In this document: piece by piece, positions 1 through 64,000 of the stretch
Layout: every line of letters starts with the position of its first letter
Position numbering within the stretch: position 1 is the stretch's first letter
Origin: Archangium sp.
GTDB lineage: Bacteria > Myxococcota > Myxococcia > Myxococcales > Myxococcaceae
Direction: 5' to 3'
Assembly (NCBI GenBank): GCA_030681645.1
Contig: JAUXRX010000030.1
Location: 1-64,000 of the forward strand
Length of the DNA: 64,000 nt
The notes under the pieces: generated by a model
The model's database searches: none
Seen by the model: only the letters and a program-made list of their open reading frames with translations
Told to the model about the DNA's origin: nothing
Made by a program: the position numbers and the translations under genes

Positions 1-1
1 C

Positions 2-292
2 CCCCAGGGCGTCGTCACCATGTCGCGCCACTGGGAGTACGCGTACCAGGACGGCAACGTGCCTTCCTTCATCGCTGACGTCGACGGCGAGTACGACATC
101 CAGCTGCAGGCCAGGCTGGCCTTCGCTGACCGCGCGTACCCGGAGAACCGCGACTCCACCTCGTCGCTCAAGCTCAACGCGTCGCCTGATGGCAAGCCCG
201 GCGCCGCCGCCTGCAGCGCCATCCCGATGGACGCGTCGCTCGCCGCCCTCGGCCTGGGCCTCCTCGCCCTGGCGCGCCGCCGCCGCAGCTGA
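2..292 (+). CDS. C-terminal part of a MYXO-CTERM surface protein (5' truncated)
   Basis: The reading frame is open from the left edge, so the true start lies outside the window; the first in-frame ATG is at 20. The visible end has a Cys (in AAAC), a hydrophobic stretch (ASLAALGLGLLALA) and a terminal RRRR cluster. This Cys/transmembrane/Arg layout is the MYXO-CTERM sorting signal used by myxobacteria to anchor exported proteins at the cell surface. The residues before it are polar and show no domain I recognise. The function of the mature protein is unknown. The sorting signal is the best single taxonomic marker in the window. Confidence 0.75.
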   Translation, partial: PQGVVTMSRHWEYAYQDGNVPSFIADVDGEYDIQLQARLAFADRAYPENRDSTSSLKLNASPDGKPGAAACSAIPMDASLAALGLGLLALARRRRS

Positions 293-332
293 ACGGTGGC
301 AGCTAAGGCGCGGTAACCTCAGTCTCGAAGTG

Positions 333-366
333 GAGCCCCCCGTCAGCCATCGCTGCCGGGGGGCTC
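333..366 (+). terminator. Hairpin after the MYXO-CTERM gene
   Basis: GAGCCCCCC (333-341) pairs perfectly with GGGGGGCTC (358-366) around a 16-nt loop, about 40 bp after the stop codon. The T-rich stretch (TTTTTCTTT) lies some 20 nt further on, so this is not a textbook intrinsic terminator. It separates the first gene from the lipoprotein operon that follows. Confidence 0.5.
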
Positions 367-422
367 GCTCGTTGTACGCTTCGCTTCATTTTTCTTTCCT
401 GGCCGGAACACCGGAGGTCGTC

Positions 423-2390
423 TTGAGAGCTCTTCCCGCTTCCCTGTTGGCAGCGTTGGTCGCCGTCGGCTGCAGTGACGCGCTGATCGAGAAGCGCCAG
501 GTCCAGGACATCAACGTCGACGACAAGCTCGCCATCGCGGGCCGGGTCTGTTCGTCGGTGCCTGACCCGAGCGGCTTCCCGGTGAAGGTGGTGATGATCG
601 TCGACCAGTCCGGTTCGATGTGCATCTCCGACCCTCCCGGCAGCCAGGGCTCGCCCGGCTTCTGCGAGATGTACGGCACCGTGCCCCCGGGCGTGACCCA
701 GCCCGCGCGCGTGCGCGCCGTGAACCGGCTCGTCGATCAGTTCACCGCTCAGCCCAACGTGCAGGTCGCGCTGATCCCCTTCGAGACGAACGTGAAGGGC
801 GTGTGGCCGGTGCCCACGGGGCCCAACCCGCAGCGCTTCGGCCGGCCTGACTCGACGCTGCGCACCCGCATCAACACGCTCCAGGCCGAGCTGGGCAAGG
901 GCACCGACTACCAGGGCGCGCTCGCCTACGCCTATTCGCTCATCGCCAGCGACATCGTGGCCACCGAGGCCTCGACTCCCGAGGTGCTGCCGCGCACCCG
1001 CTACGTGGTGGTGTTCCTCACCGACGGCGTGCCCTTTCCCAAGTGTTCGGCGAACGACAACCTCACCCAGTTCGCGGACGACCTGAACCCGGAGCTGACC
1101 TGGGCCGACTCGTACGGCGCGGGTGACTTCTGCAACCGCATCGACCCGATGGATCCCGACGCCATCACCGGCTACGTGGCCGGCACCGATCGCAACCAGA
1201 ACTACCAGCTCTTCAGCTACGTGAAGCAGATCACCGACCTGAAGGACCAATACAACGTGGGCGACGTGCGCCTGCACGCGGTGCTCATGTTCAACGAGGA
1301 GGCCGTGCGCAACTGCGGCCCCATCTGCCAGGACGTGTACGGCCAGTACGTGCGCTGGCCCGGCCCGGTGGCGGTGCCCGACGGCCCGTCTGCCGCCAAG
1401 GCCATCGCCGCGTGGACCCTGCAGCAGCTCGCGCAGCGCGGCAACGGCGTCTACCAGGAGTTCAGCAACTTCGCGGGCCTCGCCCAGCTCAACCTCGGCG
1501 CCCTCGACTACGCCTCGCTCGCGTCGCGCAACGTGATGAAGAACATCATGGTGCAGGCGCTCTCGAGCGAGCCGGGCGCGGAGAAGCGCCAGGTCGACAC
1601 CGACGGCGACGGGCTGATCGACGAGTTCGACAACGACTTCACCCACAACACCAACAAGAACTTCGGCGACAGCGACGACGACGGCTTCGACGACAACTTC
1701 GAGGTGCGCCGCTTCGAAGACGGCTTCCGACCCGCGGCGAAGGACGGCCGCGGCTGCGACCCTGCCTCGCCGCTCACCCCCGGCTGCCGCTCGCGCGACA
1801 CCGACGGCGACGGGCTCTCGCAGTACGCCGAGGCCTACCTGAAGACGCGGCCCACCCTGGTGGACTCCGACGCCGACGGCGTGCCCGACGGCATGGAGGT
1901 GCGCTACGGCCTCGACCCCGGCAACCGCCTCGTCTCGGGCATCGACACCGACGCCGACGGCACGTCGGACACCGAGGAGTTCCGCCTGGGCAGCAACCCC
2001 GTCACCCGCGACGTGCCTTTCCAGCAGAAGGGCGCGTACCAGTTCGCGATCAAGTCGGAGGTCCAGGCCGACGACAGCGTCTGCTACGACTTCAAGGTGA
2101 GCAACCTGCAGCTCGTCACGCCGCCCAACCGCGCGGGGCTGACGCAGGGCTACAACCTGTTCAAGGTGTGGTTCGCCGAGGCGCCCGAGAGCGGCGTGGC
2201 CACCGACTACGGGGTGTGGAAGGCCGCCTGCTTCTGGGCCCAGTACGATCCGCCCTCGGTGCGCATCCCCTCGGGGCCCGAAGGCCCGCCGCTGAGCGAC
2301 AGCGACTTCGTGGCCCCGCAGAACATCGCCACGCCCGCGCAGTACGACACCACCTGCCTGGGAGTCTCGCCGGCGCGGGGGACGCCCTGA
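423..2390 (+). CDS. vWA-domain lipoprotein with calcium-binding TSP3-type repeats
   Basis: A 655-residue exported lipoprotein. I chose the TTG at 423 because GGAGG (413-417) lies just upstream and the protein then begins with a clean lipoprotein signal ending in VAVGC (Cys17). A von Willebrand A domain follows, with the MIDAS motif DQSGS at 61-65 and a later LTDG loop. Between about residues 392 and 522 are five DxDxDG-type acidic repeats (DTDGDG, DSDDDG, DTDGDG, DSDADG, DTDADG), the pattern of thrombospondin type 3 calcium sites. A Cys-containing C-terminal domain ends the protein. vWA/TSP3 proteins usually mediate metal-dependent adhesion at the cell surface; the ligand here is unknown. The stop overlaps the next start (TGATG), and that gene is a paralogue. 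Confidence 0.85.
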   Translation: MRALPASLLAALVAVGCSDALIEKRQVQDINVDDKLAIAGRVCSSVPDPSGFPVKVVMIVDQSGSMCISDPPGSQGSPGFCEMYGTVPPGVTQPARVRAVNRLVDQFTAQPNVQVALIPFETNVKGVWPVPTGPNPQRFGRPDSTLRTRINTLQAELGKGTDYQGALAYAYSLIASDIVATEASTPEVLPRTRYVVVFLTDGVPFPKCSANDNLTQFADDLNPELTWADSYGAGDFCNRIDPMDPDAITGYVAGTDRNQNYQLFSYVKQITDLKDQYNVGDVRLHAVLMFNEEAVRNCGPICQDVYGQYVRWPGPVAVPDGPSAAKAIAAWTLQQLAQRGNGVYQEFSNFAGLAQLNLGALDYASLASRNVMKNIMVQALSSEPGAEKRQVDTDGDGLIDEFDNDFTHNTNKNFGDSDDDGFDDNFEVRRFEDGFRPAAKDGRGCDPASPLTPGCRSRDTDGDGLSQYAEAYLKTRPTLVDSDADGVPDGMEVRYGLDPGNRLVSGIDTDADGTSDTEEFRLGSNPVTRDVPFQQKGAYQFAIKSEVQADDSVCYDFKVSNLQLVTPPNRAGLTQGYNLFKVWFAEAPESGVATDYGVWKAACFWAQYDPPSVRIPSGPEGPPLSDSDFVAPQNIATPAQYDTTCLGVSPARGTP

Positions 2391-4195
2391 TGTCTTCGTG
2401 GCATCCCTTCAGAGTGGGGCTCGCGGCGTTCTTCGCCGCGGCCGTGTTCGCAGCCTGCACCAACACCTACCTCTACGACGAGCGGCGCGAGAATGAAGTG
2501 CCGCGCGATCGCACCCTGACCCTCGAGGGGCAGTTCTGTACGCCCTCGCCCAACGAGGTGGTCAGGCCGATCAAGATCCTGATCGCGATGGACGCCTCGC
2601 AGTCGATGAACATCACCGACCCCAACGGCTCGCGCGCGCAGGCCGCCGTCGACCTGCTCGACAACCTCCCCCAGGAGCCCGAGATCAGCTTCGTGGTGAT
2701 GCTCTTCGCCGGCAGCACCACGGCCTGGCTGAGCAAGAGCGGGCTGGTCGAGTTCGACCGGGTGGTCGACTTCAGCCCCAGCGACAAGAACCTCCTGCGC
2801 CAGCGCATCTTGAACTTCACCGCGCCCGGCACCATGGCGAACCGCGACTCGACCGACTTCGTCAAGCCGCTCTCGGACATCTACGGCCTCATCAACCGCG
2901 ACATCGCCGAGACCCGGCTGATGCAGATGAACGACGAGACCCGCGCGCGCTACTCGGTGATCTTCCTGTCCGACGGTCAGCCCACCAACAACCAGGACGA
3001 CGAGCTGCTCTGTGGCGACGCGGTGCGCCGCATTCGCCAGCTGAAGGATCTCGCCGACGACGTGAAGGTGAACACGGTGCACGTGTTCATTCCCACCCAG
3101 CCGCTCGCCTCGACGGCGTGCATGTTCGACGGCGGCATCACCGTGCCGATCGGCGGCAACAACTGCGGCATTCCCGACCTGCCGCCGGGCTCGTGCCCGC
3201 TGCTGATCGTGAACCAGAACGCCGAGCGCCTGCAGCGCATGGCCGACCTCGGCGGGGGCGACTTCCGCGACTTCCGCAACAACGAGCCCATCAACTTCTT
3301 GAACTTCCGCTTCGGCCAGGTTCGCCACACCTTCATCTTCGACAAGCTGGTGGCGTCCAACTTCTCCGCGCCGGCGGGCAGCCCGCTCGACGCGGGTGAC
3401 GCCGATTCAGACGGGCTGATGGACGCCGACGAGCTCGCCGAAGGCACGCTGCCCTGGGTGGCCGACACCGACACCGACGGCTTCTCCGACGGCGTCGAGG
3501 TGTGGGCCCGCGACACGCGCGGCGGCATGTTCACGCCCAACCAGGTGCCCCTGCCCGACGGGGGCGGGGTCGACTTCGGTTGCCCGGTCGAGCTGCGCGG
3601 CGTCGACGCCGACTGCGACACGCTCAGCGACTGCGACGAGCAGATCATCGGCACCAACGCGCAGCGCGTCGACTCCGACGACGACGGCATCTCGGACCCG
3701 GTCGAGTTCAAGCTGGGCAGCCAGCCCTCGTCGAAGGACCTGCCGCAGGACCCCGACAACGATCGCCTGCCCACCGGCGACGAGCTGACCATGCACATGG
3801 ACCCGCTGCTGGTCGACTCCGACAACCTGTCGGTCACCGGCTACCGCTACGAGGTGACCAAGGTGGGCGGGCTCGACGCCGACGGGCGCCAGTGCTGGGA
3901 CTTCCGCATCAGCAACGTGGCGCTGGCCGACACGATGGCCGACTCGCGCGACGCGGGGAACCCCGATGGCGGGCCCGACCTCCCGCGCGTGGGCGCGGGC
4001 TTCAACAACATCTTCCTGTCCTTCTCCATGACCCCGGGCGACGACCCCACGGGGCGCTCCGTGCTGCGGACCTTCCGCCACACCTCGGCGCGGTTCCCGG
4101 TGGGCGGCATCAAGTCGCCGCACGACGGGATCATCAAGGTGCGGCCGGAAGATTTCGTGGCAGGCTGTCAGAGCGCCGTTCAGCCGACGCCGTAA
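2390..4195 (+). CDS. vWA-domain lipoprotein with TSP3-type repeats (tandem paralogue)
   Basis: A 601-residue lipoprotein whose ATG overlaps the previous stop codon by one base, so the two are probably translationally coupled. The signal peptide ends in FAAC (Cys23). The vWA domain carries a MIDAS motif DASQS (68-72) and an LSDGQPT loop. From about residue 337 to 480 there are acidic DxDxDG-like repeats, including DADSDG, DTDTDG and DSDDDG, plus one with Cys pairs (DADCDTLSDCDE). The C-terminal domain resembles that of the upstream gene, including a similar cysteine position (CYDFKVSNLQL versus CWDFRISNVAL). This looks like an old tandem duplication that has diverged. The inferred role is surface adhesion or assembly of a surface complex with its neighbour. 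Confidence 0.85.
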   Translation: MSSWHPFRVGLAAFFAAAVFAACTNTYLYDERRENEVPRDRTLTLEGQFCTPSPNEVVRPIKILIAMDASQSMNITDPNGSRAQAAVDLLDNLPQEPEISFVVMLFAGSTTAWLSKSGLVEFDRVVDFSPSDKNLLRQRILNFTAPGTMANRDSTDFVKPLSDIYGLINRDIAETRLMQMNDETRARYSVIFLSDGQPTNNQDDELLCGDAVRRIRQLKDLADDVKVNTVHVFIPTQPLASTACMFDGGITVPIGGNNCGIPDLPPGSCPLLIVNQNAERLQRMADLGGGDFRDFRNNEPINFLNFRFGQVRHTFIFDKLVASNFSAPAGSPLDAGDADSDGLMDADELAEGTLPWVADTDTDGFSDGVEVWARDTRGGMFTPNQVPLPDGGGVDFGCPVELRGVDADCDTLSDCDEQIIGTNAQRVDSDDDGISDPVEFKLGSQPSSKDLPQDPDNDRLPTGDELTMHMDPLLVDSDNLSVTGYRYEVTKVGGLDADGRQCWDFRISNVALADTMADSRDAGNPDGGPDLPRVGAGFNNIFLSFSMTPGDDPTGRSVLRTFRHTSARFPVGGIKSPHDGIIKVRPEDFVAGCQSAVQPTP

Positions 4196-4236
4196 CGTTT
4201 CGTTGACCTCTGGGCCGAGAAGAAACCGTGTTTCCC

Positions 4237-6492
4237 ATGCGAACCATTTTCCGTGTCGCCGTCTCTTCGTGTCTCCTCACCACATTGCTGGCCTGCCCGC
4301 CCCCGCCCACCGAGTGCATCGACGGCACTGAGCCGGTCTGTGATGACGACGCCGGCGCGCTGCCCCCCGACTTCTGCAACTCGGCTGACGAGGCCGTGTC
4401 CGACTCGGTGAACTGCCACCTCACCATCACCACCGGCGGCGCGATGCCCGCGCCGAAGTCCGGCGTCTTCATCAGCCGCCTCGTCGACGGCGGCATCGAC
4501 CAGGACTGGTACTTCGCCCAGGCCCCGGGCGGGCTCACCGCGCGCTCGCTGCTGCACGTTCGGGGTGGCTACACCGCGCCGCAGACCGCGGTGAACTTCC
4601 AGGTGAACGTGCTCAAGGAAGGCGACGGTGGCCTGCTCTCGGTCACCACCGCCATCGACAAGCACGGCCCTGCCGCTCCGAAGCCCATCGACGTGATCGT
4701 GCCGTTCTCCGAATCGAACGCGCGCTTGTTCGCGCTGGTGAACGACGAGGGCATCTCGGGCCAGGTGCGCGTCGACAACCGGAACACGTATTCGCTGTTC
4801 ATGGAGATCATCGACAACCCCGACGTCAACGAGCCCAACGACACCACGCCCACGGCGATCGCGCTGACCACCACGGGCGCGATTCAGGACGGCTCGCAGA
4901 CGGGGTATCTGGCCACCAACGACGACGTCGATCAGTTCTCGTTCCCCATGACGAGCGCGGGCCGACAGGTGATCTACCTGCACATTCTCGGGCCTGATCC
5001 CCACCCGATGAACCCGCCGCCGCCGTACAAGCTGTCGTACACGCTCTTCGACCCCAGCGACCGGCCCATCGCCGAGGGCGTGATGGCCAACGAGTTCCTC
5101 CGCATCGATTTGGCCACCGCGCGCCTGGCGACGATGACGGGCACGTATCGGGTCGAGGTGAAGGGCTTCAAGCCGCCCACGAGCACGCTGCCCATCAGGG
5201 GCGACCTCGACCTCCGGTACACGGTCAACGTGCAGATCATGCCCGACCTCGACACCCAGGAAGGCGCGGGCGGCAACGACACGGCGATGACGGCCCGGGT
5301 CATCTCGATCTCCCCCAACGGGAGCACCAGCCTCACCGGCAAGCTCTCCTACGTGGCCGACGAAGAATGGTTCGTGCTCTCGCTGCCCTCGCGCAGCACG
5401 CCTTCGACGCTGCGCTACCGCGTCACCGCGGCCGCCGGTGGAGGGCGGTTCGCGCCGCTCTCGGGCACGCCGGCGCGCCAGCTGCGCATCACCAAGCGCG
5501 TCACCGCGGGGGCCACCGCGCAAGATCGGCAGGTGGCCTGCCGTACCAGCCCGGCCGCGTGTGCGAAGTCCGACACTGCAGACAAGTTCCCGGTCAACGA
5601 GCTGTGCAACGCGAGTGATCCGCCGCAGTGCCTCTACGCCCAGCGCAACGAAGAGCTGCCCCGCATCCCGCTGATCCGCAACCTGGTCGGGGCGCTCCCC
5701 GTGTTCCAGAACCAGCCGGTCGAGCTGCTCATCATGTTCCGCGATGAGGGCGTGGGCGCCAGCAAGTACGCAGACGACCGCGACTGGACCATCGACCTGG
5801 ACTGGGTGGATGACGGCGATGAGGCCGCGCGCGTGGCGGGCCCCACCGTGATCGGCCTCTCCGGCACCACCTCGGTGGCGCAGGGTGAGCTCACCTACGG
5901 CTACGGCAAGGTGTTCGACGTCGACCAGTGGTTCATGCGCGGCGGCGGGTTGCGCGGCCTCAACGACTACGACGCCTACGACACCGACAAGGACCTCTTT
6001 CAGTTCAACTTCGGCGGGGCTGTGGGCGACCAGGGCTGGGAGCTCTCGTGGGACCTGCTCCACGCCGACGGCGGCATGCGGCCGGCCGGCGACATCGCGC
6101 TCGAGTTCACCTTCTGCGGTGCGGGCCCGGTGCCCGACGGCGGGCTCTGCGCGGGCAGCCAGACGCGCATCTTCGGCTACAGCGATCAGAGCCTGACGCC
6201 CTGGTACCTGCCCCAGAGCGCCTCGAACGGCCGCACGCTCTTCACCCGCACCAGCACGGCGAGCTCGACCACCATCACCGCGCTGCCGGTGGCGTGCACC
6301 TGCTTCTCGGCCGCCCGCACCTCAGCGGGCGTGTACTACGCGAACATCGCGGCCATCGATCGGGTCGAAAACGATCCCATCCGCTACCGCATCAGCCAGC
6401 GCATCGCGCCGTACCCGGGCAACTTCACCGGCCCTGACGGCGGCTCGGCGTCGTGCCCGGTCGGCGACGGTGGCTGCGGCTTCGCACGCTAG
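4237..6492 (+). CDS. Large lipoprotein with PPC-like beta domains
   Basis: A 751-residue predicted lipoprotein. The ATG at 4237 gives the signal MRTIFRVAVSSCLLTTLLAC with Cys20 as lipidation site; a GTG at 4228 is possible but has poorer spacing to the GAGAAGAAA above it. The body holds at least two modules of the bacterial pre-peptidase C-terminal (PPC) type, each with an (N)EPNDT or GNDT-like start, a run of hydrophobic residues and a D(V/E)(D/E)(Q/W)F strand, near residues 195-235 and 345-385. Such domains are secreted beta-sandwiches, often attached to proteases, but no catalytic motif is visible here. It lies 41 bp after the vWA pair on the same strand, so it may belong to the same surface operon. 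Confidence 0.7.
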   Translation: MRTIFRVAVSSCLLTTLLACPPPPTECIDGTEPVCDDDAGALPPDFCNSADEAVSDSVNCHLTITTGGAMPAPKSGVFISRLVDGGIDQDWYFAQAPGGLTARSLLHVRGGYTAPQTAVNFQVNVLKEGDGGLLSVTTAIDKHGPAAPKPIDVIVPFSESNARLFALVNDEGISGQVRVDNRNTYSLFMEIIDNPDVNEPNDTTPTAIALTTTGAIQDGSQTGYLATNDDVDQFSFPMTSAGRQVIYLHILGPDPHPMNPPPPYKLSYTLFDPSDRPIAEGVMANEFLRIDLATARLATMTGTYRVEVKGFKPPTSTLPIRGDLDLRYTVNVQIMPDLDTQEGAGGNDTAMTARVISISPNGSTSLTGKLSYVADEEWFVLSLPSRSTPSTLRYRVTAAAGGGRFAPLSGTPARQLRITKRVTAGATAQDRQVACRTSPAACAKSDTADKFPVNELCNASDPPQCLYAQRNEELPRIPLIRNLVGALPVFQNQPVELLIMFRDEGVGASKYADDRDWTIDLDWVDDGDEAARVAGPTVIGLSGTTSVAQGELTYGYGKVFDVDQWFMRGGGLRGLNDYDAYDTDKDLFQFNFGGAVGDQGWELSWDLLHADGGMRPAGDIALEFTFCGAGPVPDGGLCAGSQTRIFGYSDQSLTPWYLPQSASNGRTLFTRTSTASSTTITALPVACTCFSAARTSAGVYYANIAAIDRVENDPIRYRISQRIAPYPGNFTGPDGGSASCPVGDGGCGFAR

Positions 6493-6503
6493 ACAAAAGA
6501 GAA

Positions 6504-6527
6504 GGGCGCAGCCGCGAAGCTGCGCCC
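6504..6527 (-). terminator. Intrinsic terminator between convergent genes
   Basis: GGGCGCAGC (6504-6512) and GCTGCGCCC (6519-6527) form a perfect 9-bp stem with a 6-nt loop. Read on the minus strand, the stem is followed by TTCTCTTTTGTCT, a reasonable U-tract for the minus-strand lipoprotein gene. On the plus strand the following bases are not T-rich, but the hairpin may still help end the upstream operon. Confidence 0.75.
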
Positions 6528-6560
6528 CTCGAAGAGGCTGGAGCGGCTCGACCGCTCAGC

Positions 6561-7121
6561 TCAGGTGCCGCCGTCGCGGTAGCAGGGCGACCTGCCGCCG
6601 TCGGTGGGCACGCCGCACCCGCTGATGGCGAAGTCGCGCGAAGGCGTGTTCTCGGCGTTGCTCTGAACCGTGATGGTGGCGTTGTACTGCCTGGCTTCCC
6701 TCGGGAAGAAGCGCACCCGCATGTAGAAGTGGTCGTTGCCCTTGACGTCGGCAGGCAACGCCTCACCCGCGTCGGGGTTGCTCTCGTTGGAGATGGTCAG
6801 CGAGAAGGCGGTGTCTCCGCTGAGGCTCGCGCTGGTGATGTGGAGGTCGGCGATGCCGCCGTTGCGGATGGCGAGCGTGTCTTCGTCGAAGCGCACGCCG
6901 CCGTCCGGCAGGGGGATGATGAAGGTGCCGCTGCCGAACTCCTGTGCGAAGCCCAGGCTGCCTCGATCAGCGCAGGCCTGCGGCCCTTCGGTCAGGGCCT
7001 CGGGGTCTCCCTTGCCTCCGTCCGGGAGAAGGCCACAGACGCCCGGTTCAGGCTTACAACCTGTGAAACCGCCGAGAATCCAAAGTACGCTGAGGCAACA
7101 GCCGAACAACGATCGCTTCAT
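6561..7121 (-). CDS. Small lipoprotein with choice-of-anchor-D/ASH-like domain
   Basis: A 186-residue predicted lipoprotein with signal peptide ending in GGFTGC (Cys22) followed by Lys. The rest is one beta-rich module of about 130 residues with the pattern NGGIADLHITSASL, a GD.AFSL strand and a closing C-x-V segment. That pattern is typical of choice-of-anchor D / ASH-type immunoglobulin-like domains in myxobacterial secreted proteins. No enzyme motif is present. It converges with the PPC-like lipoprotein and is divergent from the next gene, with only 33 bp between the two start codons, so the two promoters must overlap each other or lie within the neighbouring coding sequence. Confidence 0.7.
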   Translation of the reverse strand: MKRSLFGCCLSVLWILGGFTGCKPEPGVCGLLPDGGKGDPEALTEGPQACADRGSLGFAQEFGSGTFIIPLPDGGVRFDEDTLAIRNGGIADLHITSASLSGDTAFSLTISNESNPDAGEALPADVKGNDHFYMRVRFFPREARQYNATITVQSNAENTPSRDFAISGCGVPTDGGRSPCYRDGGT

Positions 7122-7154
7122 GAAAACCCTCTTTGGAAAGTGGTCAAACGCCGC

Positions 7155-7640
7155 ATGAAGCTACTTCATTGGGTGTGGCTCGTCGCGCTCCTTGGCACCG
7201 GCTGCGGGAGCATTCGCGACCAATTCGTCGGCACCCGAATCGAAGACGACTGCTCGGGCGCGTGGAACGTGTGCGCCACCACGGTGGGCTGCTTCGTGGG
7301 TGATCGCAGCTACGTCGAGGGCCGTTTCCCCGGCACCAACAAGCTGGCGATCAAGCTCTTCGAGCCCTCCGAGGTGACGGTGGGGCTCTTCCTCTTCGAG
7401 ACCGCCGGCGCCGGCGAAGAGACGGTGATCAACTTCTTCGAAGAGAGCTGCAGCTCGCGCGTGCGCGTCGAGGTCACGGGCAAGACCTTCGTGGGTGAGA
7501 ACGAGAAGGCCGGCTGGGTGAACCGCAAGGCCGAGCTCTCGGGGGTCGGGGACCACCTCATCCAGGTCGACTCAGATGCCCGCACCCGCTACCTGATGAA
7601 GATCGACGTGCTGCCGCTGCGGCTGCGCGACATTCAGTAG
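7155..7640 (+). CDS. Small lipoprotein of unknown function
   Basis: A 161-residue predicted lipoprotein. The ATG at 7155 gives a signal ending LLGTGC (Cys17). An in-frame GTG at 7140 would add a basic leader but lacks a ribosome site. Four more cysteines follow (near residues 32, 38, 44 and 102), which could form disulfides in the periplasm. No known domain is recognised. Strand-like segments alternate with charged residues, suggesting a small beta protein. The gene ends at a family-B repeat hairpin, opposite the GMC oxidoreductase. Confidence 0.65.
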   Translation: MKLLHWVWLVALLGTGCGSIRDQFVGTRIEDDCSGAWNVCATTVGCFVGDRSYVEGRFPGTNKLAIKLFEPSEVTVGLFLFETAGAGEETVINFFEESCSSRVRVEVTGKTFVGENEKAGWVNRKAELSGVGDHLIQVDSDARTRYLMKIDVLPLRLRDIQ

Positions 7641-7668
7641 CGCCTCGACTCCGCTCGGCGTGAGCGGG
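7641..7668. repeat. Family-B dispersed repeat with hairpin
   Basis: CGCCTCGACTCCGCTCGG carries the family-B core. CCGCTC (7651-7656) and GAGCGG (7662-7667) form a short stem immediately after the stop codon at 7640 and just before the convergent GMC gene ends at 7676. It probably acts as a bidirectional transcription end point. Confidence 0.55.
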
Positions 7669-7675
7669 TCCGTGC

Positions 7676-9328
7676 TCAGCCCTTCTTGAGGCTCGCCACC
7701 ATCTTCTCGGCCACCCGGAAGGAGTTGGCGGTGATGGTGAGCGTGAGCGGCACGCCTCCGCTGGTGGGCAGGAAGCTGCCGTCGACTACGTAGAGGTTCT
7801 TCACCGAGTGGCTGCGGCAGTCGGGGTCGAGCACGCTGGTGCCGGGGTCCTTGCCGAAGCGGCAGGTGCCTCCCTGGAGAATGGTGGTCTCGCCCGCCGT
7901 GCCCACGCGATCGACGCGATCGGGCTGCATGGCCTGGAGCACCTCTTCACCGCGCTCCACCAGGAACTTCGTCATGGTGAAGTCGAGCGGGTGGCGCTTG
8001 ATGGTGATGGCCGCCACGGGCAGCCCGTACTTGTCCTTCACCGTGCCATCGACGCCGACGTACGTCGTGTCGGTGGGGAGGAACTCGCCGTAGATCTCGA
8101 ACTCGAGAATGCGGCTGTCGCGGTACGTGCGCAGCTTGTCCTTGAGGGCCTTGCCGAAGACGCCGTTCTCGCCCTTCTTCGCCAGCCCGACGGCCGCGAA
8201 GATGGGGTTGGGGTGCGACCACATGAAGCCCAGCGTGCCGCCCTTGCGGAAGCCGAAGCGCTCGTCGGGCATCACGTAGAAGTCCTGGAGCGAGCGGTTG
8301 ACGAAGGGCATCGGCGAGGTGAGCCAGGGCAGGTCCTTGCTGCGCTTGCTCACCGAGAAGGTGGCCTTCGACTGCCCGAAGCTCGAGAAGAGCAGGTTCT
8401 TGCCCACCTGCCCGTTGTCGTTGGCCAGCCCGTTGGGGAAGCGCGTCGACTTCGAGTTGAGCAGCAGGCGCGCGCTCTCGACCGCGGTGCAGGAGGCCAC
8501 GATGATGCGGGCGGGCTGTTCCTGCGTGACGCCGTCGGCGTCGATGTAGACCACGCTCTTCGCCAGGCCCTTCGCGTCGACGGTGATCTCCTTCGCCATG
8601 CACTTCGCGCGCAGCTCGACCTTGCCGGTGGCGAGCGCCGCGGGAATGAGGGACGCGCCGGTGCTGCTCTTGGCGCCGTGCTCACAGCCGTAGCTGCCGC
8701 ACAGGGCGCAGTACACGCACGAGTCGCGCCCGCGGTACGGCTGGCTGATGATGGCCCGCGCGGTGGGGATGGTGTGCCAGCCCAGCGACTTCGCCGCCTT
8801 GTCGATCTCCGGCGCCACCGGGTGCTCGGCGAGCGGGGGCAGCGGGTAGTTGCCCTTGCGCGGCTCGAGGAACGGGTGGGGCACGGCGTTGCCCGACACG
8901 CCCAGCTCGATCTCGGCCTTGTCGTAGTACGGCGCGAGGTCCTTGTAGGTGATGGGCCAGTCGACGACGTTGCTGCCCTTCGGCGCGCCCAGCTCGGTCT
9001 TCATGCGGAAGTCGATGGGCTTGAGCCGGTAGAAGAACCCGCTCATGTGCACGGTGCCGCCGCCCACGCAGTTCGCCGTCCACGCTTCGTTGCTGCGGGT
9101 GTACGGCTGGCCCTCGGTGCGCCAGAGGTGGGGCTCGTCCCAGGGGAGCGGCATGAAGAAGTTGCGCCGCGAGTTCATGATCTCGTCGTGAACGAAGTCA
9201 GTCTGTTTGTACCAGGCGCCCTTCTCGAGGATGACCACCTTGAAGCCTGCCCGGCCCAGCTCGAGGGCGAGGGGCGCGCCACCCGCGCCCGAACCGATGA
9301 TGCACACGTCGACGCTGTCCATCGCCAT
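7676..9328 (-). CDS. GMC-family FAD-dependent oxidoreductase
   Basis: A 550-residue flavoprotein. The N terminus has the FAD-binding Rossmann motif GSGAGG (residues 12-17) and an ILEKG strand end. A cysteine cluster CVYCALCGSYGCEHG lies near residue 205, as in bacterial GMC dehydrogenases related to gluconate 2-dehydrogenase. The conserved GMC C terminus (NLYVVDGSFLPTSGG...TITANSFRVAE) is intact. These enzymes oxidise alcohols or sugars and pass electrons to a quinone or cytochrome; the substrate cannot be read from sequence. It has no export signal. Its ATG overlaps the stop of the Tat-signal small subunit by one base, so the two probably fold together and are exported as a complex. No cytochrome subunit lies nearby. 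Confidence 0.85.
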   Translation of the reverse strand: MAMDSVDVCIIGSGAGGAPLALELGRAGFKVVILEKGAWYKQTDFVHDEIMNSRRNFFMPLPWDEPHLWRTEGQPYTRSNEAWTANCVGGGTVHMSGFFYRLKPIDFRMKTELGAPKGSNVVDWPITYKDLAPYYDKAEIELGVSGNAVPHPFLEPRKGNYPLPPLAEHPVAPEIDKAAKSLGWHTIPTARAIISQPYRGRDSCVYCALCGSYGCEHGAKSSTGASLIPAALATGKVELRAKCMAKEITVDAKGLAKSVVYIDADGVTQEQPARIIVASCTAVESARLLLNSKSTRFPNGLANDNGQVGKNLLFSSFGQSKATFSVSKRSKDLPWLTSPMPFVNRSLQDFYVMPDERFGFRKGGTLGFMWSHPNPIFAAVGLAKKGENGVFGKALKDKLRTYRDSRILEFEIYGEFLPTDTTYVGVDGTVKDKYGLPVAAITIKRHPLDFTMTKFLVERGEEVLQAMQPDRVDRVGTAGETTILQGGTCRFGKDPGTSVLDPDCRSHSVKNLYVVDGSFLPTSGGVPLTLTITANSFRVAEKMVASLKKG

Positions 9329-9996
9329 CAGCAGCCCTTTCCGCCACCGCAGGTCAGGTCGTGGAGCCGTTGGCTGCCGTCATACGGCGCCTTCGGGTCA
9401 CCCTTGACGTTGCGGCCCACGAGGCTGAAGCCGACCAGCTTCCAGCCGACCTCGCCCTTGTTTCCGCCATAGCTCGGGTCGCCGAGGAAGCCCTCGAGCA
9501 CGAGCACCACGAACATCTCGTACCAGCGCGCCTCGCCGGTCTTTTCCGGGCTGTTCTTGAAGATGGTGAGCAGCTCGTCTTGCTGCTCGGGCTTCGCCTG
9601 CGCGAAGGGCACCTTGAACATGCGCTGGGCGCGGCGATCGAGCGCGGCCACGCCGGGCACGAAGTTCGCGCGCATCTGCTGCAGCGCCTCGCTCTGCAGC
9701 ATGCGGTCGATGTACTCGGGCACGTTGGCGTCGAGCGCGCCGGGATCTTCGTCGCGGGGCAGCATGCGATCGACCGCGGCCACCAGGGTGGCCCACTCGG
9801 CGTCGGTGAAGGTCTTGTGCGAGACGGTCAACGCCACGGGCGGCGGTGGCGCCGGCTTCGGGTCGTCCTTGCAGCCGCCGAGCAGCACCACGCCGCCGCC
9901 GAGGAAGGTGAGGTGGTGCACGAACACGCGCCGGGTGACGTCGTCGTCACTCGAGTCGGTTGGCACCTGCACGTTCAGTTCGTCTTCACGCGTCAC
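9328..9996 (-). CDS. Gluconate 2-dehydrogenase subunit 3-like protein with Tat lipoprotein signal
   Basis: A 222-residue protein from the GTG at 9996; the frame stays open upstream but that part is Arg/His-rich and not signal-like. Near residue 20 a twin-arginine motif (TRRVFVHHL) precedes a Gly-rich hydrophobic core and a lipobox LLGGC, so it is probably exported folded by Tat and then lipidated. The mature part matches the gluconate 2-dehydrogenase subunit 3 family: ADWATL-like start (AEWATLVAAVDRMLPRDEDPGA), GVAALDRRAQ, an AKPEQQDELL helix and WYEMFVVLVLEGFLGDPSYGGNKGEVGW near the end. It is the small partner of the GMC flavoprotein encoded directly downstream. Confidence 0.82.
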   Translation of the reverse strand: MTREDELNVQVPTDSSDDDVTRRVFVHHLTFLGGGVVLLGGCKDDPKPAPPPPVALTVSHKTFTDAEWATLVAAVDRMLPRDEDPGALDANVPEYIDRMLQSEALQQMRANFVPGVAALDRRAQRMFKVPFAQAKPEQQDELLTIFKNSPEKTGEARWYEMFVVLVLEGFLGDPSYGGNKGEVGWKLVGFSLVGRNVKGDPKAPYDGSQRLHDLTCGGGKGC

Positions 9997-10132
9997 CGAG
10001 CGACCCCGATCATGGCCGCGCAGTGTTCTCCCTGTGCAGTGGGGTGGCAAGTGGAGGTGTGTCCCCCTCGGGTGGGTGGGGTGTCCTCCACAGTCGAAAG
10101 GGCGGCGGAATTGGCTACGATGGACGCCCTCT

Positions 10133-11515
10133 ATGCTCAGAATCGCAACGTTCATCGTGCTGGCTGCGTGTCTCTTCGCTTGTCCCGTTCCTCCCGGTCC
10201 CGACGGTGGCACCGGGAGCGGCGCCGGTGGCGGCAGCGGCGGTGGCGGTGGCCTCTCACCCTTCGTCGTCAGCGATCTCGACCCCGCGGCGGTCGACGCG
10301 ACGTACTTCGCGATCGCGGTCGACCCGGTGGCCGAGCGGGTGGGCGTGGCGTACTACAGCGATCGCGGCACCCAGACGATGATGGGAACGCCCGACTACG
10401 ACATCAAGTACGTGGAGTGGCGGCAGGGCGTGGTCTCACCGATTCAGACGGTGCGCCTGGTGCAGCGAAAGGCGGGCATCGCGCTCGTGTTCGACCCGAC
10501 CACCGGAGAGCCGATCATGAGCTACCTGGGCGGCGCGGCGGGCTTCGAGGTGGGCATGTCGATCTTCTGGTTCCAGAGCGACGCGGTGATCAACCGGCGC
10601 AGCGGCGGCTCGACGTGGACCGAGACGGTGGTGGCGGCCAGCGGCAACCAGATCACCTGTGGCAACGGCGTGAGCGATCGCGGCTTCCTGGTGGGGCTGT
10701 GGCCGGCGATGGTCTTCGACTCCACCAACAAGATGTACCTGGCCTACCGCGACGGGCACGCCGGCCAGTTCCCCATGCAGGACTGGGCGGGCTCCGACGT
10801 CGAGCTGTGGGAAGGCGCGATGCCTCCGACGACGGGCACCTGCCTGGCGCAGGGCGGCAACAACAAGGACGCCTACGGCGGCCACAACCAGATGGTGATC
10901 GGCGTGGGCGATCAGCCGGCCATCATCTACGACCAGATGTTCGGCACGGCCGACACGAACGGCATCAACGTGTTCTTCCAGAAGCGCAACGCCAATGGCA
11001 CGTGGACGTCGCCGGGCGCGCTGTTGACGGTGTCGAACACCCAGACGGGCGCGGCGCTCGCGTACGATCCTGACGAGGGCTACGGCATCGCCTTCATCGA
11101 TCGCGCGACGAACGAGCTCAAGTACGTCAACTCGGTCAACGGCGTGAACTGGAACACCCCCGACCCGGTGTTCGGCGCGGGCAGCGGAGGCTGGTACCCG
11201 TCGCTGGCGATGGACCCGAAGAACCACGAGCCGGCGATCGCCTTCTACGTCTGCAGCCCCGCGGGCTCGGTCAACGAGACCGACTGCAACACCAGCGACG
11301 ACAAGCTGGTGGTCTCGCAGCGGGTGCTGGGCACCTGGCGTGAAGTGCTGGTCGATTCGAACGGCGGCTACCACCCGAAGGTCGCGTTCTTCTCGGCGAA
11401 GAACGGCGCCGAGCCCAAGCGGGTGATCGTCTACCGCGCGCCTCCCGCGGTCGACTCGACCACCGGCCTCACGGTGAGCGGCGTGGGCGCGCTCAAGATC
11501 GCGGTGGAACGATGA
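10133..11515 (+). CDS. Beta-propeller-like lipoprotein
   Basis: A 460-residue predicted lipoprotein. The ATG at 10133 gives a signal MLRIATFIVLAACLFAC with Cys17, followed by a Gly/Ser-rich spacer of about 30 residues that would hold the domain away from the membrane. The body contains repeated blocks of the kind G-x-A-L-x-Y/F-D-P ... G-I-A-F/Y with aromatic strand ends (GIALVFDPTTGEP, GAALAYDPDEGYGIAF, PSLAMDPKNHEPAIAFY), like sialidase-type or BNR beta-propellers. No catalytic set is evident. Its last four bases overlap the next start (ATGA), so the two lipoproteins are co-translated. It is divergent from the GMC/subunit-3 operon. Confidence 0.65.
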   Translation: MLRIATFIVLAACLFACPVPPGPDGGTGSGAGGGSGGGGGLSPFVVSDLDPAAVDATYFAIAVDPVAERVGVAYYSDRGTQTMMGTPDYDIKYVEWRQGVVSPIQTVRLVQRKAGIALVFDPTTGEPIMSYLGGAAGFEVGMSIFWFQSDAVINRRSGGSTWTETVVAASGNQITCGNGVSDRGFLVGLWPAMVFDSTNKMYLAYRDGHAGQFPMQDWAGSDVELWEGAMPPTTGTCLAQGGNNKDAYGGHNQMVIGVGDQPAIIYDQMFGTADTNGINVFFQKRNANGTWTSPGALLTVSNTQTGAALAYDPDEGYGIAFIDRATNELKYVNSVNGVNWNTPDPVFGAGSGGWYPSLAMDPKNHEPAIAFYVCSPAGSVNETDCNTSDDKLVVSQRVLGTWREVLVDSNGGYHPKVAFFSAKNGAEPKRVIVYRAPPAVDSTTGLTVSGVGALKIAVER

Positions 11516-12039
11516 AGGTCTGGCTTGCGCTGGCGCTGGCCGTGGGCCTCACCTCGTGCGCGCTCGACAACAGCCTGGGCGGGAGCCTCTCGGAGGTCTT
11601 CCCGCTCGACCTGTCCACCGTCGAGGTGGCGCAGAACCCCGAGGCGCTGCAGATCACCTACTACCGGAACCGCGGCGTCTTCCTCGACGTGGTGGTGCGC
11701 GTGTCGGTGTCGCTGCAGGACGAAGGGGTCGCGGCCGACGGCGGCGTGCCGACGATCGAGCTCAAGGCCGGCAAGAAGCTCGAGCTGGCGGGCGAGTCGC
11801 CCACCGGTCAGCTGCGCTGCGCGGTGACGCACGCGCCGGGCGGTGAGCCGGTGCGCAGCCTGCCCCGGGTGAAGAAGGGCGACATCGTGATCACCGAGGG
11901 GGGCAGCATCGGCGCGCCGATCAAGGGCAACTTCTCCATGCTCTTCGAGCAGGAAGGCGGCGACGTCGGCTTCGGCCGCACGCTGGTGGGCAGCTTCGCG
12001 GTGGAGCAGTCGCTCGACGCCGGCTTCGGCGACCCGTAG
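11512..12039 (+). CDS. Small lipoprotein coupled to the propeller lipoprotein
   Basis: A 175-residue predicted lipoprotein with signal ending in GLTSC (Cys16). It starts inside the stop codon of the upstream gene (4-nt overlap), which strongly suggests one transcript and a shared process. The sequence is beta-rich, with one further Cys and no recognised domain. A family-B hairpin follows the stop codon. Confidence 0.65.
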   Translation: MKVWLALALAVGLTSCALDNSLGGSLSEVFPLDLSTVEVAQNPEALQITYYRNRGVFLDVVVRVSVSLQDEGVAADGGVPTIELKAGKKLELAGESPTGQLRCAVTHAPGGEPVRSLPRVKKGDIVITEGGSIGAPIKGNFSMLFEQEGGDVGFGRTLVGSFAVEQSLDAGFGDP

Positions 12040-12046
12040 TCCCCGA

Positions 12047-12077
12047 CTCGAGCTCCGTTCACGCCGGCGGAGTCGAG
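12047..12077. repeat. Family-B dispersed repeat with hairpin
   Basis: CTCGAGCTCCG (12047-12057) pairs with CGGAGTCGAG (12068-12077) with one bulged base. The copy lies between convergent genes (stops at 12039 and 12091) and probably ends both transcripts. Confidence 0.5.
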
Positions 12078-12090
12078 GCGCGACCCGCCT

Positions 12091-13500
12091 TCACTCCTTC
12101 TCCAGGAACACGCGCAGGTTCGTCGACGTGCCGGCCGCGACGGTCGACCACCGCTCGACGGACCTGAACCCCTCGAGCTCGATCTTGATCCGGTGGGGCC
12201 CGGCGTTGAGCGTGAGGGTGCAGGGGGTGACGGCCGTCTTCGCTCCGCCGACGTACACGGTCGCCGCTGCCGCGCGGCCCTTCGCCGTCACCACCACGCG
12301 TAGCTGGCCCGTGGTGGGAGAAGCCTCGCTGGGGTTGTTCGCGCGGGTCTTCTCTTCCGTGTCGCCGGGTGAGGGCCCGACGAAGGTGCGTTCGTTCTTG
12401 TCGAAGCGGTGAATGACCGTCTTCTGTTCCCCCGACTGCCCGGTGCCGCCGAGGGCGGGCATCATCGAGCCGGGCACCGAGACCACGTCGCTGTTCGAGG
12501 CCTCAGGCACCTCGCCGCTGTCGGCGCGGATCGGGGGAGGCGGCTTCGCGGCTTCCTTGAGCCTGGTGGTGAGCCGGGTCTTCTGCGCGGTGATCTCGGG
12601 CGCCACGTTGAAGGCCTTCGCGAGATCGATCTTCTTCGCGCCGGCCGCCGCCTCGAGATCCGCCACGAACTCGGTGACCGACTCGGGCCGATCGTCGCGC
12701 CGCTTGGACAGCCCGCGAATGAGCACCTGCGAGACGCTCTTCGGCACGGTCTTCACCAGCGCGGTCGCGTCGGGCGGGGGGGTGTTCTTGTGCCCGTAGA
12801 GCACCTCGAAGTTGTTGTTGCCGAGGTATGGGGGGCGGCCGGTGAGCAATTCGAAGGTGACGGCGGCGAGCGCGTAGACGTCGGTGCGCTTGTCGATGTC
12901 TTCCACCCCGAGGATCTGCTCGGGCGACATGTAATAGGGCGTGCCCACCATGGCGCCGGGGCGGGTGAGGCCGGGGTTGGCCTGGTCGCGCACCACGCCG
13001 AGGTCGAGAATGATCACGCGCCCGCCGACGCCGAGGAACACGTTCTGCGGCTTGATGTCGCGGTGCACCAGCCCGTTGGCGTGGAGGAACGCGAGGCCCA
13101 GCGCGATCTGCTTCACGATGGCCACGGTCTCGTTGAGGCCGATCTTCCCGCCGTGCTTCTCGAGCACGTCGGACAGCGTGAGCCCCTCGAGGAACTCCAT
13201 CACGATGAAGGGCAGCACCCCGCGCCGGCCGTGCCCGTGAAAGGCCACGATGTTGGTGTGGCGCAGGCTGGTCATCTTCTCGGCTTCGCGCTCGAAGCGG
13301 GCGACCACCTTGGGCTTGCGGCAGTGCTCGGGCGCGAGGATCTTGATCGCGACGATCTTGTTCGCGGTCAGGTCGCGGCCGCGGAACACGCTCCCCATGG
13401 CGCCCTGGCCGATGCGCGTCTCGATGCGCCAGCGTTGATCGAGGATCTCGCCCGGGGTGACGTGCACGACGACTGTCTGTTCGGGTGCGTCGGCTGCCAA
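12091..13500 (-). CDS. Ser/Thr protein kinase with C-terminal PEGA domain
   Basis: A 469-residue Hanks-type kinase. The glycine loop is GQGAMG (31-36), the ATP lysine is Lys53 in AIKIL, the catalytic loop is HRDIKPQN (146-153), the metal motif is DLG (166-168) instead of DFG, and the activation segment ends at MSPE (191-194). All catalytic residues are present, so it should be active. A proline-rich linker without a transmembrane segment leads to a PEGA domain (about 395-469), a beta module common in myxobacterial kinases. The start is a TTG only 19 bp after the stop of the upstream TatD-like gene, so the two form an operon; the TTG and weak ribosome site suggest low expression. Confidence 0.88.
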   Translation of the reverse strand: MAADAPEQTVVVHVTPGEILDQRWRIETRIGQGAMGSVFRGRDLTANKIVAIKILAPEHCRKPKVVARFEREAEKMTSLRHTNIVAFHGHGRRGVLPFIVMEFLEGLTLSDVLEKHGGKIGLNETVAIVKQIALGLAFLHANGLVHRDIKPQNVFLGVGGRVIILDLGVVRDQANPGLTRPGAMVGTPYYMSPEQILGVEDIDKRTDVYALAAVTFELLTGRPPYLGNNNFEVLYGHKNTPPPDATALVKTVPKSVSQVLIRGLSKRRDDRPESVTEFVADLEAAAGAKKIDLAKAFNVAPEITAQKTRLTTRLKEAAKPPPPIRADSGEVPEASNSDVVSVPGSMMPALGGTGQSGEQKTVIHRFDKNERTFVGPSPGDTEEKTRANNPSEASPTTGQLRVVVTAKGRAAAATVYVGGAKTAVTPCTLTLNAGPHRIKIELEGFRSVERWSTVAAGTSTNLRVFLEKE

Positions 13501-13519
13501 GGCGCTCGGGAGCTTACAC

Positions 13520-14293
13520 TCAATCGTGCGGGTGGACCCCGAAGAGCGCAGCCGCGTTGTCGAGCGTGACCCGGCGAATCACCTTCGCGCTCAAGCCCGC
13601 CTTCGCGAGGCGGTGCGCGGCCCGGCCCAGCGCGAGGATGTCGCTGGCCCCGTCTCCCGCAGCGGTGTCGAGCACCAGCCGTTCCGGCCCCAGGGAACGC
13701 ACCAGGGCGACGGCCTTCTCCACGGTGAGGTGATCGGGGTGGAGCGTCAGGCCCGCGAAGTAGCCCAGTTCCCGAATGACGCGCACGGTCCGGCCCACGG
13801 CGCCGTCCACGAGGATCCGCACCGGGTCGACCTCGGCGCGCTGGAGCGTGGCGAGGAGGCGGCGGGTGACGCGTTCCTTGTCGAGGCCGGGCGCAGAGAC
13901 GATGGCGGGCAGGTTGAACTGCTGGGCGAGGCTGAGCTGTTCGAGCAGCGCCTCTTCTTCGCGCTCATCGCCCTTGAAGAGGCCCAATTGGCCCAGGGCG
14001 ATGACCTTCCCGCCCTTGAAGTAGCCGGGGAGCGCCTCGAGCACCTGCCCGAGGCCGCGGTGGGGGAGCACGCGCGGGTGCACTCCGAGGGCGGCCCAGG
14101 CGCGCAGCCCCGAGCGCTCGAGGCGGGGGAGCTGCTTGCCGAGGAGCTCGTCGAAGTGCGCGAAGAGCCCCTCCGGCGTGGGCGGGTGCGCCGAAGCGTC
14201 GGCGACCGCGATCACGCCGCGCACGCCGAAGATCTGGAGGGTCTCCAGGTCCTGGTCATTGAGGGCGGCGGGGTGAATGCGGGGGTCGAGCAA
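13520..14293 (-). CDS. TatD/COG1099-like TIM-barrel protein lacking metal ligands
   Basis: A 257-residue protein from a TTG at 14293, which places the DPRIHP segment at the N terminus where the family begins. The length and fold pattern match the COG1099/EboC branch of TatD metal-dependent hydrolases. The expected metal ligands are nearly all changed: the DPHIH-type motif is DPRIH, the GEIG glutamate is GQLG, the VHTPHRDK histidines are VSAPGLDK, the VDH histidine is VDGA and the SAADWG aspartate is TAAGDG. I infer a catalytically dead relative, possibly a binding protein. It is transcribed just ahead of the PEGA kinase and could be its partner or substrate. The family comparison is from memory. 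Confidence 0.65.
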   Translation of the reverse strand: MLDPRIHPAALNDQDLETLQIFGVRGVIAVADASAHPPTPEGLFAHFDELLGKQLPRLERSGLRAWAALGVHPRVLPHRGLGQVLEALPGYFKGGKVIALGQLGLFKGDEREEEALLEQLSLAQQFNLPAIVSAPGLDKERVTRRLLATLQRAEVDPVRILVDGAVGRTVRVIRELGYFAGLTLHPDHLTVEKAVALVRSLGPERLVLDTAAGDGASDILALGRAAHRLAKAGLSAKVIRRVTLDNAAALFGVHPHD

Positions 14294-14426
14294 GGCCGGG
14301 AGATTGTGACACCTGCAAGTGGCAACTCCGAGCGCGGGGATGCTCCAGTGGGGCGTCTGGTGTCTTTCCGGGTCGAGCAAGATCGGGGCCCTGCGCGGCG
14401 GACCCGGGTTTGCACAGCTGCTCGGC

Positions 14427-15062
14427 ATGACGGTGGACAGATCAGCCGGGCCGCGCAGCCAGGGCGCGATCCAGGAGACAGCGCAGGCGCTCGTGGCGCG
14501 CGGCGAGACCGTCGAGGCCGTGCGGCTGCTCGACCGGTTCCTGGCCGAGTTCGATGGCGACTGGGGCATGTGGCTGTACTTCGCGGGGTTGTGCGCGCGG
14601 CTGGGCAAGCGCGACGAAGCGGTGGCGGCGTACCGGGCGTGCGCACGGCAGCTCGAGGGTGATGGGCACTTCGCGCGCGCGAAGGATGCGCTGCTGTCGG
14701 CGATGCGACTGGTGCCGCGCGATGAGGCGCTCAGGCGGGAGATCGATCGGGTGGGGCGCTCGTCGCGCCGGCCCCAGCCACAGCGCGAGCGGTTGGCTCC
14801 GCCGGTGGTCGACCCGCAGGAGACGTGTCTGCTGATGCCGGCGGTGGAAGCCCCGGCGCCGGCGCGGCTGCCCGACCCCAGGGTTCATCTCACCAGCGTG
14901 ATCCCCGGGCGCGCGAAGTCGAAGCGTCCGCCTCCTTCGCCCGAGGTGACGGATCCGTATTGTCCCATCTTCGAGATCCTCGACGCTGAGCGCGCTGCTC
15001 CTCCACCGGGTCCGCGGGGTGGGATGGCCGCCCGCCCGACCGTCAACGGGCGCCGAGCTTGA
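14427..15062 (+). CDS. Small TPR-like protein
   Basis: A 211-residue protein starting at the ATG 14427, divergent from the TatD-like/kinase operon with 133 bp between the starts. Residues 10-100 form two or three helical hairpins of TPR type (ALVARGETVEAVRLLDRFL, LGKRDEAVAAYRACA, ARAKDALLSAMRLVPRD). The rest is Pro/Arg-rich and probably disordered. There is no signal peptide, so it should be cytoplasmic. The TPR part suggests protein-protein contacts, perhaps with the nearby kinase, but that link is by position only. Confidence 0.6.
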   Translation: MTVDRSAGPRSQGAIQETAQALVARGETVEAVRLLDRFLAEFDGDWGMWLYFAGLCARLGKRDEAVAAYRACARQLEGDGHFARAKDALLSAMRLVPRDEALRREIDRVGRSSRRPQPQRERLAPPVVDPQETCLLMPAVEAPAPARLPDPRVHLTSVIPGRAKSKRPPPSPEVTDPYCPIFEILDAERAAPPPGPRGGMAARPTVNGRRA

Positions 15063-15405
15063 AGACGCCTTCATGAGACGTGGGCCTGTCTGGTTTGCGC
15101 CGTGCTCGTCTCGCAATGGCCTCTCGGCTTGGGCAAGGACGCGAAGGTGAGCGCCGGCCGTGCCCCTTTCCCAGCCGCGTAATGGACCATTACCGCGCGG
15201 TCATGGTCCATTACGCGCCCGGGCGACAGAGCCCGCCGCCCGCCCGATTCACTCTCGGATCCTTGCCCGAAGCGAGAGGCCTGTGCGCGCTCGGCACGAG
15301 CCCGACACCAGGACAACTGCCTTCCTTCGAGCCAGCCACACAATCACCACGGTCCGCGCGAACGGCGTGTCGGACCCGGCGACTGCCCGGGTTGGAACGC
15401 ACGCC
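15063..15405. other. 343-bp gene-free gap holding a large imperfect palindrome
   Basis: No convincing gene is present. Frames are open on both strands, but their translations mirror each other (both contain a VMDH.RAVMVHYA segment) because the DNA is palindromic, not because it codes. The gap lies between convergent genes: the TPR-like gene ends at 15062 and the HD-domain gene ends at 15406. Confidence 0.7.
15078..15318. repeat. Large imperfect inverted repeat with a perfect 15-bp core
   Basis: The core is CGCGTAATGGACCAT (15176-15190) and ATGGTCCATTACGCG (15203-15217), a perfect 15-bp inverted repeat around a 12-nt GC-rich spacer. The symmetry continues outward: GGCCTCTCG...GGGCAAGGA...GTGA on the left (about 15118-15150) matches the reverse complement on the right (about 15245-15281). 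Weaker similarity runs to about 15078 and 15318, giving arms near 110-120 nt. As RNA it would fold into one long hairpin. It is unlike the family-A and family-B repeats. It could be a non-autonomous mobile element, a structured RNA or a long terminator. Confidence 0.7.
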
Positions 15406-16755
15406 TCAGTGCGCGCGGGGCTTGAGGGCGCCGCGGATCTTTCCGTCGGTCGCCAGATCGATCACCTCGCGCTGCGTGGGCGCGCTGCCGTCGGGCATGC
15501 GCACCACCAGCGCCCGCGGCTTCGCGAACGACTCCGGGCTGCGCACGCAGGAACAGCTCTTCACGATCCGCCCGTCTTCGAGCGCGAGGAACGTGCCCGG
15601 CGGGAACTGGCCGAGCGTGTTGATCAGCAACTGCGTGAGCACCGGGTCGTAGTGACGGTTCGCGCCACCCGCGAGGTGAGCGAGCGCCTCGGGCGGCGTC
15701 TGCCCACCCCCGTTCGGCCGGAGCATCGTGTCGTAGTCCTCGGCGATGCGGAGCAGCCGGCCGATCAACGGCGTGCGCCGCCCTCCCGACTCGACCTCGG
15801 CGTGGTGGTACAGCGCCCCGAACGCGCGCCGCACCTTCGCCTCGTGAAAGCCGAGCTGCCGCAACAGCGCCCGCGCCCCGGTCATCGGGTGGCCTTCCAG
15901 GCTCGGCGGCAACGCACCGGGCACCGCGTACCCCACGTCGTGCGTGAGCGCCGCCACCCCGAAGTCCTGCTGCAGGCCCGGCGGCAAGCCGATCGCCTGC
16001 GCCAGCAGCAACACCAGCTGCGTCACCCTGAACGCGTGAAACCCATGCGGCGAAGCGTGCGGCAGCTCGGCGAGCCAGAGCGCCTCGTTCGCGGGCCCGA
16101 CGCCGAGCAGGTCGACCACCAGCCTCCGCAGCGCGAGCACGTTCGCCTGCCGGCCTGACGCGAGGTTGTCCCAGGTGTCTTCCACCTGCCGCACCACGCG
16201 CTTCACCACCGAGAGCGCGTCGTCGCCGCTGCCTTCGTCTTCCGTCATGCGGAAGCGATAGATGCCGAACAGCTCGACGTTGCGGATGTCTTCGGCCCGC
16301 AGCGTGCTGGTGATCGCGTTGCGAGGGTGGGGCGGGTTCGCCTTTCCACCCAGCAGCGCGACCAGGCGCCGAAGCTGCGGCGGGCTCACCTCGCCGTGAA
16401 AGGTGAGGCCGCCGATGTTGTGGCGATGCAGCTCAGAGCCCAGGTCGTGGCCGGGGTTGCTCGGCACCTTCATGCGCACGTCGTTCAGGTAGAGCTGATC
16501 TTCCACCGTCACCAACTGCACCGAGCCCAGCAGGCCAGACAGCGACTCGAGCGCCTTCTTGAGATCGATCACCGGCTGATCGAACGCGTGGTTGTCCGGC
16601 GCGTGCACCCGGCCCATGCGAATGAGGCCGTTGAGGAGGTTGGCGAACTGCTCCCCGCGCTCGCGCACCTGGGCCATGAGCACCTTGTCTTCGCCGGCCT
16701 TCGAGCGCGCGAGCGCCTTGCCCAGGTTCGATTGGGCTCGTTGGAGATCATCCAT
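15406..16755 (-). CDS. HD-domain protein (HD-GYP-like)
   Basis: A 449-residue cytoplasmic protein. The C-terminal half has HD phosphohydrolase features: an H.FRV helix, THDVGYA with the HD pair at 272-273, then GHPMTGARALL, YHHAEVESGG and RLLRIAEDYDTMLRP. The order resembles HD-GYP domains, but the GYP motif is not intact, so cyclic-di-GMP hydrolysis is uncertain. The N-terminal half (about 30-200) has a VTVEDQLYLNDVRM strand and a helical segment that resemble the start of the neighbouring HEAT-like protein. Its start codon lies 8 nt inside the end of that upstream gene, so the two are translationally coupled and probably work together in signalling. Confidence 0.75.
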   Translation of the reverse strand: MDDLQRAQSNLGKALARSKAGEDKVLMAQVRERGEQFANLLNGLIRMGRVHAPDNHAFDQPVIDLKKALESLSGLLGSVQLVTVEDQLYLNDVRMKVPSNPGHDLGSELHRHNIGGLTFHGEVSPPQLRRLVALLGGKANPPHPRNAITSTLRAEDIRNVELFGIYRFRMTEDEGSGDDALSVVKRVVRQVEDTWDNLASGRQANVLALRRLVVDLLGVGPANEALWLAELPHASPHGFHAFRVTQLVLLLAQAIGLPPGLQQDFGVAALTHDVGYAVPGALPPSLEGHPMTGARALLRQLGFHEAKVRRAFGALYHHAEVESGGRRTPLIGRLLRIAEDYDTMLRPNGGGQTPPEALAHLAGGANRHYDPVLTQLLINTLGQFPPGTFLALEDGRIVKSCSCVRSPESFAKPRALVVRMPDGSAPTQREVIDLATDGKIRGALKPRAH

Positions 16756-18490
16756 GCGCGGGTCCTCCAGCGGGACGGCGGCGCTTCGTGGCCGACGCCG
16801 TGCACTGGCGCTTCACGTCTTCGTCGTGGCTGTGACCGTGGAGCTCCTTGAGCAGCCCGTCGATCTCCGGGTCCTTCAACAGCGCCAGCCCCGAGATCGC
16901 CACCATCTGCAGCCACTTGTGGTGGGGAGAGAGCCGCCCCAGCAGGCCCGTCTTCAGGTGCGCCCACTGCTTGAGCAACCCCAGCGCGGTGCTCGGGCTG
17001 AGGCCTGCCAGTGATTCTCCCAGCGCGGTGGAAGACTCGCGCGTGAGCGTGCCGGCGGTGGCGCGGGCCTCGGCCTGGCGGGCCAGCACGTCGAAGCCGC
17101 GCCGCTCGTGCCGCGCCGCCATCACCTGCGCGGTGCGCGCGAACACGGCGTCGTCCTCGCTGCCCGCGAACTTCACCAGCAGGTTCGAGAGCGCCTCGGA
17201 GATCGGCGCCGCCTGGAGGATCTCCAGCGCCTCGAGGTGCGACGCGGGATCGTTGCTCTCGGCCAGCTGGTTCGCGGTCGCCAGCGCCTGGTCGGGCGCG
17301 GTCGCCATCAACACCTGTACGATCTGGCTCGCCGACTTGCGATCGGAATGGTGCAGCTGCTCGACCAACGAGCTCGCGTCCTTGCTGGCGAGCTTGCTCA
17401 TCAGGTCCTTGAGCACGCCCTGTGCGTGAGCATCGGGCGCGGAGTTCATGTGCTCGACGATCACCCCGACGTGATTCCCCGGCACCTCGAGCAGCAGCGC
17501 CGTCAGCTCTTCGGGGGCGGCGGTCAGCTCGGGGGGAATGCAGTCGAGCAGGTGCCCGAGCGCCTCGGTGCCGCCGATGGCGTCGATCAGCGGCGTGAGC
17601 TGGTCGCTCCCGATGCCGTGCTGCGACTTGAGGGACCGCACCAGCGCCAGCAGCGCGGTCGAGGCTCCGTCGGCGATGCAGTAGTCCCGCACCTCGGAGA
17701 TCAGCGGGATCAGCTCGGCGTTCGAGAGCTGCGACGCGGGCCCGTTGGCGGCCATGAGCAGCTCGTGCACCAGGCGCACCGCCTGCAAGGGCACGGTCCA
17801 CGGCGCTTCCTCGGCGCGCAGGGCCTCGAGGTAACGCGGCGGCACCTCGCGCCAGACGAAGTTCACCGACGGCTCGTTCGGAGGCAGGGGCAGATCGAAG
17901 TCGGGCGGGGCGCGCGCGGTCATGTGGCGCGACTGGTCGGCCTCGGGGAGCGCGGGCTCGGGGTTGTCTTCACCGGGCGTGAAGCCCTCGGCGGCGGTGA
18001 AGCCGATCTTCTCGAAGCTGGCCTTGCGCAGCAGGGTGACGATGTCGTCTTCCTGCTGGCGCACGCCCGAGAAGCGCACCGAGAGGATCTCGAGCAGCCG
18101 CACGCATTCTTCCCAACCCAGGCCGGGCCGGATGACGAGCTTGCGCACCCCGTCGCGGAAGAGGCGGAACGAGAGCGAGCGCTCGCGATCCATATCCTTG
18201 TAGACGACCTCGGCGCCCAGCAGCAGCTCCCACGGCCGCACCGTGAAGGTGAGCTCGCCGTGTGCCTTGAGCGCCGCGTCCATGCTCTCGCGGTACTCCT
18301 GCAGGAAGCGGCGGATGATCACGTTCTTCGAGTCGTAGAGCGAGAACGCCCGGGCCGCGCGCGAAAGGGCACGCAACGCCGCGTTCGCGTCCTTGCCCTG
18401 TGGCGTCCCCCCCATCGGCGTCTCGTCGCCCGAGTGGGCGCTCGCGCCTCGAGGCGTGATCGTCGACGGGCTGGAGGGCGGGACGGGCAC
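16748..18490 (-). CDS. HEAT/ARM-like helical-repeat protein
   Basis: A 580-residue protein; the GTG at 18490 is the longest start, but an ATG at 18415 (MGGTPQGKD) is equally plausible. After a variable N terminus, residues 35-160 contain a module (RAFSLYDSKN, FTVRPWELLLGAEVVY, FRLFRDGVRKLVIRPGLGWEE) that resembles the N-terminal part of the downstream HD protein. From about 220 to 560 it is nearly all amphipathic helices of HEAT/ARM type. The end is basic (SATKRRRPAGG). There are no membrane segments. It overlaps the HD gene by 8 nt. Its inferred role is as a scaffold or regulator for the HD protein. Confidence 0.65.
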   Translation of the reverse strand: MPVPPSSPSTITPRGASAHSGDETPMGGTPQGKDANAALRALSRAARAFSLYDSKNVIIRRFLQEYRESMDAALKAHGELTFTVRPWELLLGAEVVYKDMDRERSLSFRLFRDGVRKLVIRPGLGWEECVRLLEILSVRFSGVRQQEDDIVTLLRKASFEKIGFTAAEGFTPGEDNPEPALPEADQSRHMTARAPPDFDLPLPPNEPSVNFVWREVPPRYLEALRAEEAPWTVPLQAVRLVHELLMAANGPASQLSNAELIPLISEVRDYCIADGASTALLALVRSLKSQHGIGSDQLTPLIDAIGGTEALGHLLDCIPPELTAAPEELTALLLEVPGNHVGVIVEHMNSAPDAHAQGVLKDLMSKLASKDASSLVEQLHHSDRKSASQIVQVLMATAPDQALATANQLAESNDPASHLEALEILQAAPISEALSNLLVKFAGSEDDAVFARTAQVMAARHERRGFDVLARQAEARATAGTLTRESSTALGESLAGLSPSTALGLLKQWAHLKTGLLGRLSPHHKWLQMVAISGLALLKDPEIDGLLKELHGHSHDEDVKRQCTASATKRRRPAGGPAHG

Positions 18491-18538
18491 GAGCCCAAGG
18501 CTACTGCGCGCCCGTGGTGCCGACCAATTCGGCAGCCG

Positions 18539-20233
18539 CTATTCCTGTCCCGCGGGGGCGCCCTCGTTTCGTGGATCTGATGCGGCCGATTTGAGGCCCG
18601 TCACCGGGTCCACCATCACCGCCTCGGCGTCACCCCAGCCCGGCACGGACTTGAAGGTGTGCCCCATCGCCTCGAGCGCGCGTTGCGTGGCGGGGTCGAG
18701 CCCGTCCTGGTCGACCCACACCTCGTCGGGCAGCCACTGGTGGTGAATGCGCCCGCGGCTCACCGCCCGGCTCACGTCGAGCTGCAGGTCGACCACGTTG
18801 CTGATCACCTGCATCACCGTCGTCGGAATCGTCGAGCCTCCGGGCGAACCGACCGCGAGCAGCACGTCCCGGTCGCGGTCCTTCATGAACACCAGCGTCG
18901 GCGTCATCGACGACACGGGAATCTTCCCCGGCACGATGCCGTTCGCCTCGCCCATCACCAGCCCGAAGGTGTTCGGCACGCCGGGCTGGCCGGTGAAGTC
19001 GTCCATCTCGTCGTTGAGCAGCACCCCCGTGCCCTTCGCCACCACGCAGCTGCCGAACCAGAAGTTGATGGTGGTGGTGAGCGCGACCGCGTTGCCCTCG
19101 CGATCGATGACCGAGATGTGCGTGGTGTTCTTCCGGGGAGGCGCGCCTTCGTCCTTCGGCGGCATCAGCTCCTTCGGCATCAACGTCATCGAGCGCGTCG
19201 CCTTGTTCGGGTCGATCTTCGCGGAGAGCTCGGCGAGGTAGGCCGGCCCCGTGAGCCTCGCCACCGGCACCTCGACGAACGCGGGATCGCCGATGAACTT
19301 CGCGCGATCGACGTAGGCCAGGCGCAGCGCCTCGATGAACGCGTGCAGCGCGTCGACCTCGTGGCTCGCCGGGCCCTTCGCGCCGCGCGCCTCGAGCAGC
19401 CCGAAGGTCTCGAGCATCGCCAGCCCACCCGCACTCGGAGGGGGCATGGTGACGAGCCGGTGCCCGCGGTAGCGGCCCTCGAGCGGCGCGCGCCAGGTGG
19501 TCTTGTAGCGGGCGAGATCGTCGAGCGAGAGGATGCCTCCGGCCGCGGTGACGGTGGCGACGACCGCCTTGCCCACCGCACCCGAATAGAACGGCGCGTC
19601 GCCCTGCTTCGAGAGGAGCGTGAGCGTCTTCGCCAGGTCGGGCTGCGTCAGCTTCGTGCCCAGCGCGGGCGGGGCGCCGTCGCGCAGGAAGATGCGCGAG
19701 GCCTCGGCATCGAGCTTGAGGCAGTCGGCGCGCTTGCCCGCGAGCTCGCGGTACTTCGGAGTCACCACGAAGCCCTGCGTCGCCGCGCGGATCGCGGGCG
19801 CGAGCACCTTCGCGCGCGGCAGCTTGCCGTACTTCGCGTGGAGCTCGAGGTAGCCCTTCACCGCCCCGGGCACTGCGATCGACAGCGCACCGTCAGTCGC
19901 CTTGCCGGCATCGAACTTTCCGTCGACGAGGTACATGTCGCGCGTCGCCTTCGCCGGCGCGACCTCGCGGAAGTCGAACGCGAGGTCCTTTCCGTCCTTC
20001 GTGAGGTGGACGATCGCGAAGCCGCCGCCGCCCAGGCCCGAGTGGTACGGCCCCACCACCGCCATGGTGAACGCGGCGGCGACCGCCGCGTCGATGGCGT
20101 TGCCGCCCGCGTCGAGCATCTCCCGGCCGGCCGCGCTGCCAGCAGGGTGGGCCGCGGCGACGGCGCCCCCAATCCAGGGGCGGGCCGCAACCGCGCTGAA
20201 CGACAGCAGACACGTCAGCAGAACTGAGCGCAT
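18539..20233 (-). CDS. ggt: Gamma-glutamyltranspeptidase
   Basis: A 564-residue precursor with a signal peptide (MRSVLLTCLLSFSAVAARP), so it acts outside the cytoplasm. It cleaves gamma-glutamyl bonds of glutathione and related compounds. The large-subunit start AAAHPAGSAAGREMLDAGGNA and the GLGGGGF segment are typical. The self-cleavage site is NTTHIS, with catalytic Thr370 becoming the first residue of the small subunit. The small-subunit GSPGGSTIPTTVMQ loop is also intact. The length matches the family. I chose the ATG at 20233; the frame is open further upstream but those residues do not look like a signal. It is divergent from the glmU region. Confidence 0.92.
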   Translation of the reverse strand: MRSVLLTCLLSFSAVAARPWIGGAVAAAHPAGSAAGREMLDAGGNAIDAAVAAAFTMAVVGPYHSGLGGGGFAIVHLTKDGKDLAFDFREVAPAKATRDMYLVDGKFDAGKATDGALSIAVPGAVKGYLELHAKYGKLPRAKVLAPAIRAATQGFVVTPKYRELAGKRADCLKLDAEASRIFLRDGAPPALGTKLTQPDLAKTLTLLSKQGDAPFYSGAVGKAVVATVTAAGGILSLDDLARYKTTWRAPLEGRYRGHRLVTMPPPSAGGLAMLETFGLLEARGAKGPASHEVDALHAFIEALRLAYVDRAKFIGDPAFVEVPVARLTGPAYLAELSAKIDPNKATRSMTLMPKELMPPKDEGAPPRKNTTHISVIDREGNAVALTTTINFWFGSCVVAKGTGVLLNDEMDDFTGQPGVPNTFGLVMGEANGIVPGKIPVSSMTPTLVFMKDRDRDVLLAVGSPGGSTIPTTVMQVISNVVDLQLDVSRAVSRGRIHHQWLPDEVWVDQDGLDPATQRALEAMGHTFKSVPGWGDAEAVMVDPVTGLKSAASDPRNEGAPAGQE

Positions 20234-20248
20234 GCGGCTGTTTACCCG

Positions 20249-20298
20249 TGTGTCAGCCCGCGCACACCTGCTGCCACCACCATGGCAGCCGTGACACA
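20249..20298. promoter_or_regulatory. Inverted repeat, possible enhancer/operator site
   Basis: TGTGTCA (20249-20255) and TGACACA (20292-20298) form a perfect 7-bp inverted repeat, with an inner CTGCCA/TGGCAG pair (20271-20276, 20283-20288). It lies about 80-125 bp upstream of the predicted start of the sigma-54-type promoter, a usual distance for an enhancer-binding protein. Its role is inferred from position alone. Confidence 0.35.
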
Positions 20299-20349
20299 GG
20301 GGCGTTTCAATTTCTGGCGTAAGCCAATGAAATAATTGATGTGAGATAC

Positions 20350-20365
20350 TGGCACAACTACTGCT
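20350..20365 (+). promoter_or_regulatory. Sigma-54 (-24/-12) promoter candidate
   Basis: TGGCACAACTACTGCT matches the sigma-54 consensus TGGCAC-N5-TTGCW except for the first T of the -12 element, with correct GG-to-GC spacing. The surrounding DNA (about 20308-20370) is markedly AT-rich for this genome. The predicted transcription start near 20376 is 3 nt before the small ORF at 20379 and about 230 nt before glmU. Confidence 0.55.
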
Positions 20366-20378
20366 AACTCGTTGCGTC

Positions 20379-20573
20379 ATGCTGATCCACCACGACACGC
20401 AGAGCAGCCTGGCCTCCCCTGATGAGGCAGTCCGTGGTGCCGATTTTCTGAGCGTCTCCACCTTCCTCAAGCCCCAGTTCCGCATCGGCATCGCCCCCAG
20501 CTCCGGGGAACTGCAGGTGCAGGTCGAGCTGAAGTCGGGCGATGCGCGGTCGCGCCTCAGCACGCGTCATTGA
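20379..20573 (+). CDS. Possible 64-residue protein upstream of glmU
   Basis: A short frame of 64 residues with strong G/C at third codon positions, as in the surrounding genes. It starts three bases after the predicted transcription start of the sigma-54-type promoter, so its message would be nearly leaderless. The protein has no signal peptide or membrane segment; the middle (FLSVSTFLKPQFRIGIAPS) is mildly hydrophobic. No known family is recognised. It ends 33 bp before the glmU start. It could be a real small protein, a leader peptide controlling glmU, or chance coding in a long 5' leader. Confidence 0.4.
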   Translation: MLIHHDTQSSLASPDEAVRGADFLSVSTFLKPQFRIGIAPSSGELQVQVELKSGDARSRLSTRH

Positions 20574-20606
20574 CCCCGGGTGGAGCCCTCTGCAAAAGGG
20601 CGCTCC

Positions 20607-22019
20607 ATGACCCAACCGTCGCCGATCGCCGCCGTCGTGCTTTGTGCCGGGCTCGGCAAACGCATGAACTCGAGCCGCGCCAAGGTGCTGCACCCGATCC
20701 TGGGGCGTCCGCTCGCGTGGTACCCGATCAACACGGCGTTCGAGCTGGGCGCGCAGCAGGTGGTGGCAGTGGTCGGTCACCAGGCTGACGAAGTGAAGGC
20801 GGCCCTCACCGGTGGCTTCGCGGGGCAGACGGTTCAGTTCGCGTTGCAGGCCCAGCAGCGCGGCACGGGCGACGCGGTGAACGCGGCGCGCGGCGCGCTC
20901 ACCGGCTTCACGGGTGCGGTGTTGATCCTCTACGGTGACGTGCCGCTGCTCACGGTCGAGACGTTGAAGCGCCTCCTCGCCGCGTACGATCCGGCGAAGG
21001 GCCCGCTGGCGATGATCACCTGCCGCCTCGCTGACCCCACCGGCTACGGGCGGGTCCTGCGGGGCTCCGGGCACGTGGTCGAGGGCATCGTCGAACACAA
21101 GGACGCGACCGCCGAGCAGAAGCTGATCGCCGAGGTGAACGCGGGAATCTACGTGGTCGACGCGAAGTTCCTGTGGGGCGCGCTGGAGCGCCTGACCCCG
21201 CAGAACGCGCAGGGTGAGCTGTACCTCACCGACATCGTCGCGCAGGCCGCGAAGGTGGGCACGGTGGCGGTGATCGAGGCCCCTGCCGAGGAGACCGCCG
21301 GCGTGAATGACCGGGCGGAGCTGGCGGACAGAGCCGAGGTGATCCGCGCGCGCATCAACCTGCGGCACATGCGCGCGGGCGTGACGCTCACGCACCCGGC
21401 CTCGACCTTCATCGACGCGGCCGTGGAGATCGGCCCGGAGACCACCCTCGGGCCCAACGTCTCGCTGCAGGGCGACTGCGAGATCGGCGCGAACGCGACC
21501 ATCGGCCAGGGCTCGGTGCTCATGCACACCACCGTCGGCGATCATTCCGAGGTCAAGCCGTACTCGGTGCTCGAGGAAGCGGTCGTCGGCCCGAAGTGCC
21601 ACGTCGGCCCGTTCGCGCGGCTGCGCCCCGGCACGGTGCTCGAAGAGGGCGTGCACGTGGGCAACTTCGTCGAGACGAAGAAGGCGCGGCTGCGCAAGGG
21701 CACCAAGGCCGGCCACCTCTCGTATCTCGGCGACGCGGACATCGGCGCCGGCTGCAACATCGGCGCGGGCACCATCACCTGCAACTACGACGGCGTGAAC
21801 AAGCACGAGACCGTGCTCGGCGCGGGCGTGTTCATCGGGTCGGACACGCAGCTGGTCGCGCCCGTGCGCGTCGGTGACGGCGCCTTCATCGGGGCCGGCT
21901 CGACGATCACCGAAGACGTACCGGCGGGGGCGCTGTCGATCTCGCGCACGCCGCAGACCATCAAAGAAGGCTGGGCTGAGCGGCGCCGCAAGGTGCTCGC
22001 CGGGCTGAAGCAGGACTAG
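20607..22019 (+). CDS. glmU: Bifunctional GlmU: GlcNAc-1-P uridyltransferase / GlcN-1-P acetyltransferase
   Basis: A 470-residue enzyme that makes UDP-GlcNAc for peptidoglycan and LPS in two steps, acetylating glucosamine-1-phosphate and adding UMP. The N-terminal pyrophosphorylase domain has [19 protein letters not shown] (the usual GTRM is GKRM), a YGDVPLL loop and NAGIYV. The C-terminal half is a left-handed beta-helix of hexapeptide repeats, with [14 protein letters not shown] and [21 protein letters not shown] in the acetyltransferase site. The ATG at 20607 is preceded by AAAAGGG at good spacing; a GTG at 20580 is in frame but less likely. It is followed by glmS, so the two steps of UDP-GlcNAc supply are encoded together. 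Confidence 0.95.
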
Positions 22020-22024
22020 TCCTG

Positions 22025-22068
22025 TCTCCCTCTCCCTGCGGAGCGGGGAGAGGGCTGGGGTGAGGGGC
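22025..22068. repeat. Family-A dispersed palindromic repeat
   Basis: A 44-bp copy: TCTCCCTCTCCCTGCG then GAGCGGGGAGAGGG, then CTGGGGTGAGGGGC. The first two blocks form a CCTCTCCC/GGGGAGAGG stem. It lies 5 bp after the glmU stop and before the glmS ribosome site, so it may attenuate or process the glmU-glmS transcript. Confidence 0.75.
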
Positions 22069-22102
22069 CGAGTGAGGCTGAGCGCAGAAAAAGGGAGCGA
22101 CC

Positions 22103-23938
<1,836 letters not shown>

Positions 23939-23946
23939 GCACCCTT

Positions 23947-23991
23947 TCTCCCTCTCCCTGCGCCAGCGGGGAGAGGGCTGGGGTGAGGGGC
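23947..23991. repeat. Family-A dispersed palindromic repeat
   Basis: A 45-bp copy close to the one before glmS (TCTCCCTCTCCCTGCGCCAGCGGGGAGAGGG..., then GGGGTGAGGGGC), starting 9 bp after the glmS stop. Its right end supplies the ribosome-binding site of the next gene. Confidence 0.75.
23985..23990 (+). promoter_or_regulatory. Ribosome-binding site inside a family-A repeat
   Basis: GAGGGG within the conserved right end of the repeat lies 6 nt before the GTG at 23997. No other ribosome site is available, so the repeat appears to provide translation initiation for the GGDEF-like gene. Confidence 0.5.
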
Positions 23992-23996
23992 CTGAC

Positions 23997-24692
23997 GTGA
24001 GTCACCACATCACCGATCGAAGTGAAAAAGCCCTCCTCGCGCTCTTCCCCACCGCGCAAGGGCGGCCCGACGGCCCCACCTGGCTGGTCGATCAGCTCGT
24101 CGACGCCGAGCTGCACCGCCGCGGCTACCCCGACACGGTGACCGGCGCGACGCACGCGCTGGCCCTCAACCAGGGCCAGCTGCTCAAGGAAGAGTTCGAC
24201 ATCTCGACGCACGGCCACTCGGACGGCTGGGTGATCGGCGCGGTGCTGGTGGACCCCCTCGAGTTCACGCTCTTCAACATGCGTCACGGCTTCAAGGCCG
24301 GAGACGAAGCGCTGCGCGCGATGGTGGCTGGAATGAAGCAGGTCTGCCCCACCGCCAAGGTGGTGCGCATTCACGTCGACGGCTTCGCGATCCTGCTGGG
24401 GCCGACGTCGGATCAGCGCGTGAGCGCCGACCTCCTGCCGAAGCTGCGCGACGTACTGCCTGCGAAGGTGGCCGCGGTGACGCCGAAGGACGCGGAGCCC
24501 GGCAAGCCGCTGAAGTTCACCTTCGGCCTGCTCGAGCTGACGGTGGTCGATCCCCCGAACTGGCAAGTCCTCGGGCCGCTGGTGTGGGCCGAGTGCGAGC
24601 GGGCCCTGATCATCGCGCGCAGGAAGCCGACGGAGTCCCTGCAGGAGCGGCGCGTGGTGCTCGACGGCCGCCTTCCCGAGATGGCCCGGTAG
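23997..24692 (+). CDS. Degenerate GGDEF-like protein
   Basis: A 231-residue cytoplasmic protein with no membrane segments. Residues 75-150 resemble a GGDEF diguanylate cyclase core: the LVDPLEFTLFNMRHGFKAGDEALRAM segment corresponds to the D-x-D/E-F...N...GH..GD..L region, and RIHVDGFAILL to R-x-GG(D/E)EF. The signature GGDEF is HVDGF, so nucleotide binding and synthesis are unlikely. It may bind a nucleotide or a protein instead. The GTG start at 23997 is supported by GAGGGG from the repeat just upstream. Its stop codon directly abuts the stop of the convergent lipoprotein gene, leaving no room for a separate terminator. Confidence 0.6.
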   Translation: MSHHITDRSEKALLALFPTAQGRPDGPTWLVDQLVDAELHRRGYPDTVTGATHALALNQGQLLKEEFDISTHGHSDGWVIGAVLVDPLEFTLFNMRHGFKAGDEALRAMVAGMKQVCPTAKVVRIHVDGFAILLGPTSDQRVSADLLPKLRDVLPAKVAAVTPKDAEPGKPLKFTFGLLELTVVDPPNWQVLGPLVWAECERALIIARRKPTESLQERRVVLDGRLPEMAR

Positions 24693-25115
24693 TCACCGCT
24701 CCTTCGAGAAGAGCTTCTCGAGCTCGGCCTCGGGGTTCTGCGCGTCACCGAGGTACGTCATCCAGTTCACCTGGCCGCCCGTGCCTTCCTTGCGCGGCGT
24801 CACCGCCACGATGAAACGGATCTGGTACGGCGACAGGTTCTTGCCGTCGTAGCTGACGTAGAGCGGCTGGTTCTTGTAGGCGACCAGGTAGAAGGGCGAC
24901 TTCGCCTTCACCCCGATGTCCCTCACGCCGCCCTCGATGGCCCCGAAGTAGAGGAGGTTGAAGGGCACCGTGTCCCCCGGCTGGAACTCGTACCAGACGC
25001 TGTCGAGCTTGCTGATTCGCTCGAAGTCAGCCTCGGTGGCGGTCGCCACGCGGAGGTAAGTGGGGTGCACGCAGCCCGACGCGACCAGGAAGACGAGGAG
25101 TGAGAGGGTTCGCAT
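24693..25115 (-). CDS. Small lipoprotein of unknown function
   Basis: A 140-residue predicted lipoprotein. The ATG at 25115 gives the signal MRTLSLLVFLVASGC; a GTG two codons upstream is also possible. The mature part has alternating strands with aromatic residues (YFGAIEGG, FYLVAYKNQPLYVSYDG, RFIVAV) and a charged C terminus. No known domain is recognised. It lies 27 bp downstream of the DUF6483-like gene on the same strand and is probably transcribed with it. Its last codon touches the stop of the convergent GGDEF-like gene. Confidence 0.65.
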   Translation of the reverse strand: MRTLSLLVFLVASGCVHPTYLRVATATEADFERISKLDSVWYEFQPGDTVPFNLLYFGAIEGGVRDIGVKAKSPFYLVAYKNQPLYVSYDGKNLSPYQIRFIVAVTPRKEGTGGQVNWMTYLGDAQNPEAELEKLFSKER

Positions 25116-25142
25116 TTTCACCCCATCTCACAGGGTGGCCCC

Positions 25143-25520
25143 TCAGCGCGACAGCTTCGTGCGCAGGCGCGTGGCGACCTCGTTCGCTGGCGTGCCGAGC
25201 GCCGCTGCGAGCTCGAGCGCGTGCTGGTACCGGGTCGACGCGCGCAGCGACTCCCCCGTGCGCGAATCGACGTCGCCCATCGCCTCGACCAGTTGGATGA
25301 ACGCCAGCACCCGCGCCGGCTCGCCGAGCAGCTCGACCGCCGACTTCGCGTCGAGCATCGACAGCACCTCGTACTCCATGCCCAGCGACTGGCCGCACGC
25401 CGCGCGGAGCGTCGCCAGCGCCTCGTCGCTCTTCTGGCTGCTGGCCTGGATCAGCGCGCGGGCGATGAACTCAGCCAGCTGCTTGACCAGCCTCATCACG
25501 TAGTCGCGTTCGCCCAGCAC
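25143..25520 (-). CDS. DUF6483-like small helical protein
   Basis: A 125-residue cytoplasmic protein, nearly all helical. The start ERDYVMRLVKQLAEFIARAL and the middle LRAACGQSLGMEYEVLSMLDAKSAVELL match my memory of the DUF6483 family, whose function is unknown; members begin with a (D/E)RDY(I/V)MR(M/L)I-type motif. I therefore prefer the GTG at 25520 to the internal ATG at 25496. It is divergent from the aldehyde dehydrogenase gene (107 bp apart) and upstream of a small lipoprotein. Confidence 0.6.
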   Translation of the reverse strand: MLGERDYVMRLVKQLAEFIARALIQASSQKSDEALATLRAACGQSLGMEYEVLSMLDAKSAVELLGEPARVLAFIQLVEAMGDVDSRTGESLRASTRYQHALELAAALGTPANEVATRLRTKLSR

Positions 25521-25627
25521 TCCCCAACTATGGACACTGTTTTCCCCGCCGCAACCTGCACCAGCCGGATTGACGCATCGAGCCCAACGCGGGAGGGTGC
25601 TCGCGAACCCGTTCCCCGGAGCCCCCC

Positions 25628-27049
25628 ATGCAGGCCCCCAACGAAGTCAGCGCCGTCCGCCGCGCCTACGACGTGCTCCGCAAAGCCGCCGACGCGAAGC
25701 CGTACCTCGACGCCGACGCCCGTGAAGATCTGCTGTCGCGCCTCGAGAAGATGCTGCTCAAGCACCGCGACGACATCGTCAAGGCGATCAACGACGACTT
25801 CGGCAACCGCGTCGAGACCGAGTCGCTGGTGGCCGACGTGTTCCTCCCGCTCGACGGCGTGCGCGACGCGAAGAAGCACGTGCGCGAGTGGATGCACCGC
25901 CGCACCGTCGGCGTCCACCCGCTCTTCATCCCCTCGCACGCGTACATCGAGCCGGTGCCGCTCGGCGTCGTCGCCATCCTCTCTCCCTGGAACTACCCGG
26001 TGAACCTGGCGCTCGCGCCCGCGGCCGCTGCCTTCGCCGCCGGGAACCGGGTGCTGATCAAGCCTTCCGAGCTGACCCCGAAGACCTCGGCGCTGCTCTC
26101 GCAGATGGTGAGCGACTTCTTCCGCCCCGAGGAATGCACCGTGGTGCTCGGCGGCCCTGACGTCGCGCGCGAGGTGACGGGGCTGCCGTTCGATCACCTG
26201 CTCTTCACCGGCTCGACCCAGACCGGGCGGCTGGTGGCGAAGGCCGCGGCCGAGAACCTGGTGCCCACCACGCTGGAGCTCGGCGGCAAGTCGCCCGCGC
26301 TGATCCACGCCAGCTACGATCTCGATCGCGCCGCCTCGCGCATCGCCATCGGCAAGACCTACAACGGCGGCCAGACCTGCGTGGCGCCCGACTACGCCCA
26401 GGTGCCCAAGGCGAAGGCCGACGCGTTCGTGGAGAAGCTCAAGGGCTGCATCATGAAGCAGCACCCCGACGGGCAGGGCTTCACCACCATGGCCAGCGAT
26501 CGCGGGCTCAAGCGCATGGAAGCGCTGCTCGCCGACGCGAAGGCGAAGGGCGCGAAGGTGATCGAGACGTTCAAGCCTGCGCCTGGCACGCGCGCGTTCG
26601 CCCCGGTGATCCTGCTCGACGTGAAGGACGACATGCTGGTGATGCAGGAAGAGATCTTCGGGCCGATTCTGCCCGTCGAGACCTACGACAACGTCGACGA
26701 GGCGATCACCCGCATCAACTCCCGCCCGCGCCCGCTCGCCTTCTATTACTTCGACGACGATCAGGACCGCGTCGACAACGTGCTCCACCGGGTCACCAGC
26801 GGCGGCGCCTGCGTCAACGACACGCTCGCCCACTTCGCGCAGGAAGAGCTGCCCTTCGGCGGCGTCGGCGCCAGCGGCATGGGCGCGTACCACGGGTTCA
26901 AGGGCTTCGAGACGTTCAGCCACTTCCGCAGCGTGCTGATCTCGAGCCGTGCCGGCTCGGCGTACAACACGCTCAAGCCGCCGTACTCGATGCTGGTGAA
27001 GAAGACGGTCGACTTCCTCATCAGCGGGCTCAAGGGCCTGTCTCGCTAG
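25628..27049 (+). CDS. Aldehyde dehydrogenase (coniferyl-aldehyde / class-3 type)
   Basis: A 473-residue NAD(P)-dependent aldehyde dehydrogenase. The catalytic cysteine is Cys251 (GGQTCVAPD) and the general base Glu217 (LELGGKSP). The cofactor region has SPWNYPVNL, IKPSE and FTGST, and the C-terminal EEIFGPILPV and LPFGGVGASGMGAYHG are standard. The length and the GQTCVAPDY context point to the class-3/coniferyl aldehyde dehydrogenase group. These oxidise long-chain or aromatic aldehydes and often sit at membranes; the amphipathic C-terminal tail (KKTVDFLISGLKGL) fits that. The substrate is not certain. A family-A repeat pair follows the stop codon. Confidence 0.88.
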   Translation: MQAPNEVSAVRRAYDVLRKAADAKPYLDADAREDLLSRLEKMLLKHRDDIVKAINDDFGNRVETESLVADVFLPLDGVRDAKKHVREWMHRRTVGVHPLFIPSHAYIEPVPLGVVAILSPWNYPVNLALAPAAAAFAAGNRVLIKPSELTPKTSALLSQMVSDFFRPEECTVVLGGPDVAREVTGLPFDHLLFTGSTQTGRLVAKAAAENLVPTTLELGGKSPALIHASYDLDRAASRIAIGKTYNGGQTCVAPDYAQVPKAKADAFVEKLKGCIMKQHPDGQGFTTMASDRGLKRMEALLADAKAKGAKVIETFKPAPGTRAFAPVILLDVKDDMLVMQEEIFGPILPVETYDNVDEAITRINSRPRPLAFYYFDDDQDRVDNVLHRVTSGGACVNDTLAHFAQEELPFGGVGASGMGAYHGFKGFETFSHFRSVLISSRAGSAYNTLKPPYSMLVKKTVDFLISGLKGLSR

Positions 27050-27053
27050 CTTG

Positions 27054-27187
27054 TCTCCCTCTCCCTGCGGAGCGGGGAGAGGGCTGGGGTGAGGGGCGAT
27101 CGCGCAGGGCGCTCAAAGCGCTCGATGGCGCTCAAAGCGCCCCTCACCCGGCCTTCGGCCGACCTCTCCCCGCTTCGCAGGGAGAGG
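27054..27187. repeat. Two family-A repeats in inverted orientation
   Basis: A forward copy (27054-27097) and an inverted, variant copy (27139-27187, with an extra GGCC TTC GGCC hairpin) flank a 41-bp spacer that contains GGCGCTCAAAGCGC twice. Together they could form a large cruciform or RNA hairpin. They fill the whole gap between the convergent aldehyde dehydrogenase and AAA+ ATPase genes and probably end both transcripts. Confidence 0.75.
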
Positions 27188-27194
27188 TTCAACG

Positions 27195-28694
27195 TCAGCT
27201 CGCGGGCCGGGTGCGGGTGCGTGCCCAGTCGCGCAGCCGGGCCACGCCTTCGGCCATCGTCACCGCGAGCGGCGGCGTCTCCTTCGCGGCGATCATCAGG
27301 TGATCGGGCGTCAGCTCCACGCCGTCGGCGAAGGCGTCGTACAGCCCTGAGACCACGAGCTGCTCGATCTCAGCGCCGCTGAACTGCGCGGTGATCTTCG
27401 CCAGCTCGGCCACGGGGAACTTCGCGGGGTCGCGCTTCCGGCGCTTGAGCTGGATGTTGAAGATCTCCATGCGCTCTTCTTCCGAGGGCAGGTCGACGAA
27501 GAAGATCTCGTCGAAGCGGCCCTTGCGCAGCAGCTCGGGCGGCAGCGATTCGATGCGGTTGGCGGTCGCCACCACGAAGACGGGCGAGGTCTTTTCCTGC
27601 AGCCAGGTGAGCAGCGTGCCGAACACGCGCGCCGACACGCCGGTGTCGTTGCTGCCCGACGAACCCGCGAGGCCCTTCTCCACCTCGTCGACCCAGAGCA
27701 CCACGGGCGCGAGGCTCTCGACCGCGCGGATCGCCTTGCGCAGGTTCTCTTCCGAGCTGCCCACCAGGCCCGAGTAGATGCGGCCCATGTCGAGGCGCAC
27801 CAGCGGCAACTTCCAACTCGTGGCGATGGCCTTGGCGGTGAGGCTCTTGCCGCAGCCCTGCACGCCGAGCAGCAGCAGCCCCTTGGGTGAAGGCAGCCCG
27901 AAGTCGCGCGCCGCATCGCTGAACGCGTTCTTGCGCCGCTCGAGCCAGCGCTTCAAGTGCGTGAGCCCTCCCACGTCGGTCATCGCCTGGTCGGTGGCGT
28001 AGTACTCGAGCAACCCTGACTTGCGGATGACCTGGCTCTTCTCGTCGAGGATGAGCCGGAGATCGGACCCGTCGAGCCGGTTGTCCTGCGCGATGGCTTT
28101 GGCGAAGGCGTTCTCGGCCTCGCTCAGCGTGAGGCCGTGCGCGGCAGAGACGAGCGAGTCGGCCTGCTCGGCGTTGAGATCGATGGTGGCCTTGCGGTTC
28201 TTCGTCACCAACCTCGCGATCTCGCGCAGCAGGTGCAGCAGGTCGGCCTTGGTGGGCAGCGGCACGTCGACCACCGAGACGTCCTTCTCCAGCTCTTCCG
28301 GCAGCCGCAGCGTGGGCGCGATCACCACCACCGTGGTGTACGCGGCCTTGAGCGCGTTCCCCAATTCGCGCAGCGCGCGCACCACCAGGGCGTCGTCGAG
28401 GTGCCGGTGGAAGTCCTTGAGGATGACGATCGAGGGCTTGGTGAACTTGTGGATGTACATCAGCGCCGCGACCGGCTCGGCGGTGCCCTCGATCGGTTCC
28501 CCGCGGTGCGCGCCGGTGAAGGTGCGCAGGCCGCGCGTGGCGCTCCATTCCACGAGGTCCTTGCCGTGGGCGCGGGCGATCTCTCCGAGCAGCCCTTCGA
28601 CGCGCTGCTCCTCGAAGGTGACCAGGTAGAGGAGCGGGTAGCGGGCGCGGATGAGGGTGTCGATCTCGCGGAGGAAGGGCGGCTGCTCGGCCAT
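27195..28694 (-). CDS. Ycf46-like AAA+ ATPase
   Basis: A 499-residue cytoplasmic ATPase. The N-terminal 240 residues form the Ycf46-type domain ([22 protein letters not shown], a SIVILKDFH strand and an [13 protein letters not shown] segment). The AAA+ module follows, with Walker A GVQGCGKS near residue 272, Walker [11 protein letters not shown], sensor VVATANR, and an arginine-finger region [10 protein letters not shown]. Ycf46 proteins are linked to carbon metabolism in cyanobacteria, but their role elsewhere is not settled. The length is normal and all ATPase motifs are intact. It ends at the inverted family-A repeat pair. Confidence 0.85.
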
Positions 28695-28759
28695 AGGGAA
28701 ACGGAAGTTAGACGACTTGGGGCTTTCTGTTCTGGGCTTCGGCGGTGTCTGTTCCCGGC

Positions 28760-29689
28760 ATGACGTGTCTTCGCTTCATCGTCCTCCTGCCGCTGCTCCT
28801 GGGGTGTGGTGCCCGCTCACCCGTTTCCGATGGAGGCTTGCGTCAGTGCCCCGCGGCAGGTGGTGAGCACTGCTTCCTGCTGACGCCGGCCGAGTCGGGC
28901 CTGGCAGGCGAGGGTGCCGACGTCGATCAGTACGCCCTGCGGCCGCCCACGGGCGCGCGGGGCCAACTGCTCGTCTTCCTCAATGGCAGCGGAGGTGCGC
29001 CGCTCGCGGGCGCCGCCGGCCTCGAGCATTCCTGGTACGGCGTCGCGCGGGCCGAGGGGCTGCACGTGCTGGGCGTCAGCTACCGCAGCGGCGCCGCGGT
29101 CGCCACGCTGTGCCAGGGTGACGACGCCTGCTTCGAGCCGACGCGCGTGTCGCAGGTGACGGGGGTGCTGCAGCCCGGGGCGGCGAGCGCGCTCTCCGGC
29201 CTGCTCGCGGACGAGGGCATCGAAGTGCGCCTGGTCGCGGCGCTGCGCGGGTTGGCCCAGCGCGATCCCGACGGCGGGTGGGGGGACTTCCTCGATTCGC
29301 CAGACGGCGGTGCGACGGAGGTGCGATGGGAACGGCTCTTCGTCTCGGGGCACTCGCAGGGAGGCGGCCACGCGGCGCTGCTCGGCAAGAGGCACCTCGT
29401 CGCGAGAGTGCTGATGCTGGCCTCTCCGTGCGACGCGCTCAGCGACGGTCAGCTGGCCTCGTGGCTGAGCGACGCCACGGGTTGGGTGACGCCTCCCTCG
29501 ACGCGCTACTTCGGGCTGTGGGCGCAGGGCGACGGCACCTGCGCAGCGGCCCCCGCGGCCTGGGAACGGCTGGGCATGCCTGACGCGGCGCGCGATGTCA
29601 GCGCCGACGTCTGCGCCGGCCAGGCGCCCCATTCGGCACCGTTGACGTGCGTGACGAACGAAGCGCGATGGCGTGCCATGCTGCGCTGA
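28760..29689 (+). CDS. Alpha/beta-hydrolase-like lipoprotein
   Basis: A 309-residue predicted lipoprotein starting at the ATG 28760 (an ATG 15 bp upstream is less likely), with signal MTCLRFIVLLPLLLGC. The mature part has an alpha/beta-hydrolase layout: LLVFLNGSGGAPL after the first strands (oxyanion region), GVSYRSG, then the nucleophile elbow GHSQGG with its Ser, followed by HLVARVLMLASP. A late His within QAPHSAP could complete the triad. The substrate is unknown. Six or more Cys residues suggest disulfides. It is divergent from the AAA+ ATPase gene, with 65 bp between starts. Confidence 0.72.
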   Translation: MTCLRFIVLLPLLLGCGARSPVSDGGLRQCPAAGGEHCFLLTPAESGLAGEGADVDQYALRPPTGARGQLLVFLNGSGGAPLAGAAGLEHSWYGVARAEGLHVLGVSYRSGAAVATLCQGDDACFEPTRVSQVTGVLQPGAASALSGLLADEGIEVRLVAALRGLAQRDPDGGWGDFLDSPDGGATEVRWERLFVSGHSQGGGHAALLGKRHLVARVLMLASPCDALSDGQLASWLSDATGWVTPPSTRYFGLWAQGDGTCAAAPAAWERLGMPDAARDVSADVCAGQAPHSAPLTCVTNEARWRAMLR

Positions 29690-29729
29690 GCGCGCTTGAG
29701 CAACTTGCAGGCTCAGTTAGAAGCCGGGC

Positions 29730-32509
<2,780 letters not shown>

Positions 32510-32513
<4 letters not shown>

Positions 32514-32953
32514 AGCTGCTCATTCCGAGTCTGTTGATCGCCTCCGTGGCGTTTGCGCAGGTCACCCCCGCGCCGCTCAAGCCTGCCTCGGGGGGCTCGA
32601 ACCCGATGGCGCCGGTGCGGCCGAACACCACGCCGGCCCCGGTGCAGCCCGGACAGGGCGGCCTGCCGACGGCCGCCGAGCAGCGCCTGAGCTACGCCCA
32701 GCAGGCCTTCGGGCTCGCGCACAGCATGTACCGCCAGGGCAACATCAGCGCGGACGCCGCGGCGACGTGGAGCCTGCGCATCTACGAAGCGCAGAAGGAC
32801 TCGCCCACCGCGGCGAAGGAGCACCTCGACCGGATGATCGCGCTGGAGAAGCTGGCGATCGAGCGCGTGCAGGGTGGCTCAGCGCCGGTGCTCGACAAGA
32901 TGACGGTCGCGTTCTTCCGCGCGCACGCCGAGCAGCTGGCAGGCAAGAAGTGA
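32510..32953 (+). CDS. Secreted protein of unknown function
   Basis: A 147-residue protein with a signal peptide (MKLLIPSLLIASVAFA, then QVTPAP). The next 45 residues are Pro/Gly-rich and probably disordered; the rest is helical (RLSYAQQAFGLAHSMYRQGNI, EHLDRMIALEKLAIERV). The start overlaps the stop of the M28 peptidase (ATGA), with GGAAGGA upstream, so it is co-translated and may assist that peptidase in the periplasm. No known family is recognised. Confidence 0.65.
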
Positions 32954-32961
32954 TGCCCACT

Positions 32962-33040
32962 CCGTTCGCCCCGAGCGGAGTCGAGGGGGCACCTGGCTGC
33001 CACGTCCGACCGGTCCCTCGACTGCGCTCGGGACGAACGG
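32962..33040. repeat. Family-B repeat pair forming a long hairpin
   Basis: Left arm 32962-32987 (CCGTTCGCCCCGAGCGGAGT...) and right arm 33015-33040 (CCCTCGACTGCGCTCGGGAC...) are 26 nt each and complementary at all but two positions, around a 27-nt loop. It lies 8 bp after the upstream stop and 10 bp before the next start, so it may end or process transcription between the two genes. Confidence 0.75.
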
Positions 33041-33050
33041 GTCTGGGGCG

Positions 33051-33773
33051 ATGACCCGAGACGAATTCCGAGAAGCGCTCCTGCAGGTGATGGCCCAGAA
33101 AGAACACTGGGCCTGGCACCACTTCACGAGCGGAACCGTCGAAAGGGCACGCCTCCACGTGCACCTCGAGCAGGAATACGCGGTCTTCGTGCGCGACTTC
33201 CCCGTGCTGGTCGGCCGCGCCTACGTGCAGTGCCCGATCCCCGAGGTGCGGCGCGAGCTGGCCGAGAACCTCTACGAAGAAGAAACGGGACGACTCCACG
33301 CCGGCCGGCCCCACCCCGAGCTCTTCCTCGAGTACCCGAAGGGCCTGGGCTTCGACCTGAGGCGCTTCGCCGACGTGATCCTGTTGCCCGGCGCGAAGCA
33401 CTACCGCGACACCATCGACGTGCTCACCATCGCGCGCGGCTGGGCGATCGCCGCGGCGGTCGTCACGGTCTTCATCGAGGGCACCTCGTACGATCGCGCG
33501 CTGTTCGACCCCTCGATCCCGAAGCGGCCCGAGCCCGCCCTGGCTGAGCACCCGCTGGCGAGACACTACGGGCTGCCGCTCGAGTCGCTCGCGCTCACGA
33601 AGGCGCACCGCGGGGTGGAAGGTGATCACCGCCTCGCCGCGTGGAAGGTGATGCTCGATCACGTGGTCGAGGTCGAGCGGCCGGCGGTGGTCGATGCGAT
33701 GCAACAGGTGCAGCGCGCGTGGGTGCGCTACCGCGACGACGTGGCGCAGGCGTGCGGGCTGAAGAAGGCCTGA
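33051..33773 (+). CDS. Heme-oxygenase-like (PqqC/CADD-type) metal-dependent oxidase
   Basis: A 240-residue helical protein of the PqqC/TenA/CADD-like fold, often annotated as an iron-containing redox enzyme. Family features: WHHFTSGTV early, YVQCPIPEVRRELAENLYEEETGRLH (putative metal Glu and His), HPELFLEYPKGLGFD, an IARGW helix and HRGVEGDHRLAAWKVM (late putative His/Glu/Asp ligands). Heme-oxygenase-like diiron oxidases act on varied small substrates in cofactor and natural-product pathways; the substrate cannot be told here. There are no PQQ genes nearby. It is followed after 2 bp by an RDD membrane protein, so the two are likely one operon. It begins just after a family-B hairpin. Confidence 0.72.
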   Translation: MTRDEFREALLQVMAQKEHWAWHHFTSGTVERARLHVHLEQEYAVFVRDFPVLVGRAYVQCPIPEVRRELAENLYEEETGRLHAGRPHPELFLEYPKGLGFDLRRFADVILLPGAKHYRDTIDVLTIARGWAIAAAVVTVFIEGTSYDRALFDPSIPKRPEPALAEHPLARHYGLPLESLALTKAHRGVEGDHRLAAWKVMLDHVVEVERPAVVDAMQQVQRAWVRYRDDVAQACGLKKA

Positions 33774-33775
33774 AG

Positions 33776-34267
33776 ATGCAGCTGCCGCCGACTGACGAGG
33801 CCGGCCGTTTTCTTCCCACGCTGCGAGCCGCGTCGATCTTCTCGCGCTACTTCGCGAAGGCCGCCGACCTCACCGTCGCCGCGGCGCTGATCGTGGTGCT
33901 GACGCTGACGGTGCTGCCGTTTCACTGGGCGTCGGTGGTGGGCACCACCTGGTTCATGCTGATGGACTGGGCCGGATCCCCGGGCAAGTGGCTCTTGCGG
34001 ATCCGCGCGGTGACGCTCGAGGGCGTGCCGCTGGGCCCCATCGCGTCGCTCAAGCGCAACCTCGTGCTGGGCCTGCCCACGCTTTCCCACGCGTTCCTGG
34101 TGGGCGGGTACGTCGGCTTGCAGGGCGACGACCGCAAGTGGGACGCGGGGATCCTCGCCTGCGTGGGGCTGATCGTGCTGCTCGGCGAGTTCATCGGCAT
34201 GGTGATGCAGCCCGAGAGCCGGCGCTGGGGCGACACCTTCGCGCGAAGCCGCGTGATCGACCGCTGA
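33776..34267 (+). CDS. RDD-family membrane protein
   Basis: A 163-residue integral membrane protein starting 2 bp after the upstream stop codon. The first transmembrane segment (TVAAALIVVLTLTVLPF) follows a SRYFAKAADL motif that corresponds to the R-x-x-A-x-x-(I/V)D signature. The loop GSPGKWLLRIRAVTLEG with LGPIASLKRNL matches the RDD core. Two further hydrophobic segments follow (FLVGGYVGL, ILACVGLIVLLGEFIGMVM). RDD proteins may take part in transport; the substrate is unknown. It ends at a family-B repeat pair. Confidence 0.72.
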   Translation: MQLPPTDEAGRFLPTLRAASIFSRYFAKAADLTVAAALIVVLTLTVLPFHWASVVGTTWFMLMDWAGSPGKWLLRIRAVTLEGVPLGPIASLKRNLVLGLPTLSHAFLVGGYVGLQGDDRKWDAGILACVGLIVLLGEFIGMVMQPESRRWGDTFARSRVIDR

Positions 34268-34276
34268 AGCTCCCGT

Positions 34277-34353
34277 CCCTCGACTCCGCTCGGGATGGAC
34301 GGTTCGGGGCTCGGGAATGTTGGTGCCCCGCTCACCCCGAGCGGAGTCGAGGG
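34277..34353. repeat. Family-B inverted repeat pair
   Basis: CCCTCGACTCCGCTCGGG (34277-34294) and CCCGAGCGGAGTCGAGGG (34336-34353) are perfect 18-bp reverse complements. The pair lies between the RDD gene stop (34267) and the stop of the convergent TIGR02996 gene (34361), and probably terminates both. Confidence 0.75.
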
Positions 34354-34360
34354 GCCCGAT

Positions 34361-35932
34361 TCAATACGCTCTCTTCCACTGCACTCTGCGCGAGCGGCTC
34401 CTCACGATCGCGATCGCCGCCTCGAACCGATCCCGCTGCGAGTCAGGCACCGGCAGCTCGATCGCGGCCACCTGGAGCGGCACCTTCGCGAAAGGCGCGA
34501 GCAGGTCGGGCATCGCCTGCGCCACCCAGTCCGGGTTGGCGAAATACGACGCGTTGAGCAACACCGACCAGCCGCTCTCGCCGCGGGTGAACGTCGCGTC
34601 GAGCTGACCGCCTGCGCGCACGATGAGCGAGGCGAGCGTCGAAGGCGCGCCCTCCAGCGCGAGCAGGGGCGTGCACGTGCGATCCAGGAACAGCTCGAGT
34701 GACGTCAGCCCGCGCGCAGCGGGGCTCTTGAAGAGCTCGCCCAGCAGGGTGTCGAGCCGCACGTTCTTGAGGCTGCGAATCGTCAGCGCCTCGAGCTGCA
34801 GCCTCGCGATCGCCTTCACCAGCGAGGGGAAGTCGTCGCCCACCACGTCCCAGCGCGCGAGCCTCGGCGCGAGCGGGGGCAGGGCGTTCCGCCGCAGCTC
34901 TGGCCCTCTGGCCTCGACCAGCGAGTCGAAGCGTGCGCCCTTCACGAAGCCGTCCTCGAACTCGACCTGGCGCAGCAGCCTCGTCAGCGGGTGCGCCGGC
35001 ACGTTCTCCAGCGCGCGCGCGGCGACGACGAAGCCCCGCTCGAAGCGCAGGTCGGACTTCGCCACCACGCCGTCGAAGGGCCCGAGCAGCGCCTTGCGCT
35101 GGGTGGCGAGCAGCTCCTCTTCGCGCGCCCGGGCCGCCGGGGAGACCTTGCCCCTGGCCTTCGTCCGCGCCGTCTGCAGCGCGATGAACTCGCCCGCGGG
35201 GTGGCGGTGCTCCATCAACCAGTCGGCGTAGACGAGCCGCGGTCCGTCGTCGTCGGGCTGCGCGACGATCGCCTCGAGCATCTGGCTCGCGTCGCCGAGC
35301 TGCGGCGGCGCCGAGGGGGCCGTGCGTCCGCCCACCTGCGCCAGCATTCGCGCCACGGCGGCCGCGTCGGCAGGCTCGGTGCACTTCCGCGCCTTCGTCA
35401 GCTTCTTGAGCACGTTCGAGAAGCGCTCTGGAGAGAAGCCCCAGCCCCCGCCGCGCCTGGCGAGCAGCGCCTCGTACTCGCGCGCGTCTTCCACCACCCC
35501 GAGATCGCCGTGCTGCTCGATGCAGTTCACCAGGCGCCGCCACACCTTCGCGGTGAGCCCGTGCTGGATGACGGTGAGCACCCGCAGGGCCATTCGCGCC
35601 ACGCGGGGGTCCGGCTTCGTCTTCGCCCACGCTTCGATCGACGGCCACACCAGCCGGCCTGCTGCTTCGCGCGCGAAGTCCTCGAACGCCGCGAGCACCG
35701 CCGAGCGCTCGGCGTCGGGCGCCTTCTTCGCCAGCGTCGCCAGGGCGGCGGCCCGCTCGCCCTTCTTGAGCGGCAGCCCCTCGAGCGGCGTGGCCAGGCT
35801 CGCGCCGAGCGCCTCGATCAGCCGCCCCAGGCCAGGGTCGAAGGTCTTTCCCCACCCATGCAACAGCAGGCCGAGCGCCTCGTCGGGCTCGGCCCCGATC
35901 AACTTCTCCGCGCGGAGTTCTTCGCCAGCCAT
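34361..35932 (-). CDS. TIGR02996-domain protein
   Basis: A 523-residue cytoplasmic protein. Residues 217-252 (MLEAIVAQPDDDGPRLVYAD, then WLMEHRHPAGEFIALQ) match the TIGR02996 repeat-companion domain, known mainly from myxobacteria and planctomycetes. The part before it (about 1-200) is helical, HEAT-like. The part after it (about 290-520) is leucine-rich and strand-helix alternating (LTSLELFLDRTCTPLLALEGAPSTLASLIVRA), as in leucine-rich-repeat-like domains that often follow TIGR02996. Its function is unknown, probably protein binding. The ATG is 26 bp from the divergent aminopeptidase start. Confidence 0.72.
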   Translation of the reverse strand: MAGEELRAEKLIGAEPDEALGLLLHGWGKTFDPGLGRLIEALGASLATPLEGLPLKKGERAAALATLAKKAPDAERSAVLAAFEDFAREAAGRLVWPSIEAWAKTKPDPRVARMALRVLTVIQHGLTAKVWRRLVNCIEQHGDLGVVEDAREYEALLARRGGGWGFSPERFSNVLKKLTKARKCTEPADAAAVARMLAQVGGRTAPSAPPQLGDASQMLEAIVAQPDDDGPRLVYADWLMEHRHPAGEFIALQTARTKARGKVSPAARAREEELLATQRKALLGPFDGVVAKSDLRFERGFVVAARALENVPAHPLTRLLRQVEFEDGFVKGARFDSLVEARGPELRRNALPPLAPRLARWDVVGDDFPSLVKAIARLQLEALTIRSLKNVRLDTLLGELFKSPAARGLTSLELFLDRTCTPLLALEGAPSTLASLIVRAGGQLDATFTRGESGWSVLLNASYFANPDWVAQAMPDLLAPFAKVPLQVAAIELPVPDSQRDRFEAAIAIVRSRSRRVQWKRAY

Positions 35933-35958
35933 GGTGCAGACACTACTGTCCCGGCTCC

Positions 35959-38412
<2,454 letters not shown>

Positions 38413-38413
38413 G

Positions 38414-38454
38414 TCTCTCCCTCTCTCCGAGGGGCGAGAGGTCGGGGAGAGGGC
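38414..38454. repeat. Variant family-A repeat
   Basis: TCTCTCCCTCTCTCCGAGGGGCGAGAGG followed by TCGGGGAGAGGGC, a diverged family-A copy able to fold as CCTCTC/GAGAGG. It fills the 56-bp gap between convergent genes. Confidence 0.6.
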
Positions 38455-38468
38455 AAACGCCAGAAGTC

Positions 38469-39038
38469 CTACCTGGGCCCCTGCGCCGGCTTGACCACGT
38501 TCGGAGGCTCTACCCGAAGCGTGGGCAGCTGCGCCTTCCGCTGCGAGGCGTCTCGCGCGCCCAGCCGGGTCTTCGCGAGCTCCATCGCGGCAGCGCACCG
38601 CTGGTTGGCCGGCTCCTGCTCGAGGCACCGCGTCAACACCTCGTGCGCTGAACGCACCCGCTCGAGATCCGCGTCGGGCTCGGCCAGCAGGGTCTCGACG
38701 TAGTCGAGCTCCTTCGAGTTCCCCTGAAACGGGCTCTCTGCGACCTCCGGGTCCGCGTTGGCGGTCGCCAGCCGCGGGTAGACCGGTGCTGCGTTCACCT
38801 GCTGCAGCGGCCCATTGCGCGGGGCGAGCATGGCGGCTTCGGCTTCCCCGCGGTTGACCCCCGGGCGCGCTGCGACCGGAGGTGGAGGCGCCGCGATCGG
38901 CGGCGCCATCGCCTCGGCAGGAAGCACGACCGTCTGCACCACCGGCTGCGGCACGTCACTCACCAACACCCGCGACGCGAAGTACGCGCCCCCGAGCACC
39001 ACGACGCACCCACCCACCACGATCACACTCGTACGCAT
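38469..39038 (-). CDS. Membrane-anchored protein of unknown function
   Basis: A 189-residue protein. The ATG at 39038 is 2 bp after the upstream dehydrogenase stop codon, so the two are one operon. One N-terminal transmembrane segment (SVIVVGGCVVVLGGAYFAS) anchors it, and the rest faces the periplasm: a Pro/Ala-rich stretch (residues 35-75), then a helical part with TPR-like spacing (LDYVETLLAEPDADLERVRSA, then LTRCLEQEPANQRCAAAMELAK) and two Cys. No known family is recognised. It may be a small envelope protein or an assembly factor. Confidence 0.6.
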   Translation of the reverse strand: MRTSVIVVGGCVVVLGGAYFASRVLVSDVPQPVVQTVVLPAEAMAPPIAAPPPPVAARPGVNRGEAEAAMLAPRNGPLQQVNAAPVYPRLATANADPEVAESPFQGNSKELDYVETLLAEPDADLERVRSAHEVLTRCLEQEPANQRCAAAMELAKTRLGARDASQRKAQLPTLRVEPPNVVKPAQGPR

Positions 39039-39040
39039 GT

Positions 39041-39922
39041 TCAAATCACCTTCGTGCCGACGAGATCTTCGAACGCGGTGATCACCGCGGCGATGTCCTG
39101 CCCGCCGTGACCGGTGGCGCGCGCGAGGTTGTACGTCTCCCTCAGCGACGCAGCCGTCGGCGTCGGCACCTTGTGGGCCGCGGCGTTGTCGAGGAACAGC
39201 GAGAGGTCCTTGTGCATCAGGTCGATCGAGAAGTGCGTGGTGAAGTCGCGCTCGAGGATCGCCTTGCCCTTGAAGTCGAAGTACGGCGAGCGGAAGCCCG
39301 ACGCCTGCACCACCTCGATCAGCTTGCGCGGGTCGACGCCCGCCTTCTTCGTCAGCAGCAGCCCTTCGCTGAAGCACTGCAGCATGCCGGCGATGAGGGC
39401 ATTGCCCGCGAGCTTCACCTGCGTGCCGGTGCCCACCTCGCCGCAGTGAATGACCTTCTCGCCCACGGCCTGGAAGATCGGCGTCGCCCGGGCCAGCGTG
39501 GCGGCGCTGCACCCGGTCATGATCACCAGCGTGCCCTTCTCGGCGCCGCTGCGGGAACCCGTCACCGGCGCGTCGGCGAAGTCCACGCCCTTCGCGGCGA
39601 AGCGCGCGGCGAGCGACTCGACCATCGGCACCGAGACGGTGGAGAAGTCGATGAAGAGCTGGCCGGGCTTCGCCTGTTCGAGCAGCCCCGCGGCCACGCC
39701 CTCGAGCGCCGCGGGATCCGCCACGCAGGTGCAATACGCGTCGACCTTGCCCGCCAGCTCGCCGGGCGTCGCCGCGACCTCGATGCCGTCGGCCTTCAGC
39801 GCCTCGGCGCGGGCGAGGCTGCGATTCCACACCACCACCTGGAAGCCCTTCTTCTTCAGGTTCTTTGCCATGGGGGTGCCCATGGTGCCCAGGCCGAGGA
39901 AGCCGACGCGCGAGATGCTCAT
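39041..39922 (-). CDS. 3-hydroxyisobutyrate dehydrogenase-family NAD(P) oxidoreductase
   Basis: A 293-residue beta-hydroxyacid dehydrogenase. The N-terminal Rossmann motif is FLGLGTMGTPMAKNL (GLGTMG at 9-14), the substrate loop is DAPVTGSRSGAEKGTL, and the catalytic lysine is in GTGTQVKLAGN (about 170). The C-terminal DFTTHFSIDLMHKDL segment is typical. The sequence resembles the glyoxylate/succinate-semialdehyde reductase (GLYR) branch as much as true 3-hydroxyisobutyrate dehydrogenase, so the exact substrate is open. No branched-chain catabolism genes are nearby. It is cytoplasmic, and the first gene of a two-gene unit. Confidence 0.85.
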   Translation of the reverse strand: MSISRVGFLGLGTMGTPMAKNLKKKGFQVVVWNRSLARAEALKADGIEVAATPGELAGKVDAYCTCVADPAALEGVAAGLLEQAKPGQLFIDFSTVSVPMVESLAARFAAKGVDFADAPVTGSRSGAEKGTLVIMTGCSAATLARATPIFQAVGEKVIHCGEVGTGTQVKLAGNALIAGMLQCFSEGLLLTKKAGVDPRKLIEVVQASGFRSPYFDFKGKAILERDFTTHFSIDLMHKDLSLFLDNAAAHKVPTPTAASLRETYNLARATGHGGQDIAAVITAFEDLVGTKVI

Positions 39923-39999
39923 GGGGCGAAGCGAGTAGCAGAGGACCGCGCCCTTGGGGAACTCCCCCCTTCTGGCTGGGCGAGGTAGAACGGCGTGGC

Positions 40000-40233
40000 A
40001 TGCCGCTGCGCTTCTTCAGGAAAGAGAACTCGAGCCCCGCCCGCCGTGAACGGGAGGAGAAGATCGAGCGCGCCCTGGTGGACGGGTTCCGGCAGCTCTC
40101 TGACCTGCTCAAGAAGGCCGCCGACCTCATCGAGGCCAAGCGCCTCGAGCGGGGCGGCTACGACAAGCAGGAGAAGTTCCTCGAGCGAACCGTGCCTCCG
40201 CCTGCGCCGGTGCCCCCGAAGGACCGCCGCTGA
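40000..40233 (+). CDS. Small charged protein upstream of the acyltransferase
   Basis: A 77-residue protein starting at the ATG 40000. It is rich in Arg, Lys and Glu, with a central amphipathic helix (RALVDGFRQLSDLLKKAADLIEAKRLE) and a Pro-rich end. There is no signal peptide. Its stop codon is directly followed by the start of the acyltransferase gene with no gap, which suggests coupling. It may bind the membrane or the acyltransferase; no family is recognised. Confidence 0.55.
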   Translation: MPLRFFRKENSSPARREREEKIERALVDGFRQLSDLLKKAADLIEAKRLERGGYDKQEKFLERTVPPPAPVPPKDRR

Positions 40234-41556
40234 ATGTTCTACCGGGCGTTTCGAGCGGTGTCGGCGCTGGCGCTGCGCCTGTTCTTCCGCGTCGAGCCGC
40301 CCATCGATCCCACCGGGGCGCTGACGCTCGAGGGCCCGGTGATGTACGTGGGCAACCACCCCAACGGCCTGATGGACCCCGGCTTCATGCTGATCCTCGC
40401 CCAGCGCCGGGTGACCTTCCTCGCCAAGGAACCGCTCTTCAGGATGCCCGTGCTCGGCCAGATCATGCGCGGCATGGACGCGCTGCCCATCTACCGCAAG
40501 CAGGACGGCCCGGGAGACACCTCGAAGAACGAAGGCACGCTCACCGCCTCGGTCGACGCGCTGCTGCAGGGCAGGGCGATCACCTTGTTCCCCGAGGGCA
40601 AGAGCCACAGTGAGCCGCAGCTCGCCGAGCTGAAGACCGGCGCGGCCCGCATCGCGCTCGAGGCCGCTCGCAAGGGCGCCGCGGTGAGGCTGGTGCCGGT
40701 GGGCATCACCTACGAGGCGAAGAACCGCTTCAAGAGCCGGGTGCACGTCGAGGTCGCGCCGCCGCTCCCGGCCACCGACTTCCTCGAGGCGGCCGGCGAA
40801 GATCCCCACCAGGCCGCGGTGCGCTTCACCGAGGCGATCGCCGCGGCGCTGCGGCAGGTCACCCTCAACCTCGACGCCTGGGAAGATCTGCCCATCCTCG
40901 AGACGGCCGAGGCGCTCTACGCCCTCTCTCACCGCGAGCGGGCCGGCAGCGCCGAGCGGCAGAAGGCCTTCGCCCGCGGCATGTCGCTGCTGCGCAACGA
41001 GCAGCCCGAGCGCTTCGAGAAGCTGAAGAACGACCTCGCCGCCTATCGCGCGCGCCTCGAGCTCCTCCGCGTTTCGGCTGACGATCTCACCTCGCAGTAC
41101 CGCCCTGGCACGGTCGCGTTCTTCATCGCGCGCAACCTCTTCTCGGTGCTCTCGATACCGCTCGTGCTCACCGGCTTCGCGCTCTTCGCGATCCCGTACC
41201 ACCTGCCCTTGCTGGCGGTGAAAGCGGTGAAGCCCGAGAAGGACACCGAGTCGACGGTGAAGGTGCTCACGCTGCTGCTGCTCGCGCCGCTGTGGTGGGC
41301 GCTGCTCGTCGCCCTGGCGGGGTGGGCCGGAGGCCTCGGCTTCGCCATCGCCACGCTGCTGGCGGTGCCTCCGCTCGCGCTCTTCACCCGGTACTACCTC
41401 GAGCGCCGCGCCGCGGCCTGGCACGACGCGCGGACGTTCTTCGTGCTGCTCAGCCGCCAGCGCGTGAAGGCGGGCCTGCTCGAAGAAGGGCAGGCCCTCG
41501 CCGCAGAGGTCGAGGGGCTCGTGCAGGAGCTGGCCCCTCGCCTCGGTCAGGCCTGA
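40234..41556 (+). CDS. PlsC-type acyltransferase with C-terminal membrane domain
   Basis: A 440-residue acyltransferase of the 1-acyl-glycerol-3-phosphate family. The catalytic motif is NHPNGLMDP (His42 to Asp48, HX4-5D pattern), followed by AKEPLFRMPVLG, the substrate motif FPEGKSHSEPQL, and VRLVPVGITY. Residues 225-290 are helical and charged. Two to four hydrophobic segments follow (FALFAIPYHLPLLA, LLLLAPLWWALLVALAGW, LGFAIATLLAVPPLALF). It probably transfers an acyl chain to a lysophospholipid or similar acceptor at the inner membrane; the acceptor is not known. The stop is 4 bp from that of the convergent Cys-rich lipoprotein gene. Confidence 0.82.
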   Translation: MFYRAFRAVSALALRLFFRVEPPIDPTGALTLEGPVMYVGNHPNGLMDPGFMLILAQRRVTFLAKEPLFRMPVLGQIMRGMDALPIYRKQDGPGDTSKNEGTLTASVDALLQGRAITLFPEGKSHSEPQLAELKTGAARIALEAARKGAAVRLVPVGITYEAKNRFKSRVHVEVAPPLPATDFLEAAGEDPHQAAVRFTEAIAAALRQVTLNLDAWEDLPILETAEALYALSHRERAGSAERQKAFARGMSLLRNEQPERFEKLKNDLAAYRARLELLRVSADDLTSQYRPGTVAFFIARNLFSVLSIPLVLTGFALFAIPYHLPLLAVKAVKPEKDTESTVKVLTLLLLAPLWWALLVALAGWAGGLGFAIATLLAVPPLALFTRYYLERRAAAWHDARTFFVLLSRQRVKAGLLEEGQALAAEVEGLVQELAPRLGQA

Positions 41557-41560
41557 AGGC

Positions 41561-43066
41561 TCAGTTGGCCAGCCGGGTCTGGCAGTTGACGGTCCCCGTC
41601 GCCGTGTCGCAGCAGAACCCGGTGTTGACGTTGCACTGCGTCATGCCCGCAACGTTCGCGCACTCGGTGCTGTTGGTGCACTTCGGCCAGAGCACGCCCA
41701 CGGTGGGCTCGGTGGAGGACTTCGAGAAGCAGGTGTAGCCGGACCGGCTCGAGCCGGCCGAGCCAGGCGTCGTGCAGGTGCCCAGGCAGTAGTAGTTGGT
41801 GCCACCGTCAGACAGCGGGAAACCCATCTCGGTCTTTCCGGCGGCGGTGCACCAGGTGTCCGGAGGCGCGAGATCGGAGCTGGCGAGGCAGTAGCCGTTC
41901 GGGAAGCTGGCCTGGCACGCTGCGAGGATCGGATCGGGGGGGGTGGCGCAGTCCGCCGAGGTGGTGCACGCGTTGCCGGCCTTGGTGGGGTTACCGCCGC
42001 CCGTGAACGTGGCGATGCTCCCCGTGCCGAGCAGCAGCATGCAGCCCGCGGCAGGGGCCGCGCCCGTGAGGGGCTCGACCGGAAGGCACTGGAAGCCCGT
42101 GGTGCAAGTCGCCGTCGAAGTGCAGGTGCGGGTGCAGAAGCGATCGACCTCGTTGAAGAGGTAGGGGTAGGTGCTGATGCCGCCCGCGCAGACTGCGTTG
42201 GCGGGGCAGGTGCCGGTGCAGGGCAGCGTGCAGAAGCCGCTCGCGTAGGCCGTCGGGGCCGTCGCTCCGAAGGGGGTCGTCTGGAGCTTGCAGTACGCCC
42301 CTGCGCCGAGCCCCGTGCACTGGCTCGAATTCGTGCAAGTCATGCCGACCGACACCGTGCCACCGCCACCGCCGCCGGTGCCTCCACCGGTCCCGCCGCC
42401 GGTGCCACCGCCGACGCCACCGCCGACGCCGCCACCCGTGCCGCCGGTGCAGACGTAGTTCACGCAGTTCGCCGTGCCGGAGCAGGTCGCACACTGCACG
42501 CCGCCCTCACCGCAGATGGTGTTGTTGTTCGAGTTCGCGCGGATGATGCAGGTGCCCTGGAAGAAGCAGCCGTCGCAGGTCGAGCCGCCGCCGCCACCAG
42601 TCACGCCGCCTCCGGTGCCGCCGCCCGTGACGCCGCCGCCCGTGCCCCCGCCCGTCACGCCGCCGCCCGTGCCTCCGCCCGTGCCTCCGCCCGTCACGCC
42701 GCCGCCCGTGCCTCCTCCCGTGACGCCGCCGCCGGTGCCGCCGCCCGTGACGCCGCCGCCGGTGCCGCCGCCCGTGACGCCGCCGCCAGTCCCGCCACCA
42801 CTGCCACCGCCGTTGCCGCCGCCGTTGCCGTTGGTCTGCGAGCAGGTGCCGAGGTTGCAGGCCTGGGCGATCTGGCAGACCGCGCAGGTGCCGCCGAGCT
42901 GGCCGCAGGCGCCGTTCGAGGTGCCGAGCTGGCATTCGCCCTTGGCGTCACAACAGCCAGACGCGCAGGTCGTCGAGCTACAGTTCTTCGCGGTGCCACA
43001 CGACGGCGCAATGGCCATGACCACGCCGATGGCAAACCCGGCGAGCAGATGCTTCACGTTCTTCAT
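41561..43066 (-). CDS. Cys-rich exported protein with long Gly/Thr/Val repeats
   Basis: A 501-residue exported protein. The ATG at 43066 has GAGGA just upstream, and the signal (MKNVKHLLAGFAIGVVMAIAPSC) could end at a lipobox. Cys-rich modules with about 5-10-residue Cys spacing (CSSTTCASGCCDAKGEC, and CTLPCTGTCPANAVCAGG later) are separated by a Gly-rich linker built from the nonapeptide GGGVTGGGT (about residues 77-157) and a second shorter Gly block (about 210-240). The Cys modules are disulfide domains of the kind common in myxobacterial surface proteins; the Gly linkers should be extended and flexible. No enzyme motif is present. Confidence 0.75.
   Translation of the reverse strand: MKNVKHLLAGFAIGVVMAIAPSCGTAKNCSSTTCASGCCDAKGECQLGTSNGACGQLGGTCAVCQIAQACNLGTCSQTNGNGGGNGGGSGGGTGGGVTGGGTGGGVTGGGTGGGVTGGGTGGGVTGGGTGGGTGGGVTGGGTGGGVTGGGTGGGVTGGGGGSTCDGCFFQGTCIIRANSNNNTICGEGGVQCATCSGTANCVNYVCTGGTGGGVGGGVGGGTGGGTGGGTGGGGGGTVSVGMTCTNSSQCTGLGAGAYCKLQTTPFGATAPTAYASGFCTLPCTGTCPANAVCAGGISTYPYLFNEVDRFCTRTCTSTATCTTGFQCLPVEPLTGAAPAAGCMLLLGTGSIATFTGGGNPTKAGNACTTSADCATPPDPILAACQASFPNGYCLASSDLAPPDTWCTAAGKTEMGFPLSDGGTNYYCLGTCTTPGSAGSSRSGYTCFSKSSTEPTVGVLWPKCTNSTECANVAGMTQCNVNTGFCCDTATGTVNCQTRLAN
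42594..42833. repeat. In-frame 27-bp tandem repeats (Gly-rich linker)
   Basis: About seven copies of a 27-bp unit coding for GGGVTGGGT, with one copy carrying an extra 12 bp (GGGT). All copies keep the reading frame, and length change by slippage would only alter linker length. This is not a CRISPR array: there are no unique spacers. Confidence 0.8.
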
Positions 43067-43172
43067 TGAATGAGTCCTCGGCCTGTCCCGCCGGCCGCGG
43101 GGAACAGGAACACCGTCGTACCTGAAACTTCGGTCTGCTGCCAATCTCCTGGCAGGGCTACAGTCCCCGCGC

Positions 43173-43940
43173 GTGACGGTGGATTCAGCGGTCGAAGCGA
43201 AAGGACTCCTCAAGCGTTTCGGGAGCTTCACCGCGGTCGACGGCCTCGACATGCTCATCCCGAAGGGCGCGTTCTACGCCTTCCTCGGCCCCAACGGCGC
43301 CGGCAAGTCGACCACCATCTCCCTGATGACGGGCACGTACGGTCCCGACGGCGGCAGCCTGCGGATTCTCGGTCGTGATGCCCTCAAGGAGCCGCTGGAG
43401 ATCAAGAGCCGGCTGGGCGTGGTGCCCGAGGAGCTCTCGTTGTTCGAGCGCCTCACGGGCCGGCAGTACCTCGTCTTCAGCGGGCGGATGCACGGGCTGA
43501 GCGGTGACGAAGCCGCCGCGCGCTGCGAGGAGCTGTTGCGCCTCACCGAGCTGACCGCCAAGGGTGGCAGCCTGGTGGCGGAGTACTCGAAGGGCATGCG
43601 CCGGCGCCTGGCGATCGCGGCGGCGCTCATTCACGCCCCCGAGCTGGTGCTGCTCGACGAGCCCTTCGAGGGCATCGACGTGCTGGCCGCCGGGGTCATT
43701 CGCGAGCTGCTGTCCGAGCTGTCGCGGCGGGGCGTCACGCTGCTGCTCACCACGCACGTGCTGGAGATCGCCGATCGCATGGCCACGCACGCGGGCGTGA
43801 TCCGCGCGGGGAAGATCGTGGATGAGGGACCCATCGCCGAGCTGGAGAAACGCCACGGCTGCGAGTCGCTGGAGCAGGTGTTCGAGAAGTTGATCGGCGT
43901 GCCGGTCGCGCGCGACGCGAGCTTGAGCTTCTACAAATGA
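43173..43940 (+). CDS. ABC transporter ATP-binding protein
   Basis: A 255-residue ATPase starting at GTG 43173. Walker A is GPNGAGKST, the Q-loop region is LGVVPEELSLFERLTG (Q replaced by P-E), the signature is EYSKGMRRRLAIA, Walker B is LVLLDEPFEGID, and the switch His is in TTHVLE. The pattern is that of ABC-2-type exporters. A 4-nt overlap (ATGA) couples it to the membrane-subunit gene. The substrate is unknown. Confidence 0.88.
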   Translation: MTVDSAVEAKGLLKRFGSFTAVDGLDMLIPKGAFYAFLGPNGAGKSTTISLMTGTYGPDGGSLRILGRDALKEPLEIKSRLGVVPEELSLFERLTGRQYLVFSGRMHGLSGDEAAARCEELLRLTELTAKGGSLVAEYSKGMRRRLAIAAALIHAPELVLLDEPFEGIDVLAAGVIRELLSELSRRGVTLLLTTHVLEIADRMATHAGVIRAGKIVDEGPIAELEKRHGCESLEQVFEKLIGVPVARDASLSFYK

Positions 43941-45583
43941 AGCCCCCGGGGTTCTTCACGCACCTGCTGCTGCTGTGGAAGCTGCGGCTCACCATCGCGC
44001 TCAACCGCGGCACGAAGTCGCAGTGGTGGCTGGCGGTCGCCGCGTTCCTCTTCTCCAGTGCGCCGGCGGTGGTGCTCGCGCTCGGCTTCTTCGGGCTGGT
44101 GCGCATCTCGAACCGGCTCGAGCTGGAGATCTGGCCCGACTTCATCTTGCGGCTGCTCTCGTTCGTCACCACCTGCGTGTGGGTGACCTGGCCGGTGCTG
44201 TCGGCGGGGGTGGACGATCATTCAGAGCTCTCGCGCTACTCGGCCTTCCCCATCACCTCGCTGCGCCTGATGCTGGCGTCCACCCTGGCGAGCCTGCTCG
44301 AGCCGCGCTCCCTGGTCTTCTACGGCCCGCTGGTGGGCGCGACCCTGGGCTACTTCAGCATTCGTGACGTCGAGCACCCGCTGCTCGTCACCCTCGGCTT
44401 CGGCGCGTACGTGATGTTCAACGCGGCGCTCTCGCGGGTGGGCCTGCACGTGGTGCTCACGGTGCTCCGCCAGCAGCGCAGCGCCGAGCTGATCGGCGCG
44501 GGCTTCTTCGTCACCCTGCTGGTGGCCTCGTTCATTCCGCCGGTCGACACCTCGTGGCTGTTCGACCTGGGCAAGGCGGGCGTGCAGGCGGTGCCCGAGA
44601 CGGTGGTGCAGGACGCCACGAAGGCGCTGGGCCGGTTTCCCACCGGGTACTTCGCGCACTCGCTGCTGATGTCGGCGGTGGGGCGGGGCGTGAACGCGCT
44701 GGCCGACGTGCTGTTGCTGATCGAGCTGACGATCATCGCGATGGTGGTGGCCTGGGGGCTGCTCATCGACTTCCACCGCAACTCCGGGCGCGCGGCGCCG
44801 ATCTCGAGCGCGGAGCGGGCCAGCAACCCCTTCGTTCGCCCCAAGACGCTGTTCGGCGCGCTGGTGGTGCGCGAGGCGGTGGACCTCTGGCACAACCCGC
44901 GCGCGCGGCTGCTGGTGGCGGTGCCGTTCGTGCTGGGCATTCTGTTCAAGCTGCTCTCAGGGCGGTCGCTGTTCGCGTTCTTCCTGGGGGACACGACCGA
45001 CGCCTGGCTGCTGAGCGGGCTGTGCGTGTACGGCGCGATCGTGATGGGCTCGACGTTCTCGCAGAACGCGTTCGCCTACGACGGGCACGGGTTCTCGGCC
45101 TTCCTCGCGGCGCCGATCGATCTGGGCCTGGTGCTGCGCGCGAAGAACCTGGTGCACGCCTGCGCGGGCTCGGGCCTGGCGGTGCTGGTGGCGATCTTCT
45201 ACGTGGCGTACTTCAAGCACGGCGGCCCACTCGACGTGGTGCTGGCGCTCGCGTCGGTGGCGACGTTGATCCCCGTGGTGCTGACGGTGGGCAACGCGCT
45301 GTCGCTGTATTTTCCGGTGAAGTTCCACGCGAACCTGAAGCGGCGCGACAAGCTGCCCTTCCTCGCGTCGATGATCGGCATCGGCGCGGCGGGCCTCGGC
45401 ACCTGGCCGCTGGCGTGGGCGCTGCGGCAGGTGGGCGAGAACGGGCCGACGCTCGCGACGCTGACCTTCGTGGTGGCCTCGGCGACGGTGGCCTGGGGCG
45501 TCTACGCGCTGACGTTGCCGGTGGCCGTGGGGAAGCTGGTGGAGCGAAGAGAGTTCATCTTGCGGGCGGTCACGCGCGAGTAA
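43937..45583 (+). CDS. ABC exporter membrane subunit
   Basis: A 548-residue integral membrane protein with about twelve hydrophobic segments (for example FLFSSAPAVVLALGFFGLV, LIGAGFFVTLLVASFIPPV, VVLALASVATLIPVVLTVGNALSLYF). It overlaps the ATPase gene by 4 nt, so it is almost certainly its permease. The length suggests two fused ABC-2-like halves or a single large permease. The NPRARLLVAVPFVLGIL region divides the protein about in half. The cargo cannot be predicted. Confidence 0.78.
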   Translation: MKPPGFFTHLLLLWKLRLTIALNRGTKSQWWLAVAAFLFSSAPAVVLALGFFGLVRISNRLELEIWPDFILRLLSFVTTCVWVTWPVLSAGVDDHSELSRYSAFPITSLRLMLASTLASLLEPRSLVFYGPLVGATLGYFSIRDVEHPLLVTLGFGAYVMFNAALSRVGLHVVLTVLRQQRSAELIGAGFFVTLLVASFIPPVDTSWLFDLGKAGVQAVPETVVQDATKALGRFPTGYFAHSLLMSAVGRGVNALADVLLLIELTIIAMVVAWGLLIDFHRNSGRAAPISSAERASNPFVRPKTLFGALVVREAVDLWHNPRARLLVAVPFVLGILFKLLSGRSLFAFFLGDTTDAWLLSGLCVYGAIVMGSTFSQNAFAYDGHGFSAFLAAPIDLGLVLRAKNLVHACAGSGLAVLVAIFYVAYFKHGGPLDVVLALASVATLIPVVLTVGNALSLYFPVKFHANLKRRDKLPFLASMIGIGAAGLGTWPLAWALRQVGENGPTLATLTFVVASATVAWGVYALTLPVAVGKLVERREFILRAVTRE

Positions 45584-45599
45584 CGAAGGCGCGTGTTCC

Positions 45600-45622
45600 G
45601 GAATCAACACAAAGGTGATTCC
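45600..45622. terminator. Hairpin after the ABC exporter operon
   Basis: GGAATCA (45600-45606) and TGATTCC (45616-45622) form a 7-bp stem with a 9-nt loop, 17 bp after the stop codon. There is no T-tract, so it may instead be a regulatory or RNA-processing structure. Confidence 0.4.
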
Positions 45623-45705
45623 ACGCCACGCACTTCGAGGCCCTCCCTGTACTTGGCGCTCCACCTGGAGCGGGATTGGCCTCGGCGGCGCGAACTGTGT
45701 TGATT
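45602..45705. promoter_or_regulatory. Distant 10-bp inverted repeat in the ABC/lipoprotein gap
   Basis: AATCAACACA (45602-45611) and TGTGTTGATT (45696-45705) are perfect reverse complements, 84 nt apart, in a 258-bp gap of lower GC. They could be paired operator half-sites ahead of the lipoprotein gene at 45842. The first arm also overlaps the exporter hairpin. Confidence 0.35.
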
Positions 45706-45841
45706 GTGAAACATGCGCGAAGTCGCTCGAGCGCCACTGGGCGAGCGCGGGCCCCGTGGAGTTCGATCGCTCTCGAGCCTGACGTGAGAGACTCTTGACC
45801 CCGATGCACGCGGCCCTGGCCACGCCGCCGAAGGAGTCGCC

Positions 45842-46204
45842 ATGAAGATATTGCCAGTGCTGGTGGTGTTGTCCTCGATCGCCTGTGCGCCGTGCCCGCC
45901 CGTGGCTTGCACAGGCACACTCACCGTGACGTTCGTGAACGCCGCGAGCGTGCCGCTCACACCCGCGCAGGTCACCGTCGGAGGCACCGAGTACACCTGC
46001 ATGAGCGCCGGCACCACGTGCAGCGGGAACACGATGACGCTCACCAACGTCACAGAGGGCATGTCGATCACCATCGCCCAGGCCACGACCGGTGAGCGCT
46101 TCGCGGGCATGAACACGCCGACCTGGAAGGCCACAGGTGAGGCGGCCGGCACCTGCTGCTCAGGCACGCGCACCAGCGCGGTGACCCTCACGTTGGCCCC
46201 GTAA
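45842..46204 (+). CDS. Small Cys-containing lipoprotein
   Basis: A 120-residue predicted lipoprotein with a strong ribosome site (AAGGAG) and signal MKILPVLVVLSSIAC. The mature protein is a small Thr-rich beta domain (GTLTVTFVNAASVPLTPAQVTVGG and so on), with several Cys that may form disulfides. No known family is recognised. It stands alone between the ABC exporter and YccF genes, on the same strand. Confidence 0.7.
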   Translation: MKILPVLVVLSSIACAPCPPVACTGTLTVTFVNAASVPLTPAQVTVGGTEYTCMSAGTTCSGNTMTLTNVTEGMSITIAQATTGERFAGMNTPTWKATGEAAGTCCSGTRTSAVTLTLAP

Positions 46205-46256
46205 CTTCAGCCCATTGGGCCCGGCAATCTCCGGGGCCGAGGAACGTACAGAGACC

Positions 46257-46634
46257 ATGCGATTCATCCTGAACATCCTGTGGGCGATCTTCGGCGGCGG
46301 GGTCATCCTGGCGCTCGAGTACGCGCTGGCCGGCCTGGTCTGCTGCATCACCATCGTCGGCATCCCGTTCGGCATGCAGTGCTTCAAGCTCGCGGGCCTG
46401 GCGCTGTTCCCGTTCGGGAAGGACTACGACGACGGCGGCAAGCGCGGCACGGGCAACGTGCTGCTCAACGTCCTCTGGTTCGTCTTCGCGGGGGTGTGGA
46501 TCTGCATCACCCACCTCGCCGCAGCCGTGCCGCTCGCCGTCACCATCATCGGCATCCCGTTCGCGCTGCAGCACGTGAAGCTGGCGCTCCTGGCGATCTT
46601 CCCGTTCGGCGTGCGCATTCGCGAGCTGCCATAG
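46257..46634 (+). CDS. YccF-family (DUF307) inner-membrane protein
   Basis: A 125-residue membrane protein with two homologous halves, each carrying a hydrophobic segment and the motif (I/V)(T/G)I(V/I)GIPF(G/A)xQxxKLAxLAxFPFG (CCITIVGIPFGMQCFKLAGL near residue 30-50 and VTIIGIPFALQHVKLALL near residue 95-115). This internal duplication is the DUF307/YccF hallmark. Its function is not established. It starts at ATG 46257 and converges with the TfoX-like gene, where a family-A-like repeat lies at the junction. Confidence 0.82.
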   Translation: MRFILNILWAIFGGGVILALEYALAGLVCCITIVGIPFGMQCFKLAGLALFPFGKDYDDGGKRGTGNVLLNVLWFVFAGVWICITHLAAAVPLAVTIIGIPFALQHVKLALLAIFPFGVRIRELP

Positions 46635-46645
46635 CTGGTTGACGG

Positions 46646-47038
46646 CTATCTCCCTCTCCCCCGCGGGAGAGAGGGTCGCGCCTTCTTCTTCGCCTTCTTC
46701 TTCGGAGGCTGACTCATCGCGAGCCGGTGCGCTTCCTCGAGCCACGGCTGCAGCGCGTCGACGTCGTCGCTCATCTCTTCTGGCATCGCCACCCAGCCGC
46801 GCATCGTCTTCCCCGTGCCCATCGGGTCGAACCTGCCCGAGCCAGTCAGCGCCTCGGCCGCCTTGAACCGCGCCTCGACCGGAAACCGCAGCAGGATCCG
46901 CCCGTCCCAGATGATCGAATAGATGTTCAGGTTCGCGAAGAACGCGTCGCACCCGAACATCCGCTTCCCGGTGACCTCGGGCAGCTCCGCGCTGAGCTCC
47001 GCCACGAGCTCCTTCAAATGCGCGTTGAGCGTGCTCAT
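46646..47038 (-). CDS. TfoX N-terminal-domain protein
   Basis: A 130-residue protein with the TfoX-N fold: ELPEVTGKRMFGCDAFF, NLNIYSIIWDGRILLRFP and GTGKTMRGWVAMPEE. The DNA-competence regulator TfoX has this domain plus another; single-domain forms are common and of uncertain role. The tail is basic (PPKKKAKKKARPSLPRGRGR). The last codons lie within a family-A-like repeat, and the stop codon is at its outer edge. It overlaps the upstream TonB-like gene by 4 nt (ATGA). Confidence 0.75.
   Translation of the reverse strand: MSTLNAHLKELVAELSAELPEVTGKRMFGCDAFFANLNIYSIIWDGRILLRFPVEARFKAAEALTGSGRFDPMGTGKTMRGWVAMPEEMSDDVDALQPWLEEAHRLAMSQPPKKKAKKKARPSLPRGRGR
46648..46676. repeat. Family-A-like repeat at the end of the TfoX-like gene
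   Basis: ATCTCCCTCTCCCCCGCGGGAGAGAGGGT resembles the left half of family A, with a CTCTCCC/GGGAGAG stem. It encodes the last residues of the TfoX-like protein (RPSLPRGRGR), and the TAG stop uses the bases next to it (46646-46648). Confidence 0.6.
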
Positions 47039-48147
47039 TGCGGCGCTGGGCCACCGGCGACGCGCCACGCGTTGAGCAGGCGCACGCGCACTTCCGGCGG
47101 CTCCCAGGTGAACTGCCAGCGGGTGCGCCACATCGACGTGCCCAGCAGCTTGTCGTCGGTGTCGGGAATGGTCCGCGCCACCTTGCGCGAGAAGTGCACC
47201 ACCGACTCGTCGAAGCGGGGATCGCCCGAGCGCTCGATGATGCTCACGTCGGCGAGCGCGCCGCTGGCGTCGGTCGTCACCTCGAGCACCGTGCGCAGCC
47301 GCTCGCGCGTGATGCGCTCCTTCAGGTTCTCGGTCTGCGCCAGCATCTGCGTGGCGCTCTCGCGGAAGCGTTGATCTTCGACGTTGGGCACCATCACGCT
47401 CTGCGCGGCCACGCTGCGCCCGAGCGGCGAGTCGGCCACCTTGCGCGAGGCCTCGGCCGAGGGACCGTTGTTGAAGAGAATGCCCGCCACGTCGCGCGCG
47501 AGGTCGCCGTCGGTCATCGGCGTGCGATCGATCTTCGACCTCGGCAGGAGCTTGCGCATCGCGTTCTCGTAGCGCTTGAAGTGCGTGGGCACGTTGCCGA
47601 CGCCGACCGCGGCGAGCCCGACCTCCTGCTGGAGATCGGCGTTCAGCTTTCGGGTGAGCACCTCGCCCGTGTACTCGTTGAGCGAGCGTTGATCAGGCGC
47701 CTCACCCGGGCCGTTGCGCACCGTGGTGCCACGCGTCGGCTCGCCGCTCCCCGCGGGCCCGAGCTGCATGATGAAGCCCGCGCTCGGAAGCAGGCTCGGC
47801 CGCGTCGCCACCGGGAGATCGCCCCGCGTTCCCACCGCGGGCCCGGTGTCCACCACCGGCCCGGTCTCGGGCTGCGAGATCGCGGCCGGCTGGGAGAGCT
47901 CGGCCGGCTTCTTCTTCTTCGTGGGCTGCGTCTTCTGCGGCTCGGGCGGCGCGGCCTGTTCCGGCTCGGGAGCCGGGGGAGGCGTCGGCTCGACCCAGGC
48001 CAGCTCCATCACGATGCGCTGCTTCTGTGCGGGCGCCTGCTCGAGCCGCGCCAGTCCCCAGAAGAGCAGCGCATGCAGCACGACCGAGACGCCGATGAGC
48101 GTCACGAACCTCCGCTGGTCGCTGCCTGCCTGCACGTCTCTGCACAT
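47035..48147 (-). CDS. TonB-like C-terminal-domain envelope protein
   Basis: A 370-residue protein; the ATG at 48147 places a single transmembrane anchor at 14-35 (FVTLIGVSVVLHALLFWGL) after a short basic start. A Pro/Lys-rich spacer follows (about 50-110). The C-terminal 90 residues match a TonB-C domain (LEVTTDASGALADVSIIERSGDPRFDESVVHFSRK). TonB proteins couple inner-membrane energy to outer-membrane receptors. No ExbB/ExbD genes are nearby, so it may be an orphan or work with remote partners. The start is divergent from the DNA ligase gene (56 bp apart). Confidence 0.75.
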   Translation of the reverse strand: MCRDVQAGSDQRRFVTLIGVSVVLHALLFWGLARLEQAPAQKQRIVMELAWVEPTPPPAPEPEQAAPPEPQKTQPTKKKKPAELSQPAAISQPETGPVVDTGPAVGTRGDLPVATRPSLLPSAGFIMQLGPAGSGEPTRGTTVRNGPGEAPDQRSLNEYTGEVLTRKLNADLQQEVGLAAVGVGNVPTHFKRYENAMRKLLPRSKIDRTPMTDGDLARDVAGILFNNGPSAEASRKVADSPLGRSVAAQSVMVPNVEDQRFRESATQMLAQTENLKERITRERLRTVLEVTTDASGALADVSIIERSGDPRFDESVVHFSRKVARTIPDTDDKLLGTSMWRTRWQFTWEPPEVRVRLLNAWRVAGGPAPQ

Positions 48148-48203
48148 AACACGGAGCGGACCGGGGACCACGGCGCCCCAACCGGGGTAGAAGCCCCCTC
48201 GAA

Positions 48204-49250
48204 ATGCTCCCCTTCCAGACACCTCTCGAGCCGATGCTCGCCCAGGCCCAGGACGAAATTCCTGCGGGCGAAGGGTGGCTGTACGAGCCCAAGTGGGACG
48301 GATTTCGCGCCATCGTCTTTCGCGACGGCGACCAGGTGTTCCTGTGCAGCCGCAACGGACAGCCGCTCGCCCGCTACTTCCCCGAGGTGGTCGAGGGCCT
48401 CAAGCAGGCGCTGCCGGCCGAGGCGATCATCGATGGCGAGATCATCCTCCCCGGGCCGCGCGGGCTCGACTTCGAGGCGCTGCAGAGCCGGCTCCACCCG
48501 GCGGCCTCGCGGGTCAACAAGCTCTCGGCTGAGATCCCCGCCGGCTTCGTGGCCTTCGACTGCCTCGCGCTCGGCGCGACCGACCTGCGGCCCCAGAGCA
48601 ACGCCGTGCGCCGCGAGAAGCTGATCGCGAACTTTCAGGGACACGGCGCCTTCTTCGTCACCCCCCAGACCATGAGCGCGGACGTGGCGAAGCAGTGGTT
48701 TCACCAGTTCGAAGGCGCCGGCTGCGACGGGGTGATCGCGCGCCGCCTCGACCTCGACTACCGCCCCGGCCAGCGGGTGATGGTGAAGATCAAACACGGC
48801 CGCACTGCCGACGTGGTGGTGGTCGCGTATCGAGAGGGGAAGACGCCGGGCACCGTGGGCTCGCTGTTGCTCGGGGTCTATGACGACGAGGGCGCCCTCA
48901 TGCACATCGGCCACACGTCCTCGTTCAGCGCGAAGGAGAAGAAGGCGCTGCGCGAGAAGCTGAAGCCGCTCGAGGGCGGCGTGTTCCCCGGCAAGCCTCC
49001 CGACGCGGCGCCGAGCCGGTGGAGCAAGGGGCAGGAGAAGGCGCCTCCCGTGCCGCTCAAGCCTGAGCTCGTGTGCGAGGTGCGGTACGACTACCTGCAG
49101 GGCGCCCGCTTTCGCCATGCGTCGACGTTTCTGCGGTGGCGCGAGGACAAGGCGCCGAAGGACTGCCTGTTCTCGCAGCTGCTCCCACCCAACCCGTTCA
49201 GCCTCGCGAAGATCGTCGCCTTGAGTCCCGGCCGTGTCGCTGCGACCTGA
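48204..49250 (+). CDS. ATP-dependent DNA ligase (LigC/LigD-ligase type)
   Basis: A 348-residue ligase. The nucleotidyl-transfer lysine is Lys30 in EPKWDGFR (motif I, KxDG); RNGQPL, IDGEII and AFDCLALG follow in order, and motif IV/V is CDGVIARRLDLDYRPGQR..VKIKHGRTADVVVVAY. A C-terminal OB-fold (GSLLLGVYDDEGALMHIGHTSSF) completes the core. It lacks polymerase and phosphoesterase domains. These ligases seal nicks in repair, including end joining with Ku; no ku gene is in view. It overlaps the NFACT gene by 17 bp. Confidence 0.85.
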   Translation: MLPFQTPLEPMLAQAQDEIPAGEGWLYEPKWDGFRAIVFRDGDQVFLCSRNGQPLARYFPEVVEGLKQALPAEAIIDGEIILPGPRGLDFEALQSRLHPAASRVNKLSAEIPAGFVAFDCLALGATDLRPQSNAVRREKLIANFQGHGAFFVTPQTMSADVAKQWFHQFEGAGCDGVIARRLDLDYRPGQRVMVKIKHGRTADVVVVAYREGKTPGTVGSLLLGVYDDEGALMHIGHTSSFSAKEKKALREKLKPLEGGVFPGKPPDAAPSRWSKGQEKAPPVPLKPELVCEVRYDYLQGARFRHASTFLRWREDKAPKDCLFSQLLPPNPFSLAKIVALSPGRVAAT

Positions 49251-50637
49251 AGAGCTCGTGCTCATCGCCGCCGAGCTCGATCGCGAGCTCGCCGGCGGTG
49301 TGGTGCAGAAGGTCTACGCGCCGACGACGACCCGCGTGTATTTCGAGGTGCGGGTGCCGGGGCGCAGTCAGCTGTTGTTGATGTGCAGCGATGCGGGCCT
49401 CGCCCGGGTCTCGGCGGTGGAGGAGCGGCCGGCGAACCCGATGACGCCGCCGGGCTGGCAGGCGGTGCTTCGGCGGGATCTCACCGGGGCGAAGCTGGTT
49501 GATTGCGAGGCGCTTCCTGCTCGGAAGACTCTGCTCATGCACTTTGCGCGGCCCTCTGGAGGCACGAACCTCACGCTCGTGCTCGAGGCCACCACCGCTC
49601 CTGCGATCGTCCTGTGCAAGGAGGACGCGAAGGTGCTCGCGACCTCCAGTCCTTCCCGGCCCGGGCTTCGCGTGGGCCAGCCGTGGATCCCCCTCGAGGA
49701 GCAGGCGATCAGGGCTTCGCCCTCGCGGCTGGCGGGTGAGCATGTGTTTCTCAGACTGGCTCACGCCGCCGAGACGCTGCTCGCCACCACCGAGCAGAAG
49801 ACCTGGGTCGACGCCCGCCGCGCGCCGCTGCTCAGCAAGCTCAAGAAGCTCGAGCGCACGAAGGAGAAAGTGCGCGCCGAGGCCGAGCGCACCGGCAAGG
49901 CCCTCGAGTTCCGCAGGGCAGGGGAGCTGCTCGCCCAGAACCTCTACCAGCTCGAGCGCGGCGCGAAGTCAGTCACCCTCACCGAGTACCTCGAAGACGG
50001 CTCCACCCGCGACGTGGTGGTCGAGCTCGACCCGAAGCGCACGCCCCAGCAGGAGGTCGAGTGGCGCTTCCACCAGTACAAACGAATGCTGCGCGGGGCG
50101 GAGATGGCGAAGGCGCGGCTGATCGCCCTCGACGCCGAGAGCGCGGCCCTCGAGGCCCAGCTCGCCTCGCTCGATTCGTCACCTCCCGAGCCCCCACCGC
50201 TCGGCGCGCCGCGCGTGAAGTCAGGGCCCCAGGAGGCGTTGCCTCCCTACCGCGAGTACACGGGCCACGCGGGCCACCGCATCTGGGTCGGCCGCGGCCC
50301 GGCCCACAACGACGCGCTCACCTTTCACGTGGCCAGGCCCTTCCACGTCTGGCTCCACACCCGCGGCCTCCCCGGCGCCCACGTGGTGATCCCGATCGAG
50401 AAGAACACCGAGGTCCCGGGCGAACTGCTGCTCGACGCCGCCACGCTGGCGGCCCACCACTCCGACGCCAAGGGCGAGCCCCGCGTCGAGGTCAGCTACG
50501 TGCCCGCCAAGTTCGTTCGAAAGGCGAAGGACGCGCCCCCCGGCGCGGTCACCTATTCGCGGGAAAAGACCCTGCTCCTGCGCCTCGAACCGGCCCGCCT
50601 CCAGCGCCTGCTGGCCACCGAGCGGCTGGGGGCTTGA
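49234..50637 (+). CDS. NFACT-family protein (RqcH-like) with altered key residues
   Basis: A 467-residue protein with the layout of RqcH/FbpA/Rqc2: NFACT-N (1-130), a helical coiled coil (190-320, KLKKLERTKEKVRAEAERTGKAL) and the NFACT-R RNA-binding domain (340-440, FHVWLHTRGLPGAHVVI). RqcH binds stalled 50S subunits and recruits tRNA-Ala. In B. subtilis RqcH the key pair is LDR; here the aligned residues read PAR, and the MGRHSN segment is ATTAPA. So canonical tailing is doubtful. The GTG at 49234 lies inside the ligase gene (17-bp overlap). The comparison is from memory of the family. Confidence 0.7.
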   Translation: MSLRPEELVLIAAELDRELAGGVVQKVYAPTTTRVYFEVRVPGRSQLLLMCSDAGLARVSAVEERPANPMTPPGWQAVLRRDLTGAKLVDCEALPARKTLLMHFARPSGGTNLTLVLEATTAPAIVLCKEDAKVLATSSPSRPGLRVGQPWIPLEEQAIRASPSRLAGEHVFLRLAHAAETLLATTEQKTWVDARRAPLLSKLKKLERTKEKVRAEAERTGKALEFRRAGELLAQNLYQLERGAKSVTLTEYLEDGSTRDVVVELDPKRTPQQEVEWRFHQYKRMLRGAEMAKARLIALDAESAALEAQLASLDSSPPEPPPLGAPRVKSGPQEALPPYREYTGHAGHRIWVGRGPAHNDALTFHVARPFHVWLHTRGLPGAHVVIPIEKNTEVPGELLLDAATLAAHHSDAKGEPRVEVSYVPAKFVRKAKDAPPGAVTYSREKTLLLRLEPARLQRLLATERLGA

Positions 50638-50998
50638 CGTGCCGCGTCACCCAGCTGGATTGATCGCCTGCGGAGAGCTGTGGTACAGCCCGCGCCCTTT
50701 CAGGACGTGCGCTTACACTTGATTGAGGTGCCGATTTGCTGGCGTTCCCGCTCACCAATGTTGTCGCTTCGCTAACGCTCAGCGCCTCCACCGCCAGACC
50801 CGTGCTACTCAGCCTCAGCGCAGGCCGCTCGGTTTCACGAGTCAAATCAAAGTCTTTGGTCTTTTCAGCGGGGCGGGGCAATACGGCACACAAGTTGCCC
50901 CTGCGCCCCGCCAACGCCAGCCCGATCTCCTTCACCCTCTCCGCGGCCACCTGAACATGTCATCGCGAAACCTGAAGCACTCAACACCTGGAGGATTC
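50638..50998 (+). other. 361-bp leader region ahead of the metalloprotease pair
   Basis: No convincing gene. Short open frames on both strands lack the third-position bias of the neighbours. AT-richer stretches (about 50716-50745 and 50840-50865) may carry a promoter, but I could not assign a sigma factor. The main feature is the hairpin at 50868-50911. Confidence 0.5.
50868..50911 (+). promoter_or_regulatory. Stable leader hairpin before the metalloprotease genes
   Basis: GCGGGGC-GGGGCAA (50868-50881) pairs with TTGCCCC (50895-50901) and GCCCCGC (50905-50911), giving 14 bp with one 3-nt bulge and a 13-nt loop. It ends 87 nt before the ATG at 50999. No T-tract follows, so it looks like an RNA-stability or translation-control element rather than a terminator. 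Confidence 0.5.
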
Positions 50999-53900
50999 AT
51001 GAACCGTCGCAATCACTGGCGCTCTCTCCCCGCCGCACTGCTCGTGCTGTTCGCGGTCAGCTGCGCGCCGAGCAATGGCGACATCATTCGCGTTCAGCCC
51101 AACGTCGTTCGCAAGGCTGACCTCCTCGACGGCCAGTGGTTCTTCCGCAACACGGTGACCTGGACGCCGTTCAACACCCAGTTCACGTTCCCCGGCCAGA
51201 CCGGCAACATGGAAAAGCTGGTCTGGGAGATCCAGGAAGGCAACCTCGTCGGTTACCGGTCCTACGCGTACACGGTCGGCGCCGAAGCCAACGTCGACCC
51301 CAACTCGAAGATCTCGGGAACGACCGCGAAGTACTGCGACGCCGCCGGCGTGTGCAAGGGCGGGCAGAAGTACTACGGCGCCCCCGTGGTGGCCTTCCCC
51401 ATCGAGAGCCACTTCGACATTCAGCGTGGCTACAACGCCGCCACCGGCGAGCAGAACAACGTCGTGAGCGAGAACACCAGCGACCGCTACTGGAATCAGC
51501 GTGAGTACATCCGCGTGAGCTGGTCGCAGAACGTGCTCAACCAGAAGTCGGGCCTCAACTGGGGCACCGTGCAGAACCCCGCGTCGGGCGTGACCAACTC
51601 GAACTGGATCCAGCCCAACGAGCCCGGCAGCGACCCGTACGATTGGCCGACCTTCGAGTACAAGGACGTCGACGGCCAGAAGCAGCTCACCTACTTCGAC
51701 GTCACCGGCCGCTACATGGCGGTGCCCGACGTCGTCTACTACGAGGGCTACGGCAACATCCCCCTCTGCTGGTTCGCGGCGGGCGTGTACGACTGCTCTG
51801 CGAGCGAGATCCACATTCGCACGTCGATCGCCAAGGTCGACACCACCTGGTCGCGTGACTACGAGCCGCTGCAGTTCCCGAACGACCTGATGTCGTACTT
51901 CGGGTACTTCCGCACCGACCGCCTCAACTACGACAAGAAGTTCGGTTACAACGACTCGGCGGTCATTCGCCTGGCGAACCGCCACCGCGTCTGGAAGGAG
52001 TACTACCAGAAGGAAGGCGGCGAGGTGACCGACAAGTCCCTCCCCATGGCCCAGCGTGAGCCTTCGCCGATCCGCTACTACTTCACCCCTGCCAACCGCA
52101 TGGGCGGCACCGAGCGCTACGACGAGTTCTGGGAGCCGGGCCGCCGCATCGAGAGCGACTACGACCGCGCCTTCCGCCGCGCCATCGCCGCCGCCCAGCA
52201 GAAGGAGCCCGCCGACATCCGCCAGATGTTCTACCTCTGCAACAACCCGGTGAAGTCGGGTGACCCCGTGGAGTGCGGCAACGCCGGCTTCTCGCCGAAG
52301 ATCGGTGACCTCCGCTACAGCTTCGTCAACACCGTCGCCGAGCCCGTCGCCAACGGCCTGCTGGGCTACGGCCCGAGCTCGGCTGACCCGGAGACCGGGC
52401 AGATCATCTCGGGCATGTCGAACACGTACACCTGGGGCGTCGACCTCTACGGCCGCGACGTCACCAACTGGATCCTCCTGCTCACCGGCGAGAAGTCGAC
52501 CCAGGACTACATCAGCGGCGTCGACGTCTCGGACTTCATCAAGAACAACCCCGTCTACAACATCAAGGGCCTCAAGCGTGACGGGCTGCTGCAGTCGGAA
52601 CTCCAGGGCATTCCCACCCGCAACGAAGAGAGCAAGGGCGCGTGGGATCGACCGACCCCGCGCATGGCCTCGGTCATTCAGACCATTCTCTCCGACCGCA
52701 ACACCATCGCCAGCAAGGGTGACCAGCTGAAGAAGGCCGCCGACGAGCTCGCCAAGAACCCGGCCCTCGAGGCCGCGGTGCTCGACAACCCCGACATGCA
52801 GGCCGACCTCATCAACCTGCTGCCCCCGTTCGCCCGCGCGGCCGCCCAGCGTGACCCGAGCTTCCTGCGCCAGGCCTCGCGCTCGGTGCTCACCAACATC
52901 AAGCTCTCGCAGAACTGGGAAAAGGCCCGCCTCGACTGGCTGACGAAGAACAGCGTCACCACGTTCGACTTCTACGATCGCACCCTGATCGGCCTGGCCA
53001 CCGAGAAGCTCACCTACCGCAACGCCCGCATCGCGGCGCTCGAGAACGGTGGCGCCGGCCTGCTGCCTGCCGAGGCCCGCCGCGTCGCCGACGACGAGAT
53101 CGCCAAGCAGGTCCGCCAGCAGGTCTGGCTCGCCACCTCGCTCCACGAGGCCGGCCACACCCTCAACCTGCGCCACAACTTCCAGGGCTCGTACGATGCG
53201 ATCAACTACTTCGACTCGTACTGGGACATTCGCCGCGAGACGGTGACCATGCAGCAGAACAACCAGGCCAAGCTGCCCCGCACCGCGGCCGACATGAAGA
53301 AGGCCTCAGAGGGTACCGAGGCCCAGCTCATCGAGGGCATGCACAACCACGAGTACTCCTCGATCATGGATTACTCGGGCAAGATCTTCAACGACTGGGC
53401 CGGCATCGGGAAGTACGACGAGGCGGCGATCATCTTCGCCTACTCGGGTGACACCCAGCCCGGCTACGTCGAGGTGTTCGAGAACGCCCGCAAGACCTCG
53501 AAGGTCGTTCCCGGCACCGACGGCGCGAACCTCACCATCTCGGGCGCGGGCGCCGACCTGCCCATGGTCAACGTCACGCACACCAACCCCAACGTGCGCA
53601 ACTACACCGAGCGCTTCCACTACTCGACCGTGCCCCTGCACTTCGGCGAGGGCTCGGACGTCATCTCGATCCTCAACGACGGTCTGCTCAAGCTCCGCCA
53701 GCGCCGCCTGGCGAAGTGGAGCGAGGTGGTGACTGACGAGAAGCGGGTGAGCGACGCCCTGCTCGCCGACCCCACGCTGATCGACGACCCCGACCGCGCC
53801 GCTGGCGTCATCGGCAACCCGCTGCTGCGCGTGCCGTACATGTTCTGCAGCGACGAGTCGGCTGACGGCCCGGTGCTCTCGTGCAACCGCTTCGACCGCG

Positions 53901-55282
53901 GCCCCGACTACTACGAGATCACCCGCACCAAGCTCGAGGACTACTGGAACTACTACCTCGACAACCACTTCCGCCGCGACAGCGCCTTCTTCTCGGGCAA
54001 CGGCGCGCTCGGCCGCACGTTCAACACCTTCTTCACGGTGGCGAACTCCTACAAGCACTGGGTGTACGAGGTGTACCAGAAGAGCTCGCGCAACCAGGAG
54101 CAGGTGTCGCGCTACAAGCTCGACCCGCTCATGCAGGACTACTGGACGATGGCCGTGCTCGACGGCGTCAACCAGCACCTCAACGTGATGTCGGTGCCGC
54201 CTGACGGGTTGTTCATGTACCGCAACCTCCGCGGCGGCCCCCGGTGGGACCTGATCAGCGGTGGTGACGACTTCGACTACCTCAACGCCACGGGCCGTCA
54301 GCGCCTCGAAGAGCTGTACACCAGCCGCTACGCCGCGCAGGACTTCCTCATCATTCCCCGCGGGCTCGGCCGTCGCATGTACAGCCGCTACGACTACAAG
54401 TCGGGCTTCGGCTTCTGGAACCGCATGCTCGAGGCCGGTCACTACAACGACCAGGTCGGCGCCATGTTCGCGGCCGTCATCCCCGACATCGACATCCAGG
54501 GCGTGGACATCACGGCCGACCAGGACCGGTACGCCATTCCGTACTACCTGACGTTCCGCGACGAGTTCCAGAGCACCTTCAGCTCGCTGTGGGCCAACGA
54601 CGAAGAGAAGATTCGCCCCGTCGCCTACAAGACGGTCAACGCGGCCAACGGCGTGACTGACGTCGCGGCCATCGAGTGGCGCACCTACGTGCGCGGCACC
54701 GACTTCTTCGCGGGCTTCAACTACCCGCGCGAGCGCCGCAACTGCAACACCACCGCGGGCGAGCAGCCCTACCGTGACGATTGCTGGGTGCCCGATCAGC
54801 GCGCCGCGCCGGCGAACATTCAGCTCACCTGGACCAGCCGCATCTACGGCCTGTTCCTCGGCATGGCCCTGTTCCGCGTCAACTACGACCTCGACTACGC
54901 CAAGGCCAACCAGATCTACAAGCTGGGCTCGGGCGAGGCCTTCCAGGTCGCGACCGGGTACCACACGGTCGAGGTGCCTGACGTCGTCACCGGCCACCGC
55001 TACGCGGCGATCGAGAAGGACGGCGCGCCCTACAACAGCACCGGCGCCATCCGCATGATCGACATCGCCAACCAGTACCTGGTGATGGTGCGCGACCCCG
55101 CCACCTGCCCGCTGCCCGACTACGTCTTCTTCCAGGGCTACACCTGCTTGCCGGCTGACCAGGCGAACAACCCGGCCCTGTTGGAAGACCGCCGCAAGTA
55201 CTGGACCGAGGTGTTCGAAGACAGCATCCGCGACCTCGGCCTGCAGCGCGGCATGTACCAGATCTACGGGAAGGCGTTCTGA
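50999..55282 (+). CDS. Giant zinc metalloprotease (metzincin-like) lipoprotein, copy 1
   Basis: A 1,427-residue predicted lipoprotein; the start at 50999 follows GGAGGA and gives the signal MNRRNHWRSLPAALLVLFAVSC. Zinc-binding HEAGHTLNLRH has ligands His716, His720 and His726 with Glu717 as base. The usual Gly in HExxHxxGxxH is Asn. A Met-turn SSIMDY follows about 75 residues later. This is the metzincin arrangement, as in the DUF5117/DUF4953-type zinc-dependent metalloproteases. The 700 residues before it begin with a KADLLDGQWFF module and are mostly beta. The C terminus (800-1427) has no recognised catalytic motif. It is likely a surface protease. A paralogue follows 32 bp downstream. Confidence 0.82.
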   Translation: MNRRNHWRSLPAALLVLFAVSCAPSNGDIIRVQPNVVRKADLLDGQWFFRNTVTWTPFNTQFTFPGQTGNMEKLVWEIQEGNLVGYRSYAYTVGAEANVDPNSKISGTTAKYCDAAGVCKGGQKYYGAPVVAFPIESHFDIQRGYNAATGEQNNVVSENTSDRYWNQREYIRVSWSQNVLNQKSGLNWGTVQNPASGVTNSNWIQPNEPGSDPYDWPTFEYKDVDGQKQLTYFDVTGRYMAVPDVVYYEGYGNIPLCWFAAGVYDCSASEIHIRTSIAKVDTTWSRDYEPLQFPNDLMSYFGYFRTDRLNYDKKFGYNDSAVIRLANRHRVWKEYYQKEGGEVTDKSLPMAQREPSPIRYYFTPANRMGGTERYDEFWEPGRRIESDYDRAFRRAIAAAQQKEPADIRQMFYLCNNPVKSGDPVECGNAGFSPKIGDLRYSFVNTVAEPVANGLLGYGPSSADPETGQIISGMSNTYTWGVDLYGRDVTNWILLLTGEKSTQDYISGVDVSDFIKNNPVYNIKGLKRDGLLQSELQGIPTRNEESKGAWDRPTPRMASVIQTILSDRNTIASKGDQLKKAADELAKNPALEAAVLDNPDMQADLINLLPPFARAAAQRDPSFLRQASRSVLTNIKLSQNWEKARLDWLTKNSVTTFDFYDRTLIGLATEKLTYRNARIAALENGGAGLLPAEARRVADDEIAKQVRQQVWLATSLHEAGHTLNLRHNFQGSYDAINYFDSYWDIRRETVTMQQNNQAKLPRTAADMKKASEGTEAQLIEGMHNHEYSSIMDYSGKIFNDWAGIGKYDEAAIIFAYSGDTQPGYVEVFENARKTSKVVPGTDGANLTISGAGADLPMVNVTHTNPNVRNYTERFHYSTVPLHFGEGSDVISILNDGLLKLRQRRLAKWSEVVTDEKRVSDALLADPTLIDDPDRAAGVIGNPLLRVPYMFCSDESADGPVLSCNRFDRGPDYYEITRTKLEDYWNYYLDNHFRRDSAFFSGNGALGRTFNTFFTVANSYKHWVYEVYQKSSRNQEQVSRYKLDPLMQDYWTMAVLDGVNQHLNVMSVPPDGLFMYRNLRGGPRWDLISGGDDFDYLNATGRQRLEELYTSRYAAQDFLIIPRGLGRRMYSRYDYKSGFGFWNRMLEAGHYNDQVGAMFAAVIPDIDIQGVDITADQDRYAIPYYLTFRDEFQSTFSSLWANDEEKIRPVAYKTVNAANGVTDVAAIEWRTYVRGTDFFAGFNYPRERRNCNTTAGEQPYRDDCWVPDQRAAPANIQLTWTSRIYGLFLGMALFRVNYDLDYAKANQIYKLGSGEAFQVATGYHTVEVPDVVTGHRYAAIEKDGAPYNSTGAIRMIDIANQYLVMVRDPATCPLPDYVFFQGYTCLPADQANNPALLEDRRKYWTEVFEDSIRDLGLQRGMYQIYGKAF

Positions 55283-55314
55283 ACATGGAACTCCGCACTC
55301 TTGAGGGAATGAAC

Positions 55315-58300
55315 ATGAACAGCCTCTTCCGCGCCGTCGTCCTCGCCACCACCGCGTTCGTCGCGGTGGGTTGTGGCCAGCCTGAGCTGGTCGATCGCAC
55401 CGGGCCCAACCCGGTCAAGAAGTCCGAGCTGCTCGAGGGCACCTGGTACATCCAGGAGTCGATCATCGACGCCCCCAAGACGCCCGGCGGCACCGCCGTG
55501 GTCGGCTACGGCGGCAAGATGGAGAAGATCCGCTGGGAGGTGCAGGAGGACCTGCTCGTCGGTTACCGCTCCTACGAGATCGTCCCGGGCGCTGATCCCC
55601 GCGTCGACCGCGAGAAGTCGAAGCTGGGCCAGGTCGTCTTCCAGGACGGCCGCCCCTACAAGGGCAACCCGGTGTTCGCGTACCGCATCGAGAGCCACTT
55701 CGATCGCCAGCGCCAGTACAACGCCGCCACCGGCGAGCAGACCAACGTGCTGGTCGAAGATACGGCCGATCGCCCCTGGTACGAGCGCGACTACATGCGC
55801 GTGGACTTCCGGAACAACCAGATCCTCAACTACGAGAACTGCACCGTGCCCAACGGGCAGGAGCCCCAGTGCGCGGCCTCGTCGGGCGCCCAGTACTTCC
55901 GCTACATCACCCCGCAGGACCAGCAGGCCAGCGACCAGGCGATCAGCTTCACCCGCGATGGCGCCGGCAAGCTGCAGTACTTCGACTTCGTCAGCCAGCG
56001 CATCGCCGACCCGCTCTCGATCTACTACGAGGGCTACGGCAACCTGCCCCTGTGCTTCTTCAACTCGACCGTCGACTGCGAGAGCGCCGACATCCGCATC
56101 CGCACGTCGGTGCTGCGGGTCGATGAGGCGGTCAGCAACGACTACGAGCCGCTCGTCTACAGCGACAAGCTGATGGTGAAGTTCGGCTTCTTCCGCCAGG
56201 AGTCGTACAGCTACTCGAAGGACTACTACTACACGTACTCCGGGCAGCAGTTCTTCGCGATGCGCCACAACATCTGGCAGCGCGCGCATGACGACAAGGG
56301 CAACCTCATCAACGTGGTCGATCGCGCCCTGCGCCCGATCGTCTACTACATGACGGCGAACACCCCGGCCTACCTCGAGGGCGCCGCTTCACGGCACCTG
56401 GCCACCGCCCAGGGCATGGATCCCGAGCAGACCATCGAAGCCTCGTGGGATCGCTCGTACCGCCGCACCGTGGCCGTGCCGCGTGGCCTCGAGATCAGCG
56501 ACGTGCCCCAGATGTTCTTCGTCTGTGAGTCGCCCGTGCGTGAAGGCTCGCCGGCGGCCTGCGGCAAGCCCGGCACCTACGCCCGCATCGGCGACCTGCG
56601 CTACCACATCATCCCCTACGTCGATCAGAACGCGGGCGGCCTCCTCGGCCTCGGCCCGTCGTCGATGGACCCTGAGACCGGCATGGTGGTGCACGCCGCG
56701 GCCAACATCTACGGGCCCGGCCTCGACACCTGGGCTGGCAGCTCGCAGCAGGTGATCGACGTGGTGTCCGGTGAGCTCTCGCTCAGCGAGCTCATCTCGG
56801 GCAAGGACGTGAAGGACTACGTCTTCGCCAACCTCAACCCGACCGACCCGCGCCGCCCCCTCAACGGGCCGTGGAACTCGCAGCAGCCCCTCGTCTCCGA
56901 CGCGACCCGGCCCGCGGGCTCGTTCGCCAACCTCGACGGCAAGCTCAAGAACCTGGCGGCCCAGTGGCGCCAGAACGGCACGCTGCCCGTGGCCAAGGAG
57001 AACCGCCGCGCGGTGGTGGAGCGCCTGATCAAGGACAACCCGTCGCTCGAGGAAGAGCTCGTCAACCTGCCCGAGGTGCGCGTCGCGATTCAGTCGATGA
57101 CCACGAACAAGGGCTTCCAGGCCAAGGTGCAGACCGACTCGGCGTTCTACCGCACGGTGGCGCGCAACATTCTGCTCGGCAACGACCCCGTCGAGGCGGC
57201 GCTGACCAGGTCGCGCAACACGCCTGACCCGAAGGTCGGCTGCTTCTACGAGTTCTCCTACAGCGACGAGGACTACTTCGGCCTCGCCAAGCGCAAGCTC
57301 GAGCTGCAGAAGACGCTCGTCACCAAGTTCAAGCAGCAGGGCCAGAGCGACGCCGACGCGCTCGTCGCGGCCAAGGGCGAGGTCTACAACAGCATTCGCC
57401 GGGAAGCCTACCGCTCGGTCACCGAGCACGAGATCGGCCACACCCTGGGCCTGATGCACAACTTCATCGCCTCGGCCGACGCGCTCAACTACCACGACGG
57501 CTACTGGGATCTGCGCAAGGAGACCATCGGTGTCGAGGTGGGCGGCCGCCGCGTGCTGCCGGTCACCCCGCAGAACCTGAGCGACGCCGCGAAGCCGAAC
57601 CAGCACCAGCTCGACGAAGGCATCTACGAGTACACCTACTCGTCGATCATGGACTACGGCGCGCGCGTCAGCGCCCAGAACAAGGGCACCGGCAAGTACG
57701 ATGACGCCGCGATCCTCTTCGCGTACGGCGGTGGCTTCGAGCCGGGCTGGGTCGAGGTCTTCAACGAGCTGCGCCCCAGCTACCAGAGCCCCAACATCAC
57801 CGTGCCGCTCGACAACCAGGCCAAGGTCTTCACCGTGCGCGGCGCGCAGGTCGAGATCCCGCTGGCGCACGTCGAGCACTACACGCCCGCGTCGAACTTC
57901 TACACGGACAAGTACCACTACACGACGCTGCCCTTCCATTTCGCCGACCAGCAGCCTTCGTTCGACGCGATGCTGGACCAGGGCATCGCCCGCATGAAGA
58001 ACCGCTCGTTCCGCAAGTGGAGCGAGATGGCCGAGCACTACAAGCGCATCGAGGCCGAGCTCAAGAAGTTCAACCTCTCCCAGAGCGGGCTGAGCGAGAA
58101 CGACTTTTCCCGCGCCCGCGACATCATCAACGCGGCCGGTGGCGCGGCGGTGCCGGTCGAAGTGCCCTTCATGTTCTGCTCGGACTACGAGGTCGGCGCG
58201 AACCTGCTGTGCAACCGCAACGACCAGGGGGCTGACGTCTTCGAGATGACCTCGAAGTGGATGGAGCGCTTCAACGAGTCGTACGTGTTCACGAACTTCC

Positions 58301-59517
58301 GCCGCGACCGCCTCAGCTACTCGCCGGCGGCGGTGGCCTCGGGCAAGTTCGGCCGCTTCCTCGGGAACATCCCCAACGTCTACCAGCAGTGGCTCTTCAA
58401 CATCTTCTACCTGGCCAAGTACTACCAGCTGACCCCCGAGGAGATGGACAAGTACTACGGCCTCGGCGACCCCATCTGGCAGAACTACTGGACGATGGCG
58501 GTGATCGACTCGACCAACCTGCTGATGCAGCAGATCTCGATTCCTTCGGCCGGCTACCACGGCAAGAAGGCCGACGGCACCTGGGAGTACGTGCCCACGG
58601 GTGACCCGCAGAACCGCCGCCTGGCGACGCCCGCCGAGAACGCGCTCAAGACCGAGCTGGCCCGCCCGCAGAACGGCGGCTACTCAGACCTGGCCTACGT
58701 GCCCCGCGGCCCCGGCCGCAGCATGTTCACCGTGTACGACACGTTCGGGTACGACAACTTCTCGCGCGTGAACGAGGCCGGTCACTTCTGGGACGTGTAC
58801 GCGGCGATGCTCGCGCTCACCACCAGCGAGACGAACTTCCTCGGCGTCGACCGCGGGTCCGATGCGCTGCGCTACTCGCTGCCGTACTACACGACGTTCA
58901 ACCTCGAGCTGGCGCCGCTCTTCAACAACTACTGGACGCAGAACGTCCCGTACTACTCGCCGCAGATGGCGAAGCAGACCGACGGCACCGCGCTCATCCA
59001 GCTGCCCACCTTCATCCGTGCGCAGGACTTCATTCCCGGCTTCGTGTACCCGGCGGCACCGGTGGTGCCTGTCGACGGCACGGGTCAGCCGATGGTGATG
59101 TCGAAGGTCGCCCCGGTCTCCACCTGGAGCTCGCGCTTCTACGCGCAGGTCTGGTCGATGGCCTTCTTCACGGCCAACTTCAACCTCGAGTTCGCGAACT
59201 TCAACCAGATCTTCCGCCTCGGCTCGGCTGACAGCCTCACCCCTGCCGCGGGCTTCACGGTCGTCACCTACGAAGATCCGTTCGGTGGTGGTTACCTCTA
59301 CGCGGCGATGAAGAAGACGGGCCAGCTGGTGCCCACCGCAGGCGTGGAGATGGTCGAGCGCGCGGCGCTGTCGAAGACCAAGTGGGAGACGGCGATCGCC
59401 TCGGGTCAGCCGGTCGACGGCAGGACGGCGGCGGAGTGGGAAACGGAGCTCCGGGGGTCCACCCGTACGCTCGAGATGATGCGCGGGCTGTACGACATCT
59501 TCGGCCGCGCCTGGTAA
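55315..59517 (+). CDS. Giant zinc metalloprotease (metzincin-like) lipoprotein, copy 2
   Basis: A 1,400-residue predicted lipoprotein. I chose the ATG at 55315 because GAGGG (55303-55307) is at proper distance and the signal MNSLFRAVVLATTAFVAVGC is clean. Zinc motif HEIGHTLGLMH gives ligands His705, His709 and His715 with Glu706, and here the Gly of HExxHxxGxxH is kept. The Met-turn is SSIMDYG. It matches copy 1 along its whole length (KKSELLEGTWYI, IESHFDRQRQYNAATGEQTN, DYEPL, RIGDLRY, PFMFCSD and others). The C-terminal end (MMRGLYDIFGRAW) matches the other copy's QRGMYQIYGKAF. The two are probably one operon; a terminator follows this gene. Confidence 0.85.
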   Translation: MNSLFRAVVLATTAFVAVGCGQPELVDRTGPNPVKKSELLEGTWYIQESIIDAPKTPGGTAVVGYGGKMEKIRWEVQEDLLVGYRSYEIVPGADPRVDREKSKLGQVVFQDGRPYKGNPVFAYRIESHFDRQRQYNAATGEQTNVLVEDTADRPWYERDYMRVDFRNNQILNYENCTVPNGQEPQCAASSGAQYFRYITPQDQQASDQAISFTRDGAGKLQYFDFVSQRIADPLSIYYEGYGNLPLCFFNSTVDCESADIRIRTSVLRVDEAVSNDYEPLVYSDKLMVKFGFFRQESYSYSKDYYYTYSGQQFFAMRHNIWQRAHDDKGNLINVVDRALRPIVYYMTANTPAYLEGAASRHLATAQGMDPEQTIEASWDRSYRRTVAVPRGLEISDVPQMFFVCESPVREGSPAACGKPGTYARIGDLRYHIIPYVDQNAGGLLGLGPSSMDPETGMVVHAAANIYGPGLDTWAGSSQQVIDVVSGELSLSELISGKDVKDYVFANLNPTDPRRPLNGPWNSQQPLVSDATRPAGSFANLDGKLKNLAAQWRQNGTLPVAKENRRAVVERLIKDNPSLEEELVNLPEVRVAIQSMTTNKGFQAKVQTDSAFYRTVARNILLGNDPVEAALTRSRNTPDPKVGCFYEFSYSDEDYFGLAKRKLELQKTLVTKFKQQGQSDADALVAAKGEVYNSIRREAYRSVTEHEIGHTLGLMHNFIASADALNYHDGYWDLRKETIGVEVGGRRVLPVTPQNLSDAAKPNQHQLDEGIYEYTYSSIMDYGARVSAQNKGTGKYDDAAILFAYGGGFEPGWVEVFNELRPSYQSPNITVPLDNQAKVFTVRGAQVEIPLAHVEHYTPASNFYTDKYHYTTLPFHFADQQPSFDAMLDQGIARMKNRSFRKWSEMAEHYKRIEAELKKFNLSQSGLSENDFSRARDIINAAGGAAVPVEVPFMFCSDYEVGANLLCNRNDQGADVFEMTSKWMERFNESYVFTNFRRDRLSYSPAAVASGKFGRFLGNIPNVYQQWLFNIFYLAKYYQLTPEEMDKYYGLGDPIWQNYWTMAVIDSTNLLMQQISIPSAGYHGKKADGTWEYVPTGDPQNRRLATPAENALKTELARPQNGGYSDLAYVPRGPGRSMFTVYDTFGYDNFSRVNEAGHFWDVYAAMLALTTSETNFLGVDRGSDALRYSLPYYTTFNLELAPLFNNYWTQNVPYYSPQMAKQTDGTALIQLPTFIRAQDFIPGFVYPAAPVVPVDGTGQPMVMSKVAPVSTWSSRFYAQVWSMAFFTANFNLEFANFNQIFRLGSADSLTPAAGFTVVTYEDPFGGGYLYAAMKKTGQLVPTAGVEMVERAALSKTKWETAIASGQPVDGRTAAEWETELRGSTRTLEMMRGLYDIFGRAW

Positions 59518-59540
59518 TTCCGGCGAGGTTCTGAAGTGAC

Positions 59541-59581
59541 GGCGCTCGGTCCTGACCACAGGGCCGGGCGCTCGTCGTTTT
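59541..59581 (+). terminator. Intrinsic terminator after the metalloprotease operon
   Basis: GGCGCTCGGTCCTG (59541-59554) pairs with CAGGGCCGGGCGCT (59559-59572), a 14-bp stem with a few G-T pairs and a 4-nt loop. The TTTT tract is at 59578-59581. It lies 24 bp after the stop of copy 2, which supports starting the next gene at 59629 rather than at 59536. Confidence 0.75.
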
Positions 59582-59628
59582 CGGACGTTCCGTTTTCAGA
59601 GCCCCCGGCTTTCGCTACAACCCGAACC

Positions 59629-60450
59629 GTGCAGCTTGCGCCGCGTCAGCTCGATCTCTTCGGGAGGCTCTCCCGGGCCCCTGTGAGCACGCCCGCGCCG
59701 CCGGGACCGAGGCTCGACGTGGTGCCCATCGCGCTGCCCCAGGTGGCAGAGCGGCCTCCCACGAGGCAGGAAACGCTGGCCCGGGCCCGCGCGCTGGCGG
59801 CGCAGATCGCCCAGCTGCTCGGCCCTGACCTCAAGGTGCTGCTGACGGTGCACGACAACCGCTCGACGATGATCAGCTTCCGGCGCCAGCCGCCGCTGCT
59901 GAAGATCCGCGCGCACCACATGTTCCTCGACGCGCCCCAGGCGGTGGTGCGGTCGATCGCCGACTACGCGGGGCGGGGCAAGACCAGCGCGGGCGTGGAG
60001 ATCGACGACTACATCGCCGCCCAGCAGAAGCGCATTCGGGCGATGCCCACGAAGCCGGCGCTGCTCGAGTCACGGGGCGAGTGCTTCGACCTGCACGAGC
60101 TGTACGTGCACATCAACGAGGCGCACTTCGGCAACGGGGTGAGCGCGCGCATCGGCTGGGGCCGCAACACCAGCAAGCGGCGCCGCAAGTCGATCCGCCT
60201 GGGGGTGTACGATCACAAGGCCCGGGAGATTCGCATTCACCCCGCGCTCGATCGCCCCGACGTGCCGCGCTTCTTCGTCGAGTTCATCGTCTTCCACGAG
60301 ATGCTGCACCAGCTCTTCCCCAGCGATCGCGACACCGGGCGGCACGTGCACCACCCCCGGGCCTTCCGCGAGCGGGAGCGCGCGTTTCCGAAGTACGCGG
60401 CCGCGATGGCGTGGGAAAGGCAGCACCTGCAGGAACTGCTGCGCCGCTAG
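59629..60450 (+). CDS. SprT-like putative zinc metallopeptidase
   Basis: A 273-residue protein from the GTG at 59629; a GTG at 59536 would place the terminator within the gene. Residues 150-273 carry a SprT-like module: LHELYVHINEAHFGNG, IGWGRNTSKRRRKSIRLGVYDHKAREIRIHPALD, and VFHEMLHQLFP with His223, Glu224 and His227; HHPRAFRERERAFP may provide a third ligand. No signal peptide. SprT-like proteins often process DNA-protein crosslinks or act in the cytosol; here the role is unknown. It converges with the ASCH-like gene across a family-A repeat. Confidence 0.72.
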   Translation: MQLAPRQLDLFGRLSRAPVSTPAPPGPRLDVVPIALPQVAERPPTRQETLARARALAAQIAQLLGPDLKVLLTVHDNRSTMISFRRQPPLLKIRAHHMFLDAPQAVVRSIADYAGRGKTSAGVEIDDYIAAQQKRIRAMPTKPALLESRGECFDLHELYVHINEAHFGNGVSARIGWGRNTSKRRRKSIRLGVYDHKAREIRIHPALDRPDVPRFFVEFIVFHEMLHQLFPSDRDTGRHVHHPRAFRERERAFPKYAAAMAWERQHLQELLRR

Positions 60451-60453
60451 AAA

Positions 60454-60500
60454 CCTCTTCCTGCGAAGCGGGGAGAGGTCGGCCGCAGGCCGGGTGAGGC
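60454..60500. repeat. Family-A repeat (variant with extra GGCC hairpin)
   Basis: CCTCTTCCTGCGAAGCGGGGAGAGG then TCGGCCGCAGGCCGGGTGAGGC; the same sub-type as the inverted copy at 27139-27187. It lies between convergent genes and probably ends both transcripts. Confidence 0.75.
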
Positions 60501-60515
60501 CCTTCGGCCAAACCT

Positions 60516-61124
60516 TCAACTCCCCTTCTTCTTCGCAGTGAGCGCGAGGTACTTCTTTCCCCGCGGGGTGACCTCGTAGCCGACCTCGAAGCTCTGGGTG
60601 AGCCCCAGCTTCTTGAGCTTCCGCACGTCGATCTTGAACTCTTCCTTCTCGCGCTCGAGCTTCAGCGCGAGCTGAGAGGCAGCCACCCGCGGGTGCTTGC
60701 CGATCAGCTCCATCACCTTGCGCACCCACGTGCCGTCGCGCTCGAGGCGGCCGACCCGCTTGACCAGATCAGCCAGCGCCTCGGCGGTGAGCCGGGTCTC
60801 GAGCGCCGACGCGACCCGGTCTCCATCGCCGCCGTGCACGAAGGCGACCCGGAAGACCGGGGTGGCGTCGGTGAGCGGTGCCTTCGCGACGGGCGCCATG
60901 TACGCGAGCAGCTCGGCCCGCGACGCGAAGCCGCCCGCGCGGGCGTCACGCTCGGAGATGTCGGCCACCGTCACCCGATCGACCGAATTCACCTCGACCA
61001 CGCCGATGGGGTGCACGCGGTAACGCCCCCCGACCTTCACGTGGGGCTTTTCCCACAGACGAAAAGTCAGACGCACTGCGCCATCGACGATGCCTGCCTG
61101 AAAGCGCTTCTGGAAGAGCAACAC
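60516..61124 (-). CDS. ASCH-like domain protein
   Basis: A 202-residue protein from the GTG at 61124; longer starts would run into the pyruvate kinase gene. Residues 10-75 resemble an ASCH-like RNA-binding fold (LTFRLWEKPHVKVGGRYRVH, IGVVEVNSVDRV, ISERDARAGGFASRAELLAY). The rest is helical and charged, with a winged-helix-like end (FEVGYEVTPRGKKYLAL). ASCH domains are thought to bind RNA or act as coactivators. It is divergent from pyruvate kinase with 22 bp between starts, so the two promoters overlap. Confidence 0.65.
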   Translation of the reverse strand: MLLFQKRFQAGIVDGAVRLTFRLWEKPHVKVGGRYRVHPIGVVEVNSVDRVTVADISERDARAGGFASRAELLAYMAPVAKAPLTDATPVFRVAFVHGGDGDRVASALETRLTAEALADLVKRVGRLERDGTWVRKVMELIGKHPRVAASQLALKLEREKEEFKIDVRKLKKLGLTQSFEVGYEVTPRGKKYLALTAKKKGS

Positions 61125-61133
61125 CCTCGTCCG

Positions 61134-61139
61134 TATAAC
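61134..61139 (+). promoter_or_regulatory. Possible -10 element of a leaderless pyruvate kinase transcript
   Basis: TATAAC at 61134-61139 ends 7 nt before the ATG at 61147, so transcription would start at or next to the start codon. No Shine-Dalgarno lies upstream. The -35 region (TGGAAG, 61111-61116) is weak. Confidence 0.4.
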
Positions 61140-61146
61140 CCCGCGC

Positions 61147-62577
<1,431 letters not shown>

Positions 62578-62585
62578 CGCGCCGT

Positions 62586-62628
62586 TCTCCCGCTCCCTGC
62601 GCAGCGGGGAGAGGGCGGGGTGAGGGGC
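62586..62628. repeat. Family-A dispersed palindromic repeat
   Basis: TCTCCCGCTCCCTGCGCAGCGGGGAGAGGGCGGGGTGAGGGGC, close to the glmU and glmS copies. It occupies most of the 59-bp gap between the stops of pyk and the convergent repeat-protein gene. Confidence 0.75.
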
Positions 62629-62636
62629 GCTGGTTT

Positions 62637-64000
62637 TCAGAGGCGCTTCGTCGGCTCGGTCCACACCCAGCCGACGCGCCACCGCGCCGAATCTGCCAGC
62701 GTCTCGCGACCCAGCAGGCCGAGGAAGACCTGCCAGAGGAAGTGCTCCGGGTGGTAGCTGACCAGATCGACGAAGGGGAAGAAGTGGAAGCCCCACGACT
62801 TGCCCAGCTTCGTCTGGCCGTACGACCACATCACGTTGAGCAGGAGGTGCGTCGTCTCCTCGGGCTTCTCGTACCGCCAGTAGATCGGGAAGAAGGTCGT
62901 CAGCCGCGTGCCTGAGGCCTTCGACTTGAAGTCCCAGAAGAACGGCGCCACCACCCGCGCGTCGACGTCGGGCCCGGCCCAGTGCCAATAGAGCCCGCCC
63001 ACCACCGTGCGCTCGAAGCCCGGGCCCTTCGAGAACACCGCCAGCGGCGAGACGAGCAGCGTGGTGTCGGCGGTCTCGCGGTAGTCGAAGAAGGGCAACG
63101 CCATCACGTGCCGGCTCTGGGCCGTGGCGCTCCGGTAGAACAGCAGCGGAGGGATGAGGTCCCACGACTTCTCGGCGCCGCGCCCACCGAAGTAGAGGGG
63201 CGCCAGGCCGAACACCGACCCCGAGGCCTCGCGGTGGTGGAAGGCGGGGCCGACGATGGTGGTCGTCCGTTCCTTGTCGCCCCAGCGCCAGAACAGCGGA
63301 GGCACCACGGTGTGGTGTTCTTCTCCCTCGCGCCCCAGGAAAAGAAACGGCACCGAGGCGAGGGTGAAGCCGGTGGGGCGCGACTGGAACCAGGTGAGCA
63401 GCGGGGGGATGAAGAGCGAGTGTCTGCCTTCCTCGCGGAAGCTCCAGAAGAGCGGCGGCGAGACGTCGTACCCACCCAGGATCCCGCGGCCGGCGAAGTA
63501 GAGCGGGGCGATGCCGAAGTCCCAGCGGTGCGGCGCCTCGTGGAAGAACACGTTGGCCGCGATGGTGGTCGAGCGGTCCTTGTCACCCCAGCGCCAGAAG
63601 AGCGGAGGCACCACGGTGTGGTGCTGGTCGCCCTCGCGGCCGGCGAAGAGGAAGGGAAACGAGGCCAGGGTGAAGCCGTTGGGCCGCGACTGGTACCAGG
63701 CGAGCAGCGGCGGGAGGAACAGCGAATGCCTGGTCTCGTCGCGGAAGCTCCAGAACAGCAGCGGCGAGACGTCGTAGTCGCCCTTGAGCCCGCGGCCGCC
63801 GAAGTAGAGCGGCACGATGCCGAAGTCGTCCTGGGTGGTGGTCTCGTGCAGGAAGGCGGTGCCGACGATCGTGGTCGTCTCGACCGGGTCGCCCCAGCGC
63901 TCGAAGAACGGCGGAACGAAGGTGTGGTGCGAGTCACCCTCGCGGCCCGCGAAGACGAAGGGCACGACGTTGAGGGTGAAGCCGTTGGGGCGCGACTGGT
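62637..64000 (-). CDS. Aromatic-rich 102-residue repeat protein (5' truncated)
   Basis: The frame stays open to the right edge, so the N terminus is missing; at least 454 residues are visible. Residues repeat every 102 amino acids with blocks FPFLFAGREGDQHHTVVPPLFWRWGDKD..TTIAANVFFHEA..FGIAPLYFAGRG..YDVSPPLFWSFRE..HSLFIPPLL (each part given separately). Alternating aromatic and polar residues suggest beta-strands, as in an outer-membrane barrel or beta-solenoid. After the repeats the end is non-repetitive (YWRYEKPEETTHLLLNVMWSYGQ). No known family is assigned. It is probably an envelope protein. Confidence 0.72.
   Translation of the reverse strand, partial: QSRPNGFTLNVVPFVFAGREGDSHHTFVPPFFERWGDPVETTTIVGTAFLHETTTQDDFGIVPLYFGGRGLKGDYDVSPLLFWSFRDETRHSLFLPPLLAWYQSRPNGFTLASFPFLFAGREGDQHHTVVPPLFWRWGDKDRSTTIAANVFFHEAPHRWDFGIAPLYFAGRGILGGYDVSPPLFWSFREEGRHSLFIPPLLTWFQSRPTGFTLASVPFLFLGREGEEHHTVVPPLFWRWGDKERTTTIVGPAFHHREASGSVFGLAPLYFGGRGAEKSWDLIPPLLFYRSATAQSRHVMALPFFDYRETADTTLLVSPLAVFSKGPGFERTVVGGLYWHWAGPDVDARVVAPFFWDFKSKASGTRLTTFFPIYWRYEKPEETTHLLLNVMWSYGQTKLGKSWGFHFFPFVDLVSYHPEHFLWQVFLGLLGRETLADSARWRVGWVWTEPTKRL
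63073..64000 (-). repeat. Three 306-bp tandem repeats
   Basis: Anchor GACTGG sequences recur exactly 306 bp apart (ending near 64000, 63694 and 63388), equal to 102 codons. The two right-hand units are most alike, and the third is more diverged. The array runs off the window edge. Confidence 0.8.

What the first reader, a model, noticed from the sequence alone, without database searches (positions are those of the whole stretch)
15078..15318. Long imperfect palindrome with a perfect 15-bp core in a gene-free gap
The core CGCGTAATGGACCAT / ATGGTCCATTACGCG is perfect and the symmetry extends over about 240 bp. In the best outer part (about 15118-15150 against 15245-15281) I count roughly 75% identity. 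It does not match the two dispersed repeat families. Its size exceeds normal terminators. As RNA it would be a single long hairpin, similar in scale to a retron msd or small-RNA hairpin, but no reverse transcriptase gene is in view. It could also be a non-autonomous mobile element.
Basis: seen in the sequence. Interest (0 to 1): 0.6.

Follow-up and report, generated by a model that had tools for sequence, protein, structure and literature searches.

The report
Repeated palindrome with MarR-type protein partner
The palindrome is one of dozens of scattered copies of a small mobile-looking DNA element in this bacterium, and it appears to be a gene-less remnant of a longer version that encodes a DNA-binding protein of the MarR family, whose likely binding sites form the conserved centre of the palindrome.

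Summary
The palindrome is real (fold z = -6.5) and is not a lone structure. It is one copy, about 15066-15335, of a dispersed intergenic repeat family: roughly 80 terminal arms and at least 27 cores in the 10.2 Mb genome. Its ends are sharp and it lies outside genes in all 30 classified copies.

The centre is two 15-bp dyads, GTAATGGWCCATTAC, 21 bp apart. They are 97-100% conserved, while the arms drift (47-71%) and show no compensatory pairing. This argues for a protein-binding site, not a selected RNA hairpin.

Full-length relatives (862-1012 bp, same ends) carry one gene, a MarR-fold protein, with the dyad pair just after its stop codon. Relatives with diverged proteins carry different dyads in the same scaffold. 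Protein and dyad divergence correlate (Mantel r = 0.57, p = 0.0005).

I read it as a MITE/REPIN-like element whose partner gene is a winged-helix protein instead of a transposase, confined essentially to one Myxococcales genus. No transposase, target-site duplication or binding data were found, so mobility and binding are inferred.

The parts
15066..15335 (.). whole element: gene-less copy of the dispersed family, about 270 bp
   Evidence: left end from the family conservation profile and motif position 15067; right end where the copies L017 and L018 stop agreeing; complete gene-less copies with a core are 257-277 bp
15066..15099 (+). left terminal sequence (family consensus GGCCT..AGGGGCGcGGTG)
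15100..15150 (+). left arm (CCGTGCTCGTC..GGGCAAGGACGCGAAGGTGA)
   Evidence: 90% to the arm consensus; about 80 arms genome-wide
15170..15178 (+). inner stem, left side
   Evidence: inverted repeat I2; 67% conserved
15179..15193 (+). dyad 1, GTAATGGACCATTAC, proposed binding site of a MarR-type dimer
   Evidence: 100% conserved in 20 copies
15194..15199 (.). 6-nt spacer CGCGCG (dyad centres 21 bp apart)
15200..15214 (+). dyad 2, GTCATGGTCCATTAC, second proposed binding site
   Evidence: 97% conserved in 20 copies
15215..15223 (+). inner stem, right side
15249..15298 (-). right arm, inverted copy of the left arm
   Evidence: 72% complementary to the left arm; arm match
15299..15335 (-). right terminal sequence (reverse complement GGCTCGAAGGAAGGCAG..)
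   Evidence: shared with L017 and L018, which then diverge
14340..15062 (+). flanking host gene; its stop lies a few nt before the left end
15406..16755 (-). flanking host gene, convergent
   Evidence: conserved at 83% DNA identity in G003

Best explanation
The palindrome is a gene-less copy of a genus-specific family of small mobile-looking elements. The parental form (862-1012 bp) has the same inverted terminal arms and carries one gene for a MarR-family winged-helix protein of about 160-170 aa, followed after its stop codon by a pair of 15-bp dyads. The window copy has lost the gene but kept both arms and the dyads. Most likely the MarR-type dimer made by the full-length copy on contig C58 binds the two dyads; their 21-bp spacing (two helical turns) would put two dimers on one face of the DNA. 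Copies spread as a MITE or REPIN does, using a transposition activity supplied in trans that I could not identify. SHOWN: the repeat family, sharp ends, intergenic location, gene-bearing relatives, conserved dyads, and protein/dyad co-divergence. INFERRED: binding, mobility, and any role of binding in spread or silencing.
For: Dispersed copies: 80 matches to the window element in its own genome; 41 half-core hits against 1 control; 61 arm-motif hits against 6 control. All 30 classified cores are intergenic in a genome that is 91% coding, and 26 of 26 arms in a sample. Sharp outer boundary. In complete copies lengths cluster: mostly 152-218 without core, 257-277 with core, 862-1012 with gene. 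Gene: MarR_2 Pfam match above cut-off; AlphaFold model pLDDT 79 with MarR fold; Foldseek hits MepR, MexR, SlyA, MarR. All five proteins at 42-100% identity in the genus lie in such an element with a dyad pair after the stop. Most distant relatives also have their own sites there, and a strong inverted repeat within 250 nt of the stop is found in 7 of 14 against 21 of 613 control genes (p = 4.5e-7). Dyads 97-100% conserved, flanks 47-71%. Protein and dyad divergence correlate, r = 0.57, p = 0.0005. At one copy (L018, upstream of the ATP synthase beta gene) the matching sites in G004 and G005 lack the element.
Against: No target-site duplication (2.0 against 1.97 in shuffled flanks). No transposase found between arms among the genes examined. 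MarR proteins have no known strand-transfer activity. The dyads lie at the 3' side of the gene, unlike the usual promoter operator. The protein/dyad correlation can come from shared inheritance of one unit without binding. The empty sites are not clean: the intergenic sequence also differs, and synteny at the window locus is broken in G003. One relative (L170) has its palindrome upstream, and L167 shows no dyads.
Confidence: 0.68

Rival explanations
1. Ordinary MITE family: internal deletion derivatives of an undetected or extinct insertion sequence with these arms. The MarR gene is only a passenger (a mobile insertion cassette) and the dyads are its incidental sites.
For: Terminal inverted arms, gene-less and gene-bearing forms sharing ends, no catalytic protein encoded. 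Ends are shared while cores and proteins differ, so the ends are probably not what the MarR protein recognises.
Against: No transposase with these ends was seen among the examined arm-bounded loci and no target-site duplication. Dyads are the best conserved part even in gene-less copies, which a passenger would not explain.
Confidence: 0.3
2. Structured RNA or bidirectional terminator: the element is kept because its transcript folds into a long hairpin at gene 3' ends.
For: Strong predicted fold; convergent gene pairs enriched 3.8-fold (p = 0.016); arms usually start 0-36 nt after a stop codon.
Against: Arms of one copy pair no better than arms of different copies (0.53 against 0.57, permutation p = 0.93). 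Some homologous arrays are direct repeats that form no hairpin (L171). Dyad sequence, not pairing alone, is conserved. No Rfam family at gathering score.
Confidence: 0.1
3. A host regulator with a regulon: the dyads are operators scattered to control neighbouring genes.
For: MarR proteins are usually regulators (established knowledge); dyads are highly conserved.
Against: In 864 kb the dyads occur only inside elements apart from one weak match; copies favour 3' ends and convergent gaps; the gene-bearing copies are confined to one genus.
Confidence: 0.12
4. REP/RAYT system: copies are moved by the genome's Y1 transposase.
For: One Y1_Tnp gene is present (C48:229-552); REPINs are inverted pairs thought to be moved in trans (PMC3116915).
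Against: That gene is followed by its own, different repeats GCAGCCTGTCCCC; arms are about 85 nt and dyads are perfect, unlike 20-40 nt REPs.
Confidence: 0.06

Closest known systems
REPINs and RAYTs (REP doublets with a Y1 transposase; PMC3116915, PMC8266576)
   Same: Intergenic, dispersed inverted doublets forming hairpins; a gene flanked by its own cognate repeats; several repeat types in one genome, each with its own partner; co-divergence of protein and repeat.
   Different: The partner here is a MarR-fold protein with no HUH domain; element 270 bp to 1 kb with long terminal arms; each half-core is a perfect dyad.
MITEs
   Same: Size of a few hundred bp, terminal inverted repeats, no gene, intergenic.
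   Different: No target-site duplication detected; no parental transposase; the gene-bearing form encodes a DNA-binding protein.
Mobile insertion cassettes (MICs)
   Same: Inverted ends enclosing a non-transposase gene.
   Different: The gene is consistently one MarR-like family tied to matching dyads; no insertion sequence with these ends found.
ERIC-type long imperfect palindromes (from memory)
   Same: Long intergenic imperfect palindrome, dispersed.
   Different: No encoded partner is known for ERIC to my knowledge; size and sequence differ.
MarR-family regulators with palindromic operators (e.g. MepR, MexR, SlyA)
   Same: Fold and an operator-like dyad.
   Different: Sites lie mainly 3' of the gene and are spread across the genome inside copies of the element.

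Membership tests
MITE | terminal inverted repeats with sharp ends | tested here: met
MITE | target-site duplication | tested here: not met
   2.0 against 1.97 in shuffled flanks
MITE | parental autonomous element with a transposase and the same ends | tested here: inconclusive
   the arm-bounded genes seen are MarR-like or host genes, but not every arm in the genome was examined and the assembly is in 66 contigs
REPIN/RAYT | Y1 (HUH) transposase flanked by the same repeat | tested here: not met
   the only Y1_Tnp gene found has other repeats
REPIN/RAYT | inverted doublet of a conserved short repeat, intergenic, dispersed | tested here: met
MarR family (for the partner protein) | MarR winged-helix fold and profile | tested here: met
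   Pfam MarR_2 above cut-off; PDB profile hits to 3e-9; Foldseek
MarR family (for the partner protein) | binds palindromic double-stranded DNA as a dimer | not testable with these tools
   needs a binding assay on the dyads
Retron / structured RNA | reverse transcriptase gene, or covarying RNA structure | tested here: not met
   flanking genes at the window locus and arm-bounded genes tested are not reverse transcriptases; no compensatory pairing; no Rfam match
Integron attC | RYYYAAC / GTTRRRY core sites next to cassettes | not tested
   the motif was not scanned for; set aside on inspection, as copies are dispersed singly

The most novel reading that the evidence does not exclude
A class of bacterial mobile element whose only gene is a MarR-type DNA-binding protein. 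A common scaffold of terminal arms carries exchangeable specificity modules (protein plus matching dyads), and spread, silencing or copy-number control of the gene-less copies depends on that protein instead of a self-encoded transposase.
Probability: 0.3. Interest if true: 0.88.

Novelty: new variant of a known kind. Interest (0 to 1): 0.68.

Why it matters
Dispersed palindromic repeats are common in bacteria, but a protein partner is known mainly for REP sequences, and that partner is a transposase. Here the partner that diverges with the repeat is a transcription-factor-type protein. If it binds the dyads, this is a natural set of matched protein/operator pairs of differing specificity in one scaffold, useful for studying how MarR specificity evolves, and it poses a testable question: how can an element without a transposase multiply?

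Tried and rejected
Rfam scan: only a sub-threshold miRNA chance hit. Genome-collection pattern scan: only three contigs of MAG Bin_62_4. Window-locus empty site: synteny broken in G003. Target-site duplications: none. Compensatory pairing in the arms: none. Cargo genes next to copies: host genes such as EutN, ADH and HEAT proteins, not part of the element. Homologues in G022 and G006: no dyads seen. Retron, small RNA, integron attC and RAYT readings considered and set aside. Literature searches gave no report of MarR-linked dispersed palindromes, but only open-licence papers were searched. One search was an empty script.

Full report
OBSERVATION. The inverted repeat is present as described: core arms 15170-15196/15197-15223 at 89% and outer arms 15101-15150/15249-15298 at 72%. 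Both strands fold better than all 200 dinucleotide shuffles, z about -6.5. It lies between convergent genes ending at 15062 and 15406. Each half of the core is itself a near-palindrome, GTAATGGWCCATTAC, and the two copies are 21 bp apart centre to centre.

DISPERSED FAMILY. The element matches 80 places in its own genome (forward and reverse matches of one copy count separately). The half-core pattern gives 41 hits against 1 control, an arm query 48 hits, and an arm motif 61 hits against 6 control (the motif recovers 19 of 27 known arms in a sample), which suggests about 80 arms. All 30 classified cores are intergenic, as are 26 of 26 arms in a 0.86 Mb sample, in a genome that is 91% coding. 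Conservation starts abruptly at GGCCT..AGGGGCGcGGTG, about 34 nt before the arm. Arms at gene 3' ends number 53 against 24 at 5' ends, mostly 0-36 nt from a stop codon. Convergent gaps are enriched (9 of 26 against 10 of 82, p = 0.016). Among complete copies I see lengths of 152-218 bp without core, 257-277 with core, and 862-1012 with a gene; a few fall outside these classes. No target-site duplication was found.

WHAT IS CONSERVED. In 20 aligned copies dyad 1 is 100% and dyad 2 97% identical to consensus, the spacer 85%, adjacent stems 67-71%, and more distant flank 47%. The left arm of a copy is no more like its own right arm than like right arms of other copies (0.53 against 0.57, permutation p = 0.93). 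So the long hairpin looks like a by-product of inverted ends that drift independently, while the dyads are held by sequence. In the sample, dyads occur only within elements except for one weak match.

THE PARTNER GENE. In two copies a gene lies between core and right arm: an intact 171-aa protein in L028/L163 and a broken homologue in L094/L172. It matches Pfam MarR_2 above the cut-off, MarR structures by profile, and folds as a MarR protein (pLDDT 79, C-terminal tail disordered; Foldseek hits MepR, MexR, SlyA, MarR). A search of the genus found five proteins at 42-100% identity, each inside an arm-bounded element with a dyad pair after the stop codon (the G003 contig ends within the right arm). 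The dyads differ: GTAATGGWCCATTAC (C58), GTCATGGWCCATKAC (G003), GTACACCSGGTGTAC (C6), GTCAACCATGTTGCC (C30), GTAACAACCCTGTAGTTAC (G004). More distant relatives (about 215 aa) mostly carry yet other sites just after the gene (L166, L169, L171, L173, L175, L176, L177); L170 has its palindrome upstream and L167 shows none. A second site family, GTCAWCAAAGRGGACA, is likewise dispersed in the own genome (69 hits against 1 control) with sites 48-49 bp apart arranged << >> in gene-less copies. Protein and dyad distances correlate over ten pairs, Mantel r = 0.57, p = 0.0005; shared inheritance of the unit would also give this. A strong inverted repeat within 250 nt of the stop occurs in 7 of 14 family genes and 21 of 613 control genes.

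DISTRIBUTION. Strong protein matches occur in 5 of 6 genomes of the genus and in two more distant ones without visible dyads, out of 195 Myxococcota genomes. The genus member G003 is MAG Bin_62_4, a Myxococcales bacterium. At one own-genome copy upstream of the ATP synthase beta gene, G004 and G005 lack the element, though the surrounding intergenic sequence also differs.

MECHANISM. Most likely the MarR-type dimer of the full-length copy binds the dyad pair in every copy. What binding does is unknown: regulating its own mobilisation, silencing, or copy control are all open. No transposase was found inside the arm-bounded loci examined, and the genome's one Y1 transposase has different repeats of its own. 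Binding and mobility are inferences. The MITE-with-passenger reading is the strongest rival.

RELATION TO KNOWN SYSTEMS. It works like REPIN/RAYT pairs (PMC3116915; PMC8266576) in layout, but fails their defining feature, a Y1 transposase partner. It resembles a MITE, but a target-site duplication was tested and not found, and a transposase-bearing parent was looked for and not seen. I file it as a new variant of a dispersed palindromic mobile repeat.

METHOD NOTES. Genes were called with a hexamer model trained on the sampled loci. The 0.86 Mb sample includes stretches chosen because they hold copies, so it is not a random sample for density, and it is a conservative control. The background for gene orientation uses gaps of at least 200 bp from that sample. 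The dyad consensus for distant relatives was picked by eye, so the Mantel test rests on my choice of site.

Noticed in passing
L304, L308-L310: Second dispersed dyad family GTCAWCAAAGRGGACA with sites 48-49 bp apart, and its own MarR-like gene copies (L176, L177).
   Followed up: partly
L208 (C48:229-552): Single Y1 transposase gene of RAYT type followed by two GCAGCCTGTCCCC repeats; the motif also occurs 7 times in the sampled 0.86 Mb.
   Followed up: partly
contig starts C17:165, C22:1378, C23:354, C25:1, C47:219: Several contig ends of the assembly lie at or near these palindromes, suggesting that they break assemblies and that copies are undercounted.
   Followed up: no
window 22023, 23946, 27052, 62584: Another dispersed 46-nt repeat (CTCCCTCTCCCTGCGGAGCGGGGAGAGGG type).
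   Followed up: no
window 63231-64000: Tandem repeat with a 306-bp unit reaching the window end.
   Followed up: no
window 42345-42851: Short-period repeat region of 12-15 bp units.
   Followed up: no
L170 at 2130 and L101 near 1527: G003 carries another perfect palindrome, ACGTAATCRCGTGATTACGT, in one case upstream of a MarR-like gene.
   Followed up: no
L018 and L034 flanks: Two copies lie beside the same short gene-end motif (CGTGCGCGCGATGGCGTCGCGGATGA), perhaps paralogous gene ends.
   Followed up: no
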